Shown here one piece after another: positions 1-51,335 of a stretch of 51,335 nt of DNA. The DNA comes from Lentilactobacillus raoultii (GTDB lineage Bacteria; Bacillota; Bacilli; Lactobacillales; Lactobacillaceae). The position numbers and the translations under genes were made by a program. A model generated the notes under the pieces. The model was not told the DNA's origin, ran no database searches, and saw only the letters and a list, made by a program, of their open reading frames with translations. How positions within the stretch are numbered: the first letter of the stretch is position 1; each line of letters starts with the position of its first letter. Location: NCBI RefSeq assembly GCF_900411375.1, contig NZ_LS422981.1, positions 1 to 51,335 of the forward strand, read 5' to 3'.

Positions 1-220
1 AGTAGTATGCTTGATCTGGGTCATAGAGAAGTCCTTTCTTGAGTTGTTTAGTCACTATCAAGCGTAGGTCTCTATGGCCTATTTGTATACCTGGCTCAGC
101 GTTGCAGTTCAATTTTAAATCCGGGAAATTTTCAAAAAATAAATTTATTGGGTCATTTCTGTGTCAAATTTCAAATTTGAACTATAATGGAGTTAGATAC
201 AATTAAGGAGGTAGTTATCT
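1..220. other. Leading intergenic stretch with promoter of the first gene
   Basis: No convincing gene is seen in these 220 bases. A TATAAT -10 box lies at 183-188. Just upstream, 164-180 is a perfect inverted repeat, TCAAATT-TCA-AATTTGA, placed where an operator would cover the promoter. A clear -35 box is not visible. An AAGGAGGT ribosome site lies at 205-212. Confidence 0.5.
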
Positions 221-454
221 ATGGCAGAAGATATCCAAGAGCAACCAGGCGCAGAATCACCATTACTTAACAAGTTAATGAGTGAGGCCTTTGATTGGAG
301 CGATAGTAAGCTTCCAGTTCGAGACGCACTTTGGGATTATTACATGGAGAAAAACGATCATGATACCATGAAAACTGGTAAGGACATGGAAAAGTACATG
401 GACATGTCAACTGATGATCTAAAAGCTGAAGCTGAAAAATTACTTAAAAAGTAG
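221..454 (+). CDS. Small acidic protein of unknown function
   Basis: Encodes 77 residues, rich in Asp, Glu, Lys and Met, with no membrane segment or signal peptide. The start ATG is supported by an AAGGAGGT site 8 bases upstream and a TATAAT box at 183-188. The product is probably a small soluble, mostly helical cytoplasmic protein. I do not recognise a family. It stands alone as a monocistron, bounded downstream by a strong hairpin terminator at 476-514. The 17-bp palindrome overlapping its promoter suggests repression by an unidentified regulator. Confidence 0.75.
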
Positions 455-475
455 TTTCAGGCTTTGTACCTAATC

Positions 476-514
476 CAAAAACAGCTCGACACAATGTGTG
501 TCAGGCTGTTTTTG
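476..514. terminator. Bidirectional intrinsic terminator
   Basis: AAAAACAGC at 477-485 pairs with the GCTGTTTTT arm ending at 513, and GACACA pairs with TGTGTC inside. The A-rich and T-rich flanks serve both strands. It ends the gene at 221-454 and overlaps the 3' end of the minus-strand gene at 501-833. Confidence 0.85.
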
Positions 515-833
515 CGTTTTTAAGTGCTGTTTGGGCAGTCGTTAACACTTTTTTTGAGACAAATTCATTAGTGAATCGCTGGAGTGGTGTAAACTCATGG
601 CGGTCCTTAAAAGCAACGGGACACGTTTTAACAATCACCACTCTCAGATGATTTTCGGTCATGAAGACTTGTCCCAGCGCTTTGAACTTGCCTTTCGTAT
701 GCTTACCTGTTCGCCAACTGTGAAACTTAATTGCACCGGTATCATCAGACTTCAACTGATATTGTCCAGAGTCATCGCTTTCAAGTGGGACACCAATGTA
801 TTGGGTAACCTCATATTTTCCTTTCATCTGCAT
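501..833 (-). CDS. Hypothetical protein, about 110 residues
   Basis: Unrecognised soluble protein. The start is placed at the ATG at 831-833 (MQMKGKYEVTQYIG) because GAAAGGAT lies just upstream at 835-842. A longer reading from 863 has no ribosome site. The N-terminal half looks beta-rich (KYEVTQYIGVPLES, GQYQLKSDDTGAIKFHSW); the C-terminal half is basic. No signal peptide or membrane segment is seen. It is divergent from the downstream degV gene. The last codons overlap the bidirectional terminator, which is unusual but seen in compact genomes. An overlapping plus-strand frame (597-908) is judged a shadow because it lacks a ribosome site. Confidence 0.6.
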   Translation of the reverse strand: MQMKGKYEVTQYIGVPLESDDSGQYQLKSDDTGAIKFHSWRTGKHTKGKFKALGQVFMTENHLRVVIVKTCPVAFKDRHEFTPLQRFTNEFVSKKVLTTAQTALKNAKTA

Positions 834-963
834 GATCCTTTCAAAAGTAACCGGTTTCGGCATGATAAAATGCTAAACCAGTCAAATAATTTATCAAAAC
901 GGCATTAACATGGTATCTTATAATAACTTATTTCAATCCTACTCAATCTAAGGAGGTGGTGAT

Positions 964-1803
964 ATGCCACACATTAAAATTGTCACTGATTCAGCTGCTC
1001 ATTTACCAACAGCGGATATCAACCATTATCATATCACAGTCATGAATTCGCCAATCCTCATAAAGGGCAAAATCTTTGGTTACGTTAATCAAATCAGCCA
1101 GCAAAAATTTTTGAAAATGTTTGATAAAGCAGGTAAATCGCCGATCATTGGCGAAGTTAGTGTTGCCAACCTCATTGATACTTACAATAAATTGGGAGCG
1201 GACGGAAGCCAAGTGCTTTCGATTCACTTAAGTGACACGCTTTCCCATACCTACGCCAATGCTAAAGTCGCCGCCGAAAAATCTACCAGTCAAGTAACCG
1301 TTGTTAACAGTCGCGTGACCTCTGCCGGCTTAGCCTACCAAGTAATGACGGCGGCAAAAGCTATTTCTGCATCAAAACCACTAACTGCCATTTTATCCTC
1401 AATGGACAAGGTTCGCCAGAAAACTCGCATTTTCTTTTCCGCACCAAATAATTCTCAGTTGGTGAATCGCCGACTTATTGGTCGAATTCGGGGAACCATT
1501 GAAAACCGGTTGAACGTTTCCTACGTCATTGAATTTAAGGATAATGATTTTTCGTTTGTGACCCACGGCCGTCAAGATGACCTTGTCAGTCGATTTTGGG
1601 ATAAGCAGTTAGCCGTGATGCACCATGAACCAATCGTTCAGCTCTCTATTTTGCATTCCGGAAATCCGGATCGCGCAAATTTTCTTTATAAAATGTTGAC
1701 CGCTGAGTTTCCCTTTTTGTCAATTTCCCAGGTTCCAACCAACCCGGAGATGGCTTGCTTTATAGGTAGCGATGCCACTGGCGTCACCTATTTACTGGGA
1801 TAA
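964..1803 (+). CDS. DegV family fatty-acid-binding protein (divergent)
   Basis: 279 residues. The N-terminus (KIVTDSAAHLP) is the DegV signature strand and Ser-containing loop. DegV/FakB proteins bind a fatty acid and present it to the kinase FakA for phospholipid synthesis; that function is known for the family and only inferred here. The copy is divergent: the usual C-terminal HTGPGA-like loop is replaced by CFIGSDATGVTYLLG, so ligand handling may differ. AAGGAGGTGG at 950-959 supports the start, and a TATAAT lies at 919-924. The gene is 15 bases upstream of a DUF1275 gene and is probably cotranscribed with it. A more canonical paralogue lies at 11006-11869. Confidence 0.85.
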   Translation: MPHIKIVTDSAAHLPTADINHYHITVMNSPILIKGKIFGYVNQISQQKFLKMFDKAGKSPIIGEVSVANLIDTYNKLGADGSQVLSIHLSDTLSHTYANAKVAAEKSTSQVTVVNSRVTSAGLAYQVMTAAKAISASKPLTAILSSMDKVRQKTRIFFSAPNNSQLVNRRLIGRIRGTIENRLNVSYVIEFKDNDFSFVTHGRQDDLVSRFWDKQLAVMHHEPIVQLSILHSGNPDRANFLYKMLTAEFPFLSISQVPTNPEMACFIGSDATGVTYLLG

Positions 1804-1818
1804 TTTGGAGGTGATATC

Positions 1819-2517
1819 TTGCTGCGACAACCATTAAGACCCGAGCAACCACAAATGAACCAAGATCCGCGCCTCGCTTGGATTCTATCGTTTGTTGGCG
1901 GGTTTGTGGATACATACACTTTTATCACTCGTGGTGGCATGTTTGCTTCTGCCCAAACCGGCAACATTATTTTTTTAGCTGCCAATTTTGCCAACGGTAA
2001 TTGGCACCAAGGCTTCTTAAAGGCAGTCACCATCTTGGCCTTTTGGCTTGGCACCATGCTTGCCGCATTTTGGACGAAACTAATGGATCATACTCACTAT
2101 TGGCGGGTTGCTGCTTTGATACCTGAATTGATCATTTTGATAATTTTGGGAATAGTACCAACATCTGTATCAAATTACTTGGTACTGCCACCCCTAGCAG
2201 TCGTCATGGCAATCCAAAATTCCCTTTATGATCAGGTTGCTGGCGTTGGCTATGCCAATGTAATGGCAACTGCCAATCTCAAGCACGCAACTTTAGCTGG
2301 GGTGACGGCTTTCCTATATCATAATCTTAGGAGTCTCCACCTTTCATTAATTTACACGCAAGCCTTTGGCTATTTCATCGCCGGTGCAATCACCTGTGCG
2401 TTCTTAATTCGCCTGCTCAACATTCAGGCCATTTGGCTACCAGCCTTACTAGTCGCCATTGCCATTTCGATCCATGCCTTTTTGATCAAACAGAAGGAAA
2501 AGCATTATCAATGGTAA
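1819..2517 (+). CDS. DUF1275 (YoaK-like) membrane protein
   Basis: 232 residues with about six hydrophobic segments. The first segment carries the family hallmark GFVDTYTFITRGGMFASAQTGNI, in which a polar FxDxxTF-type stretch is followed by an AQTGN loop. DUF1275 members are inner-membrane proteins of unknown transport role. The start is TTG, fixed by GGAGGTGA at 1807-1814; no ATG has a site. It follows the degV gene by 15 bases, probably in one transcript, and ends at the terminator at 2563-2610 that it shares with the convergent MMPL gene. Confidence 0.85.
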   Translation: MLRQPLRPEQPQMNQDPRLAWILSFVGGFVDTYTFITRGGMFASAQTGNIIFLAANFANGNWHQGFLKAVTILAFWLGTMLAAFWTKLMDHTHYWRVAALIPELIILIILGIVPTSVSNYLVLPPLAVVMAIQNSLYDQVAGVGYANVMATANLKHATLAGVTAFLYHNLRSLHLSLIYTQAFGYFIAGAITCAFLIRLLNIQAIWLPALLVAIAISIHAFLIKQKEKHYQW

Positions 2518-2562
2518 TACGTCAGAGCTTCGATCAGATTAATTTAGCTAAAGCCCATACTC

Positions 2563-2610
2563 AAAACCGACCAGCTGATCTTCAATCGTCAACTGGCCGG
2601 TTTTTCTTTT
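2563..2610. terminator. Shared terminator between convergent genes
   Basis: AAAACCG-CCAGCTGA pairs with TCAACTGG-CCGGTTTTT around a short loop, with T-rich ends. It serves both the DUF1275 gene on the plus strand and the MMPL gene on the minus strand. Confidence 0.85.
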
Positions 2611-2612
2611 AA

Positions 2613-5468
2613 TTAATCTTCATCTTCAGTTTTAGAGGTTTGCCGATGTTTAAACTTCAATTGTTTGAAATTAAAGCCCTCGTAAGTTAACCGCATCAGT
2701 CCTGGCAAAATAGCTGGTACTGTAATGCCAAAAACGATTAATCCAAAGATCACAGCAATGGCCATTTGAATGAGTGTTAAGACACCCGACGACAGGAGAG
2801 TCGCCACAGTTAAGCCAACAATCGCAATAGCAAAGATAATGATAGTTCCAATTAAGATGGCCGCATTCACCATTCTTTCCGGTGAATGCCCCTTTCCGGG
2901 CGTTTGCTTATACTTCATCAACAGATAGATGCTATAGTCAACACCCAGCGCCAACAATATTATAAACGTCAGGAATGGTGTATTAACTGTTAACCATTTT
3001 TGTCCCAAGAACTGGGCACTGAACCACCGCGTGAAGCCTAGCGACATTAAATAAATCATGCTTAATAGTCCCATCATATAAACCGGCTGTAAAATCGATC
3101 CGGCAATGACCATCAAGATCACTGTAGATACGACCCCTAACAGAATACTGATCCGCTTTGAGCTGCGATGGATGGCCGCCTGATTATCCACAACTGCCGA
3201 TGAATAACCACCTACGGCAACCGTTGCCCCTTTTAACTGAGTCCCACGCAAATCATAATTAACCTGATTTTCCAAGTCGGAAACCAGTTCCATTGACTTT
3301 CGAGATCCTGGTGTTGCGTTTAAGACCACATCAATTCGAGTTGTTTTTTCGTTATCCGACAGGTAATCACTAATAAGTGTTTTGAAATAATCCGCATTAA
3401 TGACGTTATCCGGAACGTAGATCGTGTCACCAACTGACGACTTCGCCAAGGCTTTTAAGAAGTTATTCGAGTTCGTCAACGAACTATTCAAACTGTCTAA
3501 ATTCGACGCATAGCCGCGAACCTGATTTTGAACATTCTGCAATTCAGATTTAAAAGCATTAGCCGTTGAATTAATTGAGTCAGTCTTCATCCCGATACTG
3601 GATAAGGCACTATTCATCTGAGTCTGCTGTTGTTGATCATTGAGCGCCCGACTCAATGCTTCAGTCACCACTAATCGTTGGACACTGGTCAATCGGCGTC
3701 GGTGTTGACTTTGAAGCTTTTGTTGCAACTCGTCAACTACTTGTGCCGGCGTTGCGAAGACGCCACTTCTGTTAAATTCATTTTGGATCGTTGAAACCAT
3801 GGACGTGATGGATTGCGCATCACCCGTCATCGAATCCAAACTGGAAGTTGGAATTGAGGTGCCTTTTAACTTCTTAGAAGTATTGGCCATGCCGCTGGAA
3901 ACCGCATCGTTATCCCCGGTTAGCGTGTCCAATTGCTGATTCACATAAAGTTGTTTCAACGGTTCGCCATGGGGCTCGGTTGCTGAATTAACACTGTGAA
4001 TGCCCTTTTGAGCGCTCAACTGACGCGTTACCGTCTCCAGTTGTTGCAAATCAGTTTGGTTTCGCAAACCATGATCGGTTTTAATATAAATTGAAACCGG
4101 CGCGTTCATTCCGTTGGCATAGTGTTGGTTCACAATTCGATAACCGGTTTTGGCTGCAGAGTTTCGAGTGATTTCAGCCGCATCATTATGATTAAAATGG
4201 TGCTGATTCAACAAGACAAATGGGGTTGCCACCACAATAACAATTATCAAAGCAATCAGTGGATGAGTTGCCGATTTAGTTGCCAAGAAGCCCCATGAGC
4301 GACTATAATTGCGGGCTTCCAAGTTGGCTGACGGCCAAAACAGGGTTTCACCCATCAAGAATAGGAAGAACGGCGTAAAGGAAATCGTCACCAACAATAA
4401 CACTAGGATGCCAATGGACACTCCCGTCAAAGATTCGTACAATGAATAATTAGCAAATCCCAACAGGCTAAACAACACGGTCAGCGTCAGTCCGGCAACT
4501 AAAATGGTTTTGCCAACTTTCTTTCGGGCAGCCAATGTAGCGGCCAACTGGTCTTTGCCGGCCTGCAACTGGCGCTTGAACTCATTTACCAACAAAATAC
4601 TGAAGTCGGTCCCTAATCCCAGGATCAGAATCAACATCAACGTTTCAGTAAAGTCGGAAAATGGGAAGTCATAGTGAGAGACCAGATTTAAGACAATCGC
4701 TAGTGAAATGACGTAAGCAATGCCACTCGATAATAGTGACACAATCGGTACCACCAATGAACGAAATAGTAAAATCAATGCCAGTAAGATCACCACGACC
4801 GCCACAACTGCCGTTTTCCACAAATTAGCCTGCGTTACGTGCTGCGTATCACTTATAATGCTTTCGGGACTGGTTATGTAAGTCGTCACGCCAGCGGTTC
4901 GAACCGCATTTTTAAGTTTGGCATCCATTTGACGAACCGAATCCCGTTTACCGACATTCAGTTGTGCCAACATCGTGGTACCATCTTTGGAATTCAGCTC
5001 AGTTGAAACGGTTGGATCACTGCCAGTTAATGCAGCGCTTGAAGCCGAAGATGTCGAGGCTGCCGTGGACTGGGAAGAATTTTGAGGAGCAGCGGTACTC
5101 TGAGCATTGGATGGTTGACTAACCGCTGCAGCCGAATCAACACTTGGCTTAATGATGCTTTTAATATCGTATTGATCCTTTTTATTGGTCAGTTCTGTCA
5201 AAGTTGTATTGATTTGATTTTTTTGAATGTCGTTAAGCTTGGCTTTGCCGTTACTAAAAACAACCAGGACCTGACGCGTATGACTCAGCTTGGGGCCCCA
5301 GTTATTTTTTAGTGTATTGGCAACTTGGCTTTGAGCAGATTTGGGCAATTTGGTCTGCCCATGACTGGCAACCAAATTAAACGAATTCGGCAGAACAAAG
5401 ATTGCCGCAATCGCCACGACGATCCAAGCTAGAATAACGCCGATATATTTTTTGAAGAACTTGTTCAT
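2613..5468 (-). CDS. MMPL/RND-family membrane transporter
   Basis: 951 residues in the duplicated RND layout. TM1 (about 10-28) is followed by a Ser/Ala/Gln-rich extracellular domain (about 30-215) and five membrane segments (about 217-375). The second half starts with another TM (about 398-418), a large extracellular domain rich in Gln, Ser and Asn with coiled-coil-like heptads (about 420-770), and five more segments. The conserved membrane acidic motifs are LGLGTDFSILLVNEF and LALGVDYSIYLLMKY, the proton-relay Asp positions of MMPL proteins. The family exports lipids or drugs using the proton gradient; the substrate is not predictable here. GAGGAG precedes the ATG. No TetR-type regulator, often linked to such genes, is adjacent. 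Confidence 0.9.
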   Translation of the reverse strand: MNKFFKKYIGVILAWIVVAIAAIFVLPNSFNLVASHGQTKLPKSAQSQVANTLKNNWGPKLSHTRQVLVVFSNGKAKLNDIQKNQINTTLTELTNKKDQYDIKSIIKPSVDSAAAVSQPSNAQSTAAPQNSSQSTAASTSSASSAALTGSDPTVSTELNSKDGTTMLAQLNVGKRDSVRQMDAKLKNAVRTAGVTTYITSPESIISDTQHVTQANLWKTAVVAVVVILLALILLFRSLVVPIVSLLSSGIAYVISLAIVLNLVSHYDFPFSDFTETLMLILILGLGTDFSILLVNEFKRQLQAGKDQLAATLAARKKVGKTILVAGLTLTVLFSLLGFANYSLYESLTGVSIGILVLLLVTISFTPFFLFLMGETLFWPSANLEARNYSRSWGFLATKSATHPLIALIIVIVVATPFVLLNQHHFNHNDAAEITRNSAAKTGYRIVNQHYANGMNAPVSIYIKTDHGLRNQTDLQQLETVTRQLSAQKGIHSVNSATEPHGEPLKQLYVNQQLDTLTGDNDAVSSGMANTSKKLKGTSIPTSSLDSMTGDAQSITSMVSTIQNEFNRSGVFATPAQVVDELQQKLQSQHRRRLTSVQRLVVTEALSRALNDQQQQTQMNSALSSIGMKTDSINSTANAFKSELQNVQNQVRGYASNLDSLNSSLTNSNNFLKALAKSSVGDTIYVPDNVINADYFKTLISDYLSDNEKTTRIDVVLNATPGSRKSMELVSDLENQVNYDLRGTQLKGATVAVGGYSSAVVDNQAAIHRSSKRISILLGVVSTVILMVIAGSILQPVYMMGLLSMIYLMSLGFTRWFSAQFLGQKWLTVNTPFLTFIILLALGVDYSIYLLMKYKQTPGKGHSPERMVNAAILIGTIIIFAIAIVGLTVATLLSSGVLTLIQMAIAVIFGLIVFGITVPAILPGLMRLTYEGFNFKQLKFKHRQTSKTEDED

Positions 5469-5740
5469 GACTTACTCCTCATCTTCCCATCATCCCCCGA
5501 CAGCCTTAAGCAATTCCCCCAGCAATATCGGAATGGTCTCTTTATTAGTTATGTATTAACCATAACGCCAAGTATCACAAATTGTTCAACTCCACGTTGG
5601 CTAAAATTAGTTATTGTAACACATAATTAAATTATAATTGTAATCGCTGATAAGTCAATGACTAATCACGGCCAAAGCCTACAGCACCAACAAACATTCT
5701 GCATGGGCCAATCGATTTTCCTGCCGTTTCAGTGTTATGG

Positions 5741-6733
5741 TCACAAACTCGATTCCCGCTTAATTAATCGGTTCCCAACAATGACTTTTTGTGGCGTGTG
5801 GTCATCATCGTCATCATCAATATTATCAACCAGCGAAACGGCAACCGCCCCCATTTTACCGGTGTCGACCTTAATTGACGTTAATGACGAAATGACATAC
5901 TTGGCAACGGCTGTATCGTTAAAGCTGACCAGGCTGACGTCTTCCGGCACCTTGACCTGATTTTCGTGTAAGGCTTTTAATGCCCCAACAGCCATTGCGT
6001 CATTGGCAACGTATAAGGCATTGGGAAAGTTCTGTCGATTATTTTTCAGTGCATTATTGACCAAATCAAACGCTGATTGAATCGTAAAGTCCCCTACAAA
6101 AACGTTGGCTGGATCGTAAAGTGAGCGACTCTCCAAATAATCTTTAAACACGTTGAAGCGTGGATCAACAATCTTTAATTGATGATCACTGGAATACTCA
6201 ACGCCGGATAACATGCCGATTCGTGTCAGACCATGATCGATAAAATACTGGAGAACCATCTCGGTAGAATTATCAAAATCGGTGACCACACAATCATATC
6301 CCTTGGCTAATGTATCGAAATCAACAAAAATCACATTTGGCGTTACCTGCCGCATTCGGTTGATCTGTTGATCACTGAATTTGCCAATCGCAATAATCGC
6401 TTTGACATCTTTAATTTTGGATAACGAATCGTTGGCAAAGAAGCGATGTACTTTATAGTGAAGCCGCTCAGCCCGTTTTTCAGCCCCCATCCGAATTGAT
6501 AAATAATAAAGATCATCCAACTCCTGTTGCTCGGTATACCATTGGACAATCGCGATGTTGTCCTTAATGGCGCCGGCCTTTTTCTTCTTAGTATAGGCTA
6601 AGTCCTCGGCTACCCGGAAAATCTTCTTTCTGGTTGTATCACTCACCGACAACGTTTTATCATAATTTAAAACCCGCGAAACCGTTGTAATTGAAACGCC
6701 CGCTTTTTTAGCAATATCTTTAATTGTTGCCAA
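5741..6733 (-). CDS. LacI/GalR-family transcriptional regulator
   Basis: 330 residues. Residues 1-45 form the LacI helix-turn-helix (TIKDIAKKAGVSITTVSRVLN) and hinge. The rest is a periplasmic-binding-protein-like sugar sensor with ALYVANDAMAVGALKAL and DVSLVSFNDTAVAKY, typical of GalR/EbgR-like repressors. An odd run of six Asp lies near the C-terminus (about residues 308-313), encoded by repeated GAT/GAC codons, just before the KVIVGNRLIKRES end. It is divergent from the phosphohexomutase gene at 6927, so it may control that gene, itself or both. The effector is probably a sugar but is unknown. The intergenic region has an AT-rich near-palindrome around 6788-6812. Confidence 0.9.
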   Translation of the reverse strand: MATIKDIAKKAGVSITTVSRVLNYDKTLSVSDTTRKKIFRVAEDLAYTKKKKAGAIKDNIAIVQWYTEQQELDDLYYLSIRMGAEKRAERLHYKVHRFFANDSLSKIKDVKAIIAIGKFSDQQINRMRQVTPNVIFVDFDTLAKGYDCVVTDFDNSTEMVLQYFIDHGLTRIGMLSGVEYSSDHQLKIVDPRFNVFKDYLESRSLYDPANVFVGDFTIQSAFDLVNNALKNNRQNFPNALYVANDAMAVGALKALHENQVKVPEDVSLVSFNDTAVAKYVISSLTSIKVDTGKMGAVAVSLVDNIDDDDDDHTPQKVIVGNRLIKRESSL

Positions 6734-6866
6734 AAATAAACCACCCCTATTTCAAAATTTTTCATCAAAATTGATCTTCAGTTAATTTACTAAAATAAAT
6801 ATATTTTGTTTTACTTGATAAGTCAAGGATGTTGCGACATATTAGCGTTTTCAGCTAGTAAAAATA

Positions 6867-6895
6867 TTGACGGGAAGCTCGGAAATTTCTATAAT
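6867..6895 (+). promoter_or_regulatory. Promoter of the phosphohexomutase gene
   Basis: TTGACG at 6867-6872, a 17-bp spacer and TATAAT at 6890-6895 give a near-consensus sigma-A promoter. It lies 31 bases before the GTG start at 6927. GGGAGG at 6913-6918 is the ribosome site. Confidence 0.85.
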
Positions 6896-6926
6896 GAAGC
6901 TGAACTAAGAAAGGGAGGTTCGTCTC

Positions 6927-8672
6927 GTGAACGACAATATTGAACACGCTTACCAAGAATGGTCTAAACAGCCAAATTTACCAGAAAACCTTGTACTCGA
7001 TCTCAAAAAGTTACAAAACGACCCTGAACAAAAAGAAGATGCATTCGGCACTTACCTATCATTTGGAACTGCCGGTATGCGCGGTGTTATGGGCGCCGGC
7101 ACTAACCGGATGAACATTTACACCGTTCGTCAGGCAGCTGAAGGCCTGGCATCCTTTATGGAAACCTTGGATGACGCTACCCGAAAGCGGGGCGTCGCCA
7201 TCAGTTTTGACTCACGCTATCATTCAAAAGAATTTGCCCACGAATCGGCCAAAGTACTGGGATATCATAACATCCCCACCTTTGTGTTCGATGATATCCG
7301 TCCCACACCGGAACTGTCATTTGCCGTTCGTCACCTGCACACCTATGCCGGCATTATGATTACTGCCAGCCATAATCCTAAGCAATACAACGGCTTTAAG
7401 ATTTACGGTGAAGACGGCGGTCAAATGCCACCTAAAGAATCCGATTTAATCACTTCCTATATTAGAAAGAACAGTAATCTGTTTGCCATCCAAACCAAGC
7501 CCGAACAAGAATTACGTGAATCAAAGGTCATGACACTGATTGGTGAGGACGTTGATATCGATTACTTAAATCACGTTAAAACCGTTAATATTGATCATCA
7601 GTTGATCGATACCGTTGGCAAGGACATGAAGTTTGTCTATTCACCACTCCATGGCACTGGCAAGGTAATTGCGCGACGGGCTTTGGAGGAGGCCGGCTTT
7701 AACAATTACGTTGTCGTCCCCGAACAAACCATTGCTGATCCGGAGTTTTCAACAACCCCATTTCCAAATCCCGAATTTCCTCAAGCCTTCGATCTGGCAA
7801 AAAAGCTTGGTAAAAAAGTATCAGCCGACGTGTTGATTGCCAGTGATCCGGATGCTGATCGGTTGGGTGCCGCCGTTCGTCAACCCGATGGTGATTACCA
7901 ATTATTAAGCGGTAACCAAATCGCAAGTGTCTTGCTTAATTATATCCTATCTGCCAAGAAAAAGGCGGGTTCCCTGCCAGATAATGGCACAATTGTCAAA
8001 TCAATTGTTTCAACCGATTTAGCCGTTAAAATTGCAGCGGATTACGGGGTTGCAACCAATAACGTCCTCACCGGCTTCAAATTTATTGCAGAAGCCATCC
8101 ACCACTATGAAACTTACCATGACCACACCTTCCTGTTTGGCTTCGAAGAAAGTTTTGGCTACCTGATTAAACCATTTGTCCGTGATAAGGATGCCATTCA
8201 AACGGTTCTTTTACTCGCCGAAGTAGCCGCTTACTATAAGAGTCAGGGCAAAACGCTATATGATGGCGTTCAGGAAATGTTTAAGAAGTACGGTTACTAC
8301 GCCGAAAAAACCATTGCTAAAGAGTTCGATGGCCTTGATGGCAAGGATAAGATGGCGCACATTATGAGCGAACTCCGTGAGAAACCATTGACCGACTTTA
8401 ACGGTCATCAAGTAATCCGCCATGCCGACTACCAAGCTTCTACTTTGACTGATCAGAATGGCAAACAAACCCCGATTGATTTACCAAAATCAAACGTTTT
8501 AAAGTATTGGTTGGATGATGAAACCTGGTTGGCAGTCCGCCCATCCGGTACGGAACCAAAAGTGAAGTTCTACTTGGAAGTCACCGACCAAAGCCAATCA
8601 GCCGTTAACGATAAGCTGGACAGCTACGTTAAAGCACTGGATAAGGTGATTAACCAGTTAGTGACTCATTAA
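6927..8672 (+). CDS. pgcA: Phosphoglucomutase/phosphomannomutase (alpha-D-phosphohexomutase)
   Basis: 581 residues, the usual length of PgcA-type Gram-positive enzymes. It interconverts glucose 1-phosphate and glucose 6-phosphate (possibly mannose phosphates), feeding UDP-glucose and wall polymer synthesis. Motifs in order: GTAGMRG at about residue 48, the active-site phosphoserine loop TASHNPKQYNG at about 144, the metal loop DPDADR at about 310, a GFEES sugar-binding loop at about 405, and the phosphate-binding RPSGTEPKVKFY near residue 537. GTG start with GGGAGG 8 bases upstream and a near-perfect promoter. Monocistronic, ended by the hairpin at 8686-8736. The gene name is by family resemblance. 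Confidence 0.9.
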   Translation: MNDNIEHAYQEWSKQPNLPENLVLDLKKLQNDPEQKEDAFGTYLSFGTAGMRGVMGAGTNRMNIYTVRQAAEGLASFMETLDDATRKRGVAISFDSRYHSKEFAHESAKVLGYHNIPTFVFDDIRPTPELSFAVRHLHTYAGIMITASHNPKQYNGFKIYGEDGGQMPPKESDLITSYIRKNSNLFAIQTKPEQELRESKVMTLIGEDVDIDYLNHVKTVNIDHQLIDTVGKDMKFVYSPLHGTGKVIARRALEEAGFNNYVVVPEQTIADPEFSTTPFPNPEFPQAFDLAKKLGKKVSADVLIASDPDADRLGAAVRQPDGDYQLLSGNQIASVLLNYILSAKKKAGSLPDNGTIVKSIVSTDLAVKIAADYGVATNNVLTGFKFIAEAIHHYETYHDHTFLFGFEESFGYLIKPFVRDKDAIQTVLLLAEVAAYYKSQGKTLYDGVQEMFKKYGYYAEKTIAKEFDGLDGKDKMAHIMSELREKPLTDFNGHQVIRHADYQASTLTDQNGKQTPIDLPKSNVLKYWLDDETWLAVRPSGTEPKVKFYLEVTDQSQSAVNDKLDSYVKALDKVINQLVTH

Positions 8673-8685
8673 ATACTATCAAATC

Positions 8686-8736
8686 AAAAAGAATCGCTTA
8701 AGTTACCGTGAGATAATTTAAACGATTCTTTTTTTA
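8686..8736 (+). terminator. Intrinsic terminator after the mutase gene
   Basis: AAAAAGAATCG at the 5' side pairs with CGATTCTTTTTTT at the 3' side around an imperfect central stem. It has a T-run on the plus strand and A-run on the other, so it may also work weakly for the convergent gene. Confidence 0.8.
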
Positions 8737-8806
8737 ACAAAAATAATTGACTTGGCTTTGACATTATCTCATTAATTCAGCCATTTTTAAACTGACAAGT
8801 GACCAC

Positions 8807-10615
8807 TTAATTTTCCGGCATCCCGCTACTATCGCTGACATCCTGCAACTCATCCGAATAAATCAGCAGCCGTTGAGCATAACTCGGGTGATCAAAATTG
8901 GTTTCCAGGTTTACCTGCAGTTCATGCAGATTATCTGTAATGATACCATCCACATTCAAAAAGATCATTCTGGTCATATCGTCATCATTATCGACCGTCC
9001 AGGCATAAACCTGCTGTTTTCGATTATGAGCCTGATCCACGAAGTCCTGATTCAAAGTTGTCTCTTCCATCGTGTAAGCATTGGCCTTGGTTTCCGGAAA
9101 CGAAAAGTTAAACGGTAGAATGTAGCTAACGAATAGTTTTGGTGCATGCTTCTTTAACCCCGTAATCACGTGATAGTCCAGGGAATGAATCCGATCATGA
9201 TCCCGCAACAGGCGCTTTTCATAACGTTTGATAAATAACTGAAGCATGTTGGGACTGTCATAGTTAGTGGTTTTAATTTCCACTAACAATTTTTGGTGAT
9301 CGTGCTCGGCCGCTGATAGGTAATTATCAAAGCTGGCAATGTGGGCAGTGTGCCCATTTTCATGGACCTTCAGCCGAGTCAGTTGCTTCAATGTCAACTG
9401 ATGGGGCGCCTTATTCACGCCAGCCAAATTTTCCAAATTTTCATCATGCATCAAGACAAATTGATGGTCCTTGGTCTCGTGAATATCCATTTCGACGTAA
9501 TCCGGTTTCTCACGGCTGGTCCTGTTTAATGCTGGAATGGTATTCTGCACGCCATTACCATCGTCAACGCCCCGATGAGAAATGGTTAATGGTCGAGTCA
9601 GCAAAGCCCCCTTGAGATAAACGGCATTATACGTAACCTGAGCGCCCAAGAACAACAGTACCAGAAGGGTCGCCAACGTTCGCCGGCGTCGACCACGATG
9701 TTTTGTTGAAGTTATCGCGACTGTTAATTGGCCGCCGTGATCATCTAAATTAAAAATCAGTACCAACATGAACACTACCAGACTAAAAGCACCGATAATG
9801 TACTGCCAGATCGATAGCAGGCCCATATTGATGATGGCACTGACAAAGGCCACCGGATTTGTTTTTTGATCGAAGTAAAGCTGAACCTGATAAAGAATTC
9901 CCGAAAGAAGCGTTGTGGTCAGGACACTAATCACGCCCAATACCACAATTCGCCAGAAGTATCGCCAACTGTTGTGGCGGGTCATTTGCCAACTCTTCTT
10001 GGCGGCTGTAAATGCAGCCTGACGATTTAGAATCATCAACGGCAGTACCTGAATCAAGCGAATGCCCAAATAGAATAACAGTCCGTACACCATTAAGACC
10101 AGTACCATGAATAACCATTTTTTATCAATTGCTTCGAATAAAAATATCGGCACCTGAACTTTGGATAGTAATGGTGAATTTAAATAAATATCGGTTAACG
10201 GTAAAATCAAAACAAAATAACCCAGGAAGAACAGAAAGCTGCCAACTCGCAGATGCCCCAGATTTTTAAAGGCCGTTAAAGCCACCCCGGTTAAGCGTTG
10301 ATTTTGTTTTTCGGCAATATTTTGAATGCCAAACAACAAAAACGCAAACTGCCAAAAGACAAGTGCTAAAATGATGATTAATAATAATCCCAGTTCACCA
10401 ACCGCAACCAATCGCTTGGTAAACAACCAACCTACATTGGTATAAGAGATGTAGGGGACGTCATTAATTCTTAAAATTAAACTGGTAGAATAGGTGGTTA
10501 ATGGCACCACGACGCCCAACATCAAAAAATTAATCACCACTACCAAGGTGGTATAAGCACCCCAATTTCTAAAAAACGTGCGAAATGCCCGTCGCAACAG
10601 CGGCTTTCTCTTCAT
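8807..10615 (-). CDS. Membrane-anchored glycerophosphodiester phosphodiesterase
   Basis: 602 residues from the ATG at 10613-10615, chosen because GAGGGG lies at 10623-10628; a TTG 15 bases earlier overlaps that site. The first 325 or so residues are a membrane domain with about seven hydrophobic segments (GPDPase membrane-domain type). The C-terminal 250 residues are a GDPD catalytic domain: ISHRGVDDGNGVQNTI (catalytic His-Arg), VEMDIHETKDHQFVLMHDENL (metal-binding Glu/Asp and second His), LVEIKTT and VDGIITDNL. It hydrolyses glycerophosphodiesters from lipids or teichoic acids, probably outside the membrane. It is monocistronic, convergent with pgcA. Confidence 0.88.
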   Translation of the reverse strand: MKRKPLLRRAFRTFFRNWGAYTTLVVVINFLMLGVVVPLTTYSTSLILRINDVPYISYTNVGWLFTKRLVAVGELGLLLIIILALVFWQFAFLLFGIQNIAEKQNQRLTGVALTAFKNLGHLRVGSFLFFLGYFVLILPLTDIYLNSPLLSKVQVPIFLFEAIDKKWLFMVLVLMVYGLLFYLGIRLIQVLPLMILNRQAAFTAAKKSWQMTRHNSWRYFWRIVVLGVISVLTTTLLSGILYQVQLYFDQKTNPVAFVSAIINMGLLSIWQYIIGAFSLVVFMLVLIFNLDDHGGQLTVAITSTKHRGRRRRTLATLLVLLFLGAQVTYNAVYLKGALLTRPLTISHRGVDDGNGVQNTIPALNRTSREKPDYVEMDIHETKDHQFVLMHDENLENLAGVNKAPHQLTLKQLTRLKVHENGHTAHIASFDNYLSAAEHDHQKLLVEIKTTNYDSPNMLQLFIKRYEKRLLRDHDRIHSLDYHVITGLKKHAPKLFVSYILPFNFSFPETKANAYTMEETTLNQDFVDQAHNRKQQVYAWTVDNDDDMTRMIFLNVDGIITDNLHELQVNLETNFDHPSYAQRLLIYSDELQDVSDSSGMPEN

Positions 10616-10763
10616 TTTTAATCCCCTCAATTACTCTGACTCATTATTATTTCTATCATACACAGGTCATTTTCATTTGAACAATGAATTAGCTTGATGA
10701 TTTGATATAATTTAGACATGCTAACAATTCTGATTGAAACCATCCATTGAGAGGAGGCTAAGC

Positions 10764-10889
10764 ATGAGTATTGAATCTGGCTCAGGGACCCCGCTATTTA
10801 CAATTATTACGTCAATTATTCTAATTGCCGTCGCTGCTTATCTGATTTTTAAACTGTTTCAGGTTGTCAAAAAGTTATTCGGCAAATAA
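10764..10889 (+). CDS. 41-residue single-span membrane peptide
   Basis: A short frame with a strong ribosome site (GAGGAGG at 10751-10757, 6 bases upstream). The peptide begins MSIESGSGTPLF, has one hydrophobic helix of about 20 residues (TIITSIILIAVAAYLIFKLF) and ends in a basic tail QVVKKLFGK. The acidic or neutral start and positive end suggest an N-out, C-in orientation. A TATAAT lies about 50 bases before the start (near 10706). It lies alone between the divergent phosphodiesterase gene and the degV gene. The shape resembles small membrane stress peptides or type I toxin peptides; no antisense partner is evident, so function is unknown. Confidence 0.6.
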   Translation: MSIESGSGTPLFTIITSIILIAVAAYLIFKLFQVVKKLFGK

Positions 10890-11005
10890 TCAAGATACTT
10901 TTCGGGACCTAGGCTTAAAATAACCAGATTTTGTGACATCCCTTTTCATTTGGATTAAACTTGATGGGAATAAATTATTATGTACCGGATATGGAGGCTA
11001 CTCTA

Positions 11006-11869
11006 ATGAAAACCGCAGTGATCACCGACAGTGCCAGCTATCTGGACCCCACAGTTGCCAACAAATATCACATCAAAGTTCTGCCCATCACCATTATTTT
11101 TGGCACTGAACAGTATCGGGACGGTGTTGATTTGACCGCTCACGATTTCTTGGAAAAATTAGCTCAGGCGGATCAACTGCCGACTACCGCTCAAGTGACG
11201 ATGCAGCAAATGCAGACGGCGTTTGATGACCTAAGTGCCGCTGGTTACGACGAAGTAATTTGTATCACTCTATCTTCCGGCATTACCAGTTTTTATCAAA
11301 ATTTGGTGGCTTATAGCAAAACTGTCACCAACATCAGGGTCATCCCGTTCGATTCCAAAATTGCCAGTGCTGGTGAAGCCGACCTAGCACTGTTGGCCGG
11401 CACGATGGCGCAAAATGGTGAAACTGCCAAGACAATTTTACCGCGCTTGCTCGAGCTCCGTGAGTCCATTCACGTCTCGCTGGTCGTCGATAGCCTTGAT
11501 CACCTCCTGCGAACCGGTCGCATCTCAAGCCCGTCCGCCTTCGTTGGTAACCTGCTCAAAATCAAACCGATGCTAACCTTCAACGCTGATGGTCAAATTG
11601 TCCCACTTGGTAAGGCCAGAACTATGAAGCAGGCATTGGCCAAAATTCTTGATGAGATTGAAAATTCCCTTGACGGCTTTAATGATCAAGTTCGAATTTC
11701 GGTCGCTGACGCAGATAATCCGCGCCTAAGTAAACAGTGGGTTGAGGCCATCAAGGCCCGATTCCCAAATGCGGCTATCAGTACCTATCAAATCAGTCCG
11801 GCAATCACCGTTCATACCGGAGAAAAAGCGATGGGCGTCGTTTGGGATAACGATTGGGAAGCCATGTAA
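11006..11869 (+). CDS. DegV family fatty-acid-binding protein
   Basis: 287 residues. Start set at the ATG with GGAGG at 10993-10997, rather than an upstream ATG at 10961 lacking a site. The N-terminus AVITDSASYLDP, the TTAQVT loop, CITLSSGITSFYQN, the DSLDHLLRTGRIS motif and the C-terminal SPAITVHTGEKAMGVVW are canonical for DegV/FakB, which deliver bound fatty acid to FakA kinase. HTGEKAMG replaces the commoner HTGPGALG but keeps HTG. It is a paralogue of the divergent protein at 964-1803. A hairpin near 11889-11927 separates it from the next gene. Confidence 0.88.
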   Translation: MKTAVITDSASYLDPTVANKYHIKVLPITIIFGTEQYRDGVDLTAHDFLEKLAQADQLPTTAQVTMQQMQTAFDDLSAAGYDEVICITLSSGITSFYQNLVAYSKTVTNIRVIPFDSKIASAGEADLALLAGTMAQNGETAKTILPRLLELRESIHVSLVVDSLDHLLRTGRISSPSAFVGNLLKIKPMLTFNADGQIVPLGKARTMKQALAKILDEIENSLDGFNDQVRISVADADNPRLSKQWVEAIKARFPNAAISTYQISPAITVHTGEKAMGVVWDNDWEAM

Positions 11870-11888
11870 CCAACTTTATGATTTTAAC

Positions 11889-11927
11889 CAGGCCGGAGTG
11901 AAAGCTGAAATTCACTGATGGTCTTTT
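11889..11927 (+). terminator. Probable intrinsic terminator
   Basis: GGAGTGA at the 5' arm pairs with TCACTGA at the 3' arm, with further imperfect ACCAGGCC/GGTC pairing, followed by TTTTATTTTT. It lies between the degV gene and the exporter gene. Confidence 0.55.
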
Positions 11928-11949
11928 ATTTTTAAGGAGTGATGATCCC

Positions 11950-13353
11950 TTGGAAGAAAAAATTAATCACCGAACTTTGTTATCACTTTTGGCAACTGCC
12001 CTATTGTCATTTACCGGTATCTTAACGGAAACGTCAATGAACGTCACTTTCCCTGAACTCTCAAAATTATTTGGTGTGACCTTGGATACCATTCAGTGGC
12101 TGACTACCGGCTATCTATTGATGGTGACCATTGTCATGGCGACCACCGCCTATTTGCTTAAACGGTTTCCTGCAAAGGGCATTTACGTCTTCGCCGCCAG
12201 TGCCTTTATTCTGGGTGATCTAATGTGTGCCCTTGCCCCGAATTTTATCATGCTTCTAATCGGCCGAATTATTCAAGCAATCGCCACCGGCCTATCGACC
12301 CCACTAATGTTTCACATCATTTTTACGCAAATTCCCAAAGGGCGAATCGGTTCAATGACCGGGTTGGCCGGCATGGTGATTTCTCTGGCTCCCGCCCTTG
12401 GGCCAACTTATGGCGGTGTGATCTCTTCGGTAACTTCTTGGCGGCTAATCTTTTGGCTGATCCTGCCAATTGTGTTGATTGGGCTTTTCCTGGGGATCCG
12501 CTATATCGATATTGCACCATTTGGAACTGAAGAAGCTTTCGATTTCCTAAGCCTCGGCCTTTTAGCAGTCACCTTGACTTCGTTTGTTTATGCCGTTAGT
12601 CGGGCGGCCGCTGACCCGCTAACCAGTGTGCCAGTTCTTCTGCCCCTCGTGATCGGCATCATCGGCTTGGGGCTGTTCATCCTCACTAATCACCACGGGA
12701 CAACCGGGTTAATGGACCTTGGGATTTTAAAGCAGGCAACGACTTCACTGTCCGCCTTTACCTACTTTAGTCTGCAATTCATCAATATCGGGATCTCGTT
12801 TGTGATTCCCGTGTACTGTCAGTACGTCCTACATACTTCCGCGATGGTTGCCGGTTTGACACTATTGCCGGGATCAATTATCGGCGCACTGACCTCACCA
12901 TTTGCCGGCAGCTTGGCTGATTCCCGCGGATACGCGTTGCCAATTACCATCGGGCTTGGCTGTCTGACCTTGGGTGGACTGGTCTTCGTTCTCGCCCAAC
13001 CGTGGTTAACAGCCTTTTGGGTAATCATTGCCTTTTGCATTTTAAGATTTGGCTTCAACATGGGCTTTTCCAACTCGATTTCTAACGCTTCTCTTAATGT
13101 TCCCAAGAAAAATACTGCCGACGTTAATTCATTTTTCAACATGCTGCAGCAGTTTGCCGGTTCTATCGGCGTAGGGATGATGGCGGCTATCATGGCCGCT
13201 AGTCAAAATGGTACTCATGGCAGCTTTGTTGCCCGCTCCTACACGGGTGGTCGCTATGATTACTTGTTTGTGACAGTTTTGAGTGTTTGCGCTTTGATTG
13301 CGGCAATCATTAACTTCCGGATCCAAAAATCAGATCACGCTGAACATGCTTGA
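11950..13353 (+). CDS. Multidrug efflux transporter, QacA/EmrB (DHA2) type
   Basis: 467 residues with about 14 hydrophobic segments, the DHA2 pattern. Motifs include SMNVTFPELSKLFGVTLDTIQWLTTGYLL in TM1-TM2, FILGDLMCALAPNFIMLLIGRIIQAIATG, and the antiporter motif-C-like GLAGMVISLAPALGPTYGG in TM5. Such proteins expel drugs or cationic compounds by proton antiport. The start is TTG with AAGGAGTGAT at 11934-11943; the spacing is slightly long and no ATG fits. It ends close to the convergent Rgg-type regulator gene, separated only by a CCCCTG/CAGGGG hairpin at 13369-13395. Confidence 0.88.
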   Translation: MEEKINHRTLLSLLATALLSFTGILTETSMNVTFPELSKLFGVTLDTIQWLTTGYLLMVTIVMATTAYLLKRFPAKGIYVFAASAFILGDLMCALAPNFIMLLIGRIIQAIATGLSTPLMFHIIFTQIPKGRIGSMTGLAGMVISLAPALGPTYGGVISSVTSWRLIFWLILPIVLIGLFLGIRYIDIAPFGTEEAFDFLSLGLLAVTLTSFVYAVSRAAADPLTSVPVLLPLVIGIIGLGLFILTNHHGTTGLMDLGILKQATTSLSAFTYFSLQFINIGISFVIPVYCQYVLHTSAMVAGLTLLPGSIIGALTSPFAGSLADSRGYALPITIGLGCLTLGGLVFVLAQPWLTAFWVIIAFCILRFGFNMGFSNSISNASLNVPKKNTADVNSFFNMLQQFAGSIGVGMMAAIMAASQNGTHGSFVARSYTGGRYDYLFVTVLSVCALIAAIINFRIQKSDHAEHA

Positions 13354-13368
13354 GAGCATCGCAATTAA

Positions 13369-13395
13369 CCCCTGATCGTTAAATACGGCCAGGGG
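13369..13395. terminator. Hairpin between convergent genes
   Basis: CCCCTG at 13369-13374 pairs with CAGGGG at 13390-13395. There is no strong T-run, so termination efficiency is uncertain. Confidence 0.4.
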
Positions 13396-13405
13396 AATCA
13401 CCTCC

Positions 13406-14248
13406 TCAGGGCAAAGATGCCACCACTTTTCCCATCCCAACACTTCTCAAAAGTCGCTTAATCTCATCAACTGAAGCGTGAATCATTTCAGCATGAATAT
13501 TCAACTTGAGCTGATAATACTGCCCAAGTAATTTATAAAAGATCAATTCCGGAATGGCCGGTAACTTAGCCACCCAGATTAAGGGACGTTCGGCAAGCGA
13601 GGCGTCCTCTTCTTTAAAGCAACTATCTGCAAAGTTAATCATGATCGTCGAAATAATGGCCAAATCATGTGGTCGATTTAATAACGCTGATTGATCTTTG
13701 ACGGCTTGTTTTAAGATGGCATTGATCAAAAACGCCAATTCGTCAAATTGATAGATTGTCATCGAATCCGCAAAGATTGCCAGAGAATCAACTGTCCAAT
13801 TTTGATTTTTAAAAAGTGACCGACGAATCTGTTGCTTGTCAGCTTCCGGCAGCTTATCAACCGAACCGGTAATGGTCGCCGCAACCAATTCGGCCAACCG
13901 GCCTAATTCAGTTATCTGTTGAGTTTGCTTCAGCGTGCTTAATTGCGATCGGATCGACCGAAGCCGTTTCAAATCGTGCTGATAAAAAGCCAGGTAAATC
14001 GCACTTGCTACGGCCTTTGGTTCTTGAGTATTTTCCTGCGTGAGGCCCTCGGTTACCTGCTGAATAAAATGGGCCGGATTAAGGTGATGGGCCACCAAGA
14101 TCTTAAGCAGGTCTATTGTATTAATGTCACTAATTCCATTTTCAACCTTTGAGTAAAAAGAAGTTGACATCACCTCTCCCGCCATTTCCCGCTGAGTCAA
14201 TCCCAAGTCAAGGCGAGCCTGTTTTAATCGTTCGGGTAACAAGTTCAA
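13406..14248 (-). CDS. Rgg/GadR/MutR-like transcriptional regulator
   Basis: 280 residues. The TTG at 14246-14248 (MNLLPERLKQARLDLGLTQ) is chosen because AAGGAG lies 8 bases upstream; a GTG nine bases earlier overlaps that site. Residues 5-60 form an XRE-type helix-turn-helix (LGLTQREMAGEVMSTSFYSKVENG). The remaining 220 residues are helical, fitting the TPR-like peptide-sensing domain of Rgg proteins in length and pattern. It is divergent from an exporter gene, the usual arrangement of a local activator or repressor. GATTTTC at 14268-14274 and GAAAATC at 14292-14298 form an inverted repeat between the two genes that may be its operator. No short hydrophobic pheromone gene was found next to it. 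Confidence 0.75.
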   Translation of the reverse strand: MNLLPERLKQARLDLGLTQREMAGEVMSTSFYSKVENGISDINTIDLLKILVAHHLNPAHFIQQVTEGLTQENTQEPKAVASAIYLAFYQHDLKRLRSIRSQLSTLKQTQQITELGRLAELVAATITGSVDKLPEADKQQIRRSLFKNQNWTVDSLAIFADSMTIYQFDELAFLINAILKQAVKDQSALLNRPHDLAIISTIMINFADSCFKEEDASLAERPLIWVAKLPAIPELIFYKLLGQYYQLKLNIHAEMIHASVDEIKRLLRSVGMGKVVASLP

Positions 14249-14267
14249 ATAAATCACTCCTTAAATT

Positions 14268-14352
14268 GATTTTCCATATCGACATTTAATTGAAAATCGG
14301 AAAAAACAATGATCATCCTCCTCAAATCCAGTACCATCGTCTGCGTACTATA
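14268..14352. promoter_or_regulatory. Divergent control region of the Rgg-like gene and exporter
   Basis: Contains the inverted repeat GATTTTC (14268-14274) ... GAAAATC (14292-14298) and a TATATAAAT-type -10 box around 14347-14354 for the exporter. Operator role is inferred from position only. Confidence 0.45.
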
Positions 14353-14374
14353 TAAATTTGACGAGGTGATTCAT

Positions 14375-15652
14375 TTGATCAATCTATATATTAAAAAGTC
14401 CGTTTTTCGAACACTCATCGATGCCAGTGTTTTCAATAACCTTGGTAATTACTTATACTTAATTGTCTTCATTATCTATGCAGCTCAACTCACTGAGAAC
14501 AGTTCGTTGGCAGTATCATTGGCATCTTTGGGATTGTTCATTCCCAGTCTTTCTGGAATACTTACCGGTTATTATGCCGATCAAGTTACCCACCCCTATC
14601 GACGATTGGTTCGAATCAAGCTGATTCAAATTGGCCTGTTTGCCATGATTACCGTGGGCATGTTGCTTCCAAAGGGGATCGTCCTCTTTTTAAGTCTTTG
14701 GCTGTTGGGGATGACTTCAGATATTCTAGGCAATTTCAGTGGGTTGATCGTCATTAAACTATTCAAGTTGACGCTTGCCCCTCAAAATATGAACTCGGCG
14801 TTTTCGCTTTCGCAAGGGCTTGCTAATCTCACAGACATCTTTGGCCAGGCGCTGGGAGCTGGTCTGTTAACCTTACTACACCAACAATTTGCATTAATTG
14901 CATTGCTCAACTTATTAACTTTCTTGGTGTCAATGATTATTTTACACCATGCTAAAAATCAACTCGTCGACATCACATCACCAACCAGTGTAACAGTCCA
15001 ACGACCGCAATTTGGGATGACTACGAAACTGGCCGCCAAAAGCTTGGCTAACTATCACGGCCTGCTAACTTTAATCATCCTACTAACCATTGCCAATCTA
15101 CTTTCTGGAAGTATTGAAGCTCTTCAAAATGTCGCCCTGCTCAAGACACCTGAGCTTTGGCTTAATCATTATGGCATGACCCTTGTCTGTTTTAACGTTG
15201 CCTTTACAGGCGGTTTATTGGTTGGTACCCTCTCGGCAAATGACTTCCTGAGACATTTTAAACTCATTTGGATTTGCCTATTATTAGGAATCGCTATGAC
15301 AATTTTCGCATTACTCTTTGCCGATCCGGTTCTTTCGAAAATTACAACCTGCATTTTACTGATGGTCGCCTTTAGCATTGCTTTTCTAGCCGGGAAAATC
15401 GGTCCCCGACTTTCAGCCTTGGTGGTTAATCAAGTGAAAGCCTCTCAACTATCGGAAACCATCGGCTTTATTAATACGCTGTTAACACTTGGTGCGCCAC
15501 TGGGAGCTGGCAGTTTCCTTTATTTGATGAATCAACTCGGGATCCAAATCGGCTGGCTGATTTTTGCCGGCAGTTCAGCTGTCTTTGTCGTTGCTACTTT
15601 GATTTTGCCTTTTAAAAATAGGTTTCACCTATATAGTCGACATAATGCTTAA
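14375..15652 (+). CDS. MFS transporter, 12 membrane segments
   Basis: 425 residues from a TTG start preceded by GAGGTGA at 14363-14369; an in-frame ATG at 14309 is upstream of the likely -10 box and so is probably untranscribed. About 12 hydrophobic segments. The loop between TM2 and TM3 (GILTGYYADQVTHPYRRLVRIKL) is the MFS motif A with the GxxxDxxxxRR pattern. It resembles macrolide-efflux-like MFS proteins, but the substrate is unknown. It is divergent from, and probably controlled by, the Rgg-like regulator. Ends at the strong terminator at 15679-15729. Confidence 0.85.
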   Translation: MINLYIKKSVFRTLIDASVFNNLGNYLYLIVFIIYAAQLTENSSLAVSLASLGLFIPSLSGILTGYYADQVTHPYRRLVRIKLIQIGLFAMITVGMLLPKGIVLFLSLWLLGMTSDILGNFSGLIVIKLFKLTLAPQNMNSAFSLSQGLANLTDIFGQALGAGLLTLLHQQFALIALLNLLTFLVSMIILHHAKNQLVDITSPTSVTVQRPQFGMTTKLAAKSLANYHGLLTLIILLTIANLLSGSIEALQNVALLKTPELWLNHYGMTLVCFNVAFTGGLLVGTLSANDFLRHFKLIWICLLLGIAMTIFALLFADPVLSKITTCILLMVAFSIAFLAGKIGPRLSALVVNQVKASQLSETIGFINTLLTLGAPLGAGSFLYLMNQLGIQIGWLIFAGSSAVFVVATLILPFKNRFHLYSRHNA

Positions 15653-15678
15653 TTTGTGACAGAAAATATCAAACTTTT

Positions 15679-15729
15679 TTAAAAAAGCGCGGAAAAACTG
15701 TCTCAGTTCCAGTTTTCTCACGCTTTTTT
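15679..15729. terminator. Bidirectional terminator
   Basis: AAAAAAGCG-GGAAAAACTG at 15681-15700 pairs with CAGTTTTCTCACGCTTTTTT at 15710-15729. It serves the exporter and the convergent amidase gene, whose stop codon abuts it. Confidence 0.88.
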
Positions 15730-17583
15730 CTATTGGCTAACAACCTTGACATCCGAGGCCTTAACAAAACCAATTCGATGATTAAATTGAATTTGAATGT
15801 ATTGTGTATCACCTTTAATCACATTTTTAGGACTATTGGCATCAAAATGAGAATTGAAATAGTTAGCTGTCAGCTTACCGCCGTACACATATTTTTGTCC
15901 CACCGGCATCACATATAACGCCTTAGCTTTGGTGTTCGTTACCTTGTCCTTTTTAAGAATTGCTGCCTTCGGATAGGCACTGCCATAAACTGGAACCGGC
16001 TGACTCCCTTTAGGAGTTACCAGCTTTCCAGTCGCATTAGTGGTATTAGCGCCGTCAGGATTATAGAACCAGGCATTTTGACCGCCATAATCGATTTCGG
16101 TCCAGTCACCGGATTGGCCAACTTTATGAAATTGTTGACCAGTTACGGCTTTATCCGACCAATCGTCCTTCTCCGTCGTACCAATGGTGCCACTCGAAAA
16201 ATCCTTATCCGAAATTAAGTCACTGGTAAAACCAGGGTGCTTGTAAAGATAAACAAAGTTCGACCCCTTCAACGGTAAATCAACGCCGTTATCTGTTACT
16301 TTTTGACCCGAATCTGCCGTCAAATTATGATTGGAATCGGGTGTTATCGTGATGATCTCACCTGATCCTTGGGAATTTTTGAAGTTAACACCTAACAGTT
16401 CAAAGTAGTGCTGCCAATTCCAATAGGTTCCCGGATCCCAATGCATGGTTTTTTGTGCCGCCGGATTTAGACCAGGAACATTATCATGGCCAATAATATG
16501 TTGCCGATCCAACGGGATGTTATACTTGGCTGCCAAATATTTAACTAATTTAGCTGATGATTGATACATCGCTTCCGTAAACCAAAAACCGCCAACTGTC
16601 GCAAACCCTTCATGCTCAATCCCGATTGAATGCGAATTGATGTACCAATTACCGGCATGCCAGGCCACATTCTTAGGTTGCACCGTTTCCGCAACGGTCC
16701 CCTGATCGGAACTCACAACATAGTTTGCGGATGCATAATTAGGAACTGCCGTGAATAAATGTAACGCATCATCAAACGTGGTTTCCGTGTTATGGATAAC
16801 GATGTAATTAATTTTTGCGCCATCATTCGGGCGATCAGCCAAATCATAGTTCCCGTAATTACCCTGCTTATCGAAAACTTTATAAAGTGCCGGCACCCAT
16901 TCGATTGGTAGACCATCCGGCCCCTCTACCGTTGCTGTATCTGAATCAAGATGAAAACTATTTGGTTGTTCTTTCACTGGACTCACCTTCTGAGCAGTCA
17001 ACGTCACGCCAGCTTGGTGAACCCCCTTTTTAATCGTTTGATAAACATCATCAGCAAAGAATTCGGCGGCTTGACTGGTTGTAGCTTGACTGTATTTTTC
17101 AACTGCACCATACCAGAAATTCGCATCACTGGTCAACGAATGGCCCAATTGTTTCTGGTCATTCGCTAAAAGCGCGGCCCCACCTTCAATATTAGCCGAC
17201 GTTTCAGTTTTTAACTTTGTTTCCGAGAGGCCCGTTAATTTAGCCGCCTTGATTAAGGTGTGTAACACTGATGAATCGGGTAGTTGCTGCGACTTTTTTC
17301 CAGCAGTTGAAACCTGTTCGGCAGCATCCGTTAAATGCATGACACCATAACCGCCGGCAACGCTCGGTTTCCCGTTGTGATCATTAAATTGCGTCTCGTT
17401 ATACGAAACGGCCATTAATAGTTTTTCCGGTACATGGTATTTCTTAGCTGCTTGCTGAAAATCACTCTGTAACGTGCTGCCACTCTCAGCGCTGACACGA
17501 GGGGCCGGCCACCAAAAAAGTACGCCAACCATCACTACCGTTAGCAATCCGATCCACACTCTGATTTTTTTATTTTCTCTCAA
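15730..17583 (-). CDS. Secreted N-acetylmuramoyl-L-alanine amidase with SH3-like repeats
   Basis: About 617 residues from the TTG at 17581-17583 (MRENKKIRVW), with a GCGGGG-like site upstream; the exact start is uncertain and a GTG at 17647-17649 is possible. Order: signal peptide with a hydrophobic stretch ending PRVSAES; a lysozyme/transglycosylase-like region (YHVPEKLLMAVSYNETQF, GGYGVMHLTD) over about 40-190; an amidase_2 domain with zinc-ligand-type motifs IVIHNTETT, SIGIEHEG, HIIGHDNVPG and HWDPG; then two bacterial SH3-like wall-binding segments. It cuts the bond between muramic acid and the stem peptide, so it is an autolysin or a daughter-cell or envelope remodelling enzyme. Monocistronic. 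Confidence 0.85.
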   Translation of the reverse strand: MRENKKIRVWIGLLTVVMVGVLFWWPAPRVSAESGSTLQSDFQQAAKKYHVPEKLLMAVSYNETQFNDHNGKPSVAGGYGVMHLTDAAEQVSTAGKKSQQLPDSSVLHTLIKAAKLTGLSETKLKTETSANIEGGAALLANDQKQLGHSLTSDANFWYGAVEKYSQATTSQAAEFFADDVYQTIKKGVHQAGVTLTAQKVSPVKEQPNSFHLDSDTATVEGPDGLPIEWVPALYKVFDKQGNYGNYDLADRPNDGAKINYIVIHNTETTFDDALHLFTAVPNYASANYVVSSDQGTVAETVQPKNVAWHAGNWYINSHSIGIEHEGFATVGGFWFTEAMYQSSAKLVKYLAAKYNIPLDRQHIIGHDNVPGLNPAAQKTMHWDPGTYWNWQHYFELLGVNFKNSQGSGEIITITPDSNHNLTADSGQKVTDNGVDLPLKGSNFVYLYKHPGFTSDLISDKDFSSGTIGTTEKDDWSDKAVTGQQFHKVGQSGDWTEIDYGGQNAWFYNPDGANTTNATGKLVTPKGSQPVPVYGSAYPKAAILKKDKVTNTKAKALYVMPVGQKYVYGGKLTANYFNSHFDANSPKNVIKGDTQYIQIQFNHRIGFVKASDVKVVSQ

Positions 17584-17861
17584 ACCCAAGCCCCGCTTTC
17601 CACATAAGAATGCACTTTCGAATAGAAATTGTTTAAAAATAGAATACACCGATTGGATGGAAAAAGCATCCCTAAATTAAAAAATCTCTAATTTTATTCA
17701 GTTACCAAATCCTGAAATGTTTATAATCCTGACATAAATGGCATACTTGTTCTTGAATCATAAACTTTTATCATTGATTTTTAATTTTGAGATGGCATTC
17801 ATCACAATTTCAGTGTATACTTTTGGCATAATTATCATTGAAAGAAACGGAGGAAACTATT

Positions 17862-18590
17862 TTGAAATTTAATTTAAAGCTTGGCTTGATTACGCTTTTG
17901 GTGGTAGTTGTGACGCTAACTAGTAATGGTTTGACAACTTTAGCCGATCAAGTTAACCAGTCAACGGTGATTTCAAATTCGGCCTTAGCTACGCCGGCTA
18001 ACACTCGAAATTATTTGCCAACCGGTAATGAGCCCCTTTACAATCAGCTCCCCAGTCAAGCCGGTGCCAAGGTGATCACTAAGGCTGCTGCGCTTAAGGC
18101 TTTAGCCACCACAGCGGATCAAGGGCAGACTTATTTTCGAGGTTACCGGGTAGCCAAAACCAGCGATGGCAAATTCTATTTAAAAATTGTTTCCTTCGAC
18201 AAAAGCTATCGTGGCTGGATTTATGTTGGCACTCAAGACCCGAGTATAAATTCGACCAATGTTAGCGATGGGGTAAAAGCCGTTCAAACATTTAAAGAAA
18301 CAGCGCCTTCGACTGTCCTTGCCCAAACCCCTCTTTACTTTACCAAGCCCAAAGCATCAACACTGACGTACGTCGCACCAGATTGGACTGACTACAAGGT
18401 TGGCCGTAACTTACAGGCCACTACCGATTATGTCAACGATGCACTAAAAGTTGTTAAAGTGGGGATCAAGCAAAACAACCGGGATAGCAACGCCACTTAT
18501 TACGAGGTTGAGGATGCTGCCCATCCCCAAGTCAATGGCTGGGTTAAAGCAGCCGAAGTTACCACCGTTAAATCTAATTTTGACTATTGA
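17862..18590 (+). CDS. Secreted surface protein with GW/SH3-like domains
   Basis: 242 residues. TTG start chosen from GGAGG at 17849-17853 (spacing 8); an earlier in-frame TTG overlaps it. A signal peptide covers about residues 1-30 (KFNLKLGLITLLVVVVTLTSNGLTTLADQ). The mature part has two beta-rich modules; YFRGYRVAKTSDGKFYLKIVSFDKSYRGWIYVG and a YYEVED..HPQVNGWVKAAEV segment resemble GW/S-layer-associated wall-binding modules of lactobacilli. It is probably held non-covalently on the cell wall; no LPXTG motif is present. No enzymatic domain is seen. Divergent from the amidase gene; both are envelope proteins. Confidence 0.75.
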   Translation: MKFNLKLGLITLLVVVVTLTSNGLTTLADQVNQSTVISNSALATPANTRNYLPTGNEPLYNQLPSQAGAKVITKAAALKALATTADQGQTYFRGYRVAKTSDGKFYLKIVSFDKSYRGWIYVGTQDPSINSTNVSDGVKAVQTFKETAPSTVLAQTPLYFTKPKASTLTYVAPDWTDYKVGRNLQATTDYVNDALKVVKVGIKQNNRDSNATYYEVEDAAHPQVNGWVKAAEVTTVKSNFDY

Positions 18591-18624
18591 TTTCGTAATT
18601 CTTTAATTTATACCCAAATGAACT

Positions 18625-18666
18625 AGAAGACGGTCCTCACCTGACAAGTAGTGAGAGTCGTCTTTA
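18625..18666 (+). terminator. Intrinsic terminator
   Basis: AGAAGACGGTCCTCAC pairs with GTGAGAGTCGTCTTT around a 10-base loop, followed by TTTAATTT. It ends the surface protein gene. Confidence 0.8.
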
Positions 18667-18743
18667 ATTTGTTTATTTGCTAAGTTCATTTAAGTAACAA
18701 AGATTTCCCATCTCAGCCAACCAAGATCTAAATGCGTGCATTA

Positions 18744-19049
18744 CTAGTCACCAACCAACAAGAAGAGAATAAATGTTGCAATAATTCCCAAGCCAAAAAC
18801 ACCCAGTGTGGCAATTAGAATGCTAAGAAAAACATTGGTGCCCCGTTTAGTTAAATGAACAGTCACTACATCGGCCCAGCCAAAGAGTGAGAAGTCAAAG
18901 ATGATGTAAGAGAGGCTCCGAATGGGTCTTACAAAGAAACAGCCGATTGATAGAAAGGTTGTTGCCATCAATAAATATGGCAAAACTCTTAAAGTACTGG
19001 GCTTGATATGATTGATAATATTGTCCGTCATTCGTTGCTTAATTTTCAA
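18744..19049 (-). CDS. Small membrane protein of unknown function
   Basis: About 101 residues from a TTG at 19047-19049 (MKIKQRMTDNIINHIKP) preceded by GGTGAT and AAGGA; a start at 19097 is possible but has no site. Three hydrophobic segments: LPYLLMATTFLSIGCFF, SYIIFDFSLFGWADVV and FLSILIATLGVFGLGIIATFILFLLVG. It lies 65 bases downstream of the large membrane protein gene and shares its AT-rich composition, so the two are probably one operon. No family recognised. Confidence 0.55.
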   Translation of the reverse strand: MKIKQRMTDNIINHIKPSTLRVLPYLLMATTFLSIGCFFVRPIRSLSYIIFDFSLFGWADVVTVHLTKRGTNVFLSILIATLGVFGLGIIATFILFLLVGD

Positions 19050-19114
19050 ATAATCACCAATCCTTATTGATAAAACTAAGTACTCTAATTCCAGCAATGT
19101 ATTTTGTAAATCTC

Positions 19115-20443
19115 TTATAATTTAACAAATAGCTTTCGCTCGTTTAGACTAGGAAGAATCATTCCTAAGACTATTGTTGTCAAAGACAAGAACAGAGCGG
19201 TCATTATATTTCCTCGTTGAATTGCTCGGTTGTTAATAGCTAAAACGATCAGATCATGTTTGATTATTAATGATGAAGTAAAGAGAAACAACCCCCAAAT
19301 CAGTTGTAATAAAATGCTGCCTAAATATGTATTTCTATACTTAACTATCAGCCTATCTTCCAAAATATCAACAGGAGCAAAAAAATAAGCATGATTCAGT
19401 AAGATGCTATTTGCGCTTCCAACATAACCAATAATGAAAGTTCCAATTAAAATGGTACTCGGAAAGAACAATAGCCAACTTCCAATTACAAAAAATAATA
19501 ACTGTTGTTTTAATTCCGAAATATTTCTAAAAAGGTGACTTACAACCTTTCTTAAGAATTGTGCAGCAGCAATCCCGGCACCATAAACAGTGTAAGCTAA
19601 AACGATGTTAACATGGTTAACATTAAGAGAGAATAGGTAGACCATCAAGAATGCCTCATACCCACCGTTTAAAATGGATACCTCAACAAGTGACAGAGGA
19701 AAATCGATTTTCAATTGCTTTTTCACATTAATTATAGTGAAGAATACCAAGAACAAAACAAACGAAATCAAAAATCCATAAAAACTAATAGAATTATTGA
19801 AAAATCTCAATAGCCTAATACTAAACAAAAACAAAACAAGTATGCAAAACAAAATAATATCGTTCTGAGACTGGGTATCTGGTAGGATACTACTTGAGGC
19901 ACCATTTTTCACAGTTTCTGGGAACATGTTGATTACCCAGCCAAAAAGGCATATAAAAACAGCCAAGCTAAAATAAACCATTTGATGGTATTGAGTGCTA
20001 GGCAATAGTAAGAATAAAGCTAGTAATCCGATGTACATAAACATTGAAAGAATTTCAACACTTCCAATATTCCACGACCATAAAACTCTTTCTTTATAAT
20101 AGATAGTTTGATAAGCCGGCAAGATAACACTTGCACCCATTCCCATAACGAAACTCATTAGGTTATCAACAGGTAAAACTGGAAATATGCCAATAATCAT
20201 TAATGACAGAATATATACTAAGATAGAATATTTCAATAATTGATAGGGATTACCAACTTTCCCCATTCCGTTGACAAATATTAAACCTGTTTTAGTACCT
20301 GTATAGAAAAGTATGTAAGGCGCGTAATCCAACACATTCTGATTGCGAAAAAGGACCGTAAATATCACTAATGGGACTATTTGAACAATGTTAGCCGCCC
20401 CAAATGCGACCCCTTGAATGATTTTCATTTTCCAAGTTAACAT
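19115..20443 (-). CDS. Polytopic membrane protein, MFS-like (AT-rich)
   Basis: 442 residues with about 12 hydrophobic segments. The ATG at 20441-20443 is chosen because a GAAGGGA site precedes it; the TTG at 20461 overlaps that site. The overall size and spacing fit a major-facilitator or related exporter, but the usual MFS motif A is not evident, and I do not assign a substrate. Base composition is clearly more AT-rich than the neighbours (many ATA, AAA and TTA codons), suggesting horizontal gain together with the small membrane protein downstream. A low-complexity hydrophobic protein of this kind may transport a bacteriocin or lipid, but nothing shows this. Confidence 0.6.
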   Translation of the reverse strand: MLTWKMKIIQGVAFGAANIVQIVPLVIFTVLFRNQNVLDYAPYILFYTGTKTGLIFVNGMGKVGNPYQLLKYSILVYILSLMIIGIFPVLPVDNLMSFVMGMGASVILPAYQTIYYKERVLWSWNIGSVEILSMFMYIGLLALFLLLPSTQYHQMVYFSLAVFICLFGWVINMFPETVKNGASSSILPDTQSQNDIILFCILVLFLFSIRLLRFFNNSISFYGFLISFVLFLVFFTIINVKKQLKIDFPLSLVEVSILNGGYEAFLMVYLFSLNVNHVNIVLAYTVYGAGIAAAQFLRKVVSHLFRNISELKQQLLFFVIGSWLLFFPSTILIGTFIIGYVGSANSILLNHAYFFAPVDILEDRLIVKYRNTYLGSILLQLIWGLFLFTSSLIIKHDLIVLAINNRAIQRGNIMTALFLSLTTIVLGMILPSLNERKLFVKL

Positions 20444-20573
20444 GATACTCTGTCCCTTCAATCAAAGCTGGATTTTTAATTACTGATATATATTGCCTGA
20501 ATGCTAACCAAGTATCAATTAGTTGATTAGAGTATACATCATGCGATTACTAATGAGCAAAATGATTACATTC

Positions 20574-20612
20574 AAAAAGGGCTTCCACTAAAAGATACTT
20601 TAGCAAAAGCCG
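20574..20612 (-). terminator. Terminator of the DUF6440 gene
   Basis: On the minus strand GGCTTTTGCTAAAG pairs with CTTTTAGTGGAAGCC across a TATC loop and is followed by CTTTTT. Confidence 0.75.
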
Positions 20613-20632
20613 TCTTTATTTTCCTGAAAATT

Positions 20633-20824
20633 TTACTTAGCCAGCAATGGCTTCCCATCCTGATCAACCAGTACCGTAACACCATTACCAGTGCCTCCCT
20701 GAGAGACCACTAAATATTGGACACCAGTTTTGTGGTCGACAATGATATCAACGTTTTGTGCCGTCCCGACTAATTCATCAGCAGTAACTTCAAATCGGTT
20801 GGGTCGTTTTTCTTTTCCAAACAT
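20633..20824 (-). CDS. DUF6440-like small protein
   Basis: 63 residues from the second ATG (MFGKEKRPNRF), since AGGAAGG lies 8 bases upstream of it and only 2 from the first ATG. The pattern VDIIVDHKTGVQYLVV...GGTGNGVTVLVDQDGKPLL, with a TGVxYL strand pair and a C-terminal DxDGKP, matches the small DUF6440 family as I know it; function is not known. Probably cytoplasmic and beta-rich. Monocistronic, with its own terminator. Confidence 0.7.
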   Translation of the reverse strand: MFGKEKRPNRFEVTADELVGTAQNVDIIVDHKTGVQYLVVSQGGTGNGVTVLVDQDGKPLLAK

Positions 20825-20958
20825 GAACATTTCCTTCCTATGCTAAGTTTGTTAAGTTCTTTACTTATTTTTCATTATCCAACTTAGCACAAGAATTGGC
20901 AAACTAACAATTCGATCGACAAAATTCACAGTTTGCAGTTAGCGAGTTGCAAGCAATA

Positions 20959-22878
20959 TTAACCATCAGCCCCAACCAACCTTTGATAAACTCTCGTGGT
21001 CAGCCAGTAAACCAACAAGTAGCAAGTCGTCAAGAACACCGTTGTTCCAATGCTGACTTCTATGAAAATGCCAAGATTATACATTGAGAACAGTGTCAGC
21101 AAACTTCTTACAGCCGGAAACGCAAACCCCAAGTTAATAACCGCACCAAAAATCGGCAACATAAATACCATTAGAACTTGGCTGTGAATGGCCCGCCGAC
21201 TCTCAGATCGACTGAGTCCAACCTGTTGCATCGTTTCAAACCGTTTGGCATCAGCCATTCCTTCAGATACCTGCTTGTAATAAATGATGAGGGCTGTCGC
21301 AAAACTCATCGTTAAACAAATTAAGATCCCAACAAACAAGAACCCGCCAAAAATCGATTTAAACGTTGATTGTTGAAATGTCTTCACAGAAAACTCGGCA
21401 TTTTTAAGATGAAATTGTTGTTGCATCGCTGTTGCAAATGCGTTGCGGTTTTTTAAGGAACCAGTTAAATTAAACCCGTTAACGTATAGCCAGGGTTGCG
21501 GATTAATCCGCCTTGCAACACGTTGATTAGCCGTTACAATAAAAACCATCTGAAAAATCGTATGCTCATAATTGACTGCCATTTTAAAGTCGCTAAGTGG
21601 TTGTGCCTGATAACGATGGTGATTTAAGATTATCCTTTTGCTTTGATAACGACCATTAGGTGTGTATACCAAAACCTGATTGGATTTGAGTTTCTGATGA
21701 GTATCCTGAATTCGGTTATAATCAGCAACCGTAATGGTTGAGAGTTGGTGAGTCGTTTTACCAACATTAACTTTTTTAAATCGGTTGGTAGTGAGTTGGC
21801 CATACTGAGGCAGTGTCATCCGGTAATGGCCTGGTGTCTTGATGCGAACATGGTGTTGAACTGCCAACTTTGCAGTTTGCGATTTGACCGATTGAGTTTC
21901 CGGTCGCGTGGTCACCGTCATAATGTCATACGGATTCCAAAGCTTAATTAGTTGTTGTTCACCAACGAATAAACTGATTGTGGCAATCATCGTTACCAAA
22001 ATTGACGTACATAATAAGCAAATGGATGCCAAACCGGCACCATTCTGTTTCATTCTAAATAGCATCCCGGAAACCGAAATAAAGTGATTCGGTTGATAGT
22101 AAAAGTTAGCTTTAGCACGCAAAAATTTTAATAAAATGATGCTGACAGCAATAAAAATCAAGTAAACACCAATCACAACCAATCCCACCGCCAGCATGAA
22201 GCGAATAATTGAATCAGCAGTTGGTTTGGTGGTTGAAGCAAGCCAATAGCCGGCTGCTAGTAAAATCATCCCTAAGGCACCACTTAACCAGCGACTCTTT
22301 GGTTCTCGTTCTCCCTTTTCGGCTTGACGCCAAAGATCAATCGGCTTCACCTGCCGTAACTTTGCAAAGTCATAAAGTAACAATGCCATATAAGTTAGAC
22401 CAAAAATGATGCCAACAATCATCACTGTCCCCACAGAAAAGCGATCGGTCAATCGATCATCGGCTAACAACTTCTTCAACATCAAAAAGGCTAATTTGAT
22501 AAAAGTAACGCCCATGATCAATCCGATTACCGAACTAATCACGAAGAGGCAGCTATTTTCAAAAAGCAAGATCAACCGCAAATCACGTCTGGTTAATCCC
22601 AACATGTTAAACAAACCAAGTTCCCGATTTCGTTGACGCATAATAAAGCCGTTGGCATAAAACGTAAAAATAACGGCAATCATTACCACAAATACCAGCC
22701 CTAAGATGACAATGTCTTCAATAATTGATCCATTTGGACTCACTCGAAGGCTATGATTGTTAAGCAGGCTCCAAAAAATATAATTAATGGCAATTAAAAC
22801 CGAACTGGCCAAAATAAACAAACCGTTTTCTCGTTGATGGTGCGTTAAACTATGAAAAGCCAATTTCCAGTGAATCAT
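20959..22878 (-). CDS. bceB: BceB-like ABC transporter permease (peptide sensing and detoxification)
   Basis: 639 residues. The pattern fits BceB/FtsX-type permeases: ten hydrophobic segments, with a large extracellular domain of about 200 residues (roughly 315-510) between TM7 and TM8. The cytosolic segment MRQRNRELGLFNMLGLTRRDLRLI near residue 75 and the matching ETMQQVGLSRSESRRAI near residue 555 are FtsX-type coupling regions. The ATG overlaps the bceA stop by four bases (ATGA), so they are translationally coupled. Together with BceA it would recognise lipid-II-cycle peptide antibiotics such as bacitracin or lantibiotics and activate BceS. The specific peptide is not predictable. Confidence 0.88.
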   Translation of the reverse strand: MIHWKLAFHSLTHHQRENGLFILASSVLIAINYIFWSLLNNHSLRVSPNGSIIEDIVILGLVFVVMIAVIFTFYANGFIMRQRNRELGLFNMLGLTRRDLRLILLFENSCLFVISSVIGLIMGVTFIKLAFLMLKKLLADDRLTDRFSVGTVMIVGIIFGLTYMALLLYDFAKLRQVKPIDLWRQAEKGEREPKSRWLSGALGMILLAAGYWLASTTKPTADSIIRFMLAVGLVVIGVYLIFIAVSIILLKFLRAKANFYYQPNHFISVSGMLFRMKQNGAGLASICLLCTSILVTMIATISLFVGEQQLIKLWNPYDIMTVTTRPETQSVKSQTAKLAVQHHVRIKTPGHYRMTLPQYGQLTTNRFKKVNVGKTTHQLSTITVADYNRIQDTHQKLKSNQVLVYTPNGRYQSKRIILNHHRYQAQPLSDFKMAVNYEHTIFQMVFIVTANQRVARRINPQPWLYVNGFNLTGSLKNRNAFATAMQQQFHLKNAEFSVKTFQQSTFKSIFGGFLFVGILICLTMSFATALIIYYKQVSEGMADAKRFETMQQVGLSRSESRRAIHSQVLMVFMLPIFGAVINLGFAFPAVRSLLTLFSMYNLGIFIEVSIGTTVFLTTCYLLVYWLTTRVYQRLVGADG

Positions 22879-23639
22879 GATGATGCCTCCTCACCAGTCC
22901 CGGCCAACGCGGTTAGACTATCAGAAATTTTTTTCAGATAAACTTTCTTGGATTGTTGTCCGCGAAATAATTCATGAAAAATCACACCATCTTTAATAAA
23001 TAAGACCCGTTTTGAGTAACTGGCCGTCACGGCACTGTGAGTCACCATCAGAATGGTTTGGCCGGTATCATTAACTTGGTCAAATTCATCCAGTAAACTG
23101 GCCGCATTGTGTGAATCCAGAGCACCGGTCGGTTCATCAGCTAAAACTAATTTAGGCTGAGTAATTAATGCTCTGGCCGCAGCAACACGTTGGCGCTGAC
23201 CACCTGAAATCTCAGAAGGGTATCGATCCAAGAGATCCGTAATCTCTAATTGACGAGCAATGGGCGCCAGTCGACTAGCCATCTCAGCAACTGATTTTTT
23301 AGCCAGTACCAACGGCAAATAAATATTATCTCGATTATTAAAGGTATCCAGTAGGTTGAAATTTTGAAACACAAATCCCAACTGCTCTCTTCGAAACCGA
23401 GCGGCATCCTGTTCCTTTAGTTGATTCAAATCCTGATTATCAAGCTGAATCACGCCACTGGTTGCTTTATCCAACGTGGCAATAATATTGAGCAACGTTG
23501 TCTTGCCGGCACCGGATTCCCCCATGATGGCAACATAATCCCCCTGATCAACCTCAAATGAAATATCCTTCAATGCTTCAACTCGCTGCTTGCCCGATGA
23601 AAACACCCGTCGGACATGTTCCAACTTTAACAGTGCCAC
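22875..23639 (-). CDS. bceA: BceA-like ABC transporter ATPase
   Basis: 254 residues, GTG start with AAGGAG 9 bases upstream. Complete ATPase: Walker A GESGAGKTTLLN at about residue 39, Q-loop FQNFNLLDTF, signature SGGQRQRVAAARAL, Walker B LVLADEPTGALD and H-loop MVTHS. The family partners with a BceB permease and a BceRS two-component system. It is 91 bases downstream of bceS. A 10-bp hairpin in that gap may carry its own control site. Confidence 0.9.
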   Translation of the reverse strand: MALLKLEHVRRVFSSGKQRVEALKDISFEVDQGDYVAIMGESGAGKTTLLNIIATLDKATSGVIQLDNQDLNQLKEQDAARFRREQLGFVFQNFNLLDTFNNRDNIYLPLVLAKKSVAEMASRLAPIARQLEITDLLDRYPSEISGGQRQRVAAARALITQPKLVLADEPTGALDSHNAASLLDEFDQVNDTGQTILMVTHSAVTASYSKRVLFIKDGVIFHELFRGQQSKKVYLKKISDSLTALAGTGEEASS

Positions 23640-23680
23640 AAGAATCAGCTCCTTTCATCTATTCAAGTCCATTGTAAAAG

Positions 23681-23719
23681 GCTGCCAACGCCCCTACCAG
23701 TTACGGTAACGTTAGCAAC
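23681..23719 (-). promoter_or_regulatory. Inverted repeat between bceS and bceA
   Basis: CGTTAGCAAC at 23710-23719 can pair with GCTGCCAACG at 23681-23690 (ten pairs including wobbles). A TACAAT-like -10 lies nearby on the minus strand. In related systems the response regulator binds upstream of the transporter genes, so this is a candidate BceR target; that is inference. Confidence 0.4.
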
Positions 23720-23730
23720 CTTACAATTTG

Positions 23731-24717
23731 TTATAAAGTTTTGATATGAGCTGATTGAAATATAATTGTAGCAGTCGTCCCCTCTTTCAAGGTCGAACTA
23801 ATGGTCATTTTTTCGCCCAATTGGTTAATAACTTGCTTGGAAATGTAAAGGCCCATGCCGGTAGCCGCTTGTTGTTGTCGACCATTATGCCCGGTAAAAC
23901 CAGGTTCAAACACCCGTGGCAAATCTTCTGAAGCAATTCCGATACCATGATCCCGAATCATTAATCGGTGACCATCCCATAAAATCTCAAGACTGCTGTT
24001 AGAAGTTGAATACTTCAACGCGTTGAACACTAATTGTTTAATAACAAACCTCAACCACTTTTTATCAGTAAGGACCTGAGCCCGATGGAAACTTAGCTTA
24101 GGTGTGATCCCTTTATTAATAAAGAAAATTGAATATTCTTGGATAATTGGCGTCACAATTTGCTCAACGGAAAGCCATTTGAACGCCAAATCGTGGTGAA
24201 AGTCCGCCAGACGTTCATAATTTAACAGCAATTCCAGCTGGTGGTTGATGAACTGGAGTTGTTGTTGCAAGTCATTACTGGGAACCTGTGCCTGATTTTC
24301 AGCCAGTAGTTGAAGTGCTGTCAAAGGAAGCTTGATTTCATGACTCCAAAGTTTCAGATAATCCGTTTTTTTGCGCAGCTGATTTTGCAGCCTTTGCTGT
24401 TCATTGGCGTACTGCGCTTGTTCTTTAACCAAATATTGCCAGTAATAGCCCATTAGCGGACCATGTGGCTTTGGTGGTAAACGCTGTTCCATGAAAGATG
24501 TCTCAAAGTTCTTCATTAATTGGTATTGAGTGATCAATCGATAACCTACCACCACTGCCAAAGGAATCCAGGTAAAGCGAACAAGATCGATTGCTACCTG
24601 ATTTGACACGCCATATAACGCGCATAGTCCCCAAAACATTAGGGTGAGACCAACATATCCAAAAATCAGTGGCAGTTGATTCTCTATCAAAATTTTCCAG
24701 TGCGCCTTAATTTTCAT
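23731..24717 (-). CDS. bceS: BceS-like intramembrane-sensing histidine kinase
   Basis: 328 residues from the ATG overlapping the bceR stop. Two membrane segments (about 15-30 and 37-57) separated by only a few residues leave no extracellular sensor domain, the hallmark of intramembrane-sensing kinases that read the state of the BceAB transporter. The dimerisation/phosphoacceptor motif is LWSHEIKLPLTALQLL. The catalytic domain has an N-box (VIKQLVFNALKYS), DHGIGIASEDLPRVFEPGFTG and ATGMGLYISKQV. Cotranscribed with bceR. Confidence 0.9.
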   Translation of the reverse strand: MKIKAHWKILIENQLPLIFGYVGLTLMFWGLCALYGVSNQVAIDLVRFTWIPLAVVVGYRLITQYQLMKNFETSFMEQRLPPKPHGPLMGYYWQYLVKEQAQYANEQQRLQNQLRKKTDYLKLWSHEIKLPLTALQLLAENQAQVPSNDLQQQLQFINHQLELLLNYERLADFHHDLAFKWLSVEQIVTPIIQEYSIFFINKGITPKLSFHRAQVLTDKKWLRFVIKQLVFNALKYSTSNSSLEILWDGHRLMIRDHGIGIASEDLPRVFEPGFTGHNGRQQQAATGMGLYISKQVINQLGEKMTISSTLKEGTTATIIFQSAHIKTL

Positions 24718-25393
24718 TAGCACTCACCAGTCGATAGCCGTGTCCCCGTTCCGTAACAAGCTGATTTCTTAAGCCAACCTGTTCAAGCTTATCGCGCAGC
24801 CGACTAATATTAACGTTGAGTACATCGGCCTCAATAAATTGGCCACCCTGCCAAATTTGCTGCATTAGTTGCGTTTTGGTCACCGTTTTGCCGGCATTTA
24901 AAAATAATAACTTTAAAATGATGCCTTCTGTTGGCGTCAATTTAACAGCCTTTCCCTGATAAGTCAGCTCATTAGTTAACACATTCAACCGATAGTCTTC
25001 AAAATTCAGTGCCGAAAGTGATTGCATCGTTTTCTGAGTTCGTCGAAGGACCGCCTGAACCTTGGAAACTAAAACGTTTAGTGAAAACGGCTTGACGAGA
25101 TAGTCATCTGCACCGGTAGCGATCGCCCGCACTGCGTTTGGGTCCATTTCGGCTGCTGAAACAAAAATAATTGGTACCTCAGAAACCTGCCGCAATTTGC
25201 CGGTCCAATAAAAACCGTCAAACGTAGGCAGTGTAATGTCCATGATGACAATATTTGGCTGCCAATCTTGAATTTCTTCAACGACTCGATCCCAGTCAGT
25301 TACCGTTTTAGCCAAATATCGCCATTTTTGAAACTCTTTAATCATTTCTTTGGTAATCGCCAAATCATCTTCAACAATGAAAACCTTCGTCAT
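24707..25393 (-). CDS. bceR: BceR-like OmpR-family response regulator
   Basis: 228 residues. The start is the ATG at 25391-25393 (MTKVFIVEDD), supported by GGAGGG at 25401-25406. Receiver domain at 1-115 with acidic pocket VEDD, phosphoacceptor Asp in VIMDITLPTFDG (about residue 52), SAAE and KPF. The C-terminal winged helix (about 130-226) ends ERGHGYRL, as in OmpR/PhoB regulators. First gene of bceR-bceS, followed by bceA-bceB, all on one strand. It is expected to activate bceAB when the transporter meets its peptide. Confidence 0.9.
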   Translation of the reverse strand: MTKVFIVEDDLAITKEMIKEFQKWRYLAKTVTDWDRVVEEIQDWQPNIVIMDITLPTFDGFYWTGKLRQVSEVPIIFVSAAEMDPNAVRAIATGADDYLVKPFSLNVLVSKVQAVLRRTQKTMQSLSALNFEDYRLNVLTNELTYQGKAVKLTPTEGIILKLLFLNAGKTVTKTQLMQQIWQGGQFIEADVLNVNISRLRDKLEQVGLRNQLVTERGHGYRLVSANEN

Positions 25394-25511
25394 CCAACTT
25401 CCCTCCAAACAATCCACCGATTGATCTGCAGTACAATTTCAAACTTACATTATCATTTATTGTAAGCCCCGCAAATCAAAAACAAAAGGAAGTACAGACA
25501 ACCTGAGATTT

Positions 25512-25706
25512 CTAACTTACTTGCCTTGCTTGATTAACCTGGTGATCGCTAACTTGAAGTGCCGGCCGCTTTTGATCCATGACACCGAAGTAACTAAGTG
25601 TGACATCTTCGTAAGTCACGATTATTTGGTAGAACCCACTTAAAGTTCTATATTTGTCAACCGGATGAGGCAATTTCATTAAGAACTCTGCAAGCGGTAT
25701 ACACAA
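25512..25706 (-). other. Weak small open frame upstream of bceR
   Basis: A frame of up to 64 codons; an internal ATG gives MKLPHPVDKYRTLSGFYQIIVTYEDVTLSYFG. No good ribosome site, no family and no terminator were seen. It may be a decayed gene fragment or chance. It occupies most of the gap between bceR and the yjdF leader. Confidence 0.2.
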
Positions 25707-25750
25707 AATTTATTTAATGATAAACTACTATATATCAGCAAAAACACTGT

Positions 25751-25840
25751 TCGGTTGGTAGTCCGGACACGGTGAATTCAAACGCCGTCAGTATCCTTCC
25801 TCTCGGGTCGTCCAGTTGATAATCATTATTAAGGGAGGGC
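25751..25840 (+). promoter_or_regulatory. Structured 5' leader of yjdF, probable yjdF riboswitch
   Basis: The leader of a YjdF-family gene folds. CGGTTGG at 25752-25758 pairs with CCAGTTG at 25812-25818 (wobbles included), enclosing a hairpin in which ACGGTG (25769-25774) pairs with CGCCGT (25783-25788) around an AATTCAAA loop. The enclosed C-rich segment ends just before the GGGAGG ribosome site at 25833-25838. A yjdF RNA class upstream of yjdF genes, reported to respond to azaaromatic compounds, is known in Firmicutes. Assignment rests on gene context and structure, not on a model search. Confidence 0.65.
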
Positions 25841-25845
25841 TAACA

Positions 25846-26271
25846 ATGATGAATATTGTTAGTGGAACGTTAACTGTAACTTTTGATCCACCCTTTTACA
25901 AGGGAATTTTCGAATGTCATTTTGCCAGGAAATATCAAGTGGCTCAAATTACTTTTGGTCCTTCAGAGCCAACCACTCGTCAGATCGAAAGTTTTCTGCT
26001 GCACCGTTGGAAATCCTTGAGCTTTTTTGAGACTAGTCAAGAGGCATTAAAGTCGATTAAAAAAGTCAACCCTAAACGACTTCAGCGACTTGCCAGCAAA
26101 AATATCCAAGCAACAGGGATTGGTACCAAGGCACAACGAGCACTTAACCGGCAACACGAGGCCCGAAAACAGTCCCATCAACAACACTGCAAGATGCTAA
26201 AGGATCAACATAAACAGTTAATTTACCAGAAAAAGCGTCAGAAACACTTGGAAAAACACAAAGGACACTAG
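25846..26271 (+). CDS. yjdF: YjdF-family (DUF2992) protein
   Basis: 141 residues; start at the first of two adjacent ATGs after GGGAGG. N-terminal half: SGTLTVTFDPPFYKGIFE, ARKYQVAQITFGPSEPTTRQIESFLLHRW, the YjdF pattern in which a beta hairpin binds around FY.G and is followed by the E..FLL stretch. The C-terminal half is highly basic and Gln/His-rich (HEARKQSHQQHCKMLKDQHKQ, KKRQKHLEKHKGH), also usual for the family and possibly nucleic-acid binding. Function is not established; a role with aromatic compounds is suggested by the riboswitch class. Shares its terminator with the former 3' end of the ABC permease gene. Confidence 0.8.
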   Translation: MMNIVSGTLTVTFDPPFYKGIFECHFARKYQVAQITFGPSEPTTRQIESFLLHRWKSLSFFETSQEALKSIKKVNPKRLQRLASKNIQATGIGTKAQRALNRQHEARKQSHQQHCKMLKDQHKQLIYQKKRQKHLEKHKGH

Positions 26272-26276
26272 ATGTT

Positions 26277-26313
26277 AAAAAGGAGCCTGTCTTCGATTGA
26301 CAAGCTCCTTTTG
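26277..26313. terminator. Bidirectional terminator after yjdF
   Basis: AAAAAGGAGC-CTGTC pairs with GACAAGCTCCTTTT around a short loop. Before the IS66 insertion it also lay right after the original stop of the minus-strand ABC permease gene (TAG at 26328-26330). Confidence 0.82.
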
Positions 26314-26363
26314 CCTTACCTAATTTTCTAATCATTACTTTTTGAAAAAAGAGTATTTGGCAT

Positions 26364-26371
26364 GATCAACA
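26364..26371 (+). repeat. Left target-site duplication of the IS66 element
   Basis: GATCAACA directly precedes the left end. The same eight bases follow the right end at 28681-28688. Eight-base duplications are typical of IS66. Confidence 0.9.
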
Positions 26372-26385
26372 GTAAGCAGTAAACC

Positions 26386-26415
26386 AAAGGACGTCTTCTA
26401 ATGAGGGCGTCCTTT
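26386..26415 (+). terminator. Hairpin inside the left IS end
   Basis: AAAGGACG pairs with CGTCCTTT and is followed by TTTT. It likely blocks readthrough into the transposase genes. Confidence 0.7.
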
Positions 26416-26457
26416 TTGATACAGTTGGAGCATCAATTAAATTGGAGATGATGCTTC

Positions 26458-26625
26458 ATGGCTAAAGAAATTGTGGCAGTTCCAACGGAAAAGATTCAGT
26501 CAGCCACCACGTCTGAGATTGCTTGCCGAATAACTACCCCGACAAAACTGGAAATTGAAATCTATAATGAAATTCAACCCACCATTTTAGAAACTGTTTT
26601 GAAAGGATTGACGGAGCATGACTAA
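26458..26625 (+). CDS. IS66 small ORF1 (TnpA-like, 55 residues)
   Basis: MAKEIVAVPTEKIQ...ending VLKGLTEHD. It is short, acidic at its C-terminus, and sits where the first gene of IS66 elements lies. GGAGATGATG precedes the ATG. Its stop codon overlaps the tnpB start (ATGACTAA), so translation is probably coupled. This version is shorter than the usual IS66 TnpA of about 100 residues; whether it is required for transposition is unknown. Confidence 0.6.
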   Translation: MAKEIVAVPTEKIQSATTSEIACRITTPTKLEIEIYNEIQPTILETVLKGLTEHD

Positions 26626-26974
26626 GTTAATGGACTTTCGTCAGTTAAAACAAGTTTACTTGGTCTGTGGTAAAACCGATTTACGGAAAGGAATTGATGG
26701 ATTAGCGACCATCGTTCAGGAACAATTTGAACTAGATCCCTTTTCACCGGCCCTGTTTTTATTTTGTGGCACACGGAGAGATCGATTTAAGGCAATTTTT
26801 TGGGAAGGTGACGGTTTCGTTTTATTGTATAAACGATACGAATCAGGTCATCTTCAATGGCCACGCAGCGCATCGGAGGTCCGCCAACTCACCCATCAGC
26901 AATTAGAATGGTTATTGACGGGCTTAGCGATTGAGCCGTCGGTTCATCGCGTTAAACCAGGCGCCATTTATTAA
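26618..26974 (+). CDS. tnpB: IS66 accessory protein TnpB (IS66 Orf2-like)
   Basis: 118 residues, the normal size. The motifs VYLVCGKTDLRKGIDGLATIV, FLFCGTRRDRFKAIFWEGDGFVLLYKRYESGHLQWP and LEWLLTGL are the IS66 Orf2 family core. TnpB is needed with TnpC for transposition but its biochemical role is unclear. It overlaps the small upstream frame by eight bases and is followed by tnpC after a 93-base gap. Confidence 0.92.
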   Translation: MTKLMDFRQLKQVYLVCGKTDLRKGIDGLATIVQEQFELDPFSPALFLFCGTRRDRFKAIFWEGDGFVLLYKRYESGHLQWPRSASEVRQLTHQQLEWLLTGLAIEPSVHRVKPGAIY

Positions 26975-27067
26975 CGCAACCATTCCGTTAACTTTGGTAG
27001 AAGGTATTTTCATTCACCCAAAATTATGATATTCTCATTGAGAATTATAAAAAAGGTGGTGAAATTC

Positions 27068-28600
27068 ATGACTCCCCAAGAACAGGCAGCTTTCGATAAA
27101 CTAAAGGCCGAAAATGAACGCTTAAAATTTGAGGTTGAACGATTAAATGAACAACTTAAGAGCGTGCTGCGAAAATTATATGGGCCATCCAGTGAGCAAT
27201 CGCCGACTTCGGCAACCGGGCAGACTTCGTTATTTAATGATGAGACCGGTGTTTTCCCACAACCAGAGTCAACTGGAAAACAAATCAAGTCGGGAAACTT
27301 ACGTCAAACGAAAAGGTCAAGTTCGCAAACGAAAATCACGCGGCCACTCCCCAGCGAAAAAACGATCGTCCCATTAAAAGAGACCGTTTGCGACCGGTGT
27401 GGTGAAACCTATCATATTTTTAAGAAACAGGTTGGCCGAAAATTAGAGTATCGGCCAGCTTCGGTTTACATACGAAAAATCTATCGAGAAGTCGGTAAGT
27501 GCCAACACTGTTCAGCTGATGAAACTTTTGATGGGGATAAATTAGTCAACGCCCCGATGCCAGCGCCATTAATTACCCGAAGTTTGGCGAGTGCCAGCTT
27601 AGTCGCCGCGATTGTGGCGGACAAGTATGAACTAGCCTTACCTTTGGATCGGCAGCGCTCCCGGTTAGCCGAATTAGGGTTACAGGTTAGTGAGCCCACC
27701 ATCTGTCACTGGGTCATTAAAAGTGCTGAGCAGCTGACCAAGTTGTCCGACTATTTATTGGTTAAGTTGAAAGCCCGCGACCACTTGCATGGTGATGAAA
27801 CGCCGATTCAAGTCTTACGCGAGCCCGGAAAAAAGGCCACGAGTAAGTCCTATTTATGGGAACTTCGTTCGATTGATCAGGATCCGCAGCCCATCATCTA
27901 CTTCGCTTACGCTGCCTCACGTCAGGGGGCAGTTGCCGAAAAGGTTTATGATGGGTTTACGGGAACCCTGGTGTGCGATGGTTACAGCGGGTACAATCAA
28001 TTGGCTCAATCAGTCACCCGTTCCGGCTGCTGGGCACACGTGCGGCGTAAATTCTGGGAAGCGGCCCACGGTGTGGCAAGCCAGTGCAGCCAAAGCCGGC
28101 GCTTTGTGACCATCATTGATCGCCTTTTTCGGTTAGAGCGTCAACTTAGTGAATTGACCGCTGAACAACGGTTGATTAAGCGTCAGCAATTGGCCGCCCC
28201 GATTTTGGCAGAATTTTGGCACTTAATTGATCAAACTACCGCCATTCCCAAATCGAAGTTAGGTAAAGCCATTGCGTACGCCATTCATCAACGCGCAGCA
28301 TTGGCGGTCCCTTTAACCGATCCCCAAGTGGCCATTAGTAATAATCTGGCGGAGCGAAGTATTAAACATACCGTCATTGGTCGCAAGAATTGGCTGTTTA
28401 GTACCAGTCAAGCTGGGGCCAAAGCCAATGCCGTTTTTCTAAGCCTGTTTGAAACAGCGAAGGCCAACGGATTAAATTTTCGCCAATATCTAACCTACTT
28501 GTTTGAAAAACTGCCACAGTTAGGAGAATTTCCAACATGCCAGCAACTGGAGGCTTATTTACCATGGCATCCAGCTGTCCAACAATCCTGCACTGACTAA
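27068..28600 (+). CDS. tnpC: IS66 transposase TnpC
   Basis: 510 residues from the ATG preceded by AAGGTGGTG at 27053-27061; an earlier in-frame start has no site. N-terminal coiled coil (LKAENERLKFEVERLNEQLK), then a Gln/Ser/Lys linker, a zinc-binding segment (VCDRCGETYH... KCQHCSADE) and the DDE catalytic domain. Likely catalytic residues: Asp in HGDETPI, Asp in LVCDGYSGYNQ and Glu in ISNNLAERSIKHTVIGRKNW. This is a full-length, apparently functional enzyme that moves the element. Confidence 0.93.
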   Translation: MTPQEQAAFDKLKAENERLKFEVERLNEQLKSVLRKLYGPSSEQSPTSATGQTSLFNDETGVFPQPESTGKQIKSGNLRQTKRSSSQTKITRPLPSEKTIVPLKETVCDRCGETYHIFKKQVGRKLEYRPASVYIRKIYREVGKCQHCSADETFDGDKLVNAPMPAPLITRSLASASLVAAIVADKYELALPLDRQRSRLAELGLQVSEPTICHWVIKSAEQLTKLSDYLLVKLKARDHLHGDETPIQVLREPGKKATSKSYLWELRSIDQDPQPIIYFAYAASRQGAVAEKVYDGFTGTLVCDGYSGYNQLAQSVTRSGCWAHVRRKFWEAAHGVASQCSQSRRFVTIIDRLFRLERQLSELTAEQRLIKRQQLAAPILAEFWHLIDQTTAIPKSKLGKAIAYAIHQRAALAVPLTDPQVAISNNLAERSIKHTVIGRKNWLFSTSQAGAKANAVFLSLFETAKANGLNFRQYLTYLFEKLPQLGEFPTCQQLEAYLPWHPAVQQSCTD

Positions 28601-28604
28601 AACT

Positions 28605-28653
28605 AAAATAGGCGCCGGTCTCGAAAAGTTTAACAGAGACCGGCGCCTATTTT
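28605..28653. terminator. Terminator inside the right IS end
   Basis: AAAATAGGCGCCGGTCTC pairs perfectly with GAGACCGGCGCCTATTTT around a 13-base loop. Very strong; it also shields the element from outside transcription. Confidence 0.9.
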
Positions 28654-28668
28654 AAATACGTCGTTATA

Positions 28669-30150
28669 TTAACTGCTTACGATCAACATTCCCAAAGTTA
28701 AAATCAAAATAGCCAAATAGATCAATGTTGGTAATCCCAAGCTAGTTTGATTAAATGGCAATAACGGCGCCCCATTCAAATAAAGATAAAAGAAGACTAC
28801 CATCAGTAGCTGAACCGGACGTTTACTAGCCGTTAGTCGCCCCAATAGCTGCGCTAAAACTGGTAATTGAAGGGTCCAAATTAGTAAAGCCAACAGCGTC
28901 ATTAATGTCGGGGCCTTAATCAAGGCTGGTAACGCTAAGGCGATTGACAACAGGCTGCCAGTCAGTAATTCCCGGACGGTCTGGCGGCGATGACCATGGG
29001 GAAAAGTTTGCAACCACTGATAAACACCGTTTTGCACTTCCCCCGCTCCCAGCTCGGCAAATAAAGGCATCGCCATTAAAAAGATTAACGGAAAGGCTAA
29101 CTGGCCCAAGCCCTGATACGAGGTCAACCAATTCCATAACCAGATCAACAGGATCATCAACAGCCAATAATTGGTCACACTACCGGCTAACAGCCGAAAG
29201 GACAAATAAAATTGGGATTGGCTAAAGCCTTTCAAACCGCTAACCGGTAAATGAACTTCCCAAGACGTCAGTTTTAGGGGCGTGGTCGGTCGCCGTTCTA
29301 AAAGCAGTCCCGCCACATACACCAGCCCACAACTGATAAGAACCAAAAGCCCCATATCTAACAAATCAGTTCCGGTTAAGCGTAACGGTGGGAAAACCAG
29401 ATTTTGATGACCCGTATACTGGGTTGAGGTACTGGCCCCGATAATCTTCAATAAGGTTAAGGGGTGGCCGGAAGATTGCATGACCGCCTGTTTAATATTA
29501 GTGATCAAATAATCGGTTCCTGATATATTAAAAACATGCTGGAGTGGACTAGGCGCTTGTTGAAAATTGGCATCTGAAGCGTACAGCAAGACTAACAAGA
29601 TGATGACCGCTGCCGTGCCGATTCGCCCCCACAATCCCGACAACGTTTCAGTGACTAGGGTTAACGCTGAGACAAAGATGATGCCTGGCAATAAAATGAA
29701 GAACGGCAGCAAGAATTGAACCAGATTAAACCCATTACCTTGATATTTAACCAACGTGCCAATCAGAGAAAAAATCAACACAATGCCCCAGAAAATCAAC
29801 ATCAAGCAGAGGTTACTGAAAAACTTGCCCGTGATATATTTGAAGCGGGCAAAGCGAGAGGTTAGAAATAAGGTCATGGTGCCGTTATCCCGATCCAGAT
29901 GAATGGCGTTACGTAAGAAAGCTGCTCCAATCAAGGGTAGAAAAAAGCCCATCATAAAGGCCACACTGATGGCCGACCAGCTGGCATTATTAGCTTGGGC
30001 GTAAGTCGCCGGATTTATGATGATGGCCCGCATGACATTGGAGCCGTTAGGAATCATTAACACAACAGAGAAAATTAAGCCGATACATAAAGCCACAAAG
30101 GACATATGACGGCTTTTTTCACGAAAGGTCGCTTGAAAACTGGTTTTCAC
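28669..30150 (-). pseudogene. ABC-2 type permease, 3' end altered by the IS66 insertion
   Basis: Reads 493 residues with about 12 hydrophobic segments and an ABC-2 exporter layout (SFQATFREKSRHM start, RDNGTMTLFLTSRFARFKYITGKFF near residue 85). The last residues VSS and the stop come from the IS66 end. Joining the flanks across one target copy restores the original end ...GMLIMPNTLFSKSND followed by TAG at 26328-26330. Only about ten residues are changed, so the protein may fold, but its ATPase partner upstream is broken, so the system is probably dead. The GTG start overlaps the former ATPase stop by two bases. Confidence 0.8.
28681..28688 (+). repeat. Right target-site duplication of the IS66 element
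   Basis: GATCAACA, identical to 26364-26371, directly follows the right IS end. Confidence 0.9.
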
Positions 30151-31036
30151 GACCGAATCACCCCTTTAAGGAGCCATAGGTAAGCTTCTTCCAGATTGGG
30201 CGTCACTGATTGGGCTTGCGGTTGCGGTGGTCGCTGGCTGATCTCACGAATTCAAATGCTATCCGGGCGCTATACCAAGGACGTCGTCGGCTGGTCCAAC
30301 TGTTTCACCATCGCTGGCGAGGTCCAGTCCGCTGATGTTGGGTATTCCCAGACGTCCCCGACACTGCGCTGAATCAATTCACCGGGGGGTTCCCTGATAC
30401 AGAAAGTGACCGGATTGAAGTACCAAAATTTGGCCAGCGATGGCTTCAATATCAGAGACGATGTGGGTTGAAAGCAATACTAAATGGTCATTTGCCAACT
30501 CAGCCAGTAGATTTCTCAAAGTGACCCGTTCTTCCGGATCCAAGCCGGTTGAGGGTTCATCGGCAATAATAATTTGTGGATCATTTAGTAAAGTTGCCGC
30601 AATGCCAACTCGCTGACGCATACCACCGGAAAAATCTTTTAGTCGTTTGTTAGCCGTCCCGTTCAAATGCAAGCTTTCTAAAAGGGATTGACTTTGTTCG
30701 AGTGCTTGTTGAGGTCGCATGCCTTTCATGCCGGCAATGTAGTTTAAATATTCCATCGCCGTTAAATTAGGAAAATAGGGCACTTGTTGCGGCAAATACC
30801 CCCGAAACTTTTCGCATGGCTTCCGGATGTGAAATTAAGCTGGTGCCGTTAACCAAGACGTCACCCTGGGTTGGCTTTTGTAAAGTGGTTAAAATTTTTA
30901 ATAAAGTGGTCTTTCCAGCCCCATCGGGACCAAGCAGCCCAATCAAGCCACCAGAGTGTAACTCAGCATTTAGCCCGGAAAAGATCGTTGTTTCACCATA
31001 ACTCATGCTTAGATTTTGAATCGATAAATCTATTTT
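30147..31036 (-). pseudogene. ABC transporter ATPase pseudogene (several lesions)
   Basis: Three pieces of one ATPase in different frames. The N-terminal piece (from about 31036) encodes KIDLSIQNLSMSYGETTIFSGL, Walker A GLLGPDGAGKTTLLK, and goes out of frame after HPEAMRK near 30815-30818; one base appears missing in a short A-run. The second piece (30379-30795) holds SGGMRQRVGIA, Walker B IIIADEPSTGLD and H-loop LLSTH. A second frameshift occurs in a C-run at 30382-30388. The last piece resumes at GELIQRSVGDVWEYP, hits two stops near 30266-30285 and ends PNLEEAYLWLLKGVIRS, the usual C-terminus of such ATPases. No good start codon remains at the 5' end. Confidence 0.85.
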
Positions 31037-31186
31037 TATCCACCGCCCATTTGGTTAATTTTAAACTGGATTAATCAAGAAATTATACTATTACCGTATA
31101 CGCCATTCATTTATTCGTCAAATATACTTTTGGCATATTAAAACTTATAGATTTGGTTTAGTTTTCTTAAAAACTTTAAACAGAAA

Positions 31187-31224
31187 AAAACTACCCCAAT
31201 CATTAACTCGATCAGAGTAGCCTC
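31187..31224 (-). terminator. Terminator of the hicAB operon
   Basis: On the minus strand CTACTCTGATC pairs with GATTGGGGTAG, followed by TTTTTTT. It lies right after the hicB stop. The rest of 31037-31186 is AT-rich with nothing else recognisable. Confidence 0.7.
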
Positions 31225-31226
31225 AA

Positions 31227-31625
31227 CTATACTTTTAATTTTTCTTGCAAAGCTTCCGTTAAAACCTCACTAAAATTAATTCCCCGTTTTTTTGCCTCAT
31301 CAGCAAGTGCAACCGGAATTGTAACATTCTTATGGACAGTTCTTTTTTTCATTTGTTTCAGCTTTTCCTTCATATTGACGCCCACTAAGCTGACTACTGA
31401 GTCAGGATGCAGTGCCTGAACTTTCTTTATATCTGAAGGTTTAGGATATATTGGATAATCCGGTAAAGCAACAGCAATTGCATCGGGTGCTTCTTTCATT
31501 GCTTCTTTCAGCGTTCTCCCCTGCGAAACAGTATCAGGAATATCAGGAAAAGTTACCGTGTAAAAGCCATCATTATTCGTATTATCAAAAACAGCTGGAT
31601 AAACCACATAATCTGGATTTTTCAT
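31227..31625 (-). CDS. hicB: HicB-family antitoxin
   Basis: 132 residues. The N-terminal half (YPAVFDNTNNDGFYTVTFPDIPDTVSQGRTLKEAMKEAPDAIA) is the partly degraded RNase-H-like HicB fold: FPDIP and the Ser/Gln-Gly followed by an A..A..A helix. The C-terminal half (VHKNVTIPVALADEAKKRGINFSEVLTEALQEKL) reads as a ribbon-helix-helix DNA-binding domain, so the protein should both neutralise HicA and repress its own promoter. It follows hicA by 25 bases. The start lacks a strong ribosome site, so translation is probably coupled to hicA. Confidence 0.88.
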   Translation of the reverse strand: MKNPDYVVYPAVFDNTNNDGFYTVTFPDIPDTVSQGRTLKEAMKEAPDAIAVALPDYPIYPKPSDIKKVQALHPDSVVSLVGVNMKEKLKQMKKRTVHKNVTIPVALADEAKKRGINFSEVLTEALQEKLKV

Positions 31626-31650
31626 TTTAATTTGGAGTGCATTGCTTAAA

Positions 31651-31851
31651 CTATTTAAGACCTGCTTGTTTCAAAATTGAATTATAAGTTCCGGGTGCAA
31701 CAACTGCCTTCTTGCTCGCAAACGGAATTGTAACTTTGTGACCATTCTCATCCATAAATCTATGATGATCACCCGATTGTCGATTAGAAACTTCATGAAA
31801 GCCATTTTTCTTTAATAATTTTAGCACCTCAGATACTCTAACTTGAGACAC
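31651..31851 (-). CDS. hicA: HicA-family mRNA interferase toxin
   Basis: 66 residues. The dsRBD-like HicA fold is visible: VSEVLKLLKKNGFHEVSNRQSGDHHRFMDENGHKVTIPF. The His residues in GDHHRF occupy the place of the catalytic His (usually GSHH). The toxin cleaves mRNA and blocks translation until HicB binds it. GTG start with AAGGAGG 9 bases upstream. Toxin-first order is standard for hicAB. Its promoter overlaps a perfect palindrome at 31879-31892. Confidence 0.88.
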   Translation of the reverse strand: MSQVRVSEVLKLLKKNGFHEVSNRQSGDHHRFMDENGHKVTIPFASKKAVVAPGTYNSILKQAGLK

Positions 31852-31874
31852 TCCCTATCCTCCTTCCTGATTTT

Positions 31875-31918
31875 ATTATACACTCGAGTGTACTGATTAT
31901 CGATACAGACGACTGTAT
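31875..31918 (-). promoter_or_regulatory. hicAB promoter and operator
   Basis: A minus-strand -10 box TATAAT (31875-31880) overlaps a perfect 14-bp palindrome TACACTCGAGTGTA at 31879-31892. A weak -35 (TCGATA) lies at 31898-31903 with 17-bp spacing. A second inverted repeat, ATACAG-ACGA-CTGTAT, spans 31903-31918. Two palindromes at the promoter suit binding by HicB dimers. Confidence 0.75.
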
Positions 31919-31988
31919 TCGAAATAGTTTTGATTTCTCCCTTCACTTAATATATACGACTTTGTTCAATGGTTTTTTCTTTAAAATA

Positions 31989-32036
31989 AAATAGGGGCAC
32001 TGCCGTTAGCCAACGCTATCAACAGTGTCCCTATTA
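31989..32036 (-). terminator. Terminator of the ABC-F gene
   Basis: AATAGGGGCACTG at 31990-32002 pairs with CAGTGTCCCTATT at 32023-32035, with A/T-rich flanks that give a T-run on the minus strand. Confidence 0.82.
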
Positions 32037-32054
32037 ATTTAGGCCATCACTAAC

Positions 32055-33680
32055 CTATTCATAAAGATCCGCCAACTTCTTTTGAACTTCGGGATGCGCC
32101 AAAAATTCATCATAAGTTGTCTCCGCTTTATCAATCAACCCATTGTTAGATACTTCAATGATATGGTTAGCAATTGTTTGAATAAACTCGTGGTCATGTG
32201 ACGTGAAGATCACCGCACCTGGGAACCCAACCAAACCCTCGTTTAGCGACGTAATTGATTCCAAGTCCAAATGATTCGTTGGGTCATCCAACAACAGCGT
32301 ATTACCCTTCTCCAGCATCATTTTGGACAACATGCAACGCACTTTTTCACCACCGGAAAGCACTTGAACCTTCTTATCAACCGCATCCCCAGAAAAGAGC
32401 ATTCGACCCAAGAACTGGCGCAAGAAAGCATCGTCATCGCTACCTTTAGGTGCATACTGCCGCAACCAATCAATGATTCGTAAGTCATTGTTGTTAAACT
32501 CAGCCGCAAAATCTTTCGGCATTGAGGACATCCTAACCGTCTGGCCCCAAGTGATTTCACCAGCATCCGGCTGCATGGTTCCTGCTAAAATTTGCATCAA
32601 GGTTGTGGTAACCAAGTCGTTGCGGCTGACAAAAGCCGTTTTGTCGCCTGGTCGCAGTGTAAACGTCACATTATCCAAAATTTTCACGCCATCCAAACTC
32701 TTGGAAAGCTTGTCCACTCGTAATAAATCATTACCCAGTGGACGTTCCTGTTCAAATTTAATAAACGGGTATCTCCGAGATGACGGCTTAATGTCATCCA
32801 ACGTAATCTTCTCCAATTGCTTCTTTCTGGAAGTTGCCTGTTTAGACTTGGAGGCATTTGCACTAAATCTAGCGATAAAGTCTTGAAGTTCCTTGACCTT
32901 TTCAGCCTTTTTGGCATTTGAATCAGCTTTCATTTTGGTAGCCAACTGACTGGACTGCAGCCAAAAATCGTAGTTGCCAATATACATTCTAATTTCGCCA
33001 AAATCAACATCGCACATCATCGTACAAGTTTGGTTCAGAAAATGCCGATCATGGGAAACGATAATTGTAATCTTAGGATAATCAGCCAAAAAGTTTTCCA
33101 ACCATTCAATCGTATAAACGTCCAGCCCGTTAGTCGGCTCGTCCAGCAGTAAAATATCTGGTTCACCAAATAGTGCTCGGGCTAACAATACCTTCACCTT
33201 CTGGCCTTCCGTCAATTCACTCATTAGCTGTTCATGCAACCCCTCTGGAATTTCCAAAGATTGTAATAGTTGCGATGCATCGGCTTCAGCGTTCCAGCCA
33301 TCCATTTCAGCAAATTCTGCTTCAAGATTAGCCGCTTTAATCCCATCTTCATCAGAAAAATCAGCTTTAGCGTAAAGGGCATCTTTTTCCTGCATGACAT
33401 CTGATAAATGTTGATAGCCTTGAATCACCGTCTGCATCACCGTTTGATTTTCAAAGCCGTAATGATCTTGACTCAAGCTGGAAATTCGTTCATTTTTATC
33501 AACGTGAATTTCACCGGTACTTGGTGATAGTTTTCCCTCCAACAACTTAAGAAAAGTTGATTTGCCGGCTCCATTTGCGCCAATCACACCATAACAATTG
33601 CCTGGTGTAAATTTTAAATTGACGTTCTCATACAGCTTTTTCCCTGAGAGCTGTAATCCCATCTCTGAAATTGTAATCAT
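32055..33680 (-). CDS. ABC-F family ATPase (YkpA-like)
   Basis: 541 residues from the ATG at 33678-33680 with CGAGGAA upstream; an earlier in-frame start is unsupported. Two ATPase domains joined by a charged linker and no membrane segments, as in ribosome-acting ABC-F proteins. First site: GANGAGKSTFLKLL, LTEGQKVKVLLARAL, LLLDEPTNGLD. The second site is degenerate: the P-loop reads FVSRNDLVTTTLMQIL with no Lys, and Walker B reads LLLDDPTNHLD with Asp for the catalytic Glu, while LSGGEKVR is kept. A degenerate second site may be a feature of the subfamily. Role: probable translation factor, not clearly a resistance protein. Confidence 0.85.
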   Translation of the reverse strand: MITISEMGLQLSGKKLYENVNLKFTPGNCYGVIGANGAGKSTFLKLLEGKLSPSTGEIHVDKNERISSLSQDHYGFENQTVMQTVIQGYQHLSDVMQEKDALYAKADFSDEDGIKAANLEAEFAEMDGWNAEADASQLLQSLEIPEGLHEQLMSELTEGQKVKVLLARALFGEPDILLLDEPTNGLDVYTIEWLENFLADYPKITIIVSHDRHFLNQTCTMMCDVDFGEIRMYIGNYDFWLQSSQLATKMKADSNAKKAEKVKELQDFIARFSANASKSKQATSRKKQLEKITLDDIKPSSRRYPFIKFEQERPLGNDLLRVDKLSKSLDGVKILDNVTFTLRPGDKTAFVSRNDLVTTTLMQILAGTMQPDAGEITWGQTVRMSSMPKDFAAEFNNNDLRIIDWLRQYAPKGSDDDAFLRQFLGRMLFSGDAVDKKVQVLSGGEKVRCMLSKMMLEKGNTLLLDDPTNHLDLESITSLNEGLVGFPGAVIFTSHDHEFIQTIANHIIEVSNNGLIDKAETTYDEFLAHPEVQKKLADLYE

Positions 33681-33713
33681 TAAAGTGTATTCCTCGCGTT
33701 TCAATTCGTTAAA

Positions 33714-33754
33714 AACAAAGAGGCTGCGGCAAATTCACTTGTCTCAGCCTCTAA
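33714..33754 (-). terminator. Intrinsic terminator in the leader of the ABC-F gene
   Basis: On the minus strand AGAGGCTG pairs with CAGCCTCT around an 18-base loop and is followed by TTGTTTTT. It lies between the repeat array at 33811-34103 and the ABC-F gene. It may end the upstream phosphatase-plus-array transcript, or act as an attenuator for the ABC-F gene. Confidence 0.75.
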
Positions 33755-33810
33755 CATCTGTTACTAAATCTATCATAGATATAGCGAATTAGCAATAGCG
33801 TCGAGTTGGC

Positions 33811-33854
33811 TGACGCCTTAGCATCCGGGTGTTAACCGCTTGGCTCCGCTCACT
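33811..33854 (-). repeat. Structured intergenic repeat, partial copy (unit 0)
   Basis: Only the portion matching the outer part of the element, from CCTTAGCATCC to CCGCTCACT on the plus strand, is present. It directly abuts unit 1. The opposite arm has been lost or replaced by a short GCGTC/GACGC hairpin at about 33798-33816. Confidence 0.75.
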
Positions 33855-33855
33855 A

Positions 33856-33977
33856 CTTAGGACAGCTGCGCCAAACAGCACCACTCCATATAAGGGATCG
33901 ATTGAAAAAATCCAAGACCAGGATTTCCCCAATCGACGCCTTATATTCCAGGTGCTAACCGCTTGGCTCCGCTCACT
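33856..33977 (-). repeat. Structured intergenic repeat, unit 1
   Basis: About 122 bp, repeating with a period of 126 bp. Written on the minus strand it starts AGTGAGCGGAGCCAAGCGG and ends AGCTGTCCTAAG. Four nested stems: GCCAA/TTGGC, GCACC/GGTGC, ATATAAGG/CCTTATAT and a long apical stem TCGATTG/CAATCGA extended by AAATCC/GGATTT. Bases differ from unit 2 in each stem but pairing is kept. Confidence 0.85.
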
Positions 33978-33981
33978 TTCT

Positions 33982-34103
33982 CTTAGGACAACTCCCAAAA
34001 GCAACACCACTCCTGCTAAGAGATCAATCTGAAAAATCCAAACCCAGGATTTCCCAGATTGACGTCTTAGCATCCGGGTGTTAACCGCTTTTGTCCGTTC
34101 ACT
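33982..34103 (-). repeat. Structured intergenic repeat, unit 2
   Basis: Same architecture as unit 1. Stems CAAAAGC/GCTTTTG, AACACC/GGTGTT, GCTAAGA/TCTTAGC and TCAATCTG/CAGATTGA extended by AAATCC/GGATTT around a TGGGTTT loop. It begins 2 bases after the stop codon of the phosphatase gene on the same strand. Confidence 0.85.
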
Positions 34104-34105
34104 TT

Positions 34106-34768
34106 TTATTTAATCTCTCCCAATTTATTTGCCCACTCGACTTTGATATCGTCATCGGTAATGATCAGTTTCGTGATCGCACCATTCGCGATTGGGACCC
34201 CCGTGTCCAGATCCGGCGCATAACGATCGACAATCGAGCGAATCGTCATGCCATGGGAAACGATCAAAATCTGTTGGCCATCTTCCGTATTTTGACGAAT
34301 CTTATCAAAGCCAAAGTTCAGGCGTTCCCAAAACATCGCGTTATTTTCGGCATTGTTATAAAGATCAGCCCGATGAATTAAATCTCGGGCCCGCTCCAAA
34401 CCAAAGTCTTTCAAGACTTCTTTTTCAGACGTTTTTTGGACTTGAGCACCCACAAACTGCCACATTTGATTAAGGTCATTGCCTTCAAAATAGCCGTGGA
34501 ACTGCTCCCGTAATTCTGGGTATTGATAGCTGACGATGTTCATATTATGAGGATTGGCCCGCAAAATCAGCCGAGCCGTATCAATTGCTCTTCCCGAGTC
34601 ACTGGAAAAGGCAGCGTTAAAGTTAACCCCTTTAAGCCGTTCACCAGCATTTTTAGCATCTCGAATCCCTTTTTCAGTAAGCGGTGAATCAATCCATCCC
34701 TGAACCTTATTATATAAATTCATATAAGTCTGCCCATGGCGGACAAGATATGCTGTGACTTTTTTCAC
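34106..34768 (-). CDS. Histidine phosphatase (phosphoglycerate-mutase-like)
   Basis: 220 residues from the GTG at 34766-34768 (MKKVTAYLVRHGQT) with GAGG 9 bases upstream; the longer reading is unsupported. The catalytic motif LVRHGQT carries the phosphorylated His, SSDSGRAIDTARLI and ELREQFHGYFEGN follow, and the second His is in LIVSHGMTIRSIV. Such proteins hydrolyse phosphate esters, e.g. sugar phosphates or 3-phosphoglycerate-like substrates; the exact substrate is unknown. The stop codon is 2 bases from the start of the structured repeat array, which appears to form its 3' UTR. Confidence 0.85.
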   Translation of the reverse strand: MKKVTAYLVRHGQTYMNLYNKVQGWIDSPLTEKGIRDAKNAGERLKGVNFNAAFSSDSGRAIDTARLILRANPHNMNIVSYQYPELREQFHGYFEGNDLNQMWQFVGAQVQKTSEKEVLKDFGLERARDLIHRADLYNNAENNAMFWERLNFGFDKIRQNTEDGQQILIVSHGMTIRSIVDRYAPDLDTGVPIANGAITKLIITDDDIKVEWANKLGEIK

Positions 34769-34798
34769 GAGAATCAGCCTCATTTCGTATTTTATCAA

Positions 34799-35027
34799 AA
34801 CTGTGTACGATTTAAGTATAACGAATCACCAGAAAAGAATCATCAAAAAGCCATCATTTTTCGCTAATCAATAATGATCATGCCAACTATTTAATTAACT
34901 AGTAAAGCATAATTACATGATTATATTGATTTTTATTGTTATACTATTAATAAATAGTTAACTGTTTTCGAAAAATAAGCACTTTGCTTAAATATCTACA
35001 GTTACAACGATGAAAGGAGCCACTGAT
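34799..35027. other. AT-rich intergenic region upstream of the ZIP transporter gene
   Basis: Divergent control region. A short palindrome AGTTAACT within AATAGTTAACTGTT lies near 34955-34968 and could be an operator. TATACT occurs near 34940. No convincing -35/-10 pair and no metal-box match could be fixed. Confidence 0.3.
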
Positions 35028-35846
35028 GTGACTTATTTACTAAAATTTTCACCGTGGCAGCAAGCACTTTTGGCCACCCTTTTTACCTGGGGTGTCACTG
35101 CACTGGGCGCCACGTTTGTTTTCGGCTTTAAAACCATTCGTGACAGCGCGTTGGCAATCATGTATGGCTTTGCGGCTGGCGTCATGATTGCAGCCTCGTT
35201 TTGGTCGCTGCTGGATCCAGCCATTGAGTTGGCCAGAGAATTGGACAAAGTGCCATGGTTAGTCGTTTCAAGTGGCTTTATCCTCGGTGGCCTTCTCCTA
35301 TACTTGGCCGACAAAGCGATCCCACTACTTCAGATTAACCAGCAAGCAAAGCACCAACCATCTCGCAAAGTCAAACAGACCATTCTCTTGGTTTTTTCAA
35401 TTACTCTGCATAACATCCCGGAAGGTTTGGCCGTCGGCGTGGCTTTTGGTGCCATTCAGGCAGCCAGCGGCACCCAGCACCTCAACATGCTTCTGGCGGC
35501 CGTCACCGTGGCGATTGGCATTGGTTTGCAAAACTTTCCCGAAGGCGCCGCGGTGGCCATTCCATTGCGTCAAAACGGGATGAGTCGGACTAAGGCTTTT
35601 TTCTATGGTCAAGCAAGTGGGATGGTCGAACCCGTCGCCGGGATCCTTGGTGCTTTGCTGGTCACCTACGTTAATCAGATTCTGCCATACGCCTTGGCAT
35701 TCGCGGCCGGTGCCATGATCTATGTCGCTTGCAAGGAATTGATCCCAGAAGCCCACGCCCGAACCAAAGCAGAATCCCACTGGGCAATCTTAGGAATTAT
35801 GGCTGGCTTTACGCTAATGATGGTTTTGGACGTTGCACTGGGATAA
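35028..35846 (+). CDS. ZIP-family divalent metal transporter
   Basis: 272 residues. GTG start chosen from AAGGAG at 35014-35019 (spacing 8); the ATG at 35010 overlaps it. Eight hydrophobic segments. The metal-site helices carry HNIPEGLAVGVAFG (TM4) and LQNFPEGAAVAIP (TM5), the ZIP/GufA signature, where His and Glu bind zinc or a related ion. A short hydrophilic loop between TM3 and TM4 includes QQAKHQPSRK. It would import Zn, Mn or Fe into the cell. Monocistronic or cotranscribed with the small membrane protein 95 bases downstream. Confidence 0.9.
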   Translation: MTYLLKFSPWQQALLATLFTWGVTALGATFVFGFKTIRDSALAIMYGFAAGVMIAASFWSLLDPAIELARELDKVPWLVVSSGFILGGLLLYLADKAIPLLQINQQAKHQPSRKVKQTILLVFSITLHNIPEGLAVGVAFGAIQAASGTQHLNMLLAAVTVAIGIGLQNFPEGAAVAIPLRQNGMSRTKAFFYGQASGMVEPVAGILGALLVTYVNQILPYALAFAAGAMIYVACKELIPEAHARTKAESHWAILGIMAGFTLMMVLDVALG

Positions 35847-35941
35847 CCCTAATTTTCAATTTAAATGAAAAAGTATCATTGCTTTATTTTCAGTTATGAT
35901 CGGCTTAGAATGCCTTTGAAATCCACAAGGAGGTGTTTCAA

Positions 35942-36466
35942 ATGTTAATGACTAACCATTCATCCAAGCCGTTGGAAGTCGTGTATGACATTGCGATGGT
36001 GCTGGCCATCCTTTTTGGCATCACATTTGCCCTGTTTTTGATCACATCAGTTATTTGCTTGCTATTATTATTTATCCCAGCTGTCCATTCATTTGTGAAT
36101 CAAACATTGAATGGTGCCGGCATCTCTAATCCCGTCATCTGGGAAATTCTTTTGTTCTGGCTATACGTTGTGATTTTGCTTGGCATGCGGTTTCTAATGA
36201 TCTTCGGCCTATTTAAACTATCAGGAAATCTACGATCAAAGGCCATCTTCAGTCAGGAAAATTGGGCTGATTTTAAACTCATTCTGGTTTCTTACAGCAT
36301 CTATGCCATCGTTCAATATATTGGATCAGTCATGAATCAAATTTTTCACTTTACTAACGGTGGTACGGCCAATAGCCCAACCATTCCAATCCTTATATGG
36401 CTAATCCTTTACACGGTCTATCTAATTTTCAAGTCTAACCAAGAACCCACTGAGCCTTCAGCTTAG
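35942..36466 (+). CDS. DUF2975-like membrane protein
   Basis: 174 residues from the ATG with AAGGAGGT at 35927-35934. Four hydrophobic segments: VYDIAMVLAILFGITFALFLITSVICLLLLFI, ILLFWLYVVILLGMRFLMIFGLF, LILVSYSIYAIVQYIG and IPILIWLILYTVYLIF. The middle stretch LFKLSGNLRSKAIFSQENWADFKLI, with a FSxEN motif before the third segment, resembles DUF2975 proteins, which often precede a small XRE regulator; none is adjacent. Function unknown. Confidence 0.6.
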   Translation: MLMTNHSSKPLEVVYDIAMVLAILFGITFALFLITSVICLLLLFIPAVHSFVNQTLNGAGISNPVIWEILLFWLYVVILLGMRFLMIFGLFKLSGNLRSKAIFSQENWADFKLILVSYSIYAIVQYIGSVMNQIFHFTNGGTANSPTIPILIWLILYTVYLIFKSNQEPTEPSA

Positions 36467-36500
36467 TTACAAGTTACAAGTTACAGGTAACAAGTAACAA
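36465..36500 (+). repeat. Short TTACAAG/GTAACAAG tandem repeats
   Basis: Just after the stop codon, the heptamer GTTACAA is repeated about three times and followed by GTAACAA copies, giving a locally symmetric tract. It may be slippage-prone; no function inferred. Confidence 0.6.
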
Positions 36501-36510
36501 GTCATTCAAA

Positions 36511-36556
36511 AAATTGAGCTACGATTTCCCAAGGCAAGGAAACCGTAGCTCAATTT
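36511..36556 (-). terminator. Strong terminator after the second repeat array
   Basis: AAATTGAGCTACG pairs perfectly with CGTAGCTCAATTT, and TTTCC with GGAAA inside. On the minus strand it is followed by TTTTTTG. It lies right after repeat units 4 and 3, ending the transcript from the aldo/keto reductase gene. Confidence 0.9.
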
Positions 36557-36665
36557 AGGACAGCTCCTTCAAATCCACTGCGTCTAAGGGATCATTCTGA
36601 AAAATTCAGGATTTCCCAGAATGACGCCTTAGTCTTCGTAGATTAACCGCTTGAATCCTCTCACT
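36555..36665 (-). repeat. Structured intergenic repeat, unit 3
   Basis: About 111 bp, shorter in the apical loop. On the minus strand: AGTGAGAGGATTCAAGCGG to AGCTGTCCTAA. Stems TTCAA/TTGAA, AATCTAC/GTGGATT, CTAAGG/CCTTAG and TCATTCTG/CAGAATGA extended by GAAAT/ATTTTT. Each differs in sequence from other copies but still pairs. Confidence 0.85.
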
Positions 36666-36669
36666 GTTC

Positions 36670-36788
36670 TTAGGACAGCTCCTCCCAGCAAACTCCTACA
36701 TGTAAGGGATCAATTGGCAAAATCCAAAACAGGATTTTCCCAATTGACGCCTTACACTCCGGAGTCTAACCGCTGGGATCCGCTCACT
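36670..36788 (-). repeat. Structured intergenic repeat, unit 4
   Basis: About 119 bp. Stems TCCCAGC/GCTGGGA, AGACTCC/GGAGTTT, TGTAAGG/CCTTACA and TCAATTGG/CCAATTGA extended by AAAATCC/GGATTTT. It starts 6 bases after the stop codon of the aldo/keto reductase gene on the same strand. Confidence 0.85.
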
Positions 36789-36794
36789 GTTTTT

Positions 36795-37652
36795 TTAATG
36801 ATGTGGATATTGATGACCAATCTCGTAAACCATTTCAGGTTCTTGACTGAGCCGAGTGTTTCGATTCAAGTCATCTACTTGTTTCATTTCGTCAGCACTT
36901 AGTTCAAAATCATAAATATCGGCGTTTTGCTTAATTCGCTGTGGATGAACCGACTTGGGGATAAAGGCGTCACCGCGCTGCAAATGCCAACGCAAAATGA
37001 CCTGAGCAGCCGATTTACCGTGGGCCTTGGCTAATTTCACCAGTACCGGATCATCGAAGGCCTTGCCGCGTCCCAGTGGTGCCCAAGCCTGAGTGACAAT
37101 TTGATTTTCCCGATTAAAATCAATCATCGCTGGCTGGGCTAAGTAAGGATGAACTTCCAGTTGATTAACCACCGGCATTTCATTGGCTTTGGTTGCTAAG
37201 TATTGAAGGTGCAGCATGCCATAATTACTCGTGCCAATCGACTTTACCAATCCCTGTTCCTTCAATTTTTCAAAGGCCCGCCAAGTTTCAAAAAAGTGGG
37301 TATGAATCGGCCAGTGAACCAGCAGCAAATCAACATAATCCAATTGCAGCTTTTTTAATGACGTCTCAAACGAGGCCATGACCTGATCATAGCCCTGATT
37401 TTCTTCAGCAATTTTAGTGGTAATAAACACGTCATCCCGGTTAACGTTTAATTCCTTGATCGCCTTACCAACTGCCGCTTCATTTCCATACATTTGAGCG
37501 GTATCAAATAACCGATAGCCATCATCATAAGCTGACTTCACCGACTGAATCAGTTGGGCTTCATCGGTCATTTTATAAACGCCCAACCCCTGAATCGGCA
37601 TTTGATTACCATCAGCCAACTTCACTCTCGAATCAATTCTCTTTGTTGTCAT
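36795..37652 (-). CDS. Aldo/keto reductase
   Basis: 285 residues; ATG with GGAGGA 6 bases upstream. The catalytic tetrad of the family is visible: Asp and Tyr in RLFDTAQMYGNE (about residues 50 and 55), Lys in ITTKI (about 80) and His in LLVHWPIH (about 113). The NADPH-binding C-terminus reads IPKSVHPQRIKQN. It reduces aldehydes or ketones, e.g. 2,5-diketogluconate-reductase-type substrates. It lies 14 bases downstream of the acetyltransferase gene, so they form one operon. The repeat array (units 4 and 3) and a terminator follow immediately. Confidence 0.92.
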   Translation of the reverse strand: MTTKRIDSRVKLADGNQMPIQGLGVYKMTDEAQLIQSVKSAYDDGYRLFDTAQMYGNEAAVGKAIKELNVNRDDVFITTKIAEENQGYDQVMASFETSLKKLQLDYVDLLLVHWPIHTHFFETWRAFEKLKEQGLVKSIGTSNYGMLHLQYLATKANEMPVVNQLEVHPYLAQPAMIDFNRENQIVTQAWAPLGRGKAFDDPVLVKLAKAHGKSAAQVILRWHLQRGDAFIPKSVHPQRIKQNADIYDFELSADEMKQVDDLNRNTRLSQEPEMVYEIGHQYPHH

Positions 37653-37666
37653 CAAATTCCTCCGTT

Positions 37667-38227
37667 TTACTTTAATTTTTTAATCACTCTGGCGGGATTA
37701 CCACCAATTAACACGTTATCACCAAACGACTTGGTGACAACCGCGCCGGCGGCAATGATCACATTATTGCCAAGCGTGACATTGGGGGTGATCACGACAC
37801 TGCCACCCGCCCATAGGTTATCACCAATCGTAACACTGCCTGGGTATTCAACGCCCCGATTACGCTCGCCAACATCAAAAGCGTGGTCAACCGTGTAAAT
37901 CTGGCAATTTGGCCCCAGTAGACAATTATCGCCAATTGTAATTGAGCCGACATCAATAAATGTACAGCCGTAATTGGCAAAGAAATTATCGCCCACCGTA
38001 ATACTGTATCCATAATCACATTGAAAAGGGGCCATCACATTAAAGTTTTTACCAGTCCTTTTAAAGACGTTGCTCAAAATTTTCATGGCCTCATCCGGCG
38101 TTTCCTTGGATAGCTCATTAAATTCATTGATCCGTTTTCGGGTTTTCCAACGATCCGCTGATAGTTCTTTATCAACGTTAACATATTTCATTCCCGCCAA
38201 CATTTTTTGCTTTTCGGTCATTGCCAT
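37667..38227 (-). CDS. Maltose/galactoside O-acetyltransferase (left-handed beta-helix)
   Basis: 186 residues, start ATG with GGAGG 10 bases upstream. The N-terminal helical cap (MTEKQKMLAGMKYVNVDKEL) is followed by hexapeptide repeats: SITVGDNFFANYGCTFIDVGSITIGDN, LLGPNCQIYTVDHAFD (His is the probable catalytic base), then SVTIGDNLWAGGSVVITPNVTLGNNVIIAAGAVVTKSF, and the ending GGNPARVIKKL. It transfers acetyl from acetyl-CoA to sugars (maa/lacA type). First gene of an operon with the aldo/keto reductase. It is separated from araA by the terminator at 38342-38381. Confidence 0.9.
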   Translation of the reverse strand: MAMTEKQKMLAGMKYVNVDKELSADRWKTRKRINEFNELSKETPDEAMKILSNVFKRTGKNFNVMAPFQCDYGYSITVGDNFFANYGCTFIDVGSITIGDNCLLGPNCQIYTVDHAFDVGERNRGVEYPGSVTIGDNLWAGGSVVITPNVTLGNNVIIAAGAVVTKSFGDNVLIGGNPARVIKKLK

Positions 38228-38341
38228 TTAATCAATTCCTCCATCTCGATTCAAATTACCATGGTCTTATTATACCAAACTGATCTTTCTATATTTAGCG
38301 CAAGTTTGTCAGGCGAACCTGCATGGCCACTTGCTATGTAT

Positions 38342-38381
38342 AAAACGAGGTTGTGACCCCAAAGGGCGGCAACCTCGTTTT
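38342..38381. terminator. Terminator of the araT-araA operon
   Basis: AAAACGAGGTTG pairs perfectly with CAACCTCGTTTT around a 16-base loop. It lies downstream of araA on the minus strand. Confidence 0.88.
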
Positions 38382-38426
38382 AAAAATTGTTTCAAGTTTT
38401 AATTAACGTAACCTGATTATCGCAGA

Positions 38427-39851
38427 TTATTTAATGTCATCAAAAGGAAGATTGAACATCGTTGCAAGATCTGCAATTTGTTGTTCGTTAGCAGCGAATG
38501 TCAACACTGTGTGGTGTCCGCCACCATCGTGAATCCATTGAGTAGCGCCGGCCTTCAAACCAACTTTTGGTGTCCACATCTGTTTTGCAACTGGTAGATG
38601 TGGCGTTGGCTTTGGTGCCTTGTGGCCTTCAACGGCGTAACCAATCATTCGATATTCGTTACCAAAGTCTGAGATTGTGACATCAAAGGCGTCACCCTCA
38701 CGACCTGTAAATACCAAACGAGCAGGATCTGCTTTACCACCAATATCCAATGGGTGAACTTCAACACGTGGCTTGTCACTGGCAATACCAGGGTCAACTT
38801 CAAGCATGTGTGATCCAAGGATGGCTTCCTTACCCTTTTGTAATTCAAGGGTGTAGTCTTCCATGAAGGCAGTGGCTTGATTATGAGTCAAGATCTTCAG
38901 TAAACGATCAAGAGCAGCTGTCTTCCAGTCACCTTCAGCACCGAAACCATAACCTTCATCCATCAGCAATTGAGCTGCTAAACCAGGTAATTGTTCCAAA
39001 CCATAAAGGTCTTCGAAGTTGGTTGTGAAGGCTGTGTAGTTGTTCTTGTCCAAGAAGTTCTTGATACCGAAGTATTCACGGATTTGATAACGAACTGAGT
39101 GTTCGTACTTGTCCTTGTCGTTATCGCCTTGAACAAATTCGTACTTGTCTTGTAATTCTTTGTATTTAGCATCAATGTCGCTTTCAGGAACGGCGTTAAC
39201 AGCTTGTACCAAGTCACCTAGGGCGTAGTAGTCAACTGTCCAGCCAAATTGAATTTGAGCTTCAACCTTGTCACCTTCAGTAACAGCAACGTTTCTCATG
39301 TTGTCACCAAAACGGGCAACCTTGATCTTGAAGCTTTCGTTGTAGGCAACGGCAACGTCTTCCCAGTCAGCAATTTCTTGTTGAACTTCTTCATCGCCCC
39401 ACCAGCCGTAAACAATCTTGTTGTGCTTACGAAGACGGGCATTGATGAAGCCGTATTCACGATCACCATGGGCACTTTGGTTAAGGTTCATATAATCAAA
39501 GTCAATGGTGTCATATGGAATGTGGTTCAAATATTGGGTAGCTAAATGAAGCAATGGCTTCTGAAGTAATTTAGTCCCTCTAATCCAGTTCTTAGCAGGT
39601 GAAAATGTGTGCATCCAAGTGATCACGCCGGCTACGTTATCGTTGTAGTTGGCATCCTTCATCAATTGAGTGATGCTGTCGGCAGTTGTGGCAACCAGCT
39701 TGAACTTAATTGGATAAGGCAGCTTGTTAGTTGCGTTTAACTTGTCAACGATATCACGGGCATCTTTTTCAACTGACTTAAGTTGTTCTTCACCATACAG
39801 ATGCTGACTACCGGTAACAAACCAAAATTCATAATCAGGAACTTGTAACAT
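38427..39851 (-). CDS. araA: L-arabinose isomerase
   Basis: 474 residues from the ATG at 39849-39851 ([22 protein letters not shown]) with AGGAGAG upstream; this is the size of the lactobacillus enzymes. It converts L-arabinose to L-ribulose with Mn as cofactor. Family features: [11 protein letters not shown] at the N-terminus, [21 protein letters not shown], and the metal-site region TTNFEDLYG...[17 protein letters not shown] with HMLEVDP and the C-terminal GGHHTVL His. It follows the transporter gene by 80 bases, probably in one transcript from the AraR/cre-controlled promoter upstream. araB and araD are not found here. Confidence 0.95.
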
Positions 39852-39931
39852 AGTATTTTCTCTCCTCTTTTGATTAAAATAATGAAACATTTTTATTAAT
39901 ATTCAGGCGCAAAGACCCAAACATTGATAAC

Positions 39932-41305
39932 TTATTTAATAGCTGAAGTATCGGATTCCTTGATTCCAGCACGTTTGTGAAGGTCAAGTTCGATCTCTTC
40001 AAGCGACTTACCACGAGTTTCAACGAATTTAGTGTGAACAACCCAAATGGCGATCCCGCAAATCACTGCGTAGAACAGAAAGGCGTTGTCCAAGCCCCAG
40101 GCACTGAGCATCATTGGGAAAGTTAATGAAACCACCATATCAGCTAACCAGTTGGTTGCTGAGCAAAGTGAGGTCCCCAACCCACGAATGTTTAGTGGGA
40201 AGACTTCACCAATCAGAACCCAGGTAATTGGTGCCCAAGTTGTGGCATAAAAGGCAATATAGACGGTCAAGGCAATCGCACTCACAATGGCGGCTGCGTG
40301 TGACCCGTTATCAAACTTCAAAATGGTGTACATGACAACAAGTGACAAGCCCATGCCACTGGCACCGAAAATTAACATCTTTTTACGATCGACTTTATCC
40401 ATTAACAACATGGCCACGACCGTCACAGCAACGTTAACAATCCCGATTCCAATGTGGGCAAGCAGTGCGGCAATGACACCCCAACCAACGTCGGTAAAAA
40501 TCGTTGGTGCGTAGAAAATAACACTGTTGGAACCAATGACCTGCTGGAAGACAGCGGCACCAAGTCCGGTAATCAAAGCTGGTCGAACAGCTTTACCGAA
40601 CAATTCCTTCCAGCCGCCGGTCTTTTGCTGAGCCGTTTCCTGAATTTCAGTTAAAGCAACGTCAACCGCTTTCTTATCACCCTTGTTGGTGTTCATCAAA
40701 ACATCACGGGCATCGTCAAGCTTCCCTGTTTTAACCAAGAATCGGGGACTTTCCGGCAGGAACAAAGCACCAAAGAACAGAATGGCAGCTGGTAATGCGG
40801 CAAATCCCAACATCCAACGCCAACCAGTGTACATGTGGGCAAACGTGTAGTTCAAGATGTAAGCCAGCAAAATTCCAATCATAACCATTAATTGGAACAT
40901 GGTTGCAACCGCACCGTGCACTCGTTTAGGTGCCAACTCATGCAGATAAGCCGGAATCAATGCGGACGTAATTCCAACACCAATTCCCAAGATAATCCGA
41001 GTAAATAGCAATACCCAGAAGTCTGGTGCAAATCCTGAAGTTAACGCACCAATGAAGAAGATCACGGCGGCCCAAATCAGTAATCTACGACGGCCATACG
41101 TATCCAAGAATTTACTGGTGGCCAACGCACCAATGATCGCACCAATTAAAACTGAGCTAACAACCCAGCCTTGTTGCCATGGCCCTAAATTCAGCTGCTT
41201 TTGGATAAAGAGGATCGCACCGGAAACCGATGCAATATCATATCCAAATAGCAAGCCTCCTAAAGCACCAAACGTATAAATAAATCCGTTTGAAACTTTT
41301 TTCAA
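39932..41305 (-). CDS. Sugar:proton symporter, probable arabinose transporter
   Basis: 457 residues from a TTG at 41303-41305 (MKKVSNGFIYTFGALGG) with GGGGTG upstream; the longer in-frame start at 41389 runs through the operator and is rejected. Twelve membrane segments with sugar-porter motifs: GGLLFGYDIASVSG, DTYGRRRLL, RIILGIGVG, PESPRFLV, a DKVDRKK loop, and WVLIGEVFPLNIRG. AraE/XylE-type proteins take up pentoses with protons. It is the first gene before araA and carries its promoter, an AraR-like box and a cre, supporting arabinose as substrate (inference). Confidence 0.88.
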   Translation of the reverse strand: MKKVSNGFIYTFGALGGLLFGYDIASVSGAILFIQKQLNLGPWQQGWVVSSVLIGAIIGALATSKFLDTYGRRRLLIWAAVIFFIGALTSGFAPDFWVLLFTRIILGIGVGITSALIPAYLHELAPKRVHGAVATMFQLMVMIGILLAYILNYTFAHMYTGWRWMLGFAALPAAILFFGALFLPESPRFLVKTGKLDDARDVLMNTNKGDKKAVDVALTEIQETAQQKTGGWKELFGKAVRPALITGLGAAVFQQVIGSNSVIFYAPTIFTDVGWGVIAALLAHIGIGIVNVAVTVVAMLLMDKVDRKKMLIFGASGMGLSLVVMYTILKFDNGSHAAAIVSAIALTVYIAFYATTWAPITWVLIGEVFPLNIRGLGTSLCSATNWLADMVVSLTFPMMLSAWGLDNAFLFYAVICGIAIWVVHTKFVETRGKSLEEIELDLHKRAGIKESDTSAIK

Positions 41306-41357
41306 AACGAACACCCCATTCGACTTTTCTATTAAAAATTTAAAACAATTGCAAAAA

Positions 41358-41431
41358 CTTTGTGCGCACATGTAAACGGTTTCTGACATCGCTTACAAGA
41401 GAAGTATAAAATATTTATCCGCATAAATCAA
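41358..41431 (-). promoter_or_regulatory. araT-araA promoter with AraR box and cre
   Basis: Minus-strand -35 TTGATT (41426-41431), 17-bp spacer and -10 TATACT (41403-41408). Downstream of it, a cre match TGTAAACGGTTTCT at 41371-41384 has one mismatch to TGWNANCGNTNWCA. Next to it, CTTTGTGCGCACATGT at 41358-41373 has a TGTGCGCACA palindrome and matches the AraR consensus ATTTGTACGTACAAAT at 11 of 16 positions. Confidence 0.7.
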
Positions 41432-41524
41432 TACATATTTTATTTATTAGCACAAAAATTTTAAGTAAAAAAGTCGAAAGGCTTTGAACGCTAAGGCATC
41501 ACCACCTTTCGTGAGTTAAAAATA

Positions 41525-42625
41525 TTAGACGGTCTTGGTTGCATCAATGGCTTTGGTTGAATCCCGAATGACCAAATCCGCATCAAAGACTTTCGATTGC
41601 CGGTCTTTTTTATTAATCATATCAATCAGCATTTCCGCCGCTGTTTCACCTAACCGCCGTTTCGGATGAATCATCGTGGTAATTCCCGGGTTGATATATT
41701 TTGAAATCTCATAATCATCAAACCCGGCTACCGAAATATCATTGGGAATATCGAAGCCTTCCTTACCCAACATGCCAATTACTTCCATGGCCAATTGATC
41801 GTTGTAGCAAACAATGGCCGTTGGGCGGGCACTGTCCGGCACCTCAACGCGATTTTTAATCTTCCGCAGCACATCGTTGATATCATCAGCGGAGCGATAC
41901 ATCATGATATCACCGGATGACGCCACGTTGGGATGTGTCTGGTACGATCGAATAAAGCCATTCATCCGGTTGACTCCCTGCATATCGTCAACTTGAAAAA
42001 CTCCCAAGACCCGTTCATGACCATGATCCAACAGATAATCCATCAATTTCTTTTCGCTGGCCGTGTCTGCAACCTCCACATACGGAAAATCCAACTCCGG
42101 ATAGTGGGCGTTAATGAAAACGGCTGGTTTGCCGGATTGAATAATCATCTGGTAAATATCCAAATTGGGATTTTCCAAAGTACTGCGGGTTGGTTCAATA
42201 ATAAATCCTAAAACATCGTTATCCAACATATTTAATAAATTATGTCGTTCATTATCATGCTCATCATGCGTATTGCCTAAAAGTAATGAATAGCCGGCGT
42301 CTGAAATTACTTGATCGATGCCGCTGATAATATTTGGGAAAATGTAGTCCGCAATGTGGGTTGTGACGACCCCGATGCTTTGATTCGAGCGTTCCGAACG
42401 CACTTTGTTATTGATCCAATCATTAACATACATCCCACCTCCTTGAACCCGGTATATATAGCCTTCATGTTCAAGGTCACCAACTGCCCGTCGAATTGTA
42501 TATCGACTGACAGAATAGATGGCCATTAATTCAGATTCGGTGGGGATTTTTTCGTTAATTTTATACTTGCCGTTAATAATATGGTGTTTAAGATTCTTTT
42601 TAACCATGACATATTTGGTTTCCAT
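41525..42625 (-). CDS. araR: Arabinose-responsive repressor AraR
   Basis: 366 residues from the ATG (METKYVMVKKNLKHHI) with GGGGGG 7 bases upstream. A GntR-type winged helix occupies 1-70 (KINEKIPTESELMAIYSVSRYTIRRAVGDLEHEGYIYRVQGGGMYV). The rest is a LacI/GalR-like sugar-binding domain (SIGVVTTHIADYIFPNIISGI, AIVCYNDQLAMEVIGML, VAGFDDYEISKYINPGITTM). This chimera is the AraR architecture. Without arabinose it represses the transporter, araA and probably the epimerase gene through palindromic boxes. It is separated from its promoter region by a MITE-like element that begins 24 bases before the start codon. Confidence 0.92.
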   Translation of the reverse strand: METKYVMVKKNLKHHIINGKYKINEKIPTESELMAIYSVSRYTIRRAVGDLEHEGYIYRVQGGGMYVNDWINNKVRSERSNQSIGVVTTHIADYIFPNIISGIDQVISDAGYSLLLGNTHDEHDNERHNLLNMLDNDVLGFIIEPTRSTLENPNLDIYQMIIQSGKPAVFINAHYPELDFPYVEVADTASEKKLMDYLLDHGHERVLGVFQVDDMQGVNRMNGFIRSYQTHPNVASSGDIMMYRSADDINDVLRKIKNRVEVPDSARPTAIVCYNDQLAMEVIGMLGKEGFDIPNDISVAGFDDYEISKYINPGITTMIHPKRRLGETAAEMLIDMINKKDRQSKVFDADLVIRDSTKAIDATKTV

Positions 42626-42639
42626 TTTAATACCCCCCA

Positions 42640-42910
42640 CTCATTTAACGTAATGTCCAAAGTTTCTTAGTTCCATCCTTGGTAATCCTTGTCAAATCAA
42701 CGTTAATCAAAAAACACTTGCCTTCCCCCAAAAGTTCCGACATAGTGTAAGTACCAACTCAACACAAGGAACAGGCCGCAACCCATTGCGTGGCTTGTCA
42801 AGGGCATTTGACGCCCCGCAGTTGGTCGCAGCCTGACGAAAAGTACAAACCTAGGTACAAACTTGGTCACGAGTAAGTTTTCATAGAACTTTGGACATTA
42901 CCTCATTTAA
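42640..42910. mobile_element. MITE-like element upstream of araR
   Basis: GTAATGTCCAAAGTT at 42650-42664 and its exact reverse complement at 42887-42901 bound a 253-bp segment (42649-42901). Nine-base direct repeats CTCATTTAA flank it at 42640-42648 and 42902-42910, as a target duplication would. No transposase is encoded. The interior has two GTACAAAC half-sites (42843-42850 and 42855-42862), similar to AraR half-boxes. The family is not identified; a 9-bp duplication would fit IS256- or IS4-type elements among others. Confidence 0.75.
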
Positions 42911-42938
42911 TGATTCAAAATCCTGCTAAATTATCTTT

Positions 42939-42967
42939 CAGGCATTGATTAACTATCAACTAAATGC
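42939..42967 (-). terminator. Possible terminator of the 59-residue protein gene
   Basis: On the minus strand GGCATT and TTGAT pair with ATCAA and AATGCC around a short loop. No strong T-run follows. Confidence 0.35.
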
Positions 42968-43023
42968 CGACTTTTTTGCCTAAATCAATATAAAGACGTT
43001 TTAAACTTTGGCCAAACAACCGC

Positions 43024-43203
43024 TTACGCTTCAGCAGCGAACATTAACACCACCGTTACCGCCAACATTGCCAACGTCCACAGCCCATAGTGGTGATTAT
43101 GAGCCGGCTTTTCCTTGCGAGCATAGTCGTAACCCCAAAGAAAAATCAGCACAATTAAACTTAAATCAGAAATTCCTGATAAGACATATAGTATATTTTG
43201 CAT
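43024..43203 (-). CDS. 59-residue two-span membrane protein
   Basis: ATG at 43201-43203 with GAGGG at 43208-43212. The protein MQNILYVLSGISDLSLIVLIFLWGYDYARKE..., then a His-rich loop KPAHNHHYG, then LWTLAMLAVTVVLMFAAEA, has two hydrophobic helices with a polar Lys/His loop. No family recognised. It lies between araR and the epimerase gene, on the araR strand, downstream of the degenerate repeat copy. The overlapping plus-strand frame is a shadow. Confidence 0.6.
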   Translation of the reverse strand: MQNILYVLSGISDLSLIVLIFLWGYDYARKEKPAHNHHYGLWTLAMLAVTVVLMFAAEA

Positions 43204-43273
43204 CGTAGCCCTCGCTTACTTGACTTCCCCTTGAAATACTTTTGCTAAACGGTATTCGTTAGTATGTGCAGAT

Positions 43274-43374
43274 CTCCCAAAAGCAGCACCACTCCCAACC
43301 CGAAAAATTCAAACCCAGGATTTCCCAGATTGACGTCTTAGCATCCGGTTGCTAACCGCTTTTGTCCGTTCACT
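43274..43374 (-). repeat. Structured intergenic repeat, degenerate copy (unit 5)
   Basis: Nearly identical to unit 2 over the CCCAAAAGCAGCACCACTCC arm and the AAACCCAGGATTTCCCAGATTGACGTCTTAGC arm, but about 12 bases of the distal arm (GCTAAGAGATCAATCT region) are lost, so the apical stem can no longer form fully. Same orientation as the other copies. Confidence 0.8.
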
Positions 43375-43408
43375 AATAAAATATCATATTTCAACGGTAA
43401 ATAACATA

Positions 43409-43487
43409 GAATTGTACGGATAAATATGATTTATTGGGTTGCACCTCCGTACAAAAAAATATTATAATACATATAAAAGCGGTTTCA
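43409..43487 (+). promoter_or_regulatory. Promoter, AraR boxes and cre upstream of the epimerase gene
   Basis: AATTGTACGGATAAAT at about 43411-43426 matches the AraR consensus at 13 of 16 positions. A weaker half-box CCGTACAAA lies at 43447-43455. TATAAT at 43463-43468 has a weak TTGCAC -35 at 43439-43444. A cre match TAAAAGCGGTTTCA at 43474-43487 (one mismatch) sits just downstream as a roadblock site. Confidence 0.7.
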
Positions 43488-43526
43488 AAGCCTAAATTTA
43501 TTATTTTTAAGGAGTGCTTCACAATT

Positions 43527-44543
43527 ATGCAAGCAAAAAAAGAATTATTCGACAACTATAATGATCAAGATATTCAAAAATTTACGTTAACTAACGACAA
43601 TGGCGTTTCAATTTCAGTGATTACTCTCGGGGCCACTTGGCAAGCCTTTGATTTTCCTGACAAAAACGGTCACTCCGCCAATGTGCTATTAAGTCAGGCC
43701 ACCAGTAAACAAATCATGGCCAACCAATACTTCTGCCAGGCAATTGGTCGAACAGCCGGCCGAATTACCAATGGGACCTTTTCAATTAACGGCAAAGAAT
43801 ACCACGTCGACCAAAACGAAGGCACCACGACCCTTCACGGTGGCCCCCACGGCTTTAACACCCAAATTTGGAACGGTTCAATTGATGACAATCAAATCGT
43901 TATGGAAAAACACATTGCTTCAGCTGATGACTCCTTCCCCGGCAATTTAGACGTCAAAATTACCTGGACGTTGAATGACGACAATACGGCGACCGTCACC
44001 TATACCGCTAAAAGTGATGCCGACACCCTGTTTAACCCAACTCAGCACGCCTACTTTAACTTGGGTGATACCGACAACGTCTACGATCAATCGCTGACCA
44101 TCGACGCGGATAAATACTTGGAACTGAATTCGGATAAAACCCCATCCGGTAAAATGGTCAACGTGGCTGGCTCCGCCTACGATTTTCGGAATGGTCAAAA
44201 TATTAAGAGCGGCATTGATGACATGAAAGCCAGCGTCGGCCATACTTACGATGAAGTCTATGTGATTAATGATCACCCAGCTGACCAGCCAATTGCCACT
44301 CTGGCAGACCCGACTTCGGGAAGAAAAGTCCACATCTTCTCTAACCGAAACGCCTTGGTGGTCTTTACCCCAGATGATTTAAACGGCGTCACCTTCGAAC
44401 GTGGTGCCGGTGTTCCCCACATGGGCATTGCTTTGGAAGCTCAGAATCTACCTGACACGCCAAATCATGAAGGCTTCGGCAGCGTCCTGTTGCCGGCTGG
44501 TGAAGAAAAGCGTTATTCGATCAGTTACCAAGCTGAATTCTAA
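43527..44543 (+). CDS. galM: Aldose 1-epimerase (mutarotase)
   Basis: 338 residues from the ATG (MQAKKELFDNYNDQ), with AAGGAG 12 bases upstream; the in-frame start at 43434 lies before the promoter and is rejected. It interconverts alpha and beta anomers of aldoses such as galactose or arabinose. Family motifs: QAIGRTAGRITNG, the TTLHGGPHGFNTQIW stretch with the first catalytic His, NPTQHAYFNLGD with the second, and a C-terminal ALEAQNLPDTPNHEGF with the catalytic Glu. AraR boxes and a cre tie it to arabinose use, unlike galactose-operon galM genes. Ends at the hairpin at 44572-44598. Confidence 0.92.
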   Translation: MQAKKELFDNYNDQDIQKFTLTNDNGVSISVITLGATWQAFDFPDKNGHSANVLLSQATSKQIMANQYFCQAIGRTAGRITNGTFSINGKEYHVDQNEGTTTLHGGPHGFNTQIWNGSIDDNQIVMEKHIASADDSFPGNLDVKITWTLNDDNTATVTYTAKSDADTLFNPTQHAYFNLGDTDNVYDQSLTIDADKYLELNSDKTPSGKMVNVAGSAYDFRNGQNIKSGIDDMKASVGHTYDEVYVINDHPADQPIATLADPTSGRKVHIFSNRNALVVFTPDDLNGVTFERGAGVPHMGIALEAQNLPDTPNHEGFGSVLLPAGEEKRYSISYQAEF

Positions 44544-44571
44544 ATTGACTGATTTTTAAAATAGCTAAGTG

Positions 44572-44598
44572 AAAAAGTCGGAGTCTTTCGGCTTTTTT
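44572..44598 (+). terminator. Terminator after the epimerase gene
   Basis: AAAAAGTCG pairs with CGGCTTTTTT around GAGTCTTT. Confidence 0.75.
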
Positions 44599-44765
44599 GT
44601 CGTTCATTAAAATGGAAACGTTCAACCACTCTCTCAAAAGCAAAATTAATCCAAAATCACAAAGTTTAAGTTTCTGATTTTGATTGAATTGGTTAACTAG
44701 AATCCCCGTTTTATCAACGTTTTCAAGTAAGTTAATGCCTGCCTCCTGTTAGTAATCAGTCAAAC

Positions 44766-44794
44766 TTGTGAAATCGGTTTCACCTCTATATAAT
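44766..44794 (+). promoter_or_regulatory. Promoter with embedded cre site
   Basis: TTGTGA (44766-44771), 17-bp spacer, TATAAT (44789-44794). The cre TGAAATCGGTTTCA at 44769-44782 matches TGWNANCGNTNWCA fully and is palindromic. It covers the -35 and spacer, so CcpA would repress this promoter. Confidence 0.85.
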
Positions 44795-44830
44795 GGGTGT
44801 GCTGAATAAATATTTTAAAGGGGTTTATTT

Positions 44831-45673
44831 ATGATGAAAAAGGTTAAATTTCGTTGGTTGGGACTATTAGGAATCTTAGGAGCCGTTATGATTCTGTTAA
44901 CCGGCTGTGGCCAAAAGAATGCCTCGTCAAAGGGGCCGTTGATCTGTGCCACGTCCGGAACGCTGTATCCAACATCATTTCACGATGAAAAAAGCAACAA
45001 GTTAACCGGCTATGATGTTGAGATTGTCCGGGCGGTTGCCAAAAAGCTGCACCGGAAAGTGACCTTTAAAGAAATGAATGTCGATGCCCAGTTAACGGCG
45101 GTTAAAACCGGGAAGGCCGACATAGCTGCTAACGACTTTACTGTTTCACCGGCTCGCCAAAAGGAATTTACTTTATCGACGCCTTATAAGCACTCATTTA
45201 ACAGTATTGTTGTCCGCCGAAAGGATAATTCCGGCATTCATTCCTGGGCCGATATTAAGGGTAAACGGGCTGCCGGTGAGGCCGGTACCAGCTATCAACG
45301 ACTCGCCAAACAGCTGGGCGCCAAACCCGTTAACTATGATAATGTCTCCAATGACATCTATCTGAAGGACGTTAAAAAGGGCAAAACCGATTTGATTATG
45401 AACGACTATTACCTGCAAAAATTGGCCTTAGCCGCTGTGCCTCACAACGGGTTGAAGATTTTAAATAATATGTACTTTACAACCAATGAAGATGGCAAAG
45501 GTACCGGCATTTTAATGAAGAAGGGCAATACCAAACTACAGAAGCAGGTTGACCGGGCCCTTCGCCAACTGAAGAAGAATGGCACTTTAAAGAAACTCTC
45601 CGAGAAGTATTATCACGCTGACGTTTCCAAACAGCCTAAAGTTCACATCTCCAAACGCTTTACCATCAAGTAG
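44831..45673 (+). CDS. Polar amino-acid ABC transporter substrate-binding lipoprotein
   Basis: 280 residues. Lipoprotein signal peptide: MMKKVKFRWLGLLGILGAVMILLTGCGQ, with lipobox LTGC (Cys about 26) for lipid attachment. The mature SBP_bac_3 domain reads TSGTLYPTSFHDEKSNKLTGYDVEIVRAVAKKL, KTGKADIAANDFTVSPARQKEFTLSTPY and GTSYQRLAKQLGA, typical of cystine, Gln or His binding proteins. It delivers the amino acid to the permease encoded 13 bases downstream. AAAGGGG precedes the ATG. The promoter has a perfect cre, so carbon catabolite repression is likely. No ATPase gene follows. Confidence 0.9.
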   Translation: MMKKVKFRWLGLLGILGAVMILLTGCGQKNASSKGPLICATSGTLYPTSFHDEKSNKLTGYDVEIVRAVAKKLHRKVTFKEMNVDAQLTAVKTGKADIAANDFTVSPARQKEFTLSTPYKHSFNSIVVRRKDNSGIHSWADIKGKRAAGEAGTSYQRLAKQLGAKPVNYDNVSNDIYLKDVKKGKTDLIMNDYYLQKLALAAVPHNGLKILNNMYFTTNEDGKGTGILMKKGNTKLQKQVDRALRQLKKNGTLKKLSEKYYHADVSKQPKVHISKRFTIK

Positions 45674-45686
45674 GTGACTGACAACC

Positions 45687-46343
45687 ATGCTCAAAAGTTT
45701 TTCAATTCCAAACTTTTTTAACGCCCCACTTGCGGTTCACTCGATTCCAAAAATTTTAGCGGGCTTTCCCATGTCGCTTTATTTAACGGTTGTCAGCTTT
45801 GTGGGTGCTCTCATTTTGGGACTGTTCTTGACACTGGCCCAACTCAGTCCGGTTAAGCTCATTCATTGGCCGGCCAGAGCGTTTATTTCCTTTATGCGGG
45901 GCGTGCCGATGCTGGTCTTACTATTTATCATCTACTTTGGCTTCGGTGCGGATGCACTGCCAGCGGCCGTAATCGCGTTTACCATTAATTGCAGCGCCTT
46001 TGTTTCCGAAGTTTTTCGGGCATCTTTTAGCGCTGTTGATCGCGGTCAATGGGAAGCTGCCTATTCCTTAGGCTTACCCTACCACATCGTGATCGCCAAG
46101 GTGATCTTTCCCCAGGCGTTTAGAATTGCCATCCCGGCACTCGGCAACATTTTACTGGATCTGTTCAAAAGCACGTCATTGGCGGCCATGATTACCGTTA
46201 GTGAAATGTTCATGGATGCCAAGATCGTCGCCGGTGCCTATCAGGACTACATGAGCATCTATATTGTCATGGCAGTCATCTACTGGTTTTTCTGCTGGCT
46301 GATGACGATTGGCCAAACCCAGCTTGAGCGGGCTTTGGCGTAA
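45687..46343 (+). CDS. Polar amino-acid ABC transporter permease
   Basis: 218 residues with five membrane segments. The HisM/GlnP-type domain has FMRGVPMLVLLFIIYFG and the EAA loop WEAAYSLGLPYHIVIAKVIFPQAFRIAIPALGN that docks the ATPase. Operon with the binding protein. The partner ATPase is not in this operon, which ends at the terminator at 46371-46420, so it must be shared or encoded elsewhere. Confidence 0.92.
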   Translation: MLKSFSIPNFFNAPLAVHSIPKILAGFPMSLYLTVVSFVGALILGLFLTLAQLSPVKLIHWPARAFISFMRGVPMLVLLFIIYFGFGADALPAAVIAFTINCSAFVSEVFRASFSAVDRGQWEAAYSLGLPYHIVIAKVIFPQAFRIAIPALGNILLDLFKSTSLAAMITVSEMFMDAKIVAGAYQDYMSIYIVMAVIYWFFCWLMTIGQTQLERALA

Positions 46344-46370
46344 TGCTGATTATTCATGAATCTTATTTCG

Positions 46371-46420
46371 GAGATCGGTTGATAACTCCTATAAAGGGGC
46401 TTTATCAACCGATCTTTTTT
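46371..46420 (+). terminator. Terminator of the amino-acid importer operon
   Basis: AGATCGGTTGATA pairs with TATCAACCGATCT and is followed by TTTTTT. Confidence 0.88.
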
Positions 46421-46606
46421 GTGGTAATTTTTCAGTGAGTCACGTCGACACTTTTAAAAACCAACTTCCCTTTGACTTCAGTATGCTAAAATAAAATCGT
46501 TTAGCTTGTCGGTTGCCTTGCACTCAAGCTTGACCCGATCGCAATTTCTCGGCAACCAATCACTAAAAAAATAACGATTCAATCAAAACAGAAATGGGGA
46601 ATTAAC

Positions 46607-47590
46607 ATGTGTACCAGTGTCACTTTTCTATCCGAAACCGGAGATAATTTTCTGGCTCGGACAATGGACTTTGCATTTGAATTGGACGGCCGACCGGTGG
46701 TTATCCCACGTCACCAACACTTTAACAGCAGTGCCAGTACAGCCGGATACGATACTAAACTGGCCTTTGTCGGGGCCGGCCGCAACCTGAACGGCTATGT
46801 ATTGGTCGATGGTGTCAATGAACGCGGCTTAAGTGGCGCCGCTCTTTATTTCAGTGGTGAAGCGAGCTATTCAGACCAGATCAAGGACGATCACACCAAT
46901 TTGGCCTCTTATGAAGTCCTCAACTGGCTTTTGGGCAACGCGGAAAGCTGTAATCATGCGGCAGAGTTGATTCAAAAGCTGAACGTAGTCAACGCACCAA
47001 TCAAATTAATGGGAAAAGTTATTCCGTTGCACTGGATCCTTTCAGACCGTTACGGTGATTGTCGGGTCTTGGAAATCCGGGCCGATGGGGTCCATTTCCT
47101 TAAAAATCCAGTGGGCGTGATGACCAATTCACCGGAGTTCGAATGGCATCTCAAGAATTTAAACAATTTCACAGAACTTCAGCCTAATCCCCACCCGGAT
47201 CGGGACTACAACGGCTACCGGATTACTGCCTTTGGTCCCGGTAGTGGTGCTTTGGGGATGCCCGGTGACTATACGTCGGTTTCTCGATTCGTACGGACTG
47301 CTTTCATGCGTCAATATACAACCAGCGCTCCAAGCAAAGCCGCCGTCAATGTTCTCAGCCATATTCTTAACTCGGTTGAAATTCCCAAGGGTGTCAAGCT
47401 CAAAGAAAATGGTGGCGCCGACTACACCCAGTATCGCGGTTATATGGATTCCAGTCATCTGACTTACTATATGCAGCCCTACGATAATCAAACGATTGCT
47501 AAAGTCACCTTAACCGAGGAATTGATGACCAACCAACAACCGGTAGAATTCCCACTAGCCCATGAACAAACGTATGACTCACTCAATTAA
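46607..47590 (+). CDS. Choloylglycine hydrolase family (penicillin V acylase / BSH-like)
   Basis: 327 residues. The Ntn-hydrolase nucleophile Cys is residue 2 (MCTSVTF), exposed after Met removal. Other conserved residues: Arg18 and Asp21 (ARTMDF), an Asn in GVMTNSPEFEWHLKNL, and an Arg in TSVSRFVRTAF. The enzyme family hydrolyses amide bonds of bile salts or penicillin V, or N-acyl signals. Bile-salt versus penicillin preference cannot be decided from sequence alone. It lies 23 bases upstream of lpdD with no terminator, so the two may be cotranscribed although functionally unrelated. Confidence 0.85.
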   Translation: MCTSVTFLSETGDNFLARTMDFAFELDGRPVVIPRHQHFNSSASTAGYDTKLAFVGAGRNLNGYVLVDGVNERGLSGAALYFSGEASYSDQIKDDHTNLASYEVLNWLLGNAESCNHAAELIQKLNVVNAPIKLMGKVIPLHWILSDRYGDCRVLEIRADGVHFLKNPVGVMTNSPEFEWHLKNLNNFTELQPNPHPDRDYNGYRITAFGPGSGALGMPGDYTSVSRFVRTAFMRQYTTSAPSKAAVNVLSHILNSVEIPKGVKLKENGGADYTQYRGYMDSSHLTYYMQPYDNQTIAKVTLTEELMTNQQPVEFPLAHEQTYDSLN

Positions 47591-47613
47591 ATTTTCTGGA
47601 GGCGTCACTTTCA

Positions 47614-48033
47614 ATGCAATCCACTCACGATTTTAGCGTTCAGGCTGAAAACTACACCATTTCAGCGGCACTCTTTACAATTGGCCCCGATATTTTAATC
47701 ATTATTACCGGTGGCGATCACCCCCACATTGGCGATGTCACCACCAAGTCACCAACCACGGATCTGCAAACGATTCAATATCCCAGCCACGACGGCCGCT
47801 TTCACAAAGATTATTTTTTATCAGAGCGCTTAGCGCCGCAAATTAAGCCCATGCTTAAGGGTAATTTGACCATTTTGGCCGGTGTCCATGTCGATCACAT
47901 TACCCAAGCCCAACTCAATGCCTCATTCGACATGATCGACCAATTAGCTGCTCAAATAAACAACTGGCTAGCCAATCATCCAGTAACAATTTCCAAACCA
48001 AAATACTATCATCACGATGAACAACCAAAATAG
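47614..48033 (+). CDS. lpdD: Gallate decarboxylase accessory subunit LpdD
   Basis: 139 residues. Its opening QAENYTISAALFTIGPDILIIITGGDHPHIGDVT, with GG-H-HIGDV, and the late HVDHITQAQLNASFDMIDQLAAQINNW, match the small LpdD family associated with gallate decarboxylases in lactobacilli. Its exact role is unresolved, with a chaperone or subunit of the UbiD-type enzyme proposed. A GGAGGCG site precedes the ATG. It is followed by a hairpin at 48057-48099 before lpdC, so the two may be transcribed separately or with partial readthrough. Confidence 0.75.
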   Translation: MQSTHDFSVQAENYTISAALFTIGPDILIIITGGDHPHIGDVTTKSPTTDLQTIQYPSHDGRFHKDYFLSERLAPQIKPMLKGNLTILAGVHVDHITQAQLNASFDMIDQLAAQINNWLANHPVTISKPKYYHHDEQPK

Positions 48034-48056
48034 TGACTGAATTTGCCAATCCATCT

Positions 48057-48099
48057 AAAACGAACGCTTCGGCATCAACACCCGGGACGTTCTTTTTTG
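48057..48099 (+). terminator. Hairpin terminator between lpdD and lpdC
   Basis: AAAACGAACG pairs with CGTTCTTTTTT around a C/G-rich loop, followed by a T-run. It may limit readthrough into lpdC. Confidence 0.6.
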
Positions 48100-48209
48100 T
48101 GTTTAATCACTTAGTCGTTTTTCGAATAACGGTCCAGTCATTTTCGAATAAATAGCGCTTTTAATCAATCGTATAATAAGCCTAACAATCAAATTAGGAG
48201 ATGACAGGC

Positions 48210-49685
48210 ATGGCAAACCAACCATGGGATTTAAGACGGGTGTTGTCAGAATTAAAAGACGACCCCAAACAATATCACGAGACCAACGTTGAAGTTGATC
48301 CAGAAGCCGAAATTTCGGGTGTCTATCGGTATATCGGGGCTGGTGGCACTGTGAAACGACCAACTCAAGCGGGTCCGGCAATGATGTTCAATACCATCAA
48401 AGGCTTTCCGGATACCCGGGTCTTGATTGGCTTAATGGCCAGCCGGAAGCGGGTTGGCAAAATCTTTCACCACGACTATCGAACATTGGGACAATTTTTA
48501 AATAAATCGGTCTCCAATCCAATTTGGCCGGAAACAGTTAACGAATCCCAGGCGCCGGCCCACGAAGTCGTTCACAAAGCAACCGAGCCCGGGTTTGATA
48601 TTCGTAAATTAGTTGCCGCACCAACCAACACACCGGAAGATGCTGGGCCTTACATTACTGTTGGTGTCGTGCTTGGTTCCAGTATGGATAAATCAAAAAG
48701 CGACGTGACGATTCATCGAATGGTCCTTGAAGATAAAGACAAACTGGGAATTTACATTATGCCTGGTGGTCGCCACATCGGCGCATTCGCTGAAGAATAT
48801 GAAAAAGCTAATCAGCCAATGCCAGTGACCATTAGCATCGGCCTGGATCCGGCCATCACAATTGGTGCAACCTTTGAGCCACCAACCACGCCAATCGGTT
48901 ATAACGAGCTCGGAGTGGCCGGCAGCATTCGCCAACAGCCGGTTCAACTCGTTGATGGCTTAACCGTTGATGAAAAAGCGATTGCCCGGGCGGAATATAC
49001 GCTGGAGGGCTACATTATGCCAAATGAACGGATTCAAGAGGATATCAATACCCACACCGGCAAAGCCATGCCGGAATTCCCCGGATATGACGGCGATGCC
49101 AATCCAGCACTCCAAGTGATCAAAGTCACGGCCGTCACTCATCGGCGTGATCATCCAATTATGCAAAGCGTGATTGGTCCGAGTGAAGAACACGTTTCCA
49201 TGGCCGGCATCCCGACCGAAGCCAGCATCCTGCAACTGGTTAACCGCGCCATCCCCGGCAAAGTGACTAATGTTTATAATCCGCCGGCTGGTGGGGGTAA
49301 ATTAATGACCATTATGCAAATTCACAAGGAGAACGCGGCTGACGAAGGCATTCAACGCCAAGCCGCACTACTGGCGTTCTCAGCTTTCAAAGAATTGAAA
49401 ACCGTCTTTTTAGTTGATGAAGATGTTGACATTTTTGATATGAATGATGTTGTGTGGACCATGAATACCCGGTTCCAAGCGGATCAGGATCTAATAGTCC
49501 TTTCAGGAATGCGCAACCATCCACTTGACCCTTCCGAGCGGCCGGAATATGACCCCAAGTCTATTCGATTCCAAGGGATGAGTTCCAAATTAGTTATTGA
49601 TGGTACCGTGCCGTTTGACATGAAGGCTCAATTTGAACGGGCCAAGTTCAAAGAAGTGCCCGATTGGAAAAAGTTTTTAGACTAA
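48210..49685 (+). CDS. lpdC: UbiD-family gallate decarboxylase catalytic subunit
   Basis: 491 residues from the second in-frame ATG (MANQPWDLRRVLSELKDD), since AGGAG lies 9 bases upstream of it. Length matches gallate decarboxylase LpdC (about 490). It removes CO2 from gallate or protocatechuate using prenylated FMN made by the lpdB product. Family features: PWDLRRVL N-terminus, SRKRVGKIFHHD, DAGPYITVGVVLG, GRHIGAFAEEYEKANQPMPVTISIGLDP and DPSERPEYDPKSIRFQGMSSKLVIDGTVP near the C-terminus. Nine adjacent-enzyme partners are not needed; lpdB follows 15 bases downstream. The family call is firm, the gallate preference is by context. Confidence 0.85.
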   Translation: MANQPWDLRRVLSELKDDPKQYHETNVEVDPEAEISGVYRYIGAGGTVKRPTQAGPAMMFNTIKGFPDTRVLIGLMASRKRVGKIFHHDYRTLGQFLNKSVSNPIWPETVNESQAPAHEVVHKATEPGFDIRKLVAAPTNTPEDAGPYITVGVVLGSSMDKSKSDVTIHRMVLEDKDKLGIYIMPGGRHIGAFAEEYEKANQPMPVTISIGLDPAITIGATFEPPTTPIGYNELGVAGSIRQQPVQLVDGLTVDEKAIARAEYTLEGYIMPNERIQEDINTHTGKAMPEFPGYDGDANPALQVIKVTAVTHRRDHPIMQSVIGPSEEHVSMAGIPTEASILQLVNRAIPGKVTNVYNPPAGGGKLMTIMQIHKENAADEGIQRQAALLAFSAFKELKTVFLVDEDVDIFDMNDVVWTMNTRFQADQDLIVLSGMRNHPLDPSERPEYDPKSIRFQGMSSKLVIDGTVPFDMKAQFERAKFKEVPDWKKFLD

Positions 49686-49700
49686 CTTAGAGGTGTGATT

Positions 49701-50264
49701 ATGAAACAACTGATTATTGGTATTACCGGCGCCTCCGGAACTATTTACGGAATTGATCTGCTTAAAAAACTAAGTCAAATTACCGAAGTCGAAACACACT
49801 TAATTATGAGTTCATGGGCTAAAAAGAATCTCGAATTGGAAACCGATCTCACAATGGCTGACGTGAAGAAGCTCGCTAATCACGTTTATTCGGCTAATGA
49901 TCAAGGTGCCAAAATTGCCAGCGGTTCTTTTTTGAGCGACGGGATGGTCATTGTCCCGGCCAGTATGAAGACCGTTGCCAGCGTGGCATATGGTTTGGCT
50001 GACAATTTGATTGCCCGAGCCGCCGACGTCACCATTAAAGAACAGCGTAAACTGGTCATCGTTCCGCGGGAAACCCCGTTAAGCGTGATTCATCTAGAAA
50101 ATCTCACCCGATTGGCCAAACTGGGTGCACAAATTATTCCCCCGATTCCCGCTTTCTATCATCATCCCCAAACGATCCAAGATTTAATCGATCATCAAAC
50201 TATGAAGGTTCTCGATGCCTTCAACATTTCAAACGACATTAGTTCTCGTTGGGAAGGCGATTAA
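49701..50264 (+). CDS. lpdB: UbiX-like flavin prenyltransferase
   Basis: 187 residues from the ATG at 49701, preceded by AGAGGTG. It makes prenylated FMN from FMN and dimethylallyl phosphate, the cofactor of LpdC. Motifs: GITGASGTIYG flavin-binding loop at the N-terminus, a SGSFLSDGMVIVPASMKTVASVA loop, and KLVIVPRETPLSVIHLENLTRLAKLGA, all hallmarks of UbiX/PAD1. It immediately follows lpdC, so cofactor and enzyme are coexpressed. Confidence 0.9.
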   Translation: MKQLIIGITGASGTIYGIDLLKKLSQITEVETHLIMSSWAKKNLELETDLTMADVKKLANHVYSANDQGAKIASGSFLSDGMVIVPASMKTVASVAYGLADNLIARAADVTIKEQRKLVIVPRETPLSVIHLENLTRLAKLGAQIIPPIPAFYHHPQTIQDLIDHQTMKVLDAFNISNDISSRWEGD

Positions 50265-50279
50265 CAATTTAAAGACGCA

Positions 50280-51185
50280 TCAAGATAACGGTTGGTTTCT
50301 AAAAGCCTCGGTTAAGCGATGCAGCACACTCAGTAACAACTGATTGCCATGACGCCGGGGGTAAACAAACTGAAGATCACTATAAACGGGTGGCGTCAAC
50401 GACTTCATCCTCAATTTATCAGTCATAAAGGGCCCAACCGATTTTTGAAACAAAAAGGTGACACTGGCTGAATGTTGTAACATGCCGATCAAAGTCTCAA
50501 TATGAGTACTTTGAAAATAAATCTCAGGTTTAAGTTCACCCTGTTTAAACCAGTTCATCATTAATTCGTAAACGCCTGATCCTTTAGGTAGCGTCATCAC
50601 CTGCCCATGGCGCAAATCAATGGGTGAGACGTTGGATTGTGTCGCCAAGGGATGATTGACAACCATGACCACTTTTAATTCATCCGTGATCAAGCCAACT
50701 TTTTGATAATAAAGATCAGAAACTGCCTGTGCCTGAACATCCCGTAAAATCACTGCGTCAACCTGTCTTGCTTTTAATTGGTTAAGAATGACTTCACCTT
50801 CGTTTTCCAAAAGTGAAATTTGAACGTGGGGATGCTGATTATTATACTCGGCGATGATTGAGGCAATTCGATACTGTCCCGCAATCGGCACGGTGCCAAT
50901 CTTTAAAGTGGGCTTTTCCGCCGTGCGATTCTCAGCCAACGCTTGAAGAGCCGCTTCATAACTCTTAACAATGGTTTGAGCAGACTGAAGGAATTGCTTA
51001 CCATCAGCTGTAATTTCCAAGTGTCGTTTATTGGTTGTATTAATGAGTTGACTGTTTAATTCTTCGGCCATTTTTCGCAAACGCTTAGAAATTTCTGACT
51101 GCGATAAGTTGACCTGTCGTGCTGCTTTAGAGATGCTTTTTAACTGACAGACCAAAATAAACGCTTCGAGATCATCAATTGTCAT
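50280..51185 (-). CDS. LysR-family transcriptional regulator (likely of the lpd locus)
   Basis: 301 residues from the ATG at 51183-51185 (MTIDDLEAFILVCQLKSISKAARQVNLSQSEISKRLRKM) with AAGGGGGG upstream; a longer reading is unsupported. The N-terminal 60 residues form the LysR winged helix-turn-helix. The rest is the effector domain (PTLKIGTVPIAGQYRIASIIAEYNNQHPHVQISLLE). Convergent with lpdB and divergent from the next gene, so it may sense phenolic acids and activate the decarboxylase genes or that gene. The effector is inferred, not shown. Confidence 0.85.
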   Translation of the reverse strand: MTIDDLEAFILVCQLKSISKAARQVNLSQSEISKRLRKMAEELNSQLINTTNKRHLEITADGKQFLQSAQTIVKSYEAALQALAENRTAEKPTLKIGTVPIAGQYRIASIIAEYNNQHPHVQISLLENEGEVILNQLKARQVDAVILRDVQAQAVSDLYYQKVGLITDELKVVMVVNHPLATQSNVSPIDLRHGQVMTLPKGSGVYELMMNWFKQGELKPEIYFQSTHIETLIGMLQHSASVTFLFQKSVGPFMTDKLRMKSLTPPVYSDLQFVYPRRHGNQLLLSVLHRLTEAFRNQPLS

Positions 51186-51297
51186 CTCAGAGATGCCCCC
51201 CCTTTCAACTAGTGTAACGTATCTTTGAAAAGCTAAATTATTGTGATAATCGTCGTTTCTTGATATGCTGGGGAAAAAGTTAAAGGAATGATCATCG

Positions 51298-51335
51298 ATG
51301 CGCCCCATTAAATATCAGATTACCCTGACCGATGC
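51298..51335 (+). CDS. Start of a gene cut by the window end
   Basis: ATG at 51298 with AAAGGA ten bases upstream; reads MRPIKYQITLTD before the window ends. Too short to name. It is divergent from the LysR gene, the place of a LysR-regulated gene. Confidence 0.55.
   Translation, partial: MRPIKYQITLTD

Follow-up and report, generated by a model that had tools for sequence, protein, structure and literature searches.

A strand-specific structured repeat of Lactobacillaceae whose tandem arrays tend to begin flush at signals of neighbouring genes

EFAR of Enterococcus faecalis are repeats of about 170 bp with stem-loops that replace terminators. REP, REPIN and BIME elements, which are mobilised by RAYT, are intergenic, structured, high in copy number and often found behind genes, and are built on a GTAG-tagged palindrome of 20–40 bp. 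According to PMC3733652, GTAG REPs frequently provide flanking ORFs with their TAG stop, CGTC-tagged REPs are apparently without a dedicated transposase, and RUP, NEMIS and ERIC are examples of MITEs. The latter are small, non-coding and foldable, often lie next to genes, and are defined by terminal inverted repeats of 15–30 bp and by target-site duplications. CRISPR arrays consist of constant repeats with unrelated spacers between them and are accompanied by cas genes.

We analysed a stretch of 51,335 nt from Lentilactobacillus raoultii (the window; contig NZ_LS422981.1, positions 1 to 51,335) and found a structured repeat of about 121 nt that occurs there as two tandem arrays and one solitary unit (Table 1). 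All units of array 1 (33811–34103) lie on the minus strand, and on that strand each unit reads AGTGAGCGGAnnCAAGCGGTTA...GCTGTCCTAA. An earlier note, made from the letters of this DNA, had described two full units and a partial one with a 126-bp period, a long multi-stem hairpin in each unit, and a series of stem exchanges across four units. Profile searches recovered the full and partial units, all of the quoted exchanges are present, and the predicted fold of 33856–34103 has z-scores of -9.67 on the minus and -9.82 on the plus strand, matched by 0/200 shuffles on either. To the stems already listed we add a 3-bp basal helix, AGC/GCT, which also occurs as AAC/GTT, AGT/ACT and TGC/GCA. The gene upstream of array 1 encodes a member of the histidine phosphatase superfamily (PF00300), and its TAA lies 2 nt before the 5' edge of the array. 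By eye, a terminator-like inverted repeat stands directly at the 3' edge of array 2. Separately, a hairpin at 33719–33752, AGAGGCTG...CAGCCTCT, followed by a minus-strand T-rich tract, lies between array 1 and an ABC gene, and similar hairpins are found at the same place in two congeneric genomes (G005 and G007).

Table 1. Repeat units and adjoining signals in the window.
Feature	Position	Strand	Basis or remark
Array 1, first full unit (5'-most in its own reading direction)	33983..34103	-	nhmmer; CM 1-120, 127.9 bits
Array 1, second full unit	33857..33977	-	CM 131.6 bits
Array 1, third unit, 3'-truncated (model positions 2-45)	33811..33854	-	nhmmer
TAA stop of co-oriented gene 34106-34798, upstream of array 1	34106..34108	-	ORF list
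Array 2, first full unit	36670..36788	-	CM 130.3 bits
Array 2, second full unit	36555..36665	-	CM 93 bits
TAA stop of aldo/keto reductase gene (36795-37655)	36795..36797	-	6 nt before array 2 5' edge
Inverted repeat and minus-strand T-run, terminator-like	36507..36556 (approximate)		by eye from sequence
Lone decayed unit	43273..43374 (CM: 43265-43374)	-	nhmmer 67.7 bits; CM 54.2 bits

The repeat family is REP- and MITE-like in behaviour but fails tested defining features of each. The earlier note had recognised no named riboswitch, T-box, REP or CRISPR, and the comparisons agree. No Rfam family, riboswitches and T-boxes included, reaches its gathering score on the repeat; the sole match in the window is a yjdF/azaaromatic riboswitch at 25728–25831 on the plus strand (74.5 bits), which overlaps the start of a 151-aa ORF (25816–26271). 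Relaxing the threshold to E<=10 over 33700–36900 gave four sub-threshold hits, including two to MIR405 (one per strand, 25 bits against a cut-off of 102) that overlap the hairpin beside array 2. Unlike a CRISPR array, the whole unit is homologous and the gaps between units are 0–5 nt. Unlike REPs and REPINs, the unit is about 121 nt long, begins with AGTG and forms direct head-to-tail arrays, and no Y1 transposase (PF01797) was found in the L. raoultii genome. CGTC-tagged REPs share with the repeat that no transposase partner is apparent, but they are short palindromes with CGTC at one end, whereas here GCGTC is internal and typical of no subtype but that of the own genome. In place of the terminal inverted repeats of MITEs, the unit has only the 3-bp helix near its ends, which is followed by an internal loop. 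The earlier note had set against its own reading a match to a known IS-derived MITE family with full target-site duplications at every copy; no target-site duplication was found across 151 arrays, the suffix match being 3.45 against 3.34 +/- 0.08 by chance in a test that the fuzzy 3' edge weakens. EFAR, compared by description only, is likewise a structured repeat of a Firmicute, and array 1 sits where G005 has, by eye, a terminator-like hairpin in the array's place.

The unit model describes a rod in which P1 (3 bp) is followed by an internal loop with GGA, P2, a loop with GGTTA, P3, a further loop, P4, P5 and an apical loop. Three units fold well as DNA too, on both strands. Pairing was scored over 35 pairs, leaving out P3, which is misaligned in the automatic alignment. 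Among the matches in the L. raoultii genome (n = 80), 96.8% of pair cells are paired, 24 pairs show double changes and the covariation score is 0.481, compared with 0.054–0.108 for slid partners and an average of 0.181 over 500 shuffles. The corresponding values are 98.0%, 25 pairs and 0.537 for the relatives (150 of 256 matches), and 94.3%, 31 pairs and 0.830 for five other genera (43 matches, 39 distinct), the paired percentages being flattered throughout because the alignments were fitted to the model. Slid controls over the three sets gave 0.05–0.16, and the covariation score was reached by 0/500 shuffles in each, with relatedness controlled by the slid structures only; in the five-genera set single shuffles reached two lesser measures (1/500 and 6/500). 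The covariation read by eye in the earlier note is thus far above the shuffled and slid controls, and pairing is kept through compensatory changes in the own units, in those of relatives and in those of other genera.

The family is numerous and widely spread. At least 120 covariance-model matches at E<=1e-4 are present in the L. raoultii genome (3.07 Mb, 29 contigs), a lower bound from scoring 150 of 1683 candidates, and BLAST gave at least 72 places (40 of 64 candidates scored). Four congeners have at least 150 covariance-model matches each; G003, G005, G006, G009 and G017 are copy-rich like the own genome, and G010, G012, G018 and G023 gave no match. The repeat occurs in 20 of 24 genomes of the genus, in 120 of the 397 Lactobacillaceae genomes examined (19 of 40 genera) and in 21 of 295 genomes drawn from the order, eight of them outside Lactobacillaceae; the named relatives in which units occur belong to Lentilactobacillus and Pediococcus. 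A match of 73–74 nt is carried by five plasmid records of L. plantarum and one of L. parabuchneri; in the two inspected, it begins some 21 nt away from where an alpha-glucosidase gene starts on the opposite strand. Phages gave no match to the repeat. A short pattern matched 25 stretches of viral contigs; profile search found a unit in none of these, nor in the loci outside Lentilactobacillus and Pediococcus that the search for named relatives had given. A sister subfamily (L225 in G004, and L256–L284), whose ends are AGAGTGCGGA...GGAGCACGTTTCG, has the core GCGGTTAG and the rod structure in common with the repeat and occurs often in the loci retrieved from other genera. The literature search found no description of the repeat family in the text it reached.

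Orthologous sites in sister species lack the arrays, which identifies the arrays as insertions. An orthologous array of the family is absent at the array 1 site in 13 of the 14 congeneric gaps listed; G009 has an independent three-unit array elsewhere, behind the terminator of the same gap, and G008 and G004 have differently built elements. Array 2 is absent in G005, G007, G008, G022 and G003, while G004 has another subtype. None of the five arrays of L055 (A to E) has an orthologous counterpart in those relatives that allowed a comparison. Arrays A and B are lacking in 4/4 relatives (for B, with a masked stretch nearby in G007). C is absent in G007; G005 has a different element, G015 has other repeats and G004 offers no comparable gap. 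D is absent in G005 and G015, with another subtype in G004 and, in G007, a family unit elsewhere in the gap in the opposite orientation. E is absent in G007 and G015; G005 has there a fragment of another unit, and G004 gave no pair. The site C ortholog in G015 (L318) is filled by a differently built composite repeat, GCTCCGACGCCCGC.... Comparison of the L. raoultii locus L036 with L112 of L. dabitei places an insertion exactly at a stop codon: the protein end HRNN is kept, and is closed by TAA without the array and by the element's TAG with it. Some arrays are common to species at the same place, with differing units. Units at different loci are up to 97.5% alike in the own genome and 99.2% in relatives; the mean identity of the 77 own full units is 73%, from which most copies are old.

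We therefore favour, with moderate confidence, a mobile element as the origin of the arrays: a non-autonomous, strand-specific hairpin with a unit of about 121 nt, of which they are copies. The earlier note had offered a novel structured 3'-UTR RNA, an sRNA sponge and a non-autonomous mobile hairpin as candidates, and the last is the best supported of them, given the array-free sites in relatives, the many genera and the plasmid copies. Against this view count the missing target-site duplication, the age of most copies and the search for a mobilising gene, which found none. Two candidate partners were rejected as obligate because copy-rich genomes lack a profile match to them. The Y1 transposase is found in 7/24 genomes of the genus and not in the own genome, G006, G007 or G009, the last three of which have from 53 to at least 150 matches. 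A reverse transcriptase is found in 8/24, including the own genome, and not in the copy-rich G005, G006 and G009.

The placement of the arrays is asymmetric. Edge statistics cover 154 of 158 arrays (45 own, 109 from relatives), the other four having a first unit that starts beyond model position 3 or repeated flanks; neighbouring genes were called by our own script rather than taken from annotation. A co-oriented upstream gene ends within -6 to +12 of the 5' edge in 45/60 cases, against 8/77 for the 3' edge (Fisher p = 4e-15), and a divergent start codon lies 10–35 nt from the 5' edge in 50/82, against 3/65 (Fisher p = 1e-13). Own arrays are found mainly at stops (18/22, and only 3/22 at starts), and those of relatives at both (27/38 and 47/60). 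In 29 of the 45 stop-codon cases the stop is formed wholly or partly by the element (TGA 13, TAG 10, TAA 6), and an identified Shine-Dalgarno lies 4–7 nt from the 5' edge in 32/39 (mode 6, values above 8 counted as 8). Among the 19 remaining own divergent cases, ten have a strong promoter that points away from the array and whose -35 box lies no more than 10 nt from the 5' edge (shuffled mean 0.7, maximum 3 in 50 shuffles; shifted windows 1 and 1); such a promoter stands at the edge in 3/11 cases in relatives (shuffled maximum 3). Several arrays of other genera were seen by eye in stop, start or terminator contexts, and a minority of arrays fit no stop, Shine-Dalgarno or promoter context. Like REPs, the repeat is extragenic and enriched behind genes, but many other arrays lie upstream of genes. 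The 5' edge of an array thus tends to stand flush at an essential signal of its neighbour, be it stop codon, Shine-Dalgarno or -35 box, which is a new observation, and it tends to halt at whichever such signal comes first.

The 3' edge is ragged: the 5' end is nearly always complete and the 3' end often truncated. Hits starting at model position 20 or beyond were dropped in listing the arrays, and all 353 nhmmer hits were afterwards rechecked. A unit cut before model position 100 ends 24/158 arrays, and three uncovered hits start at position 15 or beyond. The last unit stops before position 118 in 41 arrays, 17 of them at 107–114, which is probably another 3' end rather than a set of truncations; in 40 of the 117 other arrays a further unit start follows the 3' edge.

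Flush placement could reflect selection rather than targeting. Insertions might occur anywhere and survive only in the small gaps left free by stop codons, promoters and Shine-Dalgarnos, a proposal that concerns placement only, is compatible with a mobile element, and has in our judgement close to an even chance of being right. The free gap in relatives is about 10 nt, by eye, at sites A and E of L055, as selection alone would have it. The 3' edge shows no comparable clustering, which speaks against selection alone even though partial units and filler blur that edge, and so does the composition of the flank: the 6 nt immediately before the 5' edge are 55% A at stops against 32–38% in controls. 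Before Shine-Dalgarnos the same 6 nt are 60% T on the gene strand against 32%. No fixed target sequence common to all contexts was found, only this A-richness, and for arrays beside Shine-Dalgarnos a search for a promoter immediately past the 3' edge gave no significant result.

Mismatches in the stems indicate which strand is selected. Selection on duplex DNA, or on either strand, should leave G·T and A·C mismatches about equal, and an excess of G·T on one fixed strand, whatever the direction of the neighbour, points to selection on that strand as RNA or single-stranded DNA. Excluding pairs with more than 15% G·T, and using 80/80 own and 150/256 relative matches, the G·T to A·C ratio was 41:6 at stop codons, 61:14 in the arrays that lie antisense next to a Shine-Dalgarno and 49:16 in the other arrays with a divergent neighbour; in two small groups it was 8:3 and 9:3, excesses that are not significant. 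Since antisense arrays have the same bias, the favoured strand is unchanged where the neighbour's mRNA would carry the other strand. The bias of these antisense copies could instead be a trace of recent insertion.

The main rival to a mobile element is an RNA selected by the host, in which the sense strand would be transcribed as 3'-UTR tails or small RNAs that bind a protein, stabilise the mRNA or act in trans, the copies having spread and now being kept for function. The very strong covariation, the conserved internal loops and a G·U pair next to the GGTTA loop that hardly varies (79/79 own, 142/149 relative and 39/39 other-genera cells) would all suit such an RNA, as would the 45/60 arrays behind co-oriented genes that begin at the stop codon. 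We nevertheless judge it unlikely, because many arrays adjoin the Shine-Dalgarno or -35 box of a gene to which they are antisense, and show the same strand bias, and because arrays are missing at orthologous sites of sister species. The 3'-UTR RNA of the earlier note suits only those copies that stand at stop codons and leaves aside the many antisense ones.

A translated mini-gene was also considered, in which a GTG, ten codons and a TAA at the start of the unit would be coupled to upstream stop codons. This frame is unbroken in 62/80 own and 140/150 aligned relative units, stop and start often overlap, as GTGA (13) or TAGTG (10), and in the 'far' class (24 own arrays) SD-like pairing stands ahead of the GTG (p = 6e-5). 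In many arrays of that class, however, the SD-like signal coincides with the spacers of divergent promoters, which explain it better; antisense arrays have no SD, a lengthened P2 (L055 at 2544) keeps pairing but breaks the frame, and the TAA lies within a conserved stem. The mini-gene was rejected on this evidence as very improbable.

Within arrays the order of units is A-B-A-B. Identity over the GGTTA–P3 core is 0.65 between adjacent units against 0.72 between different arrays, and 0.87 between units two apart (38 adjacent, 9 two-apart and 3110 different-array pairs), while at their ends adjacent units are slightly more alike than units of different arrays. The alternation is perhaps explained by the loss of identical neighbours through recombination. 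The same piece of about 30 nt, GCCAAGTAGGCTAGGCGTTTCACGGCCGTC, sits as an insertion within units from different loci of L. sunkii and L. fungorum (L079, L092), which suggests nesting or recombination between repeat families.

For the mobile hairpin that we favour, we envisage that the unit strand has to adopt a single long, rod-like hairpin whose internal loops are conserved, and that this folded strand, as single-stranded DNA or RNA, would be recognised by a putative enzyme when the unit is copied. Copying would join the exact 5' end behind an A-rich stretch, and recombination between units would afterwards enlarge the arrays and turn them over, producing the A-B-A-B patterns. The structure would be kept because only foldable units are copied, and not because every copy serves the neighbouring gene. 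More tentatively, and with considerable doubt, the family may stand for a class of mobile element of its own: a strand-specific hairpin spread across Lactobacillales by machinery that is neither Y1 transposase nor reverse transcriptase, with a precise 5' end joined flush to gene boundaries and tandem alternating units that diversify afterwards.

A family with more than 100 copies in some genomes, and present in 120 of 397 Lactobacillaceae genomes, reaches no Rfam cut-off. If the flush-edge rule holds, the edges of its arrays mark stop codons, Shine-Dalgarnos and promoters. Covariation, which is usually read as evidence of RNA function, may here record selection at the moment of copying.
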